From the IMG/VR virus record IMGVR_UViG_3300038427_000225, positions 1-40,855 of that record: 40,855 bases of DNA. One strand, written 5' to 3'. The notes under the pieces are model-generated. The model was not told the DNA's origin and made no database searches. It was given only the letters and a program-made list of their open reading frames with translations. Origin of the DNA: a virus. This document shows, one piece after another, positions 1 through 40,855 of the stretch (its first letter is position 1; each line of letters begins with the position of its first letter). Both the position numbers and the translations under genes were made by a program.

Positions 1-648
1 CGCTCGCCAGTCCTTCATTTTGTTCTTTCCCACCATCCACCCCTTTGAGGTATAAAAGTTTATGAATGATTCTGGATCGACATTGTTTTCTCTTTGGGTG
101 CAGTATTCTTGGATTTCTTCTAAAGAGGGGATAATAAAACCACATGGCGGCTTGCCCGCCCTTATCTGTTCCTGTTCCTGTTCCTGTTCCTGTTCCTGTT
201 CCTGGGGGGGTAACGTTTGGGGTAACGTTTGGGTAACGTTTCGTAAAATATGAGCAAACGTTTCAGGAAGGTAAATATCATTAGCGCAAAACGTTGCTAT
301 CAAAGGACTTGTGGGAACATCATGCAGATCGGCCAAATACGCTTTTAGCATGTTTGGATTGTCGGGACGGTTATACTTCCACCAGGTGGGGAAGTAGAGT
401 GTTTTTGTTGGCTCATGGAAACCCCACCCAAACCTATGGCAAACGTTGTCGAAACGTTTACGGAACGTTGCCGGTAACGTTTCAGATTCCTCGGCAGCAA
501 GCGCCAGGCTGAACTTAAAAAGGCCGATTCGGTTCACCTGGGAACACGTCAAGCAGTACAACGCAACCAGTCGTTCTTCGGATGACAATAGGACAAACTT
601 TTCATCCCCCCATATTCGCGGGTCAACCTTTCGATACTTCTGGGCCAT
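1..648 (-). CDS. Replisome organizer / replication initiator (partial, runs off left edge)
   Basis: The frame opens at the ATG at 646-648, eight bases after a GGAGG site, and has no stop before base 1, so the C-terminus is missing and 216 codons are visible. The N-terminus (KYRKVDPRIWGDEKF, from residue 4) resembles the winged-helix start of phage replisome organizers (DnaD/lambda O-like). A Gln-Glu repeat linker follows. The last visible residues (NNVDPESF then GWMVGKNKMKDW) match the conserved C-terminal motif seen in many phage replication proteins that load the replicative helicase. The inferred role is origin binding and recruitment of the host or phage helicase. The gene is the last one visible of the early-type operon. 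Its DNA carries nine AACGTT boxes that could be its own binding sites, as in the lambda O gene. Confidence 0.8.
   Translation of the reverse strand, partial: MAQKYRKVDPRIWGDEKFVLLSSEERLVALYCLTCSQVNRIGLFKFSLALAAEESETLPATFRKRFDNVCHRFGWGFHEPTKTLYFPTWWKYNRPDNPNMLKAYLADLHDVPTSPLIATFCANDIYLPETFAHILRNVTQTLPQTLPPQEQEQEQEQEQEQIRAGKPPCGFIIPSLEEIQEYCTQRENNVDPESFINFYTSKGWMVGKNKMKDWRA
166..204. repeat. Hexanucleotide tandem repeat coding a Gln-Glu linker
   Basis: Six and a half copies of CTGTTC on the plus strand encode alternating Gln and Glu in the initiator gene on the minus strand. The repeat lies between the DNA-binding N-terminal part and the C-terminal motif, so it is probably a flexible, length-variable linker. 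Tandem hexamers keep the frame when copy number changes by slippage. Confidence 0.9.
212..481. repeat. Nine AACGTT iterons inside the initiator gene, candidate replication origin
   Basis: The palindrome AACGTT begins at 212, 224, 235, 257, 290, 442, 453, 464 and 476. Successive distances are 12, 11, 22, 33, 152, 11, 11 and 12 bases, mostly multiples of about one helical turn. The boxes fall in different codon phases, so they are not explained by repeated amino acids. Several extend to taAACGTTt. Lambda-like phages keep initiator-binding iterons within the O gene, and this array has the same layout. The function as origin is inferred. Confidence 0.6.
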
Positions 649-901
649 GTTTCGGCCTCCGTGCAAAAACACCCCCCAGACAGACTAGATACGCATCAAT
701 GAGAATGCGCGCAGCAACCTCGCGGTTGTAGCCGTCTGTCCAGGGGGTATTGACGCAAGTTTCATAATGAGACTCATTGGTTCAGAATTTATCTGCCACC
801 AATTTACACACCATCCAAGATATGTCAACCCCGTGCCATGCAGGATTTAGAAAAATCTCCTGCTTTCGCTTTTTTCCTCCTTCACCGCTCGCGGCGACAG
901 T
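649..901 (-). other. Non-coding or unresolved leader upstream of the initiator gene
   Basis: No gene with a convincing start and ribosome site was found here. A 30-codon frame (685-777) begins with ATG but lacks a ribosome site. A second frame reads like protein through about 45 codons into the initiator gene, but it has no usual start codon and follows a TGA. The stretch contains a candidate sigma70 promoter at 801-828, so it probably serves as the 5' leader of the initiator transcript. Confidence 0.4.
801..828 (-). promoter_or_regulatory. Candidate sigma70 promoter for the initiator gene
   Basis: On the minus strand a perfect TTGACA (823-828) is followed after 16 bases by TAAATT (801-806), which matches four of six positions of the -10 consensus. 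It lies about 150 bases upstream of the initiator start and downstream of the last small gene, so it could give the initiator an expression level independent of the 5.8 kb promoter. Confidence 0.45.
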
Positions 902-1129
902 TCATTTTGGAATGTCTGCGTTGTTGAATGCCGTGATTCTGTCGTTGAGTTCTTTCATCTTGTCCCGTGCTGATTTCAGTTGTTCAATTTCCTCCCGCAA
1001 CTCGGCGTTCTCGCGTTCGGATGCTTCGAGAGCGTCAACCACAATCAATCCCTCATCGCCTCCTCGGCCAAATTTACGAATTAACTCAATCGCATTTTTA
1101 ACTTCTGGCACTCGTATCCAATCAGTCAT
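902..1129 (-). CDS. Small coiled-coil protein, unknown function
   Basis: A 75-residue protein from the ATG at 1127-1129, preceded by GGAGGCGAAGC. The start overlaps the stop of the upstream gene by eight bases (ATGACTGA), which indicates translational coupling. A longer version beginning at 1165 has no ribosome site and was not chosen. Residues from about 35 on are rich in Glu, Lys, Arg and Leu with heptad spacing (ASERENAELREEIEQL), so a coiled coil is likely. No enzyme motif is visible and the family was not recognised. It sits between the recombination genes and the replication initiator in the early-type operon. Confidence 0.7.
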   Translation of the reverse strand: MTDWIRVPEVKNAIELIRKFGRGGDEGLIVVDALEASERENAELREEIEQLKSARDKMKELNDRITAFNNADIPK

Positions 1130-1610
1130 GCTTCGCCTCCTCTCCCACAGCGGCTCGAATGGCAAACTGCTTGATCTTTTCCAATGCTTCCTCGGCTCCT
1201 TCCTTGGCGAGTTCTATTGACGCCACTGTTTTCCCTCGTATTTGGTAGGCATAGCCGGATAGATTTTTAATGATTGAAACCAAGTATTCACCACAACTAT
1301 TCCAGCCCGTTTTGTTTTTCCACTCTACATGCACATGGGACGCAGGCCGTTCTTTGCTCGGCTTCTGGGATTCCGCCTTGAGAATCCACTGATTTACTAA
1401 TTCCAGTTGTTCATCTAAAGAATTACACGTTGGACCTTTACGGGTGGGAAGCATGTTGTAAGCAAAAGCAATTCCGCATGAAATCTCTTTTTCCGCCTTG
1501 GCCAGGGCCTTTTCGAGTTCGGCGATTCGATCCCGCAAATGCTGATCGGGTCGCTGGATAGGTTTGCAGGAATCGCAGTGATCGGTGGTTATCGAATAAC
1601 TTTCGAGCAT
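1122..1610 (-). CDS. Hypothetical protein with N-terminal CxxC and helical segments
   Basis: A 162-residue protein. GGAG lies about nine bases before the ATG. The N-terminus has a His-Cys-Asp-Ser-Cys element (HCDSC, residues 11-15) that could bind a metal. A charged heptad-like helix follows (RDRIAELEKALAKAEKEI, about residues 26-43), and a mixed middle part is rich in Trp, Asn and Tyr. The C-terminal third is again helical and Ala/Glu rich. No family was recognised. Its stop overlaps the next coiled-coil gene, and its start lies four bases after a 22-codon micro-ORF, so it belongs to a tightly packed operon. It may act with the neighbouring coiled-coil protein, but that is a guess from adjacency. 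Confidence 0.7.
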   Translation of the reverse strand: MLESYSITTDHCDSCKPIQRPDQHLRDRIAELEKALAKAEKEISCGIAFAYNMLPTRKGPTCNSLDEQLELVNQWILKAESQKPSKERPASHVHVEWKNKTGWNSCGEYLVSIIKNLSGYAYQIRGKTVASIELAKEGAEEALEKIKQFAIRAAVGEEAKHD

Positions 1611-1614
1611 TATT

Positions 1615-1683
1615 TCACTCCGGGTTAAGCCTTTCGGCGATTTTCACCAGCCGATACCACTCCGCGATCCAGCGGTAAAGCAT
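1615..1683 (-). CDS. 22-residue micro-ORF, coupled by TGATG
   Basis: The ATG at 1681-1683 shares a base with the TGA of the upstream gene (TGATG), and the frame ends four bases before the next start. The peptide is amphipathic and aromatic (MLYRWIAEWYRLVK then IAERLNPE). Because the operon otherwise leaves almost no gaps, this frame explains the 72 bases between its neighbours. It could be a real small protein or only a coupling device that carries ribosomes to the next gene. It has no strong ribosome site of its own. Confidence 0.4.
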   Translation of the reverse strand: MLYRWIAEWYRLVKIAERLNPE

Positions 1684-2090
1684 CAACGGGATTTGGTACT
1701 GGCCAGTCTCTTTTTTCTTCGCATTCTGTCCGCTTGTTCCGCGCCGCGAATCGTTCTAATCGAGTGCCGGTGCTGCTTCGGTCGGGATTTGGGAATCGAT
1801 AGCAAGCGATATTCGCCATATTCCAATCGCTCGACTTCCAGCCCATTTGGAAATTGTTTGGCAAACCATTCGGCTAGAGCTTGGGAATGCTCTTTAAGTT
1901 CCGGCGGTGAATTGCCCATAGAAACACACAATTTTCTGACTTTTGCTTGCTGGCTAAAAGAATAGCTTTCACGGAGCCAACCCCATTCACCGTCAGAATT
2001 TCTATTGCCATCATTGGTATCTCGCTCATAAAGCCACCAGCCCATGTAAAAGTTGGCGCTGCAATATTCGGCGATTATAAATGCCATCAT
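1683..2090 (-). CDS. Hypothetical protein, Trp/Tyr-rich N-terminus and basic C-terminus
   Basis: A 135-residue protein. The start was placed at the first of two adjacent ATG codons (2088-2090), after GGAGGGAAA. A longer frame from 2195 has no ribosome site and overlaps the exonuclease gene. The N-terminal half is aromatic (FYMGWWLYE), the middle is acidic, and the last 35 residues are strongly basic (KSRPKQHRHSIR and RMRRKKRL), compatible with nucleic acid binding. No family was recognised. It follows the exonuclease gene in the operon with a short gap. Confidence 0.7.
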   Translation of the reverse strand: MMAFIIAEYCSANFYMGWWLYERDTNDGNRNSDGEWGWLRESYSFSQQAKVRKLCVSMGNSPPELKEHSQALAEWFAKQFPNGLEVERLEYGEYRLLSIPKSRPKQHRHSIRTIRGAEQADRMRRKKRLASTKSR

Positions 2091-2121
2091 TTTCCCTCCA
2101 AAAGTCTGGCCACCTCTTCGA

Positions 2122-2766
2122 TCACTTGACCACCAATATCTGCCCAAACTCTCGTACTTTTTCAAACTCCCGGTCGAAGTCGCCGAGAAACGCATCGATC
2201 ACGTCGCGCAGCTTCTCTTGAATCGCTTCGTCTCGCTCCACCTTGACGATCAACTTCGGCATGTTTTGCGAGTATGACACGAACCACCAGCACGGCCGGC
2301 CAGTGACCAGCATCGACATATGGACTTGGCCAAGGTATTGCTTTGGAACCGCCTGACCAAGCAGATAGCGGACTTGGTAGTGCGGCTGAGGGCACTTGGT
2401 CTCAAGGCCGGCATCGTCGCCCACAAGCCCATCCGGTGAGCAGCCAATGCGGCCATCGTCGGACAGACAGAAGCCGACCCGCTCGACCTTCAAGTCGGTC
2501 TCAAACTCGAACCAGGGAATGGCCGTGTTTTCGAGAATCTTGCCTTGATCCGCCGCCCAGGAGGGCGTGGTGTTGACATCCTCGTCCTCAGTGTCGGGCG
2601 CCATCAGCTTTTCGGCGATCTTGTTGTAAAGGTAGGTTTTCACGCCCTCGCCGGTCCTCGGCTTCCATTCGGGAGTAATGAGGGCATCAATCTCAGACGC
2701 CGTTACAACGCCGCGGCGAATGCTTTCCCATTCCTTGCTGCCCTGGGGCATGTTGAAGGTTTTCAT
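2122..2766 (-). CDS. YqaJ-type viral recombinase exonuclease
   Basis: A 214-residue protein of the lambda-exonuclease/YqaJ family (PD-(D/E)XK nuclease fold), close to the usual length. Conserved elements include the N-terminal QGSKEW with R-x-G-V-V-T-A-S (residues 8-24), E79 in the helix GKILENTA, the metal site SPDG (Asp111 region), ETK (Glu122, Lys124) and GQVHMSM (Gln147). Such enzymes resect double-stranded DNA 5' to 3' to leave single strands for an annealing protein. The ATG overlaps the stop of the ERF gene (ATGA), so the two are translated together as a recombination pair used in replication, repair and concatemer formation. Confidence 0.9.
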   Translation of the reverse strand: MKTFNMPQGSKEWESIRRGVVTASEIDALITPEWKPRTGEGVKTYLYNKIAEKLMAPDTEDEDVNTTPSWAADQGKILENTAIPWFEFETDLKVERVGFCLSDDGRIGCSPDGLVGDDAGLETKCPQPHYQVRYLLGQAVPKQYLGQVHMSMLVTGRPCWWFVSYSQNMPKLIVKVERDEAIQEKLRDVIDAFLGDFDREFEKVREFGQILVVK

Positions 2767-3506
2767 TGTTTTGTCCCCATCTTTCTCTTGAGCATGGCGA
2801 AAAGCTCGTCATACCGCTTCGATCCGATCCCCTCATAGGTCGTTGAACCGGCATACCGTAGAAACGCCATTTCGTCGGCGCGGGCATCGTGAACCATTTG
2901 CATCAGGGTTTCGGCCTGCACTTGCGTGATCGGCGTACCCTCCTGCCGGGCATCGGTATCGTGCTCGACTGTGATATTGAGGGCGTTGCACAGGGCATAC
3001 CGCTTGGCGTAGGTCATCGCGGCGCCGTCGGCCTGAGACTCGGTACAACCCGGCGGCCCGCTGCCGATCCGCACGAACGCCGTGTAGTCCCGATGATAGC
3101 CCGCCTGATGCTGCAAAGTGCAGGTCTGAACAATGCGAGAATCCTTGATCTCGGTCGAAAAGCTGACCGAGAACCCAAACCGCTGTAAAAGCGGCTTGAC
3201 TACCACCATGATCTCCTCGTAGGGGAGATACATGTACCGGGTGTGTCCATTCCGATCAGGCACTGCCTTCGTAGCCTGGAAAGAACCAAGCTCTGATTGC
3301 AACAAGGAAAACGCCTCCGCGAAATCCTTTTCGGCCTGCCGATCTTCCATGTGCTCCCGGAGAGCGACAAGCTCCTTGGCAACGGCCACGGATTCGGTGG
3401 TGAGCTTCCCCGAATCGAGCATCTTCGCTATGAGGGCAAGGGGCGTGGGGTCAACTGGTTGAAGTCCCGTTTCCGGCGGGACAACTAGGCTGTTTTCATC
3501 ACGCAT
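2763..3506 (-). CDS. erf: ERF-family single-strand DNA annealing protein
   Basis: A 247-residue protein. The diagnostic ERF segment AMTYAKRYALCNAL is at residues 163-176, and the upstream YMYLPYEEI (91-99) is also typical. ERF proteins form rings and pair complementary single strands. Here the protein would act with the exonuclease encoded next to it. The start ATG has an excellent site (GAGGAGGAA) and overlaps the end of the preceding small gene. The C-terminal part (about 190-247) is less conserved and ends in a basic tail. Confidence 0.92.
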   Translation of the reverse strand: MRDENSLVVPPETGLQPVDPTPLALIAKMLDSGKLTTESVAVAKELVALREHMEDRQAEKDFAEAFSLLQSELGSFQATKAVPDRNGHTRYMYLPYEEIMVVVKPLLQRFGFSVSFSTEIKDSRIVQTCTLQHQAGYHRDYTAFVRIGSGPPGCTESQADGAAMTYAKRYALCNALNITVEHDTDARQEGTPITQVQAETLMQMVHDARADEMAFLRYAGSTTYEGIGSKRYDELFAMLKRKMGTKQ

Positions 3507-3696
3507 ACTTTGGTTCCTCCTCGATCATTATAAGCGCCTCTTTGATCGCTTCGCCGAGTTGTCTCAATTCATCTAGGCTGGCAAAAGCCGGGGCGACCGA
3601 GAATGTCTGGTCTGGTTCAGCCAGTCGGTTTAACCTTAATAGCACCCGACCGTTGTCGGTCAACCATTGACTGCATGTACCATCATGTCTCTTCAT
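3499..3696 (-). CDS. Small hypothetical protein upstream of erf
   Basis: A 65-residue protein beginning at ATG 3694-3696, about ten bases after GAGG. A start 15 bases earlier (3711) is possible but lacks a ribosome site and would overlap the upstream gene. The sequence is a mixed alpha/beta type: a short polar N-terminus, a segment FSVAPAFASLDELRQLGEAI, then an acidic end. Similar short single-domain proteins (KTI-like or transcriptional coactivator-like) exist next to phage recombination genes, but no family is claimed. Its stop overlaps the erf start. Confidence 0.6.
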   Translation of the reverse strand: MKRHDGTCSQWLTDNGRVLLRLNRLAEPDQTFSVAPAFASLDELRQLGEAIKEALIMIEEEPKYA

Positions 3697-3697
3697 T

Positions 3698-4054
3698 TCA
3701 GTAATCCTCATGGTCGGGCGGCTCAGGGCCGCGGTATTCTGGGTCAGGCTCGCACTCTTCGCAGGAAATGGTCACCTCCTGCTCGGAAAATACGACCGAA
3801 TCTAACTGCCATTCGACGGATAAAACACCTTCAGGAAGGTCAATTCCGTCTGTCTCTTCCAAAAATTCCTTGAAGCCAACCGAGAAAACCGTCTTCATTT
3901 CCTTGCGTTTGAGCTTCAAAACGACTTCGCCCTCGATCTCGACAACTTGCCACGGGCCGGGAGGCAGCGGCCCACTGGCAACGGCGTTAGGATAATCGCC
4001 AGGGTCTTCCCAGCGGTCAAAGACGGCTTTCAGCGTGTTCTTGATGATCTTCAC
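3698..4054 (-). CDS. Acidic hypothetical protein, GTG start
   Basis: A 118-residue acidic protein starting at GTG (4052-4054), seven bases after AAGGAGGGCG. The start overlaps the stop of the upstream gene as GTGA. The middle holds beta-like segments (WQVVEIEGEVVLKLK; VLSVEWQLDSVVF). The C-terminal 25 residues are very acidic with two cysteines (CEECEP) and a Pro-rich tail. No family was recognised. It is part of the run of small genes before the recombination pair. Confidence 0.7.
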   Translation of the reverse strand: MKIIKNTLKAVFDRWEDPGDYPNAVASGPLPPGPWQVVEIEGEVVLKLKRKEMKTVFSVGFKEFLEETDGIDLPEGVLSVEWQLDSVVFSEQEVTISCEECEPDPEYRGPEPPDHEDY

Positions 4055-4263
4055 TTCTCGCCCTCCTTTGGCGCATCTTCCGATTCGAGCATCCCGATCT
4101 CGACGCAGGCTTTCCGCAAGTTTTCGGAAAGAACGTCAATCTCGGGTTCGGCCATGTGCTTGCCGTACTCGGCCAGATTGAAAATCACCAAGTCGGCGGC
4201 CGATTGATCGGTTTTGGTGAACTTGACGGTCGGCGGATTTTTGCCTTTGAAACGAATGTCCAT
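4051..4263 (-). CDS. Small hypothetical protein
   Basis: A 70-residue protein. The start was set at ATG 4261-4263 because AAGGAG is eight bases before it. The ATG two codons earlier lies too close to that site and overlaps the upstream stop. The protein begins MDIRFKGKNPPTVKF and continues with a helix-rich acidic half. No known domain was recognised. Overlap with both neighbours supports it as an operon member. Confidence 0.65.
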   Translation of the reverse strand: MDIRFKGKNPPTVKFTKTDQSAADLVIFNLAEYGKHMAEPEIDVLSENLRKACVEIGMLESEDAPKEGEK

Positions 4264-4265
4264 GT

Positions 4266-4538
4266 TCATTCTCCTTCGATTTGGGGGTCAGATAGAAACT
4301 CCTGAATGTCTTTCGCCAGGGCGAACATCGCGTCCCGACAAGCCATGAGGGCGGCGGACTCGCTGCGGTCTTCTTTTGGACGGGGAATGCTGCCCAAGCA
4401 AGTGCCGGACTTTCCGGCATAGTTGATAAAAACCAAGTTATTCCGCAAGTCGATTATCCCGTGTGCCAGCTTTAACTCTTTTGGCGGCGGGGATGGAATA
4501 ACCTTCTCAGGCTCGATGGTTTTCCATTTTGGCTTCAT
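4266..4538 (-). CDS. Small hypothetical protein
   Basis: A 90-residue protein with ATG at 4536-4538 after a weak AAGGAA site. It has a Pro-rich stretch (IPSPPPKEL), a short beta hairpin-like part (NNLVFINYAGKSG) and a C-terminal helix (ACRDAMFALAKDIQEFL). No family was recognised. It lies directly downstream of the HNH endonuclease gene, and its stop abuts the next start. Confidence 0.65.
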   Translation of the reverse strand: MKPKWKTIEPEKVIPSPPPKELKLAHGIIDLRNNLVFINYAGKSGTCLGSIPRPKEDRSESAALMACRDAMFALAKDIQEFLSDPQIEGE

Positions 4539-4559
4539 GGCGTGGTTTCCTTTTGGGGT

Positions 4560-5219
4560 TTATTTTGCCCGCTTGCTTGTAGGTGTTGTCATTGCTCTGG
4601 CCAGTGACCATCCAGCATTTAGCCTTTTTGATATTCTTCCTTTTATAATCCCCAATTCTTGTTCCCACGCAGCTATGCACTGAACTTTTCCTTGCCATTT
4701 CAATACAGTATTTGATCGCCGGTTTCTTGCTTGATCGGTTGCCGTTGCCCAAACGCAATTGTTTAACTCATAGCCTTTTAAGTTGTTTTTACGTTCTATC
4801 TGATGCAGATCGGTGGGTGGTTCACCCATATCATAATAAAACAATGAAAAGTTTTTCCATCGTTCACAAACAACAATACCGCGGCCACCATAACGTCCGT
4901 AATCCTTTGCCTTTCGGTTATAACATCGAGTCATCATGCCGGACCAAATCCGATATACGCGAGTTTTCTTTTTTCCATGCCTTGTATTTGCTTGTTTGGT
5001 TTTTTCTATCATCAAACATCCACAACTTCTTGTCAGCCCTCTTCTGAGTTGGTCGCCTTGAGTTTCAATTGTTTTTCCGCAATCGCAGACGCACTTCCAT
5101 CTAGGCTTCTTATTTTTTCGATTCGAGTCCACAACTCGACAAACTACTCGAAGTCTTTCAAAACGAAAGCCAGTTAGGTCAATGTAATTATGCGACGGTT
5201 TTCTTATTTTTTGCATCAT
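4560..5219 (-). CDS. HNH homing-type endonuclease with N-terminal Cys-rich motif
   Basis: A 219-residue protein. Residues 43-68 carry five cysteines in a CxCxC...CxC pattern, likely a zinc site. From about 88 the sequence follows the phage HNH family that starts RVYRIWSGMMTRCYN, with YGGRGIVVCERW (110-121), the region IERKNN (141-146, usually IDR.DN) and NNCVWATATDQARNRR (153-168). A C-terminal helical DNA-binding part follows. It has an AAAGGAAG site before the ATG. Such free-standing endonucleases are mobile and usually dispensable. Here the gene sits between csrA and small early genes, and its start overlaps csrA by 32 bases. The Asp to Glu change in the IDR position is worth noting. Confidence 0.85.
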   Translation of the reverse strand: MMQKIRKPSHNYIDLTGFRFERLRVVCRVVDSNRKNKKPRWKCVCDCGKTIETQGDQLRRGLTRSCGCLMIEKTKQANTRHGKKKTRVYRIWSGMMTRCYNRKAKDYGRYGGRGIVVCERWKNFSLFYYDMGEPPTDLHQIERKNNLKGYELNNCVWATATDQARNRRSNTVLKWQGKVQCIAAWEQELGIIKGRISKRLNAGWSLARAMTTPTSKRAK

Positions 5220-5361
5220 AGACTTCCTTTCTGTCTATGATTATATTCGGATTTGCCTGAAATGCAAGACGAACCTTATCGCCGCGAATTTCGACGACTG
5301 TTACAGTGATTTCGTGCCCAATGACGATGGCTTCATTCTTTTTTCGAGATAAAACCAACAT
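5188..5361 (-). CDS. csrA: CsrA-like carbon storage / translational regulator
   Basis: A 57-residue protein, the usual CsrA length, beginning MLVLSRKKNEAIVIG and continuing ITVTVVEIRGDKVRLAF, the hallmark CsrA beta strands. The RNA-contact residues Leu4 and Arg44 (DRKEVY, residues 43-48) are kept. CsrA dimers bind GGA motifs, often over ribosome sites, and repress or stabilise mRNAs. The ATG follows AAAGGA by seven bases. The gene lies early in the operon behind the 5.8 kb promoter, which suits reprogramming of host or phage translation soon after infection. Its last 32 bases overlap the HNH gene start, perhaps because the endonuclease gene inserted nearby. Confidence 0.92.
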   Translation of the reverse strand: MLVLSRKKNEAIVIGHEITVTVVEIRGDKVRLAFQANPNIIIDRKEVYDAKNKKTVA

Positions 5362-5385
5362 TACAGTATCCTTTCAAAATTGCAG

Positions 5386-5637
5386 TTATCGAACCCACGG
5401 CCAATGACTAAAAGGTGTTACGCCCGACAATTCCGGTGGCATATCCGATTTCTCACCACGAATCATGCCCGTCTCTTCCCATTCTCGCCTAACGCGAATG
5501 TATTCACGCAAGCCAACCTGCGGCCCAAAGCGAATGACATTTAGACGGTTGTTGGATAGTGTCCACCGATGTTTCAGACAAAACTTTTTGTCTTTCCAAC
5601 TGAGAATAAACAGAAATGTCAGCCAACGTAAAATCAT
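5386..5637 (-). CDS. Small basic protein with hydrophobic N-terminus
   Basis: An 83-residue protein, first gene after the 5.8 kb promoter. The start at 5635-5637 has a strong GGAGGAG site at suitable distance. A frame from 5667 lacks one. The N-terminus is hydrophobic (MILRWLTFLFILSW), possibly a signal or membrane anchor. The rest is basic and contains QVGLREYIRVRREWEETG. No family was recognised. First-expressed small phage proteins are often host-takeover factors, but there is no direct evidence for that here. A 48-codon frame overlaps its first half in another phase and was not accepted because it lacks a ribosome site. Confidence 0.6.
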   Translation of the reverse strand: MILRWLTFLFILSWKDKKFCLKHRWTLSNNRLNVIRFGPQVGLREYIRVRREWEETGMIRGEKSDMPPELSGVTPFSHWPWVR

Positions 5638-5767
5638 AAAACTCCTCCATGTTAGGCCCCCGGCCACCCAGCCCGACCGCTAAGACAGGCATTTAGAGCG
5701 AGTGGACGCGGGGGTAGATTCGAGTGGACCATGTTAGCGGTGTCCGTTAGCGGTTGTGAATTCCCAG
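5638..5767 (-). promoter_or_regulatory. Repeat-containing leader of the early-type operon, candidate operators
   Basis: Between the promoter and the first start codon there are three copies of ACCGCTAA: one on the plus strand (5676-5683) and two inverted as TTAGCGGT (5734-5741 and 5747-5754, 13 bases apart). There is also a direct repeat of CGAGTGGAC (5699-5707 and 5721-5729). Such spacing is typical of repressor operators or of leader RNA elements. No protein partner is identified. Confidence 0.5.
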
Positions 5768-5795
5768 ATTAGAGCAGAAAGAAAAATCCTGTCAA
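5768..5795 (-). promoter_or_regulatory. Near-consensus sigma70 promoter of the early-type operon
   Basis: On the minus strand a perfect TTGACA (5790-5795) is followed after 16 bases by TCTAAT (5768-5773), a five-of-six match to the -10 box. The surrounding sequence is AT-rich with a T-run in the spacer. It directs transcription into the genes from 5637 down to the replication initiator and needs only host RNA polymerase. Confidence 0.75.
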
Positions 5796-5814
5796 GAGAA
5801 TTCTGAAAATATTT

Positions 5815-6033
5815 TTAGATTTTGTCAGCCAGACCCTTGAGATCGTGCAGGGCGTGTTCCAGGACCATGCCCATTGCATCCAGGGCCATTTCCTCGGCGG
5901 TTTCGATGTCTAGGGCCTGAAAAGAAGTGGTCAGCGTTAAACTGGCCATCCAGCGGTCGTTGCCGTGCTCGTGGTGGATGATTTCCAGGTTCAATTCCGG
6001 CCCCGAAGGCAATCGAATCCGACATGCAGCCAT
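5815..6033 (-). CDS. Small hypothetical protein
   Basis: A 72-residue protein with a GAGGAG site before ATG 6031-6033. It starts MAACRIRLPSGPEL, has a beta-like middle and ends with a helix rich in Met, Ala and Glu. No family was recognised. It lies after the terminator that follows the agmatine-deiminase-like gene and before the early-type promoter, so it would be expressed only by readthrough or from an unseen promoter. Confidence 0.65.
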   Translation of the reverse strand: MAACRIRLPSGPELNLEIIHHEHGNDRWMASLTLTTSFQALDIETAEEMALDAMGMVLEHALHDLKGLADKI

Positions 6034-6060
6034 TATTGCTCCTCGTCGTAGAACAGCATC

Positions 6061-6102
6061 CAGAAGAAAACCAGCAACCCGCCAAAATTGACGGGCTGCT
6101 GG
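6061..6102 (-). terminator. Intrinsic terminator closing the late operon
   Basis: Minus-strand hairpin: CCAGCAgCCCG pairs with CGGGtTGCTGG (6092-6102 with 6071-6081), ten base pairs with one mismatch and a ten-base loop, followed by TTTTCTTCT. It lies ten bases after the stop of the agmatine-deiminase-like gene. Confidence 0.75.
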
Positions 6103-6112
6103 TGATTGTCCG

Positions 6113-7018
6113 CTATTCCATGTAGTTCATGGACGTGCAGTTTACTAAACCCCCCTCCATCGACAGGTCGGCACAATCGATTGGAACGCACTTGACGCCG
6201 GGGTAGTATTTGGCGATGCACTTCAAGGCCCAATCGTCTTGGCCGATGCCGAACACCGGCAACAGGATCAAATCCTTGACTTGCAGGAAGTTGACATAGT
6301 ACCCAAATCCGGGGTTAAAATCGTCGGCTTCGGGATACTTCGCCCGGAACTCTTCTTCGGTCATCGTGGGCCTGACGTTGTAGGCGTAGGCGAACGGAAC
6401 GCACTCGATTCCGTGGATGCCAAAGGCCAATTTCAGCCGCTCGGTGTACTCATCATAATCCGGGTCTTGCATGACGCTAGTGTCATTGATGCACACCGTT
6501 TCGTCGTCGATCCACTTGCAGATGCCGTCCGCGTGACCGAGGTCGTCGCCCGGCTCGACGGGAATCAACACGATTTCTGCCTCCAATAGCCCTTCCAGCT
6601 TTTGCAACAGACGCTTGGGCTGGTATTGCGGATTGTGCTTGAAGATGATTTCCGTGATGATCGCCTTGCCGTTACGGCGAGACACGTTGCCCACGTCCAG
6701 GATGATCGGCGAGACGGTCAGGCCGGGCAGGAAGTTCCAGCATTCATCCGGTACAACGAGTTGCGGGTAATCGTTGTAGGCCAACCCGCTCTTGACTGCC
6801 TCGGGGTCGCCGTAGCCCTTGTAGTTGAACTTGACGAAATTGTTCAAATCCACCTGGGTCGGCATGTAGTCTCGACACCAGACATTGCCGGTGCCCTCAA
6901 TTCGCTTCACGGTAATCCCATGATCGATCAGGGACTTCGCCATCGCCGATGAAACATCGGGATAACGGTCGAGAGCACGGGTAATGTAAACCACATTCGC
7001 AGCATCGTCTCGAAACAT
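6113..7018 (-). CDS. Agmatine deiminase / PAD_porph-like guanidine-modifying enzyme
   Basis: A 301-residue protein from the ATG at 7016-7018 (AAGGAG just upstream). The 12-residue longer frame has no ribosome site. Family marks of the agmatine deiminase/bacterial peptidylarginine deiminase fold are in order: WCRDYMP (47-53; Asp50), LDVGN (108-111, where the family has EGGN), GHADG (161-165; His162) and a C-terminal GGLVNC (289-294; Cys294, the nucleophile). Known enzymes turn agmatine into N-carbamoylputrescine or protein arginine into citrulline. At 301 residues it is shorter than typical agmatine deiminases (about 350). It is the last gene of the late operon, behind a decarboxylase-like and a DDAH-like gene. 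The substrate cannot be told from the sequence. Confidence 0.8.
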   Translation of the reverse strand: MFRDDAANVVYITRALDRYPDVSSAMAKSLIDHGITVKRIEGTGNVWCRDYMPTQVDLNNFVKFNYKGYGDPEAVKSGLAYNDYPQLVVPDECWNFLPGLTVSPIILDVGNVSRRNGKAIITEIIFKHNPQYQPKRLLQKLEGLLEAEIVLIPVEPGDDLGHADGICKWIDDETVCINDTSVMQDPDYDEYTERLKLAFGIHGIECVPFAYAYNVRPTMTEEEFRAKYPEADDFNPGFGYYVNFLQVKDLILLPVFGIGQDDWALKCIAKYYPGVKCVPIDCADLSMEGGLVNCTSMNYME

Positions 7019-7059
7019 AAAAAGCTCCTTAAAAAAGTAATGGGCAGAACGCAAGTATT

Positions 7060-7785
7060 TTATCCCCTGCGTTCGATGCGTACAAGAGAGTCCACCGCCG
7101 CCTCGACGTGCTCGGTGACTTTGCAGAGCGTCCGAAACTTGTACCGGCTGTCCAGGGGCAGCACCGCCACCACCATCGATCCCCAGATTATTTGTCCAAA
7201 TCGCTCGTTTTGGTTGAACATGGCGACCGGATCGGCCTCAATCGGAACGATGCAATTGATGTCGCTGTCGGCAATCTGCACCAGGTAGTAGGTGTATTGG
7301 AGCGCACCGCAAAAACAACGATTGACGACTCGGGAGTTGGACGCCATAAAGCCAAACGTACCCTTGCGGATCAAGCCGGAATCGAGCAGGCCCCGCTCAG
7401 CCCAAAGCATGGGACAATTCAAAGTCTGGATGGGGGGCAGTTGCCGTCGCCTAATCATCACTTCAGTAGGGCAGCGATTCCAGTGAACATCTGCGCAAGT
7501 CATAAAGATGCCGCACACCAAAGCTGGCTCATCAATCGCCATTGGGCCAAGAAGGCTGTTGACCGTGCAATGTATTCCCTTCACCTCGATCAAGTCGTTT
7601 TCTGGCGCAAATCGGCCTTGAAGGGTAACAACTCCGTCTGCCGGCGAGGCGAACAGGTCGCGGTTGGCCCACATCGCGCGGAGCGGGTTGCGAAAGAAGT
7701 ATTCATGGTCGGCGCGCGATTGCTCCATTTTGAGAAAGTTCTTCACTTCCGGGCTAGCAAGCCATTCTGCGAGGGGCATGGGCAT
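7060..7785 (-). CDS. Phosphatidylserine decarboxylase-like pyruvoyl-dependent decarboxylase
   Basis: A 241-residue protein. Elements of the PSD family occur in order: FFRNP (30-34), SPADG (47-51; Asp50), VKGIHCTVNSLLG (68-80), DVHWNRCP (99-106), NSRVVNR (150-156) and WGSM (201-204). The last matches the LGST self-cleavage motif, in which Ser203 would become the pyruvoyl group. Compared with E. coli PSD (D-Y-H-R-V-H-M-P), the first His is kept (His101) but the second, the cleavage base, is Arg104. The membrane-binding N-terminal region is minimal, so a soluble amino acid or small molecule may be the substrate rather than phosphatidylserine. It lies between two guanidine-modifying enzyme genes, which makes arginine or ornithine decarboxylation a reasonable but unproved idea. 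Confidence 0.7.
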   Translation of the reverse strand: MPMPLAEWLASPEVKNFLKMEQSRADHEYFFRNPLRAMWANRDLFASPADGVVTLQGRFAPENDLIEVKGIHCTVNSLLGPMAIDEPALVCGIFMTCADVHWNRCPTEVMIRRRQLPPIQTLNCPMLWAERGLLDSGLIRKGTFGFMASNSRVVNRCFCGALQYTYYLVQIADSDINCIVPIEADPVAMFNQNERFGQIIWGSMVVAVLPLDSRYKFRTLCKVTEHVEAAVDSLVRIERRG

Positions 7786-7794
7786 GATGACGAC

Positions 7795-8799
7795 TCAAGT
7801 AATGGGTTGGGCGTATGCCTGGCGATTGATGTGGAAAACGCAACACGAAAGGTCGGCACCCGACTTGCTCATCTCGCTTAGGTCGGGCATGACAAGTTCA
7901 AATCGATTAGCTTCACAAACGTCTTCCCAGAATTTCCGCTTCTCGAATTGTTCCTTCCACTCCTCCTCGTCGTCGCTCCGCTTCATCGACTCCAAGGAAC
8001 TGCCGCACAAGACCATCTTCACTGTACGGACGCAGTTGGTTGTGCCAGCAAAGGCGATCTTCTTCGGCACGGGAATGATCTCGGCAATCTTCTCAATCGC
8101 CTTGATCTCCTCCGGCTTCAAGAGCGACGTGGCGACGACAACCTTCTCGGTCGTCAAGGGGAAGATTTCGGTATCGAGATGATAGTTGCGTTCATCGGTC
8201 ATTTCGACAGGAATCACCGTCATGTCGTAGGTCTTCTCGAACCATTCCAGTGCCTTCCGTTCGGTGCGGATGCCATAGGCACCAATGTAGTGGTTGTCGA
8301 CGACGTGTTTTAGGTCGGCCTCGCCCTCGAAATAAAAGGGACACTTCTTCGTCGTGTACTCATAGGCCGCGAAGTAATCCATCGCCGCCTTTTCCTCGCC
8401 GCCGCGGGGGGCACTCTTGAAATTGGAACCCACGAAGACCGGCTTTTTTCCGTGGCAGAGCATGATGCCGATGTTGGCAATGTACACGGCGTCGGCAAAA
8501 TACTCGATGGACGGCAGGATATGGACAAGGCTGTTGTTCCCGGACAGCCAACCGTAAAGCCGCATCCACTGTTGATAGCACTTGGCCCAATCCTCGTCGA
8601 TCTCTTCCTTGCTCATCCCCTTCATCCAGTAATTGTTTGGGCTGTCCGTGTTCCACTCGTGCGGGAAGATCATGGCATAGACGGGGAAGTCAAGGCATGA
8701 GGGATTCCAAATTTGCACGTTCGGGTCGGGCTTCTTGTCCGGCTTGGACTCGCCCTGTTTCGGCCTGATGGGTTTCTTTTCGGTCAGTGTGTCGGCCAT
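7795..8799 (-). CDS. DDAH / amidinotransferase-like guanidine-modifying enzyme
   Basis: A 334-residue protein with AAAGGA before ATG 8797-8799, overlapping the end of the giant virion gene. The first 28 residues are Lys/Pro rich and disordered. The rest fits the dimethylargininase/arginine deiminase/amidinotransferase fold: a region ADAVYIANIG (103-111), FEGEAD (157-162), GIRTE (176-180), YHLDT (206-210; His207), FAGTTNCV (250-257) and KSGADLSC (312-319; Cys319, the likely nucleophile, as in the DDAH LSC motif). Family members hydrolyse arginine or methylated arginine, or transfer the amidino group. The phage substrate is unknown. Co-transcription with the decarboxylase-like and agmatine-deiminase-like genes suggests one arginine or polyamine pathway, or modification of virion arginines. 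Confidence 0.78.
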   Translation of the reverse strand: MADTLTEKKPIRPKQGESKPDKKPDPNVQIWNPSCLDFPVYAMIFPHEWNTDSPNNYWMKGMSKEEIDEDWAKCYQQWMRLYGWLSGNNSLVHILPSIEYFADAVYIANIGIMLCHGKKPVFVGSNFKSAPRGGEEKAAMDYFAAYEYTTKKCPFYFEGEADLKHVVDNHYIGAYGIRTERKALEWFEKTYDMTVIPVEMTDERNYHLDTEIFPLTTEKVVVATSLLKPEEIKAIEKIAEIIPVPKKIAFAGTTNCVRTVKMVLCGSSLESMKRSDDEEEWKEQFEKRKFWEDVCEANRFELVMPDLSEMSKSGADLSCCVFHINRQAYAQPIT

Positions 8800-11700
8800 T
8801 ATTGTTTTCCTTTGCGGAGTTTTTTGGGAACGATGAAATTAGAACCGGCAGCGGATTTGGACAGCTTAGGAAAGACCGGTTGATTAGGTTCCTTTGAGGG
8901 CAAAGTCTCTCGCAAAATTGGGATAGCACCCATCGTCGGACCCATAACGCCAGTCTCGTCGCGTTTTTCTGGGTCTTCCTCTTTGGCGAGAAAACTGATC
9001 CACGCCGGAATAAGCATCGTTTTAATAAGCCTACCTACCGCGTTTTCAGCAGTTTCCGGGTTTGTCAACTGAGAAAATGTCCGCGCTTCGGACGATATGG
9101 GAGTTTGGTCCATTACTCCCGCCATCGTTGCCACGACCGCGCCGAAGAAGCTATGTTTAGCCTCCTCGTCCCCGCCCACCTTCTTCGTTTCGTCCAAAAA
9201 CTTGTGAAGCGTGGCAAATAGGTGGCCGACACCCAATTCAGGCGAATGCGTCAAATGGTGCGAAATCGTCACATCTCCAATTTGTATTTCTCCTGGAGCC
9301 AGTTTACCTTCATTTTCATCTTTTTTGCTTGCTGCTCGCCCACGATAGAACCCACCGAATTTGTCATGCCCATACCATCCCAAAAGTGCCCAGACCGGCA
9401 ATGACGAAAGACCGTAAACCATTTTGCGGGCTATAGCCTCTTTGGCTTCTGGAGATAGTTTTGCTAAGTCTTTGAGAATAAACGAATGCAGCGCGAATTT
9501 CCCCGTTCCTTCCACGCCGCCGACCGTTCGTTCGATCAACTCCGCCGCCCAGTTCATGCCCACTCTCACCACGGGCAGAATTCCCCTTCCGAAAACCTCC
9601 TTGACGACACCCGCCGCCGTCTTGTGCCCTGTTTTTGGATCGATCTTGGCGGAAGCCAAGCTTCGCAAGGCACTCGCCCCCTCGCTCTTCTGCATTAGAA
9701 TTTGCCGATTTGCCCATTCCAAGGCCGCCTGATTGATCCGCTTTTGCACTTCGGGATTATTGATGTCCTCGCCATGCTCTTTGGCGTCGGCCATAAGTTT
9801 GGCTTTTGCTAGAGTTTCCGCCGGCGTCCTGACAATTTCCTTGCCGGCGGCATGAGATCGACCGGGCATCTCCACAATCGCCCCAGCCACTCGCAATGCC
9901 TTCTTAACGCCCGTACTGGCATCGTTGGAGGGAATTGTCCAAGATTGCGGATCATGCCGTTCGCCGTACAGTTTTTGCGATTCGGTTCCATGATGCAAAA
10001 TTTGATCCATTGAATTTTTCGCGGTTGCCTTGATATTCAACAGCGCACGAAGATAGGCGGGAATGTCCGAACGTCCTTCCATCGGACTCAATTCTTTAAA
10101 TCCTGGCACAACTTTAGACAGCACCTTCCGAGATATTTCGTCTTTAAGAATGCCCGGAATCTTCCATGCAACCGCTCCGGCGATATGCACTACCACCGTA
10201 GGCGAACCGAGGACATTCGATTGGATCAAAGAGGTTGCCAGCGATCCAAGTTTCTCGATTCGGTTTTCGTGACTCGCACGAATGTTCGCTTCCAATTCCT
10301 TGAACTGCCCCCAGACTTTATCTACGGCACGGTTTCGGGATTCCGCTTCTTTGTCGAGCGTCAGCGGTCGGATCGGCTTTTTGACGGGAATCTCCCCCGT
10401 CTTTTCCATTTCCTTCAAGCGGGATTGCAGGTCGGCGTACTGCACCAGTTTCCGCTGCTTGTAATTCTCCAACCGCTCGGCATCGGTCAGGGGCCGTTTC
10501 GGCTTCTGCTTGCCAGCCCCGCCCTCTGTGTCCCATTCGGAAAGTTGACCGGCATCGAAAGCCTTGTCGCGGGCCTTGAGAGTTGCGTCAGAAGGAAATA
10601 TCTCTTGGTGCAGTTTGGTGACTTGGGCCAACTCTTCCTTGAGTGCCTCGATCTTCTTGGTGGTTTTCAGCGGCTTGCGATCCTTGACGATCTTCTCGCC
10701 CGTATCGATTTCTTTCTTGAGGTCGGCAATCCGGTTGAGAAGGTAGGTTTCGGCGGTTCCCTGGGCGGTTTTCAGTTGCCGGTCGGGGTCGGTGACTTCA
10801 TAGCCGCCTTCCTTCTTCTTTTCGTTGACCAGCTTCGTTAGCCGCCGCTCCTCTTCGGTTCCTTCGCGTTTTTCGACGCCCGATTTCAACGGAGCCTTTC
10901 CCGACTCCATATCCTGTAGCTTGGCGATCTGTTGCAATTCGCCCTTATGCCCCCGCATCTTGACGCTGATTTCATCCTTGGAAAGTTCGCGGTAATCGCC
11001 ATAGCCCGACATTGCATCCATCGTCTGCCGGCGAGTAATGTCGGGTACGTACTGCTTCAATTCATCGTGAACGGCATCCACGGCCTGTTCGCGGTCATCA
11101 ATGCCCAACTCGACCACTTCCCGATGAATATTCCGGGCCAGATTGCCAATGTCGCTATCGTCGGTAATCTCCACATCTCGCCCGGGAACGTCGCCCGATT
11201 CGCGGGACTTTTTCCACGCCTCAGCAAAGATGGGTCGCAATTCGTCGGCCTTCTCTCCCAGCCGTTCCTTCACATCCTTCATAAACTCCGTGAACGACTT
11301 GATGCCATACTCTGCCGCGGCCTTGATGACCTTGAGGCCCGCATTGATTGCCTCGACGGGAATGCCGCCGGATGTTGGGGCAGTTCCCTTGATCGTTTCC
11401 ACGAATTTCGTCTTGAACTCCGCCCACGCATCGTCAAGTTTCTTCTTTGATTCCGCCTTTTTGGCTCTTGGCTTTTCCGCTTTCGGCTCGGAAATGGATT
11501 CTTTGTCGCCTAAAGAGAACGATTCCTTGACTTCCCACGGGAATCCGCCATCTTCTCCGCCCGTAACTTCCGGCTCCCACGCATCGCCGCGAGTTTTCTT
11601 TGCCATCTCGTAAGCGACTTCGCCCAGCTTTTCATGCCACTGAGGGACTTTTTTGGGGCCAGCCTTGAGAAGATCAACAATCGCTTGTGGATCCGGCTCG

Positions 11701-14537
11701 ACTCCCAATACCGAATATTCTCGCGCCAGTATTCCAGCCTTTTCGTCCAACCCGTTGTATTCGAGTATATCGACCGGCTTTTCTGTGCGGTCTATGCCCG
11801 TTTGGTCTTTCACTTTCCAGGTTTTGTTCTCGATCTTAGAAATGACCGAAGGAGTTAGTCCCGTGTCTTTCTGCAACCCCTTGAATGCCCGATTGTACTC
11901 TTCTATCGGCCCCGCTTCATTCGCCGCTCGCTCCTTGGCACCGCTTTCCAATTCGTCGGGATCGAGACCGTGTTCTTTCGCCGTGCGCAGCAAATCGCGG
12001 GTTCGGGCGTTGATGGTCGCCTGACGCTTCACCGCTGCTTGCGAAACCAACTTGTCGTGGAGGACATCGAATTCCCGTTGCCGTTTCCCCTCTTCCGCCT
12101 GATCCTGTTTTTCCTGGTACGCCTTCAATTCATCCTGGGCGGCCTTCAAGTCGTCGGCCATCTTCTTGATTTCGATATTTTGCTCAACCGTGAGAGGAGC
12201 ACCGCCATTCGCCGACCGGACTTGACGGGTCAATCCTTCAAGCGATCCGTCCTTCTTAATCTCCATCTTGCGGGCAAGCATGGAGTATGATGCAGAAGTG
12301 CCCGACGAATTGTAGGCTTGAATCGCGTCGTCGGCTTGCTGGCGGATTCGATTAACATCGAGAGTAGCGGCATCGAGTGCGTCCGCATCGCCAGCATCGT
12401 GGGCGGCAATTTGCTTGTCCATCGCGACGGCGTAGCGATCCGCCATCTGCCGTTGATGAATCTGCAAAACCGATTGATCGACTTCGCTGATAGGTTTTTG
12501 GGGGGAGGCGTTCACGCGGGCAACCATATCGTACCCGGCCATCGGGTCGGCGGTCATCTTTTCCCCCGCTTGGTCCAGCCACTTTTGCATCGCGCCTTCC
12601 CCGACCTTATTGCTGGTAGCCGGAGTAAGTCCGTTTTTCTCCTGCCATTCCTTCATAACCCGGTTTTTTATCGACGTGATTTCTGGGGAAGATGCTGGGG
12701 GAGGCGTTACCGCTTCTTCTTGGACTTCCGGGTCGGCAGCCCCCCTTCCTTCGTTTTGGCGAACTCGTAAAGCTGCTTGTTCGACATCTGCTTTAGCCCC
12801 TGGTTCTTCTTTGACAGTTTGCTCGGTTGATGTAGGGCTATCGCCATCGCCCGGCGTTGAGCTTTCGATTTCGCTGGCATTTTCTTCTCCTTGGGTTGGG
12901 GGTTGGGATTTTCCTTGAGCGTACTCCGCGCTCAGATCGGCCTCGGTTTGCTTGCGGATTTCTGCGAATGTCGGGGGCGGCCCGCTTTTGGCAGCTTCAA
13001 CCGCCGCATTGCGATATTCGATGGAGGTCTTACCTAAACCGGTCGCCCGCTTGAATTCTGCCCGCGATGGACTATCGGGAAGGTTCGCTAGGTCTGCCAC
13101 CATGCCGGGGGCGTGAAACAGCGCGGCCTGGAAAACCGTCTCGGGGAGACTGTCGATCGTTTCGTTCCATAAGTCGGCCACGGACTTTCCTTTTCCGCCG
13201 CTGAGTCGAACCGCCCCTTCTTCGGCCAGTTTGGCTTGCAGCCCGGCGGCAGTCATAATCCGCCCAGTCTTTGCGGTTTCAAGGGCATATTTCAACAATG
13301 CCTCTTTGCCGGTCTCCGCGGCCCATTCGCCACCGCCAAATTGGCTCATAACCCGTCCGGGGACTTTCGAGAACAAGACCGTTTCGACGGCACCGGCAGC
13401 CACGCCAGCAGTTGCGGCAGCGAGGGGGCTTGCACCACGTTTCGAGGCCGCTTGCTCGACGCTGACCGCCGTGGGACCGCCGAACATCAAGGCAACGCCG
13501 GGAGCGCCGCCCGCCAGAGCAGCCGCGCCCATCGTGGGCAGCATCGCCATCGCCCCTTGGACGTTTCGGCTCACAAACCCCTGGTCGGGATGTGTCCACC
13601 GGGCGGGGTCGGTAGCGGCCCCGACGATTTGATTCTCAAACTCCCATTGATCTTTGCTTTTCAGCGGATTGAGTCGATCGACAGCCTGACCGGCCTTGAT
13701 AACTCCCGAAAGTCCAGCCCCAATCGTGCGCGATACCCATCCCGGTTGATTTTGCTTGTCTTGGGCTTTTGTGCTGTACTGTACGGCAGAGAGAACGTGT
13801 GGCCTCAATTCAACCGGCGTCTTTGTCCCCACGTCCTCTTCGTGCATTAGATCGAAGGAGTCCAAGGTGGGTTTTAGGGATTTGGCGAATTCGGGATTGG
13901 ATTCTATGCCGAGTTGCTTTGCAACGGTTGCGGCATAATCCTGATAGTCGGATTCGGATCGTTTGCCGTATTTTCCCGCTTCTCCACGCTTATCCGCCTC
14001 CGAATAAATCGCTTCCATCGCGTCTTGGTCGGTTGGCAACTGCTTTGATCCCGGCGGCATGGCAGAGGCGGTCATCGACGGAAGAATCTTTCGCCGTTCG
14101 TCGAGAGACTCTGGGGACTCTTGCGACTTGTTCCGGTAGGCTGCGCCGCGATCGGCACGGGGAAGAGGTTGCGGCGGCGGTTCTGCTGAAAGCCATCCGG
14201 GCAAAGATTCCGATTGCGAAGGTAAAATCAATTCGGAATCGGGTTCTTTCTCCTTGAAATACTGCTCCAACTCTTCTGGTGAATGTTGGCTAAGAACAAA
14301 ATCGGAAGGCGTATATGACCACTTGCCTTTTTCTTTTTCCTTCCAGACACCGCCAGGCGTTTTATCGTCAGAATACTTACTGTCCGTGCTGAATGTGATA
14401 TGATTCGGGCGTTTGTAGGTGTCGGGATAATGCCCACGTTCATCCGGCTTGATGCCCGCCGCCTTCGCGCCTTCCATGTCGTAATCCGCGGGTGGTGTTG
14501 CCGAAAGCCATTCAGGAAGTGCTGTTTCTGTACTCAT
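8799..14537 (-). CDS. Giant internal virion / DNA-ejection protein (1,912 residues)
   Basis: Start at ATG 14535-14537, coupled to the upstream gene as TAATG. The N-terminus has two copies of an LPxWLSAxPP motif (7-16 and 112-121) on either side of a conserved phage virion domain with GIKPDERGHYPDTYK and PNHITFS (28-50). A hydrophobic Gly/Ala segment lies at roughly 325-395, followed by very long charged coiled-coil stretches in the middle (about 500-1330). A segment about residues 1070-1130 (VEAINAGLKVIKAAAEYG) resembles regions of large polyvalent phage proteins. The C-terminal part has Trp-rich hydrophobic segments (LSSLPVWALLGWYGHDKFGG) that could insert in a membrane. In podoviruses such proteins form the inner core and are ejected to carry DNA across the envelope. 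No lytic transglycosylase motif was seen. Confidence 0.75.
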   Translation of the reverse strand: MSTETALPEWLSATPPADYDMEGAKAAGIKPDERGHYPDTYKRPNHITFSTDSKYSDDKTPGGVWKEKEKGKWSYTPSDFVLSQHSPEELEQYFKEKEPDSELILPSQSESLPGWLSAEPPPQPLPRADRGAAYRNKSQESPESLDERRKILPSMTASAMPPGSKQLPTDQDAMEAIYSEADKRGEAGKYGKRSESDYQDYAATVAKQLGIESNPEFAKSLKPTLDSFDLMHEEDVGTKTPVELRPHVLSAVQYSTKAQDKQNQPGWVSRTIGAGLSGVIKAGQAVDRLNPLKSKDQWEFENQIVGAATDPARWTHPDQGFVSRNVQGAMAMLPTMGAAALAGGAPGVALMFGGPTAVSVEQAASKRGASPLAAATAGVAAGAVETVLFSKVPGRVMSQFGGGEWAAETGKEALLKYALETAKTGRIMTAAGLQAKLAEEGAVRLSGGKGKSVADLWNETIDSLPETVFQAALFHAPGMVADLANLPDSPSRAEFKRATGLGKTSIEYRNAAVEAAKSGPPPTFAEIRKQTEADLSAEYAQGKSQPPTQGEENASEIESSTPGDGDSPTSTEQTVKEEPGAKADVEQAALRVRQNEGRGAADPEVQEEAVTPPPASSPEITSIKNRVMKEWQEKNGLTPATSNKVGEGAMQKWLDQAGEKMTADPMAGYDMVARVNASPQKPISEVDQSVLQIHQRQMADRYAVAMDKQIAAHDAGDADALDAATLDVNRIRQQADDAIQAYNSSGTSASYSMLARKMEIKKDGSLEGLTRQVRSANGGAPLTVEQNIEIKKMADDLKAAQDELKAYQEKQDQAEEGKRQREFDVLHDKLVSQAAVKRQATINARTRDLLRTAKEHGLDPDELESGAKERAANEAGPIEEYNRAFKGLQKDTGLTPSVISKIENKTWKVKDQTGIDRTEKPVDILEYNGLDEKAGILAREYSVLGVEPDPQAIVDLLKAGPKKVPQWHEKLGEVAYEMAKKTRGDAWEPEVTGGEDGGFPWEVKESFSLGDKESISEPKAEKPRAKKAESKKKLDDAWAEFKTKFVETIKGTAPTSGGIPVEAINAGLKVIKAAAEYGIKSFTEFMKDVKERLGEKADELRPIFAEAWKKSRESGDVPGRDVEITDDSDIGNLARNIHREVVELGIDDREQAVDAVHDELKQYVPDITRRQTMDAMSGYGDYRELSKDEISVKMRGHKGELQQIAKLQDMESGKAPLKSGVEKREGTEEERRLTKLVNEKKKEGGYEVTDPDRQLKTAQGTAETYLLNRIADLKKEIDTGEKIVKDRKPLKTTKKIEALKEELAQVTKLHQEIFPSDATLKARDKAFDAGQLSEWDTEGGAGKQKPKRPLTDAERLENYKQRKLVQYADLQSRLKEMEKTGEIPVKKPIRPLTLDKEAESRNRAVDKVWGQFKELEANIRASHENRIEKLGSLATSLIQSNVLGSPTVVVHIAGAVAWKIPGILKDEISRKVLSKVVPGFKELSPMEGRSDIPAYLRALLNIKATAKNSMDQILHHGTESQKLYGERHDPQSWTIPSNDASTGVKKALRVAGAIVEMPGRSHAAGKEIVRTPAETLAKAKLMADAKEHGEDINNPEVQKRINQAALEWANRQILMQKSEGASALRSLASAKIDPKTGHKTAAGVVKEVFGRGILPVVRVGMNWAAELIERTVGGVEGTGKFALHSFILKDLAKLSPEAKEAIARKMVYGLSSLPVWALLGWYGHDKFGGFYRGRAASKKDENEGKLAPGEIQIGDVTISHHLTHSPELGVGHLFATLHKFLDETKKVGGDEEAKHSFFGAVVATMAGVMDQTPISSEARTFSQLTNPETAENAVGRLIKTMLIPAWISFLAKEEDPEKRDETGVMGPTMGAIPILRETLPSKEPNQPVFPKLSKSAAGSNFIVPKKLRKGKQ

Positions 14538-16027
14538 TAGGGAACCCACGCTGGACGGCCTTGATAGATAACTTTCGTACCGGACTTTAAGCCTAGCCGC
14601 TTTATGTCCTCTGGACTATTCACCACTGGCGGTTGCCTTTGTCCTTGCGGCTGCTGACCGCCCTGACCACCTTGTGGTTGCTGTTGCTGTCCCTGCCCTT
14701 GTTCCGGTTGCGGTTGTGGACCAAATCCCGATCGCTGTTCTACTTCCGCCCTAACTTTAACCCTCAACTGTCTTTCGAGGTCGTCAAAGTACGCTTTCGG
14801 TTGGTTTGGATAAGCATCCTGCACTTCCTTTAATTGTTTCTTCACCTGAGTATCGACATACAGATCCTCATCGGCCAACTGTTGGGCAGTTCTGGTCTTC
14901 GGCTTGGCTTTCTGCACCGCGTCTGCCGCCTTTTGTTTTGCATCGATAAAAACCTTTAACGCCTGGACGCCTACCCTGCTAAGAGTGGACTGGCCAAGTT
15001 TATCAATATCGAAGGCCGCCATGCCAAGCTGTTGCAAGGGGGAATCGGGCGGAAGGGCTTGCAGGGCTTTCTGTTTTATGGCTCCAATCGATGCCGCCCG
15101 TTTGGGTACGCTAACTTCTCTGGCTGCCTGAAAAACAGCTTCTTCTCGTTCTTCGGCATTTTGTTGGCGAAATTTATCGGCTGTTTTTTGGTCTATCTGA
15201 TGGGCTGCTAATCCCTTTTCGATTAGCCCTCGCTTTCTGTCTAATTCTGGTATTATGCCATGCCCCTGCCCATCGTCCGCCCACGGGGCAAGCTCCCATG
15301 ATCCGTCCTGAAATCCCTTGGCAATCATCTCCTTCTTCTTGTTCTTTTCCTTGGCTTGAATCTCTTGGAGTTGCATTGCCGTTTTGTGATCGGCCAGTTC
15401 CATATCGTCTTTGTGCCGCTGCTGGTATTCGTGCCTCGCCTCCCACGCATCGGCGATAAACTTCGTCACCACCGCCTTTTGCTTTTGCAAATCTTCCCAC
15501 TGTATTTTTTGGGCATCAAACCCTTGTGTCTGGCTAAGTTTATCCAAATCATACCCTTGCAACAGCGCGTCTCGCTTCTCTTGCTCGGTGTACCGCTCTT
15601 TCGCCTGCTGGGCCGTAAATTCCTGTTGCTTGCCGAGATACCGCGTGTCGATTCCTTCCCGGCGATAGTCGCCCTGTTCTTGGAATCCAGCATTCAGCAA
15701 GGCCATTTCCCGCTGTTGAATGTCGGCCAGGTGTTGCTCAGCTATTTCGCCGTGCAAGTGCCGTTGATAGAGTTCGTCGTCATGTTGAAATCGGGCTTCG
15801 TCTCGGTTGGCCTCGATCCCACCCTGTTGCCCTTGCAGCATGGCGTTGTACCCGAACTGGTCTTGCGCCAAGTCCCGCTTGCCGCCGATTTCCATTTCCT
15901 GTTGTTGGAGAGAAAGATTGCGATTCTTCTGCGCCTCGGACAGACGATCGGCGCGCTCAAGCTGGACCTGGTTGTACTGCTGTTCTGCCGCAAGCTGTTC
16001 GTCCGAAATTCCGGGGAATAATGGCAT
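14537..16027 (-). CDS. Gln-rich coiled-coil internal virion protein
   Basis: A 496-residue protein with AAAGG upstream of ATG 16025-16027. About the first 250 residues are Gln/Glu/Arg-rich helices (ERADRLSEAQKNRN; QRHLHGEIAEQHLAD) expected to form long coiled coils. The C-terminal 100 residues hold a Gln/Gly/Pro low-complexity tract (QGQGQQQQPQGGQGGQQ) ending in a small basic domain (KSGTKVIYQGRPAWVP). Position and composition are like internal core or ejection proteins of podoviruses, which are encoded next to the giant one. The function is inferred from context only. Confidence 0.65.
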   Translation of the reverse strand: MPLFPGISDEQLAAEQQYNQVQLERADRLSEAQKNRNLSLQQQEMEIGGKRDLAQDQFGYNAMLQGQQGGIEANRDEARFQHDDELYQRHLHGEIAEQHLADIQQREMALLNAGFQEQGDYRREGIDTRYLGKQQEFTAQQAKERYTEQEKRDALLQGYDLDKLSQTQGFDAQKIQWEDLQKQKAVVTKFIADAWEARHEYQQRHKDDMELADHKTAMQLQEIQAKEKNKKKEMIAKGFQDGSWELAPWADDGQGHGIIPELDRKRGLIEKGLAAHQIDQKTADKFRQQNAEEREEAVFQAAREVSVPKRAASIGAIKQKALQALPPDSPLQQLGMAAFDIDKLGQSTLSRVGVQALKVFIDAKQKAADAVQKAKPKTRTAQQLADEDLYVDTQVKKQLKEVQDAYPNQPKAYFDDLERQLRVKVRAEVEQRSGFGPQPQPEQGQGQQQQPQGGQGGQQPQGQRQPPVVNSPEDIKRLGLKSGTKVIYQGRPAWVP

Positions 16028-16039
16028 AATTGCACCTTT

Positions 16040-16549
16040 CTATGAGAACATCCCAGGGTTCACGCCTGTACTCGGGAAGCCCGGGCCATGAACGCTGCCG
16101 ATGCCCCCGGCATTCGCCAAGGCTTGCTGGTTCTTGAGGTACTCGCCATAGGTCGCTTGGTACTGACCTTGCTGCAAAGCAAGCTGTGACTGTGCGATCC
16201 CGGCGTACTGCTGGCTGACGCCCAAGTTGGCCTTGGAAATGTCGAGTCCTTGCTGGGCCTGTTGGGACTGGATACCACCGAATCCGAATGAGGATAGCAC
16301 TCCCAATCCAGTTTGGGCGAGTGAATCGTGCAGAGCACCTAGGGATTGCTGGTACTGCCGCATGTAGCCCATCATCATACTTGGGGCAATAGTCGTACCG
16401 GCCAGCCCGCTTGATGCTAACATTTGCTTTCCAGTCCCTAAAGCGCTTTGATAGGCCTGTTGTAAGGCCGACTTGGCAGCGCTGCCGTAGCCTTGAAGCT
16501 GTTGCAGTGCCTGACTGTAGAGGTCCGCCGCGGAAGGTAATTGTGACAT
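16040..16549 (-). CDS. Gly/Ala/Gln-rich small virion protein (putative internal virion protein)
   Basis: A 169-residue protein with an AGGA site before ATG 16547-16549. It consists of Ala/Gln/Ser helices (LYSQALQQLQGYGSAAKSAL) with a Gly-rich middle (SSFGFGGIQSQQ) and a flexible C-terminus. It is placed just upstream of the two large internal virion genes, in the position where podoviruses encode a small internal core protein. No motif allows a firmer call. Confidence 0.6.
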   Translation of the reverse strand: MSQLPSAADLYSQALQQLQGYGSAAKSALQQAYQSALGTGKQMLASSGLAGTTIAPSMMMGYMRQYQQSLGALHDSLAQTGLGVLSSFGFGGIQSQQAQQGLDISKANLGVSQQYAGIAQSQLALQQGQYQATYGEYLKNQQALANAGGIGSVHGPGFPSTGVNPGMFS

Positions 16550-16560
16550 TTTTATTTTTC

Positions 16561-16905
16561 CTATGTAAGAATGAATCTTGCTCCATCCGGTCTAACTAAA
16601 ACCAAGCAAGCTGTCCCATTGTAATTGTGAACTCCAATGTCGCCATAAACTCCGGTTCCATAAGCAACCCACGCAATCGAATACTCCATTTTCACAATAC
16701 GGCCATCTGGAATAACCACAACCGGAATTGGATAAATGACTCCACCGCTTGTCGTTGTCGTCTGGTAATATGTGCCCGGAATTCCCCCTGTTCCAATTAC
16801 GTTTCCGCTGCCTCCTACCGAATACGCCCGTGAAAGTCCTACGCCATCGATTTGTGCCACCAATGAACCTGAAAAATCGTGACTGACATATATCTGACCG
16901 GACAT
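16561..16905 (-). CDS. Beta-rich hypothetical virion protein
   Basis: A 114-residue protein rich in Gly, Thr, Val and Tyr, with many predicted beta strands (SGSLVAQIDGVGL; GGVIYPIPVVVIP; YGDIGVHNYNG). The ATG overlaps the stop of the upstream fibre gene as TAATG, so the two are coupled. It may be a fibre-associated cap or chaperone-like domain encoded separately, but no family was recognised. Confidence 0.6.
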   Translation of the reverse strand: MSGQIYVSHDFSGSLVAQIDGVGLSRAYSVGGSGNVIGTGGIPGTYYQTTTTSGGVIYPIPVVVIPDGRIVKMEYSIAWVAYGTGVYGDIGVHNYNGTACLVLVRPDGARFILT

Positions 16906-18461
16906 TACACCACCGGAATAATCAGGACATTTGTGACCGTCAAATTCGGAATCACGATCTTCTCCACGCCATCCCGCGTATCTGCCGTCAAGAGCGATTT
17001 GGTCACTCTGGCGTTGGTGATTGCAAAGGCATATTGGCCTTCGTCACCTATTGCAGTACCGGGCGGGCTGATGTACGAACCCTTGAAGTTGGCCCCTGTG
17101 ATCCTGCCGGTAACCTCGGCAGTTCCGCCGGCGGTTACATTTCCCGCCGTGTCGAAATTTGCCCCGGTGATCGTGCCATCAGCGTGAATTGTCGTACCGG
17201 CGGAAATCGCCCCGCCCGCAACTATGTTTGCGTCTGCGTTTATGGTCCCATCCTGGCCGGCCTGCGAATTCGCCGTACCCACGGTCAGGGAGTTCAGCGT
17301 GACGATGTTGTACAACACGTCGCAGCTTATCAACGTCTTTGAAAGATCGTGGTTGTAAAACCTATAGGCGTAAGTGGGGTAGTGCAAATCGGCATAGTCG
17401 GTGGTGCTTTGCCAGTCGGAAATCATGTTGGTTTGCACCCGGTTGGCCAAAATAAGCCCGTTCACGTAAAGTCCGCTGCACGTTGTCACATTCCCCAGCA
17501 TTACGATGTCCGTCGAACCCGGCCAGGTATTCAGCAAGAGCGTTTGGGCGTCGGCCACGGAAATGGCCGTAGGCGTCGCGGGCGAACTTGTCTTGTTCCC
17601 AATGATCGAGTTGGCGGCCAGGGCGTCCATATTTCCTAGAGTCACGGCGCCATTGTCGATGTGGCCCTTCGCTATCGGATCGCCCTGCCAGGTGCCGGTT
17701 GTAACTGTTCCAAGAGTTTCGAGATAAATGGATCCGGTCCACGCATCCACCCCACCGGAAACGATGCCCGGGAAAAATGATCCAAGTGGTTGCCATGCAC
17801 CATTGCCAGCAATCAGGGTGCGAACGTAAAAATCATTGTCTCCCACTTCCGGCACGACGCCGGAGGGCGAGTAGCTTCCAAAATCTCCCGAAATATAAAG
17901 GCCGTTTTTGAAAACTTGACCTCCGCTCAATGAAGCTGAAGTTCCTTCGGTTCCATCCGAAGAATAATATCCCGCAGTCCTCAATTTTTGGGCAGAAATA
18001 ACCGATCCCCCAATGGCACTCAACCAAAGCTGTCCCGAACTAACGAACATGCCGTAGTCGTGGTTGGCATCCAGATAAACCGCTTGGTCCAGAACGTACA
18101 ACGGCCCGGCCGCTGCCGCAAGCACCGTGGAACTTCCAATCGTAATGTCGAGCACGTCGGTCAGGACGTTGCTGATCGTCGCCCCGATCTTGAAATCGGC
18201 ATTCGGCCAATTCTTCAAAACCGCGTTAGAAATGTACCCCGGATCGCGGGCGTCAGTTCCGTCGTAGGGGTAAAGCCCATTGAGCTTCTCGATCATTGAC
18301 GTGATCTGTTTTTCCAACCCGCCCTGTAATGCGGTAATCTGGTTAAATTGGGTGATAAGCTGCTGGACCGTGCCGAACAACTGCCGAAGTTCGGCGTCGG
18401 TTTGCGCGTTCGTGTCGATCGCGGGAATCGAAGTTTTGTCCGGCCACTGTTGAAAGTTCAT
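16905..18461 (-). CDS. Tail fibre-like protein
   Basis: A 518-residue protein whose ATG overlaps the upstream stop (ATGA). The N-terminal 70 residues are helical (LRQLFGTVQQLITQFNQI), as in proximal fibre parts that trimerise. The remainder is Gly/Thr/Asn rich with beta repeats, for example ISAGTTIHADGTITGANFD and a similar later unit, typical of fibre shafts. The C-terminus has a compact beta domain (DEGQYAFAITNARVTKSLL). The likely role is attachment. No depolymerase motif was seen. Confidence 0.65.
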   Translation of the reverse strand: MNFQQWPDKTSIPAIDTNAQTDAELRQLFGTVQQLITQFNQITALQGGLEKQITSMIEKLNGLYPYDGTDARDPGYISNAVLKNWPNADFKIGATISNVLTDVLDITIGSSTVLAAAAGPLYVLDQAVYLDANHDYGMFVSSGQLWLSAIGGSVISAQKLRTAGYYSSDGTEGTSASLSGGQVFKNGLYISGDFGSYSPSGVVPEVGDNDFYVRTLIAGNGAWQPLGSFFPGIVSGGVDAWTGSIYLETLGTVTTGTWQGDPIAKGHIDNGAVTLGNMDALAANSIIGNKTSSPATPTAISVADAQTLLLNTWPGSTDIVMLGNVTTCSGLYVNGLILANRVQTNMISDWQSTTDYADLHYPTYAYRFYNHDLSKTLISCDVLYNIVTLNSLTVGTANSQAGQDGTINADANIVAGGAISAGTTIHADGTITGANFDTAGNVTAGGTAEVTGRITGANFKGSYISPPGTAIGDEGQYAFAITNARVTKSLLTADTRDGVEKIVIPNLTVTNVLIIPVV

Positions 18462-20584
18462 CGAATCGGTCCTCGGCGTCTGGTTTCAATCCGCATCCCC
18501 TCGATTGCCCACCCATAGGCCCCGCTAATGACGATCACCTGTGCGGCATCAACGGCCCGCGGGTACTGCCGATGATTCGCCCCGGCTGACAAGGTTCCGT
18601 TCCACTTGGCAGTCCCGCCAGCCACTGCGGCGGCCACGGCGGCCTGAGCAGTATCGCCTCCGTAGATGCCCCAGGACGCTCCCTGGCCGTTGCTATCGAG
18701 GTCGGCTGCCAGTTGAAGGATTTCCCCATAGTACCCCGGCCCGCCCACACGGAACGGCCCGTAGGTTATCAGGGACGAAATAGCGGTTCCATCGTCCGTG
18801 GTCGCCGGAGTCGTGCTAATCGAACCGTTGGCAAGATGGGCAAGAGCCGACGCATAATTCCGCGTATAACCGTCGAAACTGCCCAGAATGACCATCGGGG
18901 CGTTGGCCGAAGACGGCGAGTACCGCACCATCGCCGTCGGTTGGATTCCGTTGGGCATTGTCACCGGCCAGAAGGAGCCTGTTGTCCAGTCGATGAAATA
19001 GTGGATCCCCGCCGTACCAGCCGTGGGCGTGATCGAAAGGTGAATCCCCCGGTCGGCCACGTCGTAACACATTGAGACCACGTTGGCTGTCGTGTCGATG
19101 TTGAGCAGTTCGGCGGGCAGCTTGGGCCGGGAGATCGGTTGCGGATAGGACTGGCCGCCCGGTGGAATCTGGTACAGCCCGTCGCGGGATAGGAAAACGA
19201 CCGATCCATCCGGCAAATTGCACCATGCAGTCGGGCCGATTACACCCACGTCGCGGGAAAGGGCATTGATCGTACCTCCGTAGGCCAGATCGGCGGTCAG
19301 CATCCACAGTGAATTTTCGCAACCGAAAATCAGGTAGCTGTCGGTGTGCGGTATCAAGGCGGTGATTTTTTCGGGAATGCGGTATGCCGTTCCACCGACG
19401 GCCCGGTCAGGATCGGTGGGATCAAAGCCGTAATCCCAGTTGTTCGGATCATCCACCCGACTCATGTAAAAAACGTCTTCCGGCCAACCGGCCAGAACAA
19501 GCTTACCGCGATAGGGGCAGCACAGAGGGCAGTTCAGCGGCGGGATGCCATAGTACAAGGAAGTCCACGAAAGAACGTAAGACTTCCCCGAAAATGCCGC
19601 TACAGTTTGATCCACCAAAATGAGGCGATTGAGAGAAACGTCGATTGATTGAACGCGATAATCGGTCGAGCCTATCCCATCATCGTTGGGGATCGAGAGG
19701 GTCATCAAGTTGGTGGTGTAATTGACCGGATGCGGAACGTTCGCCCACGAGCCAGGTCCAGAGTCCAACGTAACGTATGCTGCCGGCGCCACGCTGCTGA
19801 TCGTGCCCACGCGATAATTCGACGCCGGGATGCCGCCCGACGTCGGGATGCCCATTATCCCCACGGGCGCGATGGTAGGCGTCGAAGGATCGTAAACCTT
19901 GGCCACTCGGCCAATCTGCCAGGTAACACCACCCGATTGAGTTGTCATCACGCCATCAAAAACGATGTACCCGGAGTTTGAGGCGTCCGTGATCGGAAAA
20001 ATGTTCGCCTCGGTATCGACGCTGCCAGAAATGTACACCACGTCTTTCGCGGTATCGATTGCGGGGGAAAGGGCCGTCCAACTCGGGACAGAGGTGGCGG
20101 ACAGTTGGTTCGTATTGGCAATCGTGCCGTCCGTTCCGTTCAAGTTCACTGGCCGATAGTCGGCCACGTAGAACTTCTGGCCGACCTGCGTACCTTGAAG
20201 CTGCGCGGCCGTGGCGTTGAAGTGCGGATAGCTGGCCACTTTGAGCAGTGAACCGTTGGCGTTCTGGTACAGACACCCGGCGGAGGCGGCAAGGAGAATG
20301 TTGGAAACCACGCCCGCACTATTCAGTACCGCAGCGAAATCCAACATCTGAATCGGCCCGGTCTCGACACGCTGCGCGTACGCCTTGACGATACCCGGCC
20401 GCGCACCGCCCCGTTGTCTGTATCCGTGCATGTTCGCCGTCGAGAGGGCAACGGAGTCGAACGGGCGGACATTGAGGCAGTAGGGCGTTGTGTACGGCGG
20501 CTGCTGATCGAAACCCGCCTGGCGATTGAGACCGCCGACGGGGAATCTGAGATCGATCAGGGGCGTTTTGTCGGCCTTTGCCAC
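18458..20584 (-). CDS. Tail nozzle / DNA-stabilisation-like protein (beta-propeller type)
   Basis: A 708-residue protein with a GTG start at 20582-20584 after AAAGGA. The N-terminus (FPVGGLNRQAGF then PPYTTPYCLNVRPFD and RQRGGARPG) follows the pattern of podovirus tail tubular B/packaged-DNA stabilisation proteins, which begin with a GG-hooked segment about loaded virion names. The body is full of WxxP and DxxW blades (WPEDVFYMSRVDDPNNWDYG; SLWMLTADLAYGG), consistent with a beta propeller. It would sit at the tail tip below the adaptor. Length fits the family (600-800 residues). Confidence 0.6.
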   Translation of the reverse strand: MAKADKTPLIDLRFPVGGLNRQAGFDQQPPYTTPYCLNVRPFDSVALSTANMHGYRQRGGARPGIVKAYAQRVETGPIQMLDFAAVLNSAGVVSNILLAASAGCLYQNANGSLLKVASYPHFNATAAQLQGTQVGQKFYVADYRPVNLNGTDGTIANTNQLSATSVPSWTALSPAIDTAKDVVYISGSVDTEANIFPITDASNSGYIVFDGVMTTQSGGVTWQIGRVAKVYDPSTPTIAPVGIMGIPTSGGIPASNYRVGTISSVAPAAYVTLDSGPGSWANVPHPVNYTTNLMTLSIPNDDGIGSTDYRVQSIDVSLNRLILVDQTVAAFSGKSYVLSWTSLYYGIPPLNCPLCCPYRGKLVLAGWPEDVFYMSRVDDPNNWDYGFDPTDPDRAVGGTAYRIPEKITALIPHTDSYLIFGCENSLWMLTADLAYGGTINALSRDVGVIGPTAWCNLPDGSVVFLSRDGLYQIPPGGQSYPQPISRPKLPAELLNIDTTANVVSMCYDVADRGIHLSITPTAGTAGIHYFIDWTTGSFWPVTMPNGIQPTAMVRYSPSSANAPMVILGSFDGYTRNYASALAHLANGSISTTPATTDDGTAISSLITYGPFRVGGPGYYGEILQLAADLDSNGQGASWGIYGGDTAQAAVAAAVAGGTAKWNGTLSAGANHRQYPRAVDAAQVIVISGAYGWAIEGMRIETRRRGPIR

Positions 20585-20615
20585 GATTCTTTGTTCCTTT
20601 CGGGATCATGGCAAA

Positions 20616-21911
20616 TCAGGCGGTAGCAGTCAATGTCATGCCGTAACCGTTGGTAATCGTAGCCGTGGTGGTCTTTGTCCAGTTGCCAGCCCAATCATCG
20701 GAAGTGGCAACGTCGGCGTTCTTGAGGTACAGCGAATTGCTATAAACTCCACCGAGATAATTGTCCGTAACCATATTTGCGCCGCCACCGGCACCGCTAG
20801 TCGAGCGGAGGTCGATGCCCATTGTCATCACAGCCGCAACAGCACCACCCGCTGCTGGAACGCCGTACTCCATAAATGTGTTTTTGCGAATCTCACAGCT
20901 CTTGGCGTTGAACTGTATTGCAGTGACACACGAGCGGAAGGTGTTGTTGATAATCCTCCAATCGGAGTAGGCGTAACCGCCGGTCGAAACACCCTTGATG
21001 GCTGCACCGTAAGTGACGGTGTTCCAGTACAAGAACTCGCAGTCGATGATCTCCACATCGTCCGTGGTCGCCGCAGCCGAGTAAATTGCCGCCATTGCGT
21101 TTGTTCGGCCTTGGAACCGGCACCCGATGAACTGGGTTCCAGTCGCCCCGGAAAGGCGGACGCACACACCCAACGAGTACGTGGTGTTGTTGGTGGCGGT
21201 GCTCGGACCACGGAAACAGATGTTCTCGAAGTGGCAATTTTCGCCGCTAAGGGTGATGAGTTCCGTCTGTTCTGCCGCCAATTCCATCCAGACGTTCCCG
21301 GCCGCGACATTCGATCCCGAAGAGGGGGCGGTGCCACGGATGGTCAGATTATTGACCGTAATCGCAATCGTGGCCTCGGCAATTGTTCCTCGAAAGAGGA
21401 TCGTGTCGCCAGCGGAGGCCGTCGCCACGGCAGTCGCCATCGTCTTGAAGGCACCACCCCACGAAGTTCCGGCATTCGTGTCCAATCCGTTTGTGGGGTC
21501 CACGTAATAGGTGGTGCCCGCTCCGACAACCTGAGTCGAATAACGATGCGACCAGGAATACGTCTTGGCCCCGGTCGTCAGATTGACGGTTTCGATGGAA
21601 ATGTACTCTTGATACTTGCCGACGGCCGTCAGGGTGTCGGTGTACGTGGTGGCACCCGTGCTGTCCTTGACGGTAACGGCGATATTGTTCGCGCCACCGG
21701 AAAAGAGGACAGTAATCGGAATGCCCAACTTGGTCGGAGCGGCCAAAGTGGCCGTTTCGTTGCTACCGCTGTGGTTGGTCAGCTTGTAGACCGGGAAAGC
21801 CTCCACTAGGGAGGAGTTGATCGTGGGACTGGTCGAGCAGTCCACATTGATACCGAACTCGGTCCACATGCCGAGCTTCTCCTTGAAATTGAGTGTGTCT
21901 AGGGCTGGCAT
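20616..21911 (-). CDS. Right-handed parallel beta-helix tail spike
   Basis: A 431-residue protein. The start at 21909-21911 has AGGAGG nearby. A 37-residue longer frame lacks one. After an N-terminal beta domain (about 1-135), YYVDPTNGLDTNAG opens a pectate-lyase-like beta helix (about 140-380) with repeated rungs such as CHFENICFRGP, FIGCRFQGR, VEIIDCEFLYW, WRIINNTF and CEIRKNTF. A short C-terminal beta part follows. Such spikes bind or cut surface glycans, but no catalytic residues can be assigned. It lacks a signal peptide, unlike the similar helix protein at 24335. Confidence 0.75.
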   Translation of the reverse strand: MPALDTLNFKEKLGMWTEFGINVDCSTSPTINSSLVEAFPVYKLTNHSGSNETATLAAPTKLGIPITVLFSGGANNIAVTVKDSTGATTYTDTLTAVGKYQEYISIETVNLTTGAKTYSWSHRYSTQVVGAGTTYYVDPTNGLDTNAGTSWGGAFKTMATAVATASAGDTILFRGTIAEATIAITVNNLTIRGTAPSSGSNVAAGNVWMELAAEQTELITLSGENCHFENICFRGPSTATNNTTYSLGVCVRLSGATGTQFIGCRFQGRTNAMAAIYSAAATTDDVEIIDCEFLYWNTVTYGAAIKGVSTGGYAYSDWRIINNTFRSCVTAIQFNAKSCEIRKNTFMEYGVPAAGGAVAAVMTMGIDLRSTSGAGGGANMVTDNYLGGVYSNSLYLKNADVATSDDWAGNWTKTTTATITNGYGMTLTATA

Positions 21912-21951
21912 GGCCGAGCCTCCTGGGGTTAGAGAGTAATGGTGGTTAATG

Positions 21952-22302
21952 TTAATTCTGAATATTTTTGACTGCCGCACAGTTTTCTCGTAACGACTGC
22001 ATCGCCTTGGCGTTTTCGGCAAGTGCCGTCGAACAGTCGGATATGAGTTTGGTCAACGTGATTTCGATGAATGTTTCCAGTTTGTTGACACGATCCGCTA
22101 AACGATTCTCACGGTCGGCGGCCTCCTTGCGATAGTCCGCAAACGACGCCTGCACTTCCGTCGCCCTCTTGTCGGCATTGCCGATCAGCCACTTGCCGAT
22201 GAAAGCGAAGGCGCCCATCATTCCTATGCCGATGACCACTAGGGCCAAGGCCGTCCAACCTTGGTTGGCGGCCGATTGTAAAAGTTGATCTGTGCCGGGC
22301 AT
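21952..22302 (-). CDS. Single-span membrane protein with coiled coil, putative holin
   Basis: A 116-residue protein, starting at ATG 22300-22302 after GGAAAAG. Residues 16-40 form one transmembrane segment (WTALALVVIGIGMMGAFAF), followed by a charged coiled coil (DRENRLADRVNKLETF) and two cysteines near the C-terminus. This design resembles small one-span holins of the BhlA/UviB type, but it could also be a virion membrane protein. The earlier possible start at 22374 has no ribosome site. No endolysin gene is adjacent. Confidence 0.55.
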   Translation of the reverse strand: MPGTDQLLQSAANQGWTALALVVIGIGMMGAFAFIGKWLIGNADKRATEVQASFADYRKEAADRENRLADRVNKLETFIEITLTKLISDCSTALAENAKAMQSLRENCAAVKNIQN

Positions 22303-22374
22303 GATACTTTTCCAAGTGTTGTGTTCGCCGGATAAATCGCCCCGACGATTGGTGCTGTTTCGTGCCGCCGCCAA

Positions 22375-24333
22375 TTAGGGGCAGGTTGAAATGCTTTCGC
22401 TAATCGGCATGGTTTTGAGTTTCAATTTTAGTTTTTTCTGTGAGGTGAAAAGAAGATGGTTGTGGCCGGTTGCAAGAATTTCCTCGTCGCCCAACGTAAT
22501 CGTCGGCTCCGTTGCCGTAAATTCTCGAACAGCGACCCAACTAAATTGATTATAGAAATCGTAAGCACTTGTTGCTTTGTAACCTGCGAGAAATACGGGA
22601 AGAGTGTCGGAAGGACAATGCGTAGTGATCGTCGTCGCTTGCTGCACGTCGTCAACGAATAATTTAAGAGACGCTTGCAGCCGTTGCAATTCCTTCGTAT
22701 GCCACAAAGTATTATAACTATAACTTACTTCCGTATTGCTGGCACCGTCTTGGGCATGGATGTATTCTTTGCCATCGCTATATACCTGCGATTCAGCGCG
22801 GGCGGTACTGGCTGGAACACTACTAAATCCGCACTCCGATCTTTTCGTGGTGGTGTCTGCCCGCATTCTGTACCGCAACGCCTTGTTGTATGAAGCCGTG
22901 TAGGTTTTCGATTTGATGTAGTTATCGACATTGTTTGAATCTACTCCCTGCACATTCAAGCCATTAGACATCACCTGTGTTACACCTGCACCGATGTCCC
23001 ATTTATTCGTGTCCAATGTTCCTTGCGCTGGGCCGTATTTCAGAATAATAGTTTTGCTGTTTGTGTTTTCCTGGAATGCTAGGAAGAGTTGATTATTGCG
23101 ATAATAAAATTGATATTTTTCCGGGTTATAACCTAGAGTCGTCCCGTTTTGAATAAAGACCTTTTCATCAATAGTGTCGAACATCGGATTTGTACCGATG
23201 GCCCGAGTGATGTAGTTTATATTATCGGCTGTCTTGCGGCTGAGATAGAAGAGGGGATACTTTCCATCGACAAGAAAACTACTATCGATGTTGCCGCCGC
23301 CGTAGGAGAGGTTATAACCGGAAAACATCAAAGTGCTGAGTGGGTTATTCGCATATCGCTCCACATAAGTGGTGGCTCCCGTGGTTTTGACGATCTGCAC
23401 CTTCGCCCAACCGATCTGATAGTTCGTACTATCATAGATGCCCATGTGCTCCATACCGATGTAAGCTATGATGTTCGTCCCATCGTCAGAAACTTTCCGC
23501 CACATGCAATTGGTTTCGAGGTCAGAGCCTTCCCATCCACCCGCAGCAGTGATTGAGAACCCAGCCACAGGCGTAAATGTGCCGTTGGGTGTGGTGCAAG
23601 TTGCTGCTTTGATGTATGTGGAGCCACCAACTCCTGCCGTATAGAACATGACATACATAGAACTGCTGATTTGCACTACCAAATGAGCGTTAGCCCAAGT
23701 ATCTGAGCCGTCGTCCGGCTTGACCGTAGCTGGCGAACCATCGACTGCTAACGTGTCGACGTTCATCTTATCGGCAATCGTATAAGTGGATGAACCCGAA
23801 TTCGTATAATAGAGCCATGTTTTATTAGAACCATCCACAACCAGATGGCCATCTGTGTCATAAAGGAAACATCCAAAATAATGGCCTGTGGCTAAGACGA
23901 CACGATTCTCCATCAGTGTCATGGTATAAAAATCTTGCGAACCGTTCCCCGTGAAATCATCGAAGAAAGGGAAGGTGCTGACGCCAGAGGAGAGAGTCGT
24001 GGCGGCGGCATTGCCATAGTACATATAGATGGTCGTCGTCGTGGAGGCGGCGATGCTCGGCACTTCAACCCAGAACGTAGCCGAGGTAGAATTCACTTTC
24101 ACCTCCAGCCAATAATTCAGAAGCGTGGTTCCGGTACTGTCCTTGAAACGAATGTCAGAGAAATCGGCATTCATCAGCGCGTTATATGTAACAGAAACTC
24201 TGACCTGATAATTTGTAAGTATGCTGGCGGTTGCCGTGTTATCAATCGTGATCGCTTTTCGCCGAGACCAATCAGCAAAGAGACTTGAGGCAAACAAAAA
24301 AAACACGGCGAAAGCCAAAATCCAATTTCTCAT
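22375..24333 (-). CDS. Secreted DUF2341-type lectin-like protein with an inserted beta-propeller-like region
   Basis: A 652-residue protein with GGAGGG before ATG 24331-24333. It begins with a clear Sec signal peptide (MRNWILAFAVFFLFASSLFA, cleavage about residue 20). Residues 22-110 are a DUF2341 domain (RRKAITIDNT; YWLEVKV; TIYMYYGN). FFDDFTGNG (123-131) and LDTNKW (440-445) normally adjoin at the start of a concanavalin-like domain. Here about 300 residues with propeller-like blades (DGHLVVDGSNKTWLYYTN; YPLFYLSR; YYRNNQLFLAF) lie between them. The lectin domain runs to about 615. Glycan recognition is inferred. Signal peptides are unusual in phage virion proteins. Confidence 0.7.
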   Translation of the reverse strand: MRNWILAFAVFFLFASSLFADWSRRKAITIDNTATASILTNYQVRVSVTYNALMNADFSDIRFKDSTGTTLLNYWLEVKVNSTSATFWVEVPSIAASTTTTIYMYYGNAAATTLSSGVSTFPFFDDFTGNGSQDFYTMTLMENRVVLATGHYFGCFLYDTDGHLVVDGSNKTWLYYTNSGSSTYTIADKMNVDTLAVDGSPATVKPDDGSDTWANAHLVVQISSSMYVMFYTAGVGGSTYIKAATCTTPNGTFTPVAGFSITAAGGWEGSDLETNCMWRKVSDDGTNIIAYIGMEHMGIYDSTNYQIGWAKVQIVKTTGATTYVERYANNPLSTLMFSGYNLSYGGGNIDSSFLVDGKYPLFYLSRKTADNINYITRAIGTNPMFDTIDEKVFIQNGTTLGYNPEKYQFYYRNNQLFLAFQENTNSKTIILKYGPAQGTLDTNKWDIGAGVTQVMSNGLNVQGVDSNNVDNYIKSKTYTASYNKALRYRMRADTTTKRSECGFSSVPASTARAESQVYSDGKEYIHAQDGASNTEVSYSYNTLWHTKELQRLQASLKLFVDDVQQATTITTHCPSDTLPVFLAGYKATSAYDFYNQFSWVAVREFTATEPTITLGDEEILATGHNHLLFTSQKKLKLKLKTMPISESISTCP

Positions 24334-24334
24334 T

Positions 24335-26224
24335 TCAATATCCCTCCACGAATATCCAGCCACTGACCGTCGTCGCTCCGGTGATCTTAAGTGTAGTGGT
24401 TGTCGCCGCTGAAACTGTCGTCGCCGCTGAATCGCCGCTCATTGAGGGAGTCACCAAAAACGCCGTAGGAAAGGTAATGACCGTCGGTCCACCACTAGTA
24501 TTCGTAAATCCCGTCAGCTCGCACATGAATCCCTTGTAACCAGCGCCTTGCGCGGGCATCGACCATATCGCCGTGCCCACATCGCCGTTCACGGTTGTGG
24601 GAGTAACATTCGCGGCGTTGATCTGCGTCGCTGAAAGTGTAATCGCATGGAGTTTTGTGAGATCGGCGGCAATCGCGTCACCCACGCTGTAGTTTCCGAG
24701 ACCGAGATTTCCTCCAAGAGTGGGTGAATGATCCTGTGAAAGATCAAGAAACGGTGAAGGCGGAATGCCTCGCGTAACTCCGCCGATGACTGGGCCTCCT
24801 CCAAAATTCAGAAATGCTTTCGTGTCGGAAATACCGTCGTTTGCCGCGAAATTGCTGGACACGGTGTTCCATGCCGTTCTTACAGCCGCCAAAGTCTTTA
24901 GATTGGTCGTAGTCCCGATATAGCCGAAATCTCCAGTCCCATTGAGAAGATATCGATTATCGTTGACATCGATCGGTGTTACAAATCCACTCACCGCTCC
25001 ATAAACGCACGCGTTGCCCTGCATGATAAATGTGTTGTGTCTCACGCGAGCATTGGTAACAGTTCTATTTGAGGCCGTGTCGTCAACTGCCATTTCAAAA
25101 GCGATACCGTAACCCGTCGGGAGAAAATTTTGACGTTGGACGAATGTATTATTATTAACATCGCAGCCTTGAGAACCCTTGAGGTAAAGAGCGCTCAACG
25201 AGCCGCCCCAGACCACATTGCCATAGACTCCACTATTGCCGGTGCCCGTCGATTCGTTTTTCATCACAAGGGCATGATCTCCGCCGACAATGTAGTTATT
25301 CTTCACGGTCGCCGTGGTCGCGCCATGTCCAAGAAGAAAAGCGTGACTTGCCGCAGACATCGCCACAATGTTTTGAACGGTGCCCCCGGAAGTGTTCGTC
25401 GTCGCCGAATCCATTCCCAATATAAAGCCCTTGCCCGATCCGGCTCCGAATGCAATGTAAGAACCGCCGTCGGCCAGCACGTTCGTCGCATCACCCAAAC
25501 TGCAAGCCGTCGCATAAGTGCGAACATTGTTATTTTTCAGCGTTATATCATGTAATGTCGCGGTGGATGTTGGATCGCCCGATATTCCGTAAATTGTCGA
25601 AGTACCGGTTTGTCCAAGGGTGCAGTTGAGAATCGAGATATTGTTGCAGCTTATCCCGGAGCCGGTTGGAAATAATCCGATCAAATACGTGTTGCCGGTT
25701 ATTCCATTGATCGTGCAGTTGTTGAGCGTGATGTACGAAGTATCTTCACACTCGAAAACATAGGTAGTAGCATAACCGGTCTGAGATTGAAAAGTCAGAT
25801 TTTTCAGATAGATGTGGCTTGCGCTCTGTCGAAAGACTGCCACGTAAGTCGTATCATACGCCCCGCTGCTTGCGTTAGTAATAATCACATCGGCGGGGTT
25901 GCCGCTGGCGGACTGGAGAGTCACATCGCTGGCGAAAGCACAGGCAACGCCGCTCGTGCCACACCATAGGCAACCTTGGCTACTGGTACTTTCGGCGTAG
26001 GTGCCCGAGGCAATCGTGATCGTGTCGCCCGCCGAAACAATGGCGAGCGCGCCCGAGATAGTTTTCTTCGCCTTATTCGCGCCGGTCGTTGCCGTGGTGG
26101 TGCCGTTGCCGGTATCGTCGGACGACGCCGAATTTACGTAATAAGTCGTAGCAAATGCTTGTAGGCACAGCCCGTAAAAGACAATCGCGGAGAACAGCCA
26201 TTTTTTGAATAAATTTTTTGACAT
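24335..26224 (-). CDS. Secreted right-handed beta-helix protein
   Basis: A 629-residue protein with a Sec-type signal peptide (MSKNLFKKWLFSAIVFYGLC, cleavage likely after AFA near residue 25). TTYYVNSASSDDTGNG then opens a long parallel beta helix (about 27-480) with rungs such as YITLNNCTINGIT, NNISILNCTLG and CDVNNNTFVQR, as in polysaccharide lyase or tailspike folds. A linker with a LSQDHSPTLGGNLGLGNY motif (about 497-514) precedes a C-terminal beta domain. The LGGNL motif is shared with fibre proteins and with the product of the gene at 26707. GGAG lies 12 bases before the ATG. It is probably a secreted or membrane-translocated glycan-binding protein; catalytic residues are not assignable. 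Confidence 0.7.
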   Translation of the reverse strand: MSKNLFKKWLFSAIVFYGLCLQAFATTYYVNSASSDDTGNGTTTATTGANKAKKTISGALAIVSAGDTITIASGTYAESTSSQGCLWCGTSGVACAFASDVTLQSASGNPADVIITNASSGAYDTTYVAVFRQSASHIYLKNLTFQSQTGYATTYVFECEDTSYITLNNCTINGITGNTYLIGLFPTGSGISCNNISILNCTLGQTGTSTIYGISGDPTSTATLHDITLKNNNVRTYATACSLGDATNVLADGGSYIAFGAGSGKGFILGMDSATTNTSGGTVQNIVAMSAASHAFLLGHGATTATVKNNYIVGGDHALVMKNESTGTGNSGVYGNVVWGGSLSALYLKGSQGCDVNNNTFVQRQNFLPTGYGIAFEMAVDDTASNRTVTNARVRHNTFIMQGNACVYGAVSGFVTPIDVNDNRYLLNGTGDFGYIGTTTNLKTLAAVRTAWNTVSSNFAANDGISDTKAFLNFGGGPVIGGVTRGIPPSPFLDLSQDHSPTLGGNLGLGNYSVGDAIAADLTKLHAITLSATQINAANVTPTTVNGDVGTAIWSMPAQGAGYKGFMCELTGFTNTSGGPTVITFPTAFLVTPSMSGDSAATTVSAATTTTLKITGATTVSGWIFVEGY

Positions 26225-26231
26225 TTTGTTC

Positions 26232-26693
26232 TTACTCCGTAAAAATTATTGCAACAACAAACTCGGCCGATTGAGTCGCTCCGAGGGTTACTGGAACTCC
26301 TCCCCCAGCTCCCAAATCCTGCGAAACGGTATTTGGATAGACCAGCAAATCGTGTGCAGCATCGGCATTCACGACAATTTGTCGCCGAAAAGGCAGAGTA
26401 TTGACTCGCACTCCCGTCGAGCCGGTCACTCCGGTCGTTACGACGTTGACTGTCTTCGTCAACAGCGTAGCACCGCTCAATGTCGATCCGGCGGCGGTTA
26501 TCGCTACGTTGGAACTGCTAAGAATGTCAATGTCACTGTTGGAATCCAAAACAAGTGCCTTGCTGGCCTGAGCCGTGCCAGGCGTGACGCCAATTGCCCA
26601 CATGGGCAAATCCGGTACACCGCCCGCGGCAAGGGCAATCGTAATTAAAAGACAAACGGAAGCCGTCGCAAAAATGGCCTTGCGGATAGTCAT
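26232..26693 (-). CDS. Small secreted beta-domain protein
   Basis: A 153-residue protein from ATG 26691-26693 (AAGGA upstream). An extended frame from 26825 overlaps the previous gene and was rejected. The N-terminus is a signal peptide (MTIRKAIFATASVCLLITIA, cleavage about residue 23). The C-terminal 55 residues (VNADAAHDLLVYPNTVSQDLGAG region) resemble the end of the neighbouring 26707 product (SLVVYPPDASHSIGAG), so the two share a beta domain. It is the third signal-peptide gene in a row. Function unknown. Confidence 0.65.
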   Translation of the reverse strand: MTIRKAIFATASVCLLITIALAAGGVPDLPMWAIGVTPGTAQASKALVLDSNSDIDILSSSNVAITAAGSTLSGATLLTKTVNVVTTGVTGSTGVRVNTLPFRRQIVVNADAAHDLLVYPNTVSQDLGAGGGVPVTLGATQSAEFVVAIIFTE

Positions 26694-26706
26694 GGTTTCG
26701 ATCCTT

Positions 26707-27105
26707 TTAAGCAAAATAGGTAATAGGAAGGATTTCGAGGGGGGCAACAGTGATGCCAACGCCGTTTCCCGCACCGATCGAATGCGAAGCATCAGGCGGA
26801 TAAACCACCAACGAATAGGTGGCATGGGAGTTCCAAATCGTTTGTTGGATCAGCCCGGCAATAAGGACGCCCTGCAAATTGGCAGTCAACGTCACCTTGG
26901 TGTAGGCGGCAGTGGTTGGGGCGGCACCGGCGAGATTCGCCCCCGTGGCGGCCACCGTCTCCTGGTCCGTAACGCCCTTTATGACGTGGCCGTTTAGGTC
27001 AAGGTCGCCACCGAGTTGTGGAGAAGTGTCTTGTACGAGAGAGCCAAGCCCCCCTCCCAATTTTTTCCTCGGCGCGAGTTTTCGTTGATCGAGAACCGTA
27101 CTCAT
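26707..27105 (-). CDS. Small fibre-domain protein with LGGDLDLNG motif
   Basis: A 132-residue protein with AAAGGA before ATG 27103-27105. After a basic N-terminus it has LVQDTSPQLGGDLDLNGH (23-40), a motif typical of phage fibre and host-range proteins, then a beta domain ending in SLVVYPPDASHSIGAGNG. No signal peptide. Its C-terminal domain is paralogous to that of the secreted neighbour, which points to duplication. Confidence 0.6.
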   Translation of the reverse strand: MSTVLDQRKLAPRKKLGGGLGSLVQDTSPQLGGDLDLNGHVIKGVTDQETVAATGANLAGAAPTTAAYTKVTLTANLQGVLIAGLIQQTIWNSHATYSLVVYPPDASHSIGAGNGVGITVAPLEILPITYFA

Positions 27106-27111
27106 GGCCGT

Positions 27112-27435
27112 TTATCCTTTCAAGGTAAGCTTGACCGTTCCGGCCGCATTGCCAACAGCCCGCAAGTACGCGCACCCGAAACACTCATCCGGGATCGGAC
27201 AGGCTTCGGAAGCCGCTAAGTCGATGGACTGAACCGCGGTTCCAGCACCATCTTGGATAGCGTAGTAGGTCACTCCGTCATCCGATCCCCACCATGTCAG
27301 CGTGGTAATCGAAGAAGCGGCGGGAATATAAACTTCTCCACCCGCGTAATCCGCAAATGGAATCGAGTCAGAGGCTCCGACCGTGGTCCCGACCGCGATC
27401 TTCGACAAAACCGTGTTGTATCGAGTAATGGACAT
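27112..27435 (-). CDS. Hypothetical beta-rich virion protein
   Basis: A 107-residue protein with an AGGTAG site before ATG 27433-27435. The sequence is beta-rich (GGEVYIPAASSITTLTWWG; DGVTYYAIQDGAG) with two cysteine residues in PDECFGCAYLRA. Similar short proteins that describe a signal-versus-noise measure (a discoidin-like stretch) accompany phage head and fibre genes, but the role is unknown. It follows the adaptor gene. Confidence 0.55.
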   Translation of the reverse strand: MSITRYNTVLSKIAVGTTVGASDSIPFADYAGGEVYIPAASSITTLTWWGSDDGVTYYAIQDGAGTAVQSIDLAASEACPIPDECFGCAYLRAVGNAAGTVKLTLKG

Positions 27436-27466
27436 TTTCTATCTACCTGTTTATGAGTGGTTTGGG

Positions 27467-28498
27467 TCAGCCTATCCAACCAACGGGGAAGTTTGCCATA
27501 TCGAGGTACACCGGCAGCCGGGCCGGTGTGATGTCTCGCCCGCCGCCGCGTCCGCCGTGCATCGTGCCGATGATTTCCGGCGCGCCCTTTCGTTTGTCCA
27601 TTTCGACCGCTTGTTGCAACAGCGGCCCAAACATCGCATTGTGGGTCGCTTCCGGGTTCCCAGGTCCTTTGCGCTCGACGTTTCGTTCCCACGCCGCCAA
27701 GCAGCTTTCTTGGAGGACGAGACTCAAAACCTCGATCCCCAGCGGGTATTGGTTCGTGCTGTCGATCATGGTGGGCCGGACGGTTCCGATGCCCTCCAAG
27801 ACGGTCTGGCAATTGGGAGGCGGCCAAAGCAGCACGTACCGCGACGATTCCGCCGTGGGATTCGAGATTGGATTCGTCGTTTCTTCGCAGTAGGCCAACG
27901 GTCGCCCGGGCTGGCACATCATCTGCAACTGTTTCCGCAAGTGGGTTTGATCCCAAGCCGCAACGCCTTCCCGCATTCCGTTTTGTGCGTTCGGCGGATA
28001 GAGCAACGGCCCTTTCAGCGAATCAATGCCGGTCGGCAGGGCGTAGCGGTTGAACCAGATTGAATAAGTAGTGGGAGTCGCTTGCGCCCCGAATGTATAG
28101 TTGCCCAGAACCAGCGAAGTCGCGCCGCTGTAGGTGGTGATCGGAAAAGCTCCGCCGAGGCCGAAATAAAGCCAGCCATTCGATGACGCCGCGTAGCTGG
28201 GGAACGTTGTGCCGATGCCTGTCACGTTGCCGCTGGCGTCGATGGTGATAGTCCCCGTCGAGTAGGACGGCAAGGTGCTAATCGTGACCAGAGGCCGGAG
28301 GAAAGACCACTCGTAGGCGTTGTACACCGCCAGTAGCCCGTCGCGGATAGCCTGCAAAATGTCCGCTGCCTGTTGGGTGCTGACCTTGCCGCCCTCCGTA
28401 ATCACATCGACGGCGGGATTGGTCGGAAACGCACCGACTTCGACCGCAAGCCGGTTGACCAGCGTAGCGTAATTGACGGCGAGTGAGGCTACTGTCAT
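27467..28498 (-). CDS. Head-to-tail adaptor-like neck protein
   Basis: A 343-residue protein from ATG 28496-28498. An in-frame TTG at 28553-28555 would add 19 residues, and both starts have weak ribosome sites. The N-terminus is helical (AADILQAIRDGLLAVYNAYEW), with SFLRPLVTI next, and a beta segment TGTITIDASGNVTGIGTTFP follows. This combination is characteristic of podovirus neck and tail adaptor proteins (gp11/P22 gp4-like), which join portal and nozzle. The remainder is mixed, with a Gly-rich loop near the C-terminus (GGRGGGRD). Confidence 0.55.
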   Translation of the reverse strand: MTVASLAVNYATLVNRLAVEVGAFPTNPAVDVITEGGKVSTQQAADILQAIRDGLLAVYNAYEWSFLRPLVTISTLPSYSTGTITIDASGNVTGIGTTFPSYAASSNGWLYFGLGGAFPITTYSGATSLVLGNYTFGAQATPTTYSIWFNRYALPTGIDSLKGPLLYPPNAQNGMREGVAAWDQTHLRKQLQMMCQPGRPLAYCEETTNPISNPTAESSRYVLLWPPPNCQTVLEGIGTVRPTMIDSTNQYPLGIEVLSLVLQESCLAAWERNVERKGPGNPEATHNAMFGPLLQQAVEMDKRKGAPEIIGTMHGGRGGGRDITPARLPVYLDMANFPVGWIG

Positions 28499-28591
28499 GT
28501 TTGTGGCTTTCAAAAATCCGGCGACTGGTGGAGCGAAGGGCGAAGTTTCGCTCAACGCCAGTCGTCGGGGGGCGCGCCATTCACTCAGGGT

Positions 28592-29698
28592 TTACCTTCC
28601 CCAGGCTCCGATAGCCGGTTCCTGGACCGCTGCCCACCAGTCGAGTTCGACGTAGGGGAACGTGCCCAAGGCACCGTAGTGACAGAGACCAGCGCAAAGC
28701 GTCATGGGATTCGACGGCCAGTAAGCGCTATCGGTCGCGTAGGTCGTGTCTGCCACTCCCAACGCCACTCCCTTGCCGATGGTCTGGTTCACGCCAGTGG
28801 CTCCATCTTGGGCAATGCCATTGACGTAGGGGGTGAAACGCTGGCTGCTGCCGTCATACTTGAAGCCCAGCTTGACGTAGGCATCCAAGCCTGTGTTTAC
28901 GGCTGTTGGGTACAAAGCCTTGGCGGTTGCTCCCAACGTCAACAACGGAGTAGCAACCTCCTTGATCGTGGTTCGACCATAGATCGTTTGAATCGTGTTC
29001 AGAATATCCGTTACCGGACGGACACCGAAACCAACCTTGTGCAGAGTGGCGTCGATTACCGATGCGCTAACGGGAATGTCCACAACCGCTGCACCGGACG
29101 CGACCAATCCGATGAAGAAACCCGTGCCGGTGCTGCCGCTTGCAGGACCGATGCCCGTGTGAATCTTCAAGCGGCACTCGAACAGCAGCGAACCGCTTAT
29201 TCCCGGAACAACCGAGAACGGGCAGATATTGGTCGTTGCCGTGTCCGGCCCCAACTGCATCGAGGCTTGATCCGACGTTGCGCTGCTTGCACCGCCGAGC
29301 TTCAGTTCGCCCGGCGTCCAAAGTTTCGTACCTTCGGCATACTGGATCGTCTGACCAGGACTGGGGTAATTCCCAGCACAGTTCAGTTGGATCGGATAGC
29401 CCGTAGGAATGGTGTAGTACGACGTATTGTTGGGCGTGGGAGGCACGATGTTTCGCGTCCCGGCGTTTGAACCGGCCTTCTCGTAGGCACGGTAAGTGTT
29501 TCCTTCGGACTGGTAGTACGCCAGTCCGCCTGACTGGGCTGTAGCGATGCCCCAGCCCTTGAAGTCATCGTAAACACCCCAGCCGTAATCCCGGTCTTTG
29601 TATCCCAGGATGTAATCGACGGGGGCATTGCCAAACAGATTTTCGCTGAGTCCGAATATGTCGTCCGTACCAGCGATTCCTTTAGGTCTTAGACCCAT
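28592..29698 (-). CDS. Virion structural protein, beta-sandwich, possible head fibre or decoration protein
   Basis: A 368-residue protein with a modest GAGA site before ATG 29696-29698. The middle contains a concanavalin/LamG-like beta sandwich (SGSLLFECRLKIHTGIGPA; AYVKLGFKYDGSSQRFTPYVNG). It has no signal peptide. It lies directly downstream of the major capsid gene, the usual place for a decoration or head-fibre protein. No specific family was recognised. Confidence 0.6.
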   Translation of the reverse strand: MGLRPKGIAGTDDIFGLSENLFGNAPVDYILGYKDRDYGWGVYDDFKGWGIATAQSGGLAYYQSEGNTYRAYEKAGSNAGTRNIVPPTPNNTSYYTIPTGYPIQLNCAGNYPSPGQTIQYAEGTKLWTPGELKLGGASSATSDQASMQLGPDTATTNICPFSVVPGISGSLLFECRLKIHTGIGPASGSTGTGFFIGLVASGAAVVDIPVSASVIDATLHKVGFGVRPVTDILNTIQTIYGRTTIKEVATPLLTLGATAKALYPTAVNTGLDAYVKLGFKYDGSSQRFTPYVNGIAQDGATGVNQTIGKGVALGVADTTYATDSAYWPSNPMTLCAGLCHYGALGTFPYVELDWWAAVQEPAIGAWGR

Positions 29699-29755
29699 AG
29701 TAATGTCTCGCTTTCGTAAAAAAAGGGTGAGGAATAAACGCCAGAAACGAACGCA

Positions 29756-30946
29756 TCAATCGTACTCGATGCGGGCAATCGTGGAGTCGATCCGCCAGTT
29801 GGAACGGCGGTTGAGGCACACGACCTGGCCCGAGTCCACCATCAACCGCACGCGAACGTAGGGCATGGTGGGATGGACGATCAGCGGCATGCGCTGCATG
29901 CGCAAACCGGAGCGGAAGAAATACTTCCAGGTCTTCCAGTTGACGCCGACGATCGGGCCACTCGTCTGGGCGATGCCCAATTCTTGATTCGACCACGCCG
30001 GCACTTCCTGAATGGGAACGCCGTTGATGACCACGCGGCCCTTGTACTGGGCCACGTCCTGTTGCAAGCGGTCGTTGCCGGATTGCAGCAAGCGTTGAAG
30101 TTCCTTTTCCACGCTGTAGGTGGTGAGGATTTCCCAATCCGGCCGGTCGCCCGGCGTGAGTTCGGGATATGCCTTCAAGGGCTTGAACTGGGTCTTGCGG
30201 ATACATTCGAGCATCGTGTCGATTGCGTCCGAAGGCGAGATCGAGGTGTAGATGCCGCAGCGGTTCCGCCAGCCGGGGACGGTCGAAGAAAACACGCCGC
30301 CCGTTCCCACCGAGGAATAGCCCGGCGGATCCATGCCCAGGAAGCCGTTGCTCTGGGAGTTGGGGCCGACGCTGAGGGTGATACCGCCGGTTTGTGCCGC
30401 TCCGGTGCCCAACGGATCGTTGAACGCCGGGTAGGTGGTGACGCCGTTGTAGGGCTGAATCCACCACAAGAGCGAAAACGGCTGGATCGGCGCGGCGGCC
30501 GAGGGCAGCGTAGTGGGGCCATTCCCCAACATCTGCTTTTCCATGCCGGTCACGTAGCTGTTGGCCAGCCCGTGTTCCAACTCCAACAGCCCATCGATCA
30601 GCCGGACCTTGGTGGTGCGGAACTTGTCTTCGAGGATGCTGAAGTTGTAGTTGCAGTCGAAGCATGACCACGGCGCGCGGCCGTGGGTGATCGTATCGAC
30701 TCGCTTCGATTCGAGTTCCGAGTACGGCGAAATGACGCGGAAGTTGTCCGCGTAGGCGTACTGCAATTTCCACTCGCAGAGATCGCCTTCCATTTCTTCC
30801 GGCCCCGCGCGGTTGATGACCCGCGAAGCGAAAACGCTTTCTCGGAGCGAAGTCGAAATGTCATTCCACTGTTCCTTGTCGCCAAGGTACTTGTGGGTGA
30901 CCGACTCCAAGAAGTCGTTCAGGTACATTAAGGGGGTTGATGCCAT
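29756..30946 (-). CDS. Major capsid protein
   Basis: A 396-residue protein, a usual size for HK97-fold capsid proteins. It begins MASTPLMYLNDFLESVTHKY, has an elongated N-terminal arm rich in charged and aromatic residues, and an E-loop-like region. The C-terminal segment LMVDSGQVVCLNRRSNWRI is typical of podovirus capsid proteins. GGAG lies twelve bases before the start. It sits immediately after the scaffold gene, as in most phages. The assignment rests on order, size and general pattern rather than a catalytic motif. Confidence 0.75.
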   Translation of the reverse strand: MASTPLMYLNDFLESVTHKYLGDKEQWNDISTSLRESVFASRVINRAGPEEMEGDLCEWKLQYAYADNFRVISPYSELESKRVDTITHGRAPWSCFDCNYNFSILEDKFRTTKVRLIDGLLELEHGLANSYVTGMEKQMLGNGPTTLPSAAAPIQPFSLLWWIQPYNGVTTYPAFNDPLGTGAAQTGGITLSVGPNSQSNGFLGMDPPGYSSVGTGGVFSSTVPGWRNRCGIYTSISPSDAIDTMLECIRKTQFKPLKAYPELTPGDRPDWEILTTYSVEKELQRLLQSGNDRLQQDVAQYKGRVVINGVPIQEVPAWSNQELGIAQTSGPIVGVNWKTWKYFFRSGLRMQRMPLIVHPTMPYVRVRLMVDSGQVVCLNRRSNWRIDSTIARIEYD

Positions 30947-30980
30947 GAGGCGGTAAAACTCCTATTGCGTTGCGAGGAAA

Positions 30981-32057
30981 TCATCGGCCGTGCAGCTTCG
31001 CAAAAGCCTGCTCAATTTCGGGGTCGGCGAGAATCGCTTCTCGGATGGCCTCTTTGCTGGGCGACTTCTTTCCGCTGTTGCGTGATCCTTGCCGGTTTCC
31101 GCCCGAGTTGGGGCTGATCCGGCGGGACTCTTTGCGCAGCCGCTCGTCGTATTCCCTCTGAATTGTCAAACGGTTGTCATCCACGAACGCCGCTGCGTCC
31201 GCGTACTTGGCGAGTTGAGCAGGTTCCAGGAACCTCCCCGCCCGCTCGTGGGCCGAACCCCGCAGCAACAATTCCTGACGGAACTTTGCGCGGTTAGCGG
31301 CCTGAGTGCGGGTCAGATTCTCGCCCGTCTTTCCGTATCGATCGGGGTTGTTAAGCCCGTCGATGGAAGCCTCGATTTTTCCGTGAAGAGCGTCGATGCT
31401 GCGCTGCTTTTCGGCCGTTTGCACGGCCCCCAGGGCCTGACGCAATTCGCGCGACTCGGCCGCAAAGGTGTCGAGAATCTCGTTGACAAATGGCAGCGAG
31501 CCTTCATCGACCAACTCTGCCAGTTTGGCCTTGGCCGCTGCGAAGCGGTCTTGGCCATCGGGCAGCTTTGCTTCCGGGGTCGCTGGCTGCTGCTCACCGG
31601 CCAGACGCGCCTTTTCGGCGTTGTAAGCCTTGCGGTCGATTGCCCGCATGGTGCGTTCCAACTCTTCACGGGAGGAAATCTCGTCGTAATCCTCGTCGGA
31701 GATTCCCATGCGCTTTGCTAAGTCATACGTGTCGGCGTCATCGTGCCAGTCGGTTTTCTCCGACTTCTTCGGTTCGCCTTCCACGACTTCCTCGCCCTCG
31801 ACAGTCTCGTCCTGACGGTCGGCATCGCCGGCAACGGGAGTTTCATCGCCGCCGGCGGAAGGTGTTTCGTCTTGTTCGGTTGGCTTGGTCGGCTCTTGGC
31901 CCGTCTTCCCGCCGGCCTCTTTGACCACGCCCGGCGAACCCGCCCCATCCACGGACAGATTCACGTCCGGCATATCCGCCACGGACGCCGCCTTTTCGCT
32001 GGGACTCATCGCGTTCCAACCAGTCGCCGCTGGGGTTTCCAATTCCGCTGTCGCCAT
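30981..32057 (-). CDS. Capsid scaffolding protein
   Basis: A 358-residue acidic protein from ATG 32055-32057 (AAGGAG upstream). The first 110 residues are disordered and rich in Glu, Asp, Gly and Pro. The centre is a long helical, charged region (AEKARLAGEQQ; AKAKLAELVDEG; ELRQALGAVQTAEKQ). The C-terminus is basic (RLRKESRRI; KKSPSKEAIREAI), as in scaffolds that bind the capsid protein through a basic helix. It lies between portal and major capsid genes, the standard location. Confidence 0.75.
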   Translation of the reverse strand: MATAELETPAATGWNAMSPSEKAASVADMPDVNLSVDGAGSPGVVKEAGGKTGQEPTKPTEQDETPSAGGDETPVAGDADRQDETVEGEEVVEGEPKKSEKTDWHDDADTYDLAKRMGISDEDYDEISSREELERTMRAIDRKAYNAEKARLAGEQQPATPEAKLPDGQDRFAAAKAKLAELVDEGSLPFVNEILDTFAAESRELRQALGAVQTAEKQRSIDALHGKIEASIDGLNNPDRYGKTGENLTRTQAANRAKFRQELLLRGSAHERAGRFLEPAQLAKYADAAAFVDDNRLTIQREYDERLRKESRRISPNSGGNRQGSRNSGKKSPSKEAIREAILADPEIEQAFAKLHGR

Positions 32058-32059
32058 GT

Positions 32060-32287
32060 TTATTGCTCCTTGTGACATTCACATCCACATTGCATATCAA
32101 GAAATGCCCCCATGCCAAAATAAATTTCACGATCACAGTCAGCGTGGTGTCCCTCTATGCACTCCTTTGACAAAAAAGCATCGTCTTCAAATTGCTTGCG
32201 CCATCCCTGCTGAAGCGACTCGACATCAAATGGTTTTTCTCGTGGTTGCCGCGAAAACAAACGACGTATATTTGCCAGCAATTCCAT
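32060..32287 (-). CDS. Cys/His-rich small protein, zinc-binding candidate
   Basis: A 75-residue protein from ATG 32285-32287 after AGGAG. The C-terminal half carries C-x6-C (ECIEGHHADCD) and a terminal QCGCECH, a likely zinc site. The N-terminal half is amphipathic (MELLANIRRLFSRQ). Small proteins with this C-terminal pattern are common in environmental phages, but their role is unknown. The stop is three bases before the scaffold start. Confidence 0.6.
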   Translation of the reverse strand: MELLANIRRLFSRQPREKPFDVESLQQGWRKQFEDDAFLSKECIEGHHADCDREIYFGMGAFLDMQCGCECHKEQ

Positions 32288-32297
32288 AACATCGCTC

Positions 32298-32639
32298 CTA
32301 GTAATTGCTGTTGAACGAATCCGCGTCGTGGAGCGGCCCCAGCCCCACGGCTTCCCCGTAAATCTTGGCAAACCGCCCCCGATCCCGCTTGTCGGTCACG
32401 AAGCAGTTGCCATTTTCGTCGTACTTCACACCCGTGATGTTGTGCTGGCGCAAAAGTTTGCGGGCAGTGTCGAGTTGTTCCCCGGGCGAGACACCCATGC
32501 TGTAGCTGCGCCGGGGAGTGCTTTCGCTGAAGTGTTGACTTCCGGCTGGTCCGACCACTCCTTCCGAAGCGATCGGAGGATGAGCGTCGAACTCTTCCTT
32601 GGTCACTTCCACGCCATTGATCCGATATTTCACCTTCAT
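32298..32639 (-). CDS. Conserved small phage protein after the portal
   Basis: A 113-residue protein whose ATG overlaps the portal stop (ATGA). It begins MKVKYRINGVEVTKEEFDAH, an opening seen in proteins encoded next to podovirus portals. It then carries a segment LDTARKLLRQHNITGVKYDENGN and a short charged C-terminus. Possibly a portal-associated or assembly factor. No catalytic motif. Confidence 0.65.
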   Translation of the reverse strand: MKVKYRINGVEVTKEEFDAHPPIASEGVVGPAGSQHFSESTPRRSYSMGVSPGEQLDTARKLLRQHNITGVKYDENGNCFVTDKRDRGRFAKIYGEAVGLGPLHDADSFNSNY

Positions 32640-34624
32640 CGCTTCCCTCCCGTGATCGTAGCCGTGCCTCCGCCGCCCGCCCCGCCTTGCATCATCGATG
32701 CCATCGCGGCACCCTGACCGGCTCCAGTCGGCCCGCGCGATACGTTGTTTCGCACGGTTTCCCTTTGAGTCACAGGTGCTTTGGTCGCTTGGTTCGGATT
32801 GCCGCTGCCCTGAGTAGCCGCGTCGGTGAACAGCGGCCGGAAGATTTGCTTGATGGCGGGGACGTTGAGCTGCTTCGCGGCGAACTCGGCAAAGGCCCCC
32901 ATGTCCATCATCCCCGCCTGCGCCAGCGGTTGCATGACGGTCAGCGATTGGCCGAAGTCGATCACCGACTTCAACTGCGCCTCCGGCGGCTTGTAGCCCA
33001 GGCTGTTGACGCGAACCTCGAAGTCGTAGTGGTCGAATTTCCCCTCACGCGGCTTCCCTTCGCCTGAATAGGCTTTGTGCGACTTCGGACGCCATGTATC
33101 GTTGACAAAGAAGTTCGTGTTCTCAAATGGACTTTGGCCTTCCAAGGTGAGTGTTTCGGACTCCCACATTTCTCGGCCGATCTTGCGGGCGCAATTCTTG
33201 GCACAGTCTTCCACCTTGGCCCGCATTTGGGCAAACAGACTGCTCGATTGCCCGAGCATCTGCTGCTCTTGTGAAGCGGTCTGCGCTTCGATCCCCAAGC
33301 CGCCGAGTGCCCGTTCGTTGGAGGCGCAGGTGTTGTAGATGTCGCCGTTGGTTTGCAACAGCCAGGCCATCGTCGGGCCATCGACGCCGCGAATGGAAAT
33401 CTGATCGGGCACCGTGGGCGTGCAAACCACCTGATTATTGCCAGCCTCCATGACCACGCGCCCCGAATCCTGTTCGCCCGGACGGGTGGCGAAGATGTTC
33501 TTCTGGGCCAGGGCTTGGTCGGCGACCTTGCCGAAAACTTCGTTGATGAGCCGGTGCAACGCTACCAGATGGTGCAACGGGGAAGACGGCATGATGTTGT
33601 CGGGTACCAATCCCAATCGCATAATCTCATACGGACCCATCGGGCCAATGTCCACCTCTTCGACCTTGAGCGGCCACAACTCGTCGCTCTCGGCAAAGGT
33701 TACAAACTGATGGGTTTCCGGGAAATAGACATCGTACAGCCAGCACATCGGCTCAAGTTCGTCGTCGTCCACCTGATAGTGGGTCGAGATTTCCTGCGAC
33801 CATTGTTCCGCCCCATCGACGTTGAACTTGCTCGACGGCGCGATGAGCTTCACCACGCCTTCGTCGAAGTCGTCCCGATCCTTGATCCGCCGCAGGCTGG
33901 CCCGATACCAATTCCCGATGAACCGGGTGCAGCGAACGTCTTTGGGCGTCAAGTCCAGAATGAGATCGTCGAAGCTGACTCGCTGCATCCAAATTTCTCC
34001 CTTGCGGACCCATTGGTTGTCGCTGGTTTGGACGAATCCCGAGTCCGCCAACTGGATTTGCAGGACACCCATCAACACGCAGGCATCCAGCGTAGCCTCG
34101 TAGAAGGTGCTCTTGAAATCCATGTTCTTGATCTGGCGGTTGATGGCCGCGGTGTACCGCCGGGCAAACGGCCAGAGGTCGGGATTCCAACTCGTCACGT
34201 CGATTTCGGGATTATTGAAGGCCATCGCCATCGCCATGATGTTGGCCGAGAGAGAGAGCTTGTTGAGGTAGCTCCGCACGTCGCCGCCGGGTCCGTCGTA
34301 CCACGAACCGGCGATTTCCTTGTTGATGATCGCCCGCACCCGGCGGAATCGTTCCATCGCGTCGTGGCTGCTCTTGCGGGCCGTGTGAAACCGCTTGAGG
34401 TCGATGGCGTTGCCGAGGTCGAAGGTCAAGTCCCGAGAGCCGACCGAGAGGATCGTCGGGCCGGCGGGCTGCTTGGGCGAGTCTTTCGAGGAGTTGGCGG
34501 TGGCGGCGGATTGGCGGCGTTGATCGACCGTGGCCGCTTCGCGCCCGGCGATGGAAGCCCGATCGGCGTTGCGGTTGGCGGCCCGCCGTTCTCTTCGAGC
34601 CTGCTTTTTTGCCTTCGTTGCCAT
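32636..34624 (-). CDS. Portal protein
   Basis: A 662-residue protein, fitting large podovirus portals. A basic disordered N-terminus (MATKAKKQARRERRAANRNA) is followed by a helical region and the portal core with RRVRAIINKEIAGSWYDGPGG (about 92-112), FKSTFYEATLDACVLMGV and WMQRVSFDDLILDLTPKDVR. Long helices from 340 (LVALHRLINEVFGKVADQAL) form the stem and crown. The C-terminus is Gly-rich. The start has only a weak ribosome site and lies just after an intrinsic terminator. Confidence 0.75.
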   Translation of the reverse strand: MATKAKKQARRERRAANRNADRASIAGREAATVDQRRQSAATANSSKDSPKQPAGPTILSVGSRDLTFDLGNAIDLKRFHTARKSSHDAMERFRRVRAIINKEIAGSWYDGPGGDVRSYLNKLSLSANIMAMAMAFNNPEIDVTSWNPDLWPFARRYTAAINRQIKNMDFKSTFYEATLDACVLMGVLQIQLADSGFVQTSDNQWVRKGEIWMQRVSFDDLILDLTPKDVRCTRFIGNWYRASLRRIKDRDDFDEGVVKLIAPSSKFNVDGAEQWSQEISTHYQVDDDELEPMCWLYDVYFPETHQFVTFAESDELWPLKVEEVDIGPMGPYEIMRLGLVPDNIMPSSPLHHLVALHRLINEVFGKVADQALAQKNIFATRPGEQDSGRVVMEAGNNQVVCTPTVPDQISIRGVDGPTMAWLLQTNGDIYNTCASNERALGGLGIEAQTASQEQQMLGQSSSLFAQMRAKVEDCAKNCARKIGREMWESETLTLEGQSPFENTNFFVNDTWRPKSHKAYSGEGKPREGKFDHYDFEVRVNSLGYKPPEAQLKSVIDFGQSLTVMQPLAQAGMMDMGAFAEFAAKQLNVPAIKQIFRPLFTDAATQGSGNPNQATKAPVTQRETVRNNVSRGPTGAGQGAAMASMMQGGAGGGGTATITGGKR

Positions 34625-34645
34625 GTGTGATTTGATCGGGCACCA

Positions 34646-34689
34646 ATAAAAAACGGGCCGCGTGGGATGCGTGGTCCCACGAGACCCGT
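34646..34689 (-). terminator. Intrinsic terminator upstream of the portal gene
   Basis: On the minus strand ACGGG pairs with CCCGT (34685-34689 with 34653-34657) and GTGGG with CCCAC (34676-34680 with 34662-34666), with an internal bulge and nine-base loop, then TTTTTTATT. It separates the terminase and endonuclease genes from the portal and the structural genes. Transcription of the structural genes must come from antitermination, readthrough or an unseen promoter. Confidence 0.7.
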
Positions 34690-34751
34690 TTAAGTCTTGG
34701 CATTACAGAGAGCAACTGGCCAGTCGCTACTCAGCTAGCCCGATCGTATTT

Positions 34752-35243
34752 TCAATGATTTGTAAGTGCAAGAACTCCAAAATAATGTTTTGCTGCTCTA
34801 TCATACGCCGCCGCCGCATTCTCTTCTGAGTCAAACCTTCCGAGGAAGTGATAATGCCCATCACATTTAAGACTCGCACTCCATTTCCCCCTAGAAGCAT
34901 CCCAGCAAACTCCTTTGTATTTTGATGGCTGTTCACCGTACTTTTTTCCGGTACGAACATGCTTCCTGTTTTTTGCTTGCTCTGAATAAGTAACCCAACG
35001 GCAGTTAGATGGGCAATAGCCTTTCGTGCGATCAATCCGATCAATTGTCAAATGCTCAGCATATCCATTTGACTGAGCCCACTTTACAAAAAGTTCTGGC
35101 GTATCTTTCCACTCGTCACAAACCGTGATTCCACTTCCAAAGTAATACTTGAATCTCGGGTAACGACAACGAGTATTCATTGCGTTCCAAATGCGAAAAA
35201 TCCTCGTGTATGAAAGACCGTGCTTGATTGGGCGTCCACGCAT
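34752..35243 (-). CDS. HNH endonuclease with C-terminal AP2 DNA-binding domain
   Basis: A 163-residue protein with AAAGGAG before ATG 35241-35243. The HNH part has H64 with IDRID (67-71), NCRW (80-83) and KNRK (91-94). Residues 108-156 form an AP2-like domain (KYKGVCWDASRGKW; FLGRFDSEENAAAAYDRAA). Such HNH-AP2 proteins are typical free-standing homing endonucleases of phages. It lies between the tRNA gene and the portal terminator. Confidence 0.92.
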   Translation of the reverse strand: MRGRPIKHGLSYTRIFRIWNAMNTRCRYPRFKYYFGSGITVCDEWKDTPELFVKWAQSNGYAEHLTIDRIDRTKGYCPSNCRWVTYSEQAKNRKHVRTGKKYGEQPSKYKGVCWDASRGKWSASLKCDGHYHFLGRFDSEENAAAAYDRAAKHYFGVLALTNH

Positions 35244-35334
35244 CGCCTACTCCTTTTTACAGGTCACCGTCGCGCCTGACCGGCCAGTCTGACGTGAAGT
35301 TGTGCCGAGTGAATTGTCAAAAATCAAAAGGTGC

Positions 35335-35370
35335 CCCCCTGTTCATGCTCCAAGGCAAGCGCTCAGGGGG
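35335..35370 (-). terminator. Imperfect hairpin downstream of the tRNA gene
   Basis: CCCCCTG (35364-35370 read on the minus strand) pairs with CAGGGGG (35335-35341), with a 22-base loop containing a partial inner pair. On the minus strand a T-rich tract (CCTTTTGATTTTTG) follows. It could terminate or process the tRNA transcript. The loop is long, so the call is weak. The rest of the gap between 35244 and 35407 shows nothing else. Confidence 0.3.
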
Positions 35371-35407
35371 ACGATTTCAACAGGTTTGAAATTTGTGGAC
35401 GTCTAAA

Positions 35408-35483
35408 TGGCGGAGACTGGATTCGGACCAGCGATCTCCGGGTTATGAGCCCAGCGGGGACAGCCTGACTCCCCTACTCCGCT
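35408..35483 (-). tRNA. tRNA-Met (CAU) with initiator-type features
   Basis: A complete cloverleaf can be drawn: acceptor pairs 2-71 to 7-66, D stem GGGG/CCCC with an 11-base loop containing GG, anticodon stem CTGGG/CCCGG, loop CTCATAA with anticodon CAT, variable AGATC, T stem GCTGG/CCAGT with loop TCCGAAT, discriminator A. Three marks point to an initiator: no Watson-Crick pair at 1-72 (A and C), three G-C pairs at 29-31/39-41, and a purine-pyrimidine pair at 11-24. Position 55 is C rather than T. No CCA is encoded. It lies seven bases after the upstream gene. Confidence 0.85.
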
Positions 35484-35489
35484 GTGAAA

Positions 35490-35843
35490 TTACTTCGCGG
35501 CCTTTGCCGTCGGTTTCTTTGCCGCGTCGCGCGCCTCCTTGTCGCTCTCGAACTGCTCATTCAAATCGGCCAGCGAATCGCCCGGCCAAGTGGCGAAGCG
35601 ATGTTCTGGGATTCCTTGGCCCGTCCGCTGCATGTCGTTTGTTTGCACTAGTCGAACAGCCCGTTCCGTGTAAGGCCGACCCTCGTGATCGATGATCGCC
35701 AAGTTCACTAGCGTCGGCGAGGTCACATTGACCGGTAGCACAAACGCCACAACCGCCGCCTCTGGCTGGGTGTTCGCCGCAAGCTGGCCGTGTGGCCAGA
35801 AATTCAATCTCTCACCCACCATATAGGAAGGTTCTTTGCTCAT
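35490..35843 (-). CDS. Hypothetical beta-rich protein
   Basis: A 117-residue protein from ATG 35841-35843, after AGGAGAATTA. The start at 35924 would overlap the co-chaperonin gene without a ribosome site. The core is beta-rich with hydrophobic strands (EAAVVAFVLPVNVTSPTLVNLAI) and an Ala/Lys-rich tail (RDAAKKPTAKAAK). No family was recognised. It follows the co-chaperonin gene and immediately precedes the tRNA. Confidence 0.65.
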   Translation of the reverse strand: MSKEPSYMVGERLNFWPHGQLAANTQPEAAVVAFVLPVNVTSPTLVNLAIIDHEGRPYTERAVRLVQTNDMQRTGQGIPEHRFATWPGDSLADLNEQFESDKEARDAAKKPTAKAAK

Positions 35844-35845
35844 TG

Positions 35846-36172
35846 CTAATTCTCCTGTTTCCGGGGCAGTCGCATGATGAGGCTTTGGGCTTGGAGGACA
35901 AGGTACTTCGTTCCTTCCAGCCACACGTTGAATCCGCCTCTGTGCATCGCGTAAGCCATGTCGCCCGCCCTTACGCCGTGGTCAACAATATTTCCATTCG
36001 AATCGGGGCAACCTGGTCCAACCGCCACGACACGGGCCAAAGGCGGCTCCGTATCCGTTTCGCCCAGGGTCTCTGGCAAGTGAATGCCACCCTTCGTCTG
36101 CCCAGACGGCAGCACTTCCAACAAGCACCAATCCCACAACATCTGCACTTCCGGGTCGTTTTTTGCAACCAT
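35846..36172 (-). CDS. GroES/Cpn10-like co-chaperonin
   Basis: A 108-residue protein starting at ATG 36170-36172, coupled to the terminase stop as TAATG. GroES signatures: core WCLLEVLPSGQTKGGIHLP (15-33) with the mobile loop near residues 24-45, ARVVAVGPG (46-54), VRAGDMAYAM (67-76) and EGTKYLVLQAQSLIMRL (86-102). Phage co-chaperonins such as T4 gp31 replace host GroES so that large capsid proteins fold. No GroEL is encoded here, so it must work with host GroEL. The C-terminus and loop differ from bacterial GroES. Confidence 0.85.
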   Translation of the reverse strand: MVAKNDPEVQMLWDWCLLEVLPSGQTKGGIHLPETLGETDTEPPLARVVAVGPGCPDSNGNIVDHGVRAGDMAYAMHRGGFNVWLEGTKYLVLQAQSLIMRLPRKQEN

Positions 36173-38100
36173 TATCGTCCGTCCTCTCCGAAAATGTGTC
36201 CCACCACATCGTACTCCGCTTTTTTCGCCGCGTTTTGCTGTAGAATCCACGCTGGCGAGTACATTGGCGCATTTTGCACAGTTGGCGGAGTCTTGTCAAG
36301 CCCATTATTTGTGCGATCCCTGCGCAATAGGTCAGCAATCCCGGCAGCTATGCATCGATCGCCGTGTGCCCCAGAGTCGGCGCCACCCTTCGTTTTGCTG
36401 GGACTATGCACGATTCTCTTGGTTTTTGGGTCAATATCGTACTCGCCGCACTCCTCGACCATATCCTCATCGCGGGGGGTGAAACTTCCGCCCTTGAATC
36501 CCAGGCAAAGCTGCTCGAATAACCGCAATTTGTCGGCATCGCTCTTGTTAGCCCAGCCCGGTTTCTTCTCCCGCTCCCCTCCTATCGGGTTGGTTTGCCG
36601 ATAGTAGATGTAGTAATAGCCGATGGATGGGCCGAGGATTTCCTTCTGAACGATGGTTTCCCCCGGCCCTGTTGATTCCCAGCCCAGGTAGGCGTTGCGG
36701 AGCCAGCGGGCCGCCGCCACCATGACCTTGGCAAAATCGTGGACCCGCATCCCCTTCACGGCGTAGGCCAAGACCTGTTCGCCCTTGAAAATATCCACCC
36801 CGCAGAGGGTGCTGTTGCTGGAATTGTCGCCGGTTCCCCCCATCGAAATGTCCGATCCGATGGCGTAATGGCCCACCGGCACGTCCAGTTTGTCGGGATC
36901 GAACCACAGCTTGAGGGATCCGCCAGAGCGTTTCACCAGTCCCTTGACCACGCTTTCCTCTTCGTCCACGATGAAATCGCCCTGCCACACGGGCGGCCGG
37001 CAGCATTCCCGCTTCATCCGATCCAACAGTTCCGGCTCGAAAACCTTGCCGACGGCACCCTTGGCATCGCGGTAGATTTCCCGCGCGATGGATTGCGGCG
37101 TCGAAGTGGTTTGCAGGCAGTGGCCAATGACCCACGGCGAAGTCGGTCGGCCCTCTTTGATGAACTCTTCTCGGATCAGTCGGTTGATGGTTTCTTTCCG
37201 GCGGTTGACATACTCCTCGACGGCCGGTTGGTCACTGGAATTCAAGGCGACCGGTGAACCATTCCGCATGGTGAACGCCAAGCGGCTGTGCATCGGGTTG
37301 TTCATCCAGTCCAGCACCACAACCTTCGTCTGGGGATCGGGCGACTTGCGGGCCTTTTGCAAGGCGTTGTAGAACATGCCCGCATCCTGGGACATCGTGG
37401 AGATATAAACCCGGCAGTCGGTGACGTGGCTGGTGGACGCCGCGGCCTGTTCGTCCTTGCCGCTGGTGATCCACTCCGACGAGCCGATTTCATCGTTGAC
37501 CACGCACGTCATCCGTTCGCCGCGGAAAAGGTTTTCAACCGCCGCCGACCCAACGACCGTCGAGCGAATGTCGTGGTTGGTGAAGACGTGCTCTGTGACG
37601 TTCCGCGTCCACTTCTTCGGTCTCAACCAGTACGGCAACTGCTCGATCATGTAGTTGAACTTGTAGAGCACCGCCCCTTCCCGGTCCCGAGAGTCAACTT
37701 GATCCTCGTTGCGGGCCACCACGCCGCCCATGAAGCCCGGCTCGAACAGCCAGAAATAGACGTAGGCCGCCACGTAGCCGTAGGTTCCACCCTGTTCACG
37801 GGCCTTGTCCACCAGCAAGTCGAACAATTCCCGCGTGCGGATCGCCTGCCGGATGCCATCGACAATTTCAATGATGAGGTTTGCTTGGTCCGGCCAACAG
37901 ATAAGCGGGTTCCTCTTGAGCGCGCTGCGCGGTTCCCAACACCACAAAAAGCCGTTTGCCAGAAAGAGCGGGTCTTCCTCACACGCCTTGCGAAGTGCCC
38001 GCTGAGCATGGGGCAACATCGCGGCCCCGCGTTCCACGTTGGCCCGCCAGACCATGTTTTCCTTCCAATCGGCGGTGGGGACGTGGCCGAGAAAGCTCAT
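36172..38100 (-). CDS. terL: Terminase large subunit (ATPase and nuclease)
   Basis: A 642-residue protein. The ATG overlaps the upstream stop (ATGA), with GAGG upstream. ATPase marks: DKAREQGGT (98-106, Walker A-like), MTCVVNDEIG (197-206, Walker B with Asp203 and catalytic Glu204) and a coupling motif RVYISTMSQ (230-238). The nuclease domain begins at about 405 with YAIGSDISMGGTGD (Asp417), followed by typical acidic positions. The enzyme cuts concatemers and pumps DNA into the prohead through the portal. It is followed directly by the co-chaperonin gene rather than the portal. Confidence 0.88.
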   Translation of the reverse strand: MSFLGHVPTADWKENMVWRANVERGAAMLPHAQRALRKACEEDPLFLANGFLWCWEPRSALKRNPLICWPDQANLIIEIVDGIRQAIRTRELFDLLVDKAREQGGTYGYVAAYVYFWLFEPGFMGGVVARNEDQVDSRDREGAVLYKFNYMIEQLPYWLRPKKWTRNVTEHVFTNHDIRSTVVGSAAVENLFRGERMTCVVNDEIGSSEWITSGKDEQAAASTSHVTDCRVYISTMSQDAGMFYNALQKARKSPDPQTKVVVLDWMNNPMHSRLAFTMRNGSPVALNSSDQPAVEEYVNRRKETINRLIREEFIKEGRPTSPWVIGHCLQTTSTPQSIAREIYRDAKGAVGKVFEPELLDRMKRECCRPPVWQGDFIVDEEESVVKGLVKRSGGSLKLWFDPDKLDVPVGHYAIGSDISMGGTGDNSSNSTLCGVDIFKGEQVLAYAVKGMRVHDFAKVMVAAARWLRNAYLGWESTGPGETIVQKEILGPSIGYYYIYYRQTNPIGGEREKKPGWANKSDADKLRLFEQLCLGFKGGSFTPRDEDMVEECGEYDIDPKTKRIVHSPSKTKGGADSGAHGDRCIAAGIADLLRRDRTNNGLDKTPPTVQNAPMYSPAWILQQNAAKKAEYDVVGHIFGEDGR

Positions 38101-38468
38101 TTCGACGGCCTCTTATTCGGAGAATCCGCTATAAGTCGGGACCGCAAGAGACTTCGCAGAGTTCTTGATTCTGTTTCGAGCGATTGGAGCCGATCGCGGA
38201 TTTCCTCCACAGTTAGCTCGCCGAGGGTTTCTAAGGCGAAATTGATTTTTGTGGCACCCACACAAACTTTCTCAGCGTTTTCCTTCGCCTGAAACTCGCC
38301 GCACCAATCGCTACCATCAGTACGAACGTACCAGCCGAAATATCCCTCGTCGATGCCTCCCAATTCAGCGTCGGAATAGAGTTTTTTATCGAGAAGCGGA
38401 GGAAATCTACGACATTCTCCAACTTCTCCATCGTTTGGTTTCCAAAACTTGCATTCATCGCACCGCAT
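38097..38468 (-). CDS. Cys-rich protein, putative zinc-binding, next to terminase
   Basis: A 123-residue protein with AAGGAG before ATG 38466-38468. The N-terminus (MRCDECKFWKP, then GECRRFPP and DWCGEF) resembles a conserved family of short phage zinc-ribbon-like proteins. The C-terminal half is a charged helix (LTVEEIRDRLQSLETESRTL). It overlaps the terminase start as ATGA, which supports a packaging-related role, though this is not established. Confidence 0.65.
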   Translation of the reverse strand: MRCDECKFWKPNDGEVGECRRFPPLLDKKLYSDAELGGIDEGYFGWYVRTDGSDWCGEFQAKENAEKVCVGATKINFALETLGELTVEEIRDRLQSLETESRTLRSLLRSRLIADSPNKRPSK

Positions 38469-38537
38469 TGTTCGCTCCTTTCGGTTTCAGGTCAAACTTC
38501 CTCAGCACCGCCTCGAAAGCTCACAGTTATACCAGCA

Positions 38538-38771
38538 TCAGATGAAAGCCCATATAAGAACGGAGTCCACAAGCACAACGATCATAGACAGACCTATTCC
38601 CAACCAAAAACCGACTTGAAATTTGCTGCGGTCTTCTTCCTCCCGTTTTAATGCACTTCGCAGATTGCGAATCTCTGCCGATGCACAACGAGCAAGTATA
38701 GCAAAATTTCTCCAATTTGGATCACTTGGGCTTTGTGACAGTGTTTCCAATTCATCAGCTACATTTGTCAT
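38538..38771 (-). CDS. C-terminally anchored small membrane protein
   Basis: A 77-residue protein with GGAGGGGAG before ATG 38769-38771, overlapping the upstream stop (ATGA). The N-terminal 50 residues are soluble and helical. Residues about 52-75 form a transmembrane segment (FWLGIGLSMIVVLVDSVLIW). It could be a lysis accessory or superinfection-exclusion protein; nothing decides between these. Confidence 0.6.
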   Translation of the reverse strand: MTNVADELETLSQSPSDPNWRNFAILARCASAEIRNLRSALKREEEDRSKFQVGFWLGIGLSMIVVLVDSVLIWAFI

Positions 38772-39418
38772 CGCTCCCCTCCTTTTCCTGTTGGTTTCAG
38801 GTCAAACTTTTTTAGCACCTGTTCGATTTCTTGCGCCCGCATTTCGCTTTCCCTGATGTTATCGCTATCGGGATCATCCTCACCGCTCAACGCCTTGGGC
38901 ATGGTCGTCTTGTGCCACTCGTTCTCGTTCTTCGCCGCCCACTTGAGCAAGGAGAGTGCCGCAAGACTCGGGGCCGGATCAGCGTGGCTTAGATCAATCT
39001 TGATGCGACCGCTGGGAAGATAACGAACCGCCTGAAGATATTCGCCCCTCACCCACTCGACGCAACCGCGGTAGGGCGACGTCTTCGGCAGCTTGCCCCA
39101 CGACTCAGGTATCTCGATGTCGATGTCCGCCTGAATGACCTGCCGTTGCGGCTTTGGGTTCTCGGCCTTCATGGCCGCCCGATTCTCTTGAACTGCCGCC
39201 AACTCCTCTGGACTCAATGGCGTGTACCGTTTCTTCGCCTCGACGTAGGCTCGATTCTTTGCATCCGCTTCCGACAGTTTGAGAACCCGGCAACCTGATT
39301 TTATCATTTCCTTCAAATAAAAGTCGGTTTCATCACGCCGACCTTCGGCTGACCAGCGGTGTCGCAGGTCCAGCCGCTCCTCGTCAGAAATGACTTCAAC
39401 GGGTTCCATTGTCAACAC
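38768..39418 (-). CDS. Hypothetical protein, possible terminase small subunit
   Basis: A 216-residue protein from a GTG start (39416-39418), seven bases after GGA. An ATG nine bases later is an alternative. It begins with helices (VEVISDEERLDLRHRW; ETDFYLKEMIKSGCRVL), followed by a mixed domain (TSPYRGCVEWVRGEYLQAV) and an acidic, helical C-terminus (SEMRAQEIEQVLKKF). No small terminase motif was recognised. The suggestion rests on its place two genes upstream of terL, its size and its DNA-end-binding-like helical arrangement. Confidence 0.55.
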   Translation of the reverse strand: MLTMEPVEVISDEERLDLRHRWSAEGRRDETDFYLKEMIKSGCRVLKLSEADAKNRAYVEAKKRYTPLSPEELAAVQENRAAMKAENPKPQRQVIQADIDIEIPESWGKLPKTSPYRGCVEWVRGEYLQAVRYLPSGRIKIDLSHADPAPSLAALSLLKWAAKNENEWHKTTMPKALSGEDDPDSDNIRESEMRAQEIEQVLKKFDLKPTGKGGER

Positions 39419-39639
39419 TTATCGTTCCTGATGGGTACTCGGCTCTCTACTTCGCGGGCATGAATCTCGGCTTCAAGCTCCACACGTTCCCGGCATTCAC
39501 GACAATCTGGTGGGCAGGCGAATCTCCCATTGGCGTGGCCAGCGATGTGAAGCTCGTAAGCCCTCGCCCGCAACGAAGCGATCGACCGAACCGCCGGCGT
39601 GTCGAACAGCTTTTCGTTATTTGCTCCGGGTGGTCTCAT
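39412..39639 (-). CDS. Small Cys-containing hypothetical protein
   Basis: A 75-residue protein whose ATG overlaps the upstream stop (CGATGA). It has HIAGHANGRFACPPDCREC (31-49), a plausible zinc knuckle, and then a charged helix (VELEAEIHAREVESR). Its stop overlaps the GTG start of the next gene. No family was recognised. Confidence 0.6.
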   Translation of the reverse strand: MRPPGANNEKLFDTPAVRSIASLRARAYELHIAGHANGRFACPPDCRECRERVELEAEIHAREVESRVPIRNDKC

Positions 39640-39977
39640 CGGTGCAACGTCCCGTGTTGGCCAGTTACTTCCGCCCGCAGTCGCCGAATCTCGGCAGCAG
39701 CACGATGCATGATGGGCTGAATTGCCTCAACGCGGATCATTTTCGTGAGGTCAAGGTGGTGGGCAAAAACTTCCAACTCGTCCTCCACCAGCACCGAAGT
39801 GGCAGGCTCATCGCAACGGCCAAGAATTACCACTGATCCAAACTCGCATTTCTTCCACAAAAGACAGCAGCATTCGCAAACAGCAATACGATTTTCTTCT
39901 GTAGAGCAGTAGTGTTTCAGCCACCACCTCGCTTCGTTCTGGCACTTAATCCCTCTCACTGTCGTCTGACACTTCAT
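39636..39977 (-). CDS. Cys-rich hypothetical protein, putative zinc-binding
   Basis: A 113-residue protein from ATG 39975-39977 after GGAGG. A frame extended to 40151 has no ribosome site. The N-terminal half has many cysteines and a His (KCQTTVRGIKCQNEAR; CSTEENRIAVCECCC; WKKCEFG), which suggests metal binding. The C-terminal half is helical (AAAEIRRLRAEVTGQ). No family was recognised. It is the first confident gene of the leftward late operon in this window. Confidence 0.6.
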   Translation of the reverse strand: MKCQTTVRGIKCQNEARWWLKHYCSTEENRIAVCECCCLLWKKCEFGSVVILGRCDEPATSVLVEDELEVFAHHLDLTKMIRVEAIQPIMHRAAAEIRRLRAEVTGQHGTLHR

Positions 39978-40300
39978 TGCTTCACCTCCAAAAAGCCGCC
40001 GCCGCACTCCAACCGATCGACCAAGAAAGAAAGAAGCGCGGACGACGGCAAAGGGATGATTCGGGGGTCGACCGGGGGACGGCTCTACATCAGAAAGCAA
40101 GGATACCGCACCGTCGCTGATGCTGTCAAGGCCAAAATGCGGAAGAAACACGGAACTTTTGCGACTCCAACTCGCTACTGATTACCTTACCCAACTTAAC
40201 ACCATTCCGGTGGGGAAACCACGAAGCACTAGACGATATCACGCGCCCGCGCGAAGCCGGGGGGGTTGGTTCATTTTCCGGCAGGGCAGAAGGTTCCTTG
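39978..40300. other. Probable non-coding region upstream of the leftward operon
   Basis: No gene with both a start and a ribosome site was accepted here. A plus-strand frame (39912-40181) shows GGRLYIRKQGYRTVADAVKA near its end, but its N-terminus is antisense to a better-supported gene. The minus-strand extension of the Cys-rich gene lacks a ribosome site. The stretch contains a candidate leftward promoter (40100-40129) and a GC-rich segment near 40240-40270. Confidence 0.4.
40100..40129 (-). promoter_or_regulatory. Candidate sigma70 promoter for the packaging operon
   Basis: On the minus strand TTGACA (40124-40129) is followed after 18 bases by TATCCT (40100-40105), a four-of-six match to the -10 box. 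It lies about 120 bases upstream of the Cys-rich gene at 39977 and points toward the terminase genes. Confidence 0.4.
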
Positions 40301-40591
40301 ATGATCGACGTAAACCGTTACAATCCAACGACTTACGTTGTATCCAAGTGTGCCCTTGCGCCCACTATTGCGCTGCTTTGCCCTCGCGCTCGAGTGTGTT
40401 ACACTGCGCAACACGTTGAGCAACTTCTACCCATAGCCCTTGCGGCACACGGAGAGTCGATCGAGGTAGTAGCATCCATGCCAGGGTCGAGGGCGGCGCG
40501 CAGCTTGACCGGAAGACCTATTGAAACTGACACGCGGGCTCTTCCAGGGCTTGCGGCTACTGCGATCTTCCTTGATCCCCTTGGACAGTGA
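40301..40591 (+). CDS. Uncertain plus-strand ORF
   Basis: A 96-codon frame from ATG 40301, with AGAAGG eight bases upstream. The product (MIDVNRYNPTTYVVSKCALA start) is moderately protein-like but resembles no family known to me. It would be the only plus-strand gene in the window and would converge with the right-edge frame across a small hairpin (GGTGA/TCACC, 40593-40605). Chance opening in GC-rich DNA is a fair alternative. Confidence 0.25.
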   Translation: MIDVNRYNPTTYVVSKCALAPTIALLCPRARVCYTAQHVEQLLPIALAAHGESIEVVASMPGSRAARSLTGRPIETDTRALPGLAATAIFLDPLGQ

Positions 40592-40613
40592 TGGTGAGTG
40601 TCACCGGGTTTCC

Positions 40614-40855
40614 TCACCTGATACCTTCACGGCGTTCGAGCCAAGCTCCTAATGGCCGTGATTGCATGACCGTTGCCAGGTTATCGCCGGCTGGGGCTGG
40701 CTGCCCACTGGTTGCCGTCGCGGCTGCCCGAAGGCCGAAGAAGTGCGTACCCTGATAAGCACGCGGGGCAGAAAAGGTCATAACCTTCTTAGGGGGGCGG
40801 GACTTAGACTTCTTGGACTTCTTCGACGTTGGGGGCGTGCTCTTTGCAATGTGGA
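40614..40855 (-). CDS. Partial ORF at right edge, Lys/Ser/Pro-rich then mixed
   Basis: A frame open from base 40855 to a TGA at 40614-40616, giving the last 80 codons of a possible protein. It starts with a basic low-complexity tract (TSKKSKKSKSRPPKK), then VMTFSAPRAYQGTHFFGLRA and an Ala/Pro-rich part ending LERREGIR. It may be a basic DNA-binding or scaffold-like tail, but its start is outside the window and the opposite strand is also open over part of it. Confidence 0.35.
   Translation of the reverse strand, partial: HIAKSTPPTSKKSKKSKSRPPKKVMTFSAPRAYQGTHFFGLRAAATATSGQPAPAGDNLATVMQSRPLGAWLERREGIR

Follow-up and report, generated by a model that had tools for sequence, protein, structure and literature searches.

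A candidate arginine-to-amine module in phages, built around an ArgZ-like enzyme and a phosphatidylserine decarboxylase-family protein

What a virus might make with three small enzyme-like proteins encoded at the end of a late operon is the question raised by IMG/VR record IMGVR_UViG_3300038427_000225, a virus contig of 40,855 bases taken here at full length and referred to as the window. Three minus-strand open reading frames, each starting with ATG, encode an ArgZ/DDAH-like guanidino-group enzyme (7795–8799, 334 aa), a pyruvoyl-type decarboxylase-like protein of the phosphatidylserine decarboxylase (PSD) family (7060–7785, 241 aa), and an agmatine deiminase (AIH)/PAD-like protein (6113–7018, 301 aa). 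As an earlier note on this DNA had described, they form one operon, with gaps of 9 and 41 nt, which ends at a strong intrinsic terminator (6070–6103, minus strand) whose hairpin, a 15-pair stem with a T-rich tail (TTTTCTT), directly follows the AIH-like stop codon. Read from the sequence, a Shine-Dalgarno motif (AAGGAG, 7025–7030, minus strand) precedes the AIH-like start codon, and a Shine-Dalgarno-like AAAGGA (8808–8813, minus strand) precedes the ArgZ-like start; it lies in the final stretch of the gene just upstream, a member of this operon whose stop codon overlaps that start (TAATG). This preceding gene (8799–14549, minus strand, 1916 aa) matched no family in a Pfam scan, and its earlier designation as an ejection protein was not confirmed; the product is putatively an internal virion protein, and in loci L001 and L108 a large gene of comparable length directly precedes the cassette, whereas in L214 one directly follows it. 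Elsewhere in the window, Pfam and PHROGs scans detected a terminase (36172–38100), ERF and YqaJ recombination genes, a DUF2341 protein, and weak tail-fibre-like matches. The G+C content of the cassette is 0.54–0.56, compared with 0.543 for the window.

Profile searches upheld the three family assignments made in the earlier note. The first protein matched DDAH (6.6e-23) and arginine dihydrolase (7.8e-19), the second PS_Dcarbxylase (PF02666; 3.2e-17, 63.3 bits against a Pfam cut-off of 22), and the third PAD_porph (PF04371; 3.9e-22, 79.3 bits against a cut-off of 25). The residues singled out at that stage (H207 and C319; SPADG and WGSM; D50, H162, and C294) are all present, and the catalytic ones among them are invariant in related sequences. 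All three proteins nevertheless fall far under the NCBIfam equivalog cut-offs, the ArgZ-like protein scoring 68 bits against 450 for arginine dihydrolase and 81 against 300 for DDAH, the PSD-like protein at best 45.8 against 183 and below every PSD cut-off, and the AIH-like protein 34.9 against 381.8 for agmatine deiminase (AguA), so that none of them should be named after a characterised enzyme.

The best structure-database matches of the first protein are the solved ArgZ/AgrE structures. Its AlphaFold model (mean pLDDT 86.5), compared with the PDB, places ArgZ/AgrE at ranks 1–13, followed by DDAH; the best fold match is ArgZ 6jv0, with a TM score of 0.87 by target, whereas DDAH reaches 0.72–0.80. 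ArgZ residues N22, N71, R90, E118, H168, D170, and C264 correspond here to N56, N109, R132, E158, H207, D209, and C319, the last match being made by C-terminal position, past the end of the printed sequence alignment. Among 28 phage and bacterial sequences, all of these are invariant except N109, which is kept in 27. In ArgZ we take these residues, Asn71 included, to be catalytic or in contact with arginine, with R90 on the carboxylate side, an assignment helped by PDB titles that name N71S and C264S mutants. By sequence and predicted fold, the first enzyme is nearer to ArgZ, an arginine dihydrolase, than to DDAH; the label of DDAH/amidinotransferase-like given earlier was thus right as to the family but not as to the nearest kin, considering the model ranks and the retained equivalents of Asn71 and Arg90. 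Compared with the cyanobacterial ArgZ/AgrE proteins (Sll1336 and Alr4995), which are its best match in sequence and fold and whose catalytic and substrate-contact residues it keeps, the module protein shows only about 22% identity in structural alignment, lacks the ornithine cyclodeaminase domain, and belongs to a distinct subfamily. Since the Arg90 equivalent (R132) is invariant, the enzyme is suggested to act on a free amino acid and would therefore probably precede the decarboxylase. Amidinotransferases belong to this fold family as well, one of them being HsvA, which acts on polyamines.

The second protein carries the SPADG (D50) and DVHxNRxP (D99, H101) motifs and the GS cleavage site (G202-S203), all invariant in related sequences. 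It shares the SPADG, DVHxNR, and GS motifs with the short phosphatidylserine/archaetidylserine decarboxylases (PF02666), but differs from them in lacking a membrane helix, in its scores under the cut-offs, in its separate clade, and in its linkage to an ArgZ-like gene. None of 22 module PSDs has a hydrophobic N-terminal segment (over the first 60 residues, the highest 19-residue mean does not exceed 0.84), and two short-type housekeeping PSDs, from genomes holding both kinds, have one (2.3–2.6). Module PSDs form one clade apart from canonical PSDs with support of 100/100, the canonical side consisting of two rows only. Five genomes (G004–G008) encode a separate, better-scoring PSD besides the module copy adjoining the ArgZ-like gene, and one Gaiellaceae genome (G003) has the module copy only. 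The structural model (pLDDT 82.6) has E. coli PSD as its sole confident match, at a TM score so low (0.38–0.46) that no geometry was taken from it.

The third protein retains W47, R49, D50, D108, H162, D164, and C294, with D50, H162, D164, and C294 invariant in the aligned sequences. Like agmatine deiminase and PAD_porph proteins (PF04371), it keeps the W-x-R-D and GHxDG motifs and the catalytic Cys; unlike them, besides scoring far under the cut-off, it has Asp (D108) at the position of the catalytic Glu of LEGGN, as do all phage members aligned, whereas the cyanobacterial members have Glu.

Recurrence of these genes separates a conserved core from an addition. The complete trio is found in the order ArgZ-like, PSD-like, AIH-like in the window, L001, L002/L003, and L214, and in the order ArgZ-like, AIH-like, PSD-like in L108; three further loci (L213, L215, and L018) hold part of it at contig ends. 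Nine large T4-like contigs and Campylobacter phage NCTC12673 have no PAD_porph gene. The recurrence of the trio, whose absence would have spoken against the earlier note, thus counts in favour of that note, but the conserved core is the first two genes, with the AIH-like gene as an addition. Two other candidates were not counted as trio members, namely the closest cultured AIH-like match, MT836602 (L008), whose neighbours are conjugative-element-like genes, and a distantly related PAD_porph gene of Bacteroides phage DAC19, located at 106.3 kb, with the pair at 154 kb.

The two-gene core itself is widespread, being present in hundreds of phages. Of 50,697 phage records, 45 contain the ArgZ-like gene, and precisely these 45 contain the PSD-like gene (39 Campylobacter and 6 Bacteroides phages, all cultured). 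In DAC19 the two lie side by side as DAC19_243 and DAC19_244; in NCTC12673 they are gp044 and gp085, separated by about 43 kb. In Campylobacter phages they have been annotated one by one, the second as phosphatidylserine decarboxylase. A genome scan with a single protein found no relatives, and single-protein queries matched little in IMG/VR, where alignment queries were needed; each of these found 221 loci, the best 80 of which were examined per scan, with contigs shared between scans. Among the matches listed, a PSD-like gene is in the locus for 101 of 103 distinct ArgZ-like sequences; of three ArgZ-like loci without one, two stop at a contig edge and the third (L039) has a GIY-YIG endonuclease-like gene next, near the contig end. 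Conversely, 75 of the 76 PSD-side loci listed contain the ArgZ-like gene, the remaining one being cut by its contig. Counted over the loci listed, the genes overlap by 1 nt in 128 of 154 pairs, with a T4-type capsid-like gene upstream in 113 of 142 loci and a PhoH-like gene downstream in 123 of 140 (both named by sequence appearance). Divergence of the two genes is strongly correlated across 27 dereplicated loci (Mantel r 0.95), which speaks for stable co-inheritance rather than function, since linked genes share a history. The pair ranks among the tighter gene pairs in the T4-like phages analysed, though the PHROGs of both proteins (phrog_12759 and phrog_12670, respectively) are of unknown function.

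Bacterial relatives, at 35–41% identity, occur in Tolypothrix, Dulcicalothrix, Gaiellaceae, Gemmatimonadota, Acidobacteriota, Xenorhabdus, Verrucomicrobiota, Saprospiraceae, and Rhodospirillaceae. The bacterial module is rare: samples from five phyla, each with its seed genome counted in, gave 1/386, 2/396, 1/347, 2/338, and 3/247 genomes. Most copies consist of the ArgZ-like gene, an adjoining PSD-like gene, and an exporter, which lies beside the module in L087, L089–L097, L099, and L195 and is of the MATE type in seven loci and of the ABC type in Xenorhabdus and the cyanobacteria. The cyanobacterial loci differ in the decarboxylase: Dulcicalothrix (L088) has the order ArgZ-like, PLP decarboxylase (Orn_Arg_deC_N/Orn_DAP_Arg_deC), AIH-like, and ABC exporter genes, and Tolypothrix (L087) has the same four genes as PLP decarboxylase, ArgZ-like, AIH-like, and ABC. 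No PSD-family gene is present in either genome; both genomes hold, besides the module subfamily, an ordinary ArgZ-like protein of approximately 700 aa. Sequence and context indicate that the PSD slot is filled there by an unrelated PLP amino-acid decarboxylase. This enzyme has the alanine-racemase fold, and its best PDB matches are lysine/ornithine and ornithine decarboxylases and the arginine decarboxylase of PBCV-1. NCBIfam ranks diaminopimelate decarboxylase first, which allows for other substrates and counts against the reading proposed below, and only one of the two ornithine side-chain aspartates is apparently conserved in the alignment, so that these residues were not used to fix the substrate. 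Replacement by an amino-acid decarboxylase is nevertheless the best single pointer to a free amino acid as the substrate of the PSD-like protein. Together with the missing membrane helix and the separate clade, it makes a soluble, pyruvoyl-dependent decarboxylase of amino acids the best reading of this protein, whose substrate we infer. That the genes of the cassette act together, as the earlier note supposed, also appears right, judging from the recurrent trio in phages and the parallel cyanobacterial one.

As a best guess, to which somewhat less than an even chance is given, the cassette would be a phage arginine-to-amine module running from arginine through ornithine to putrescine late in infection. 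The ArgZ-like enzyme would convert free arginine to ornithine, CO2, and ammonia by two hydrolyses on one cysteine. The PSD-like protein would cleave itself at Gly202-Ser203, yielding a pyruvoyl group, and decarboxylate a free amino acid, most likely ornithine to putrescine. Where present, the AIH-like protein may act on agmatine or a similar compound from the same decarboxylase. The place of the cassette in a late operon would time synthesis of the product to DNA packaging, and the product could serve as a counter-ion for the packaged DNA or be used in late translation; the frequent position of the pair after the capsid gene in T4-like loci counts for this proposal. The route envisaged in the earlier note, from arginine by agmatine to N-carbamoylputrescine, survives as an arginine-to-amine idea, but the proximity to ArgZ and the retained Asn71 and Arg90 equivalents make arginine to ornithine to putrescine the better fit to the universal pair. 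Neither the scanned window proteins nor 14 related records, some of them fragments, contain a CN_hydrolase (N-carbamoylputrescine amidohydrolase), and the 14 related phage records also lack the S-adenosylmethionine decarboxylase (AdoMetDC) family, so no further polyamine step is seen there. With ornithine as the intermediate, the AIH-like step has no evident place, agmatine formed by the same decarboxylase being one option for its substrate, and a simple putrescine pathway confined to the cell fits poorly with the exporters beside bacterial copies. Gene context gives the arginine-to-amine reading a good basis; its chemistry is a proposal.

These exporters also bear on what the product could be. 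A packaged polyamine, as suggested earlier, is possible, but they leave room for something else, and the main alternative, less likely than the putrescine route but with a fair chance, is that the module makes a specialised, normally exported arginine-derived molecule, such as a guanidino-amine or modified diamine, instead of putrescine; bacteria would release it through MATE or ABC exporters, whereas phages would have taken the genes and would use or release the product in late infection. Consistent with this are the exporters adjoining the module in the loci named above, the scattered distribution (1–3 genomes per 250–400 sampled in five phyla), genes resembling polyketide/peptide synthases next to the copy in Dulcicalothrix, and the presence of amidinotransferases such as HsvA in the fold family. 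However, no exporter stands near the phage copies in the loci read, the copies as a whole have no further tailoring gene in common, and the ArgZ-specific residues point to hydrolysis, although amidino transfer could still occur. Put more generally, and with a similar, less than even chance, phages and scattered bacteria may share a previously undescribed module. In it, an ArgZ-fold enzyme would work with a soluble pyruvoyl decarboxylase repurposed from a lipid enzyme, for which a PLP enzyme can substitute, and the amine formed from arginine would be something other than an ordinary polyamine, exported by bacteria and made by phages beside capsid synthesis.

Other purposes are improbable to varying degrees. 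Arginine dihydrolase releases two ammonia per arginine, and phages could gain from such nitrogen release; the purpose might then be to deplete arginine, release ammonia, or remove a host signal, shifting host nitrogen or pH or blocking an arginine- or agmatine-dependent defence, with the amine as a by-product. This has perhaps a slight chance, as depletion alone needs no decarboxylase, which is nearly always kept with the ArgZ-like gene, and the position is late structural rather than early. Smaller still is the likelihood that an amine or amino acid is attached to DNA bases or that the guanidino enzymes citrullinate virion proteins. The DNA bases of phage phiW-14 carry ornithine or putrescine, and the late structural context would suit such a role; yet no hypermodification gene was found among the window proteins scanned with Pfam and PHROGs, bacterial copies adjoin exporters rather than DNA genes, and the invariant R132 matches the ArgZ Arg that contacts a free amino-acid carboxylate. 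Fletchervirus carries the pair and has modified DNA, but the change reported, as given in PMC8713573 citing Crippen 2019, is deoxyinosine and not an amine adduct. Least probable is that the second gene encodes a conventional phosphatidylserine decarboxylase, changing the lipids of host membranes, with only incidental guanidino neighbours: the family, its motifs, and its cleavage site are conserved and the Campylobacter phage copies are so annotated, but the absence of a membrane segment, the separate clade, scores far under all PSD equivalog cut-offs, an almost unbroken association with the ArgZ-like gene across phages and bacteria, and the PLP amino-acid decarboxylase occupying the same slot in cyanobacteria all argue otherwise.

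The preferred arginine-to-amine reading has precedents. Among the virus polyamine enzymes characterised by Li et al. (2023) are phage pyruvoyl ornithine/arginine decarboxylases that descend from AdoMetDC, and the PBCV-1 pathway described there comprises arginine decarboxylase, AIH, and N-carbamoylputrescine amidohydrolase (PMC9992855). The cassette resembles these systems in its virus-encoded arginine-to-putrescine direction, pyruvoyl decarboxylase, and AIH, but differs in the fold of the decarboxylase, in the first enzyme, and in its linked operon beside virion genes; the main text of that paper mentions neither phosphatidylserine decarboxylase nor dihydrolase. In Psilocybe, PsiD is a PSD-family tryptophan decarboxylase, whereas the psilocybin route of Inocybe uses a PLP decarboxylase (PMC12603985). 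PsiD parallels the cassette in that this PSD-family protein has a free amino acid as its substrate and that another lineage's pathway employs a PLP decarboxylase, although PsiD is fungal and its substrate is aromatic. Both the phage pyruvoyl decarboxylases and PsiD count for the arginine-to-amine reading. A literature search that covered few subscription papers found no paper describing the phage pair.

If the proposal is true, another protein fold would have been recruited for basic amino-acid decarboxylation, and phages would possess a widespread arginine-to-amine route, with the amine made beside the capsid gene. The pair is small, apparently soluble, and present in cultured phages (Campylobacter NCTC12673 and Bacteroides DAC19), which brings assays within reach, and the idea that phages supply their own counter-ions for packaged DNA would become directly testable.

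At L003, one of the phage trio loci, the start of the PSD-like gene (L003:10991-11230) exhibits a partial duplication followed by a frameshift at a T run, and the same shortened PSD-like ORF was found at L002, which comes from a different metagenome. This shortening represents either a true lesion of that lineage or an assembly artefact common to both loci. The usual PSD-like start position is occupied in the IMG/VR locus L039 by a GIY-YIG-endonuclease-like gene (L039:5628-6629), immediately after the ArgZ-like gene, and the PSD gene of the cultured Campylobacter phage NCTC12673 overlaps an annotated homing endonuclease.

In the window, an HNH/AP2-domain endonuclease gene adjoins a tRNA-Met gene (34752-35483, minus strand; tRNA-Met at 35408-35483). 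At 2122-3506 on the minus strand, genes for an ERF-type annealing protein and a YqaJ-type nuclease stand side by side as a phage recombination pair. The MT836602.1 entry, submitted as a phage genome, contains genes resembling those of conjugation together with a reverse transcriptase of group II intron-like type; its distant AIH-like domain lies behind another domain within a single ORF.

Among bacteria, a Bacteroidota ArgZ-like copy (L188:7243-9048) lacks an adjoining PSD gene; the gene beside it, of unassigned type, possibly encodes a different partner enzyme. The ArgZ-like/PSD-like pair is also present on a MAG contig (L187/L189, genome G1265) with virus-like neighbours, including dUTPase-like, sugar-nucleotide, and muramidase-like genes, and this contig may be viral and binned together with a bacterium.
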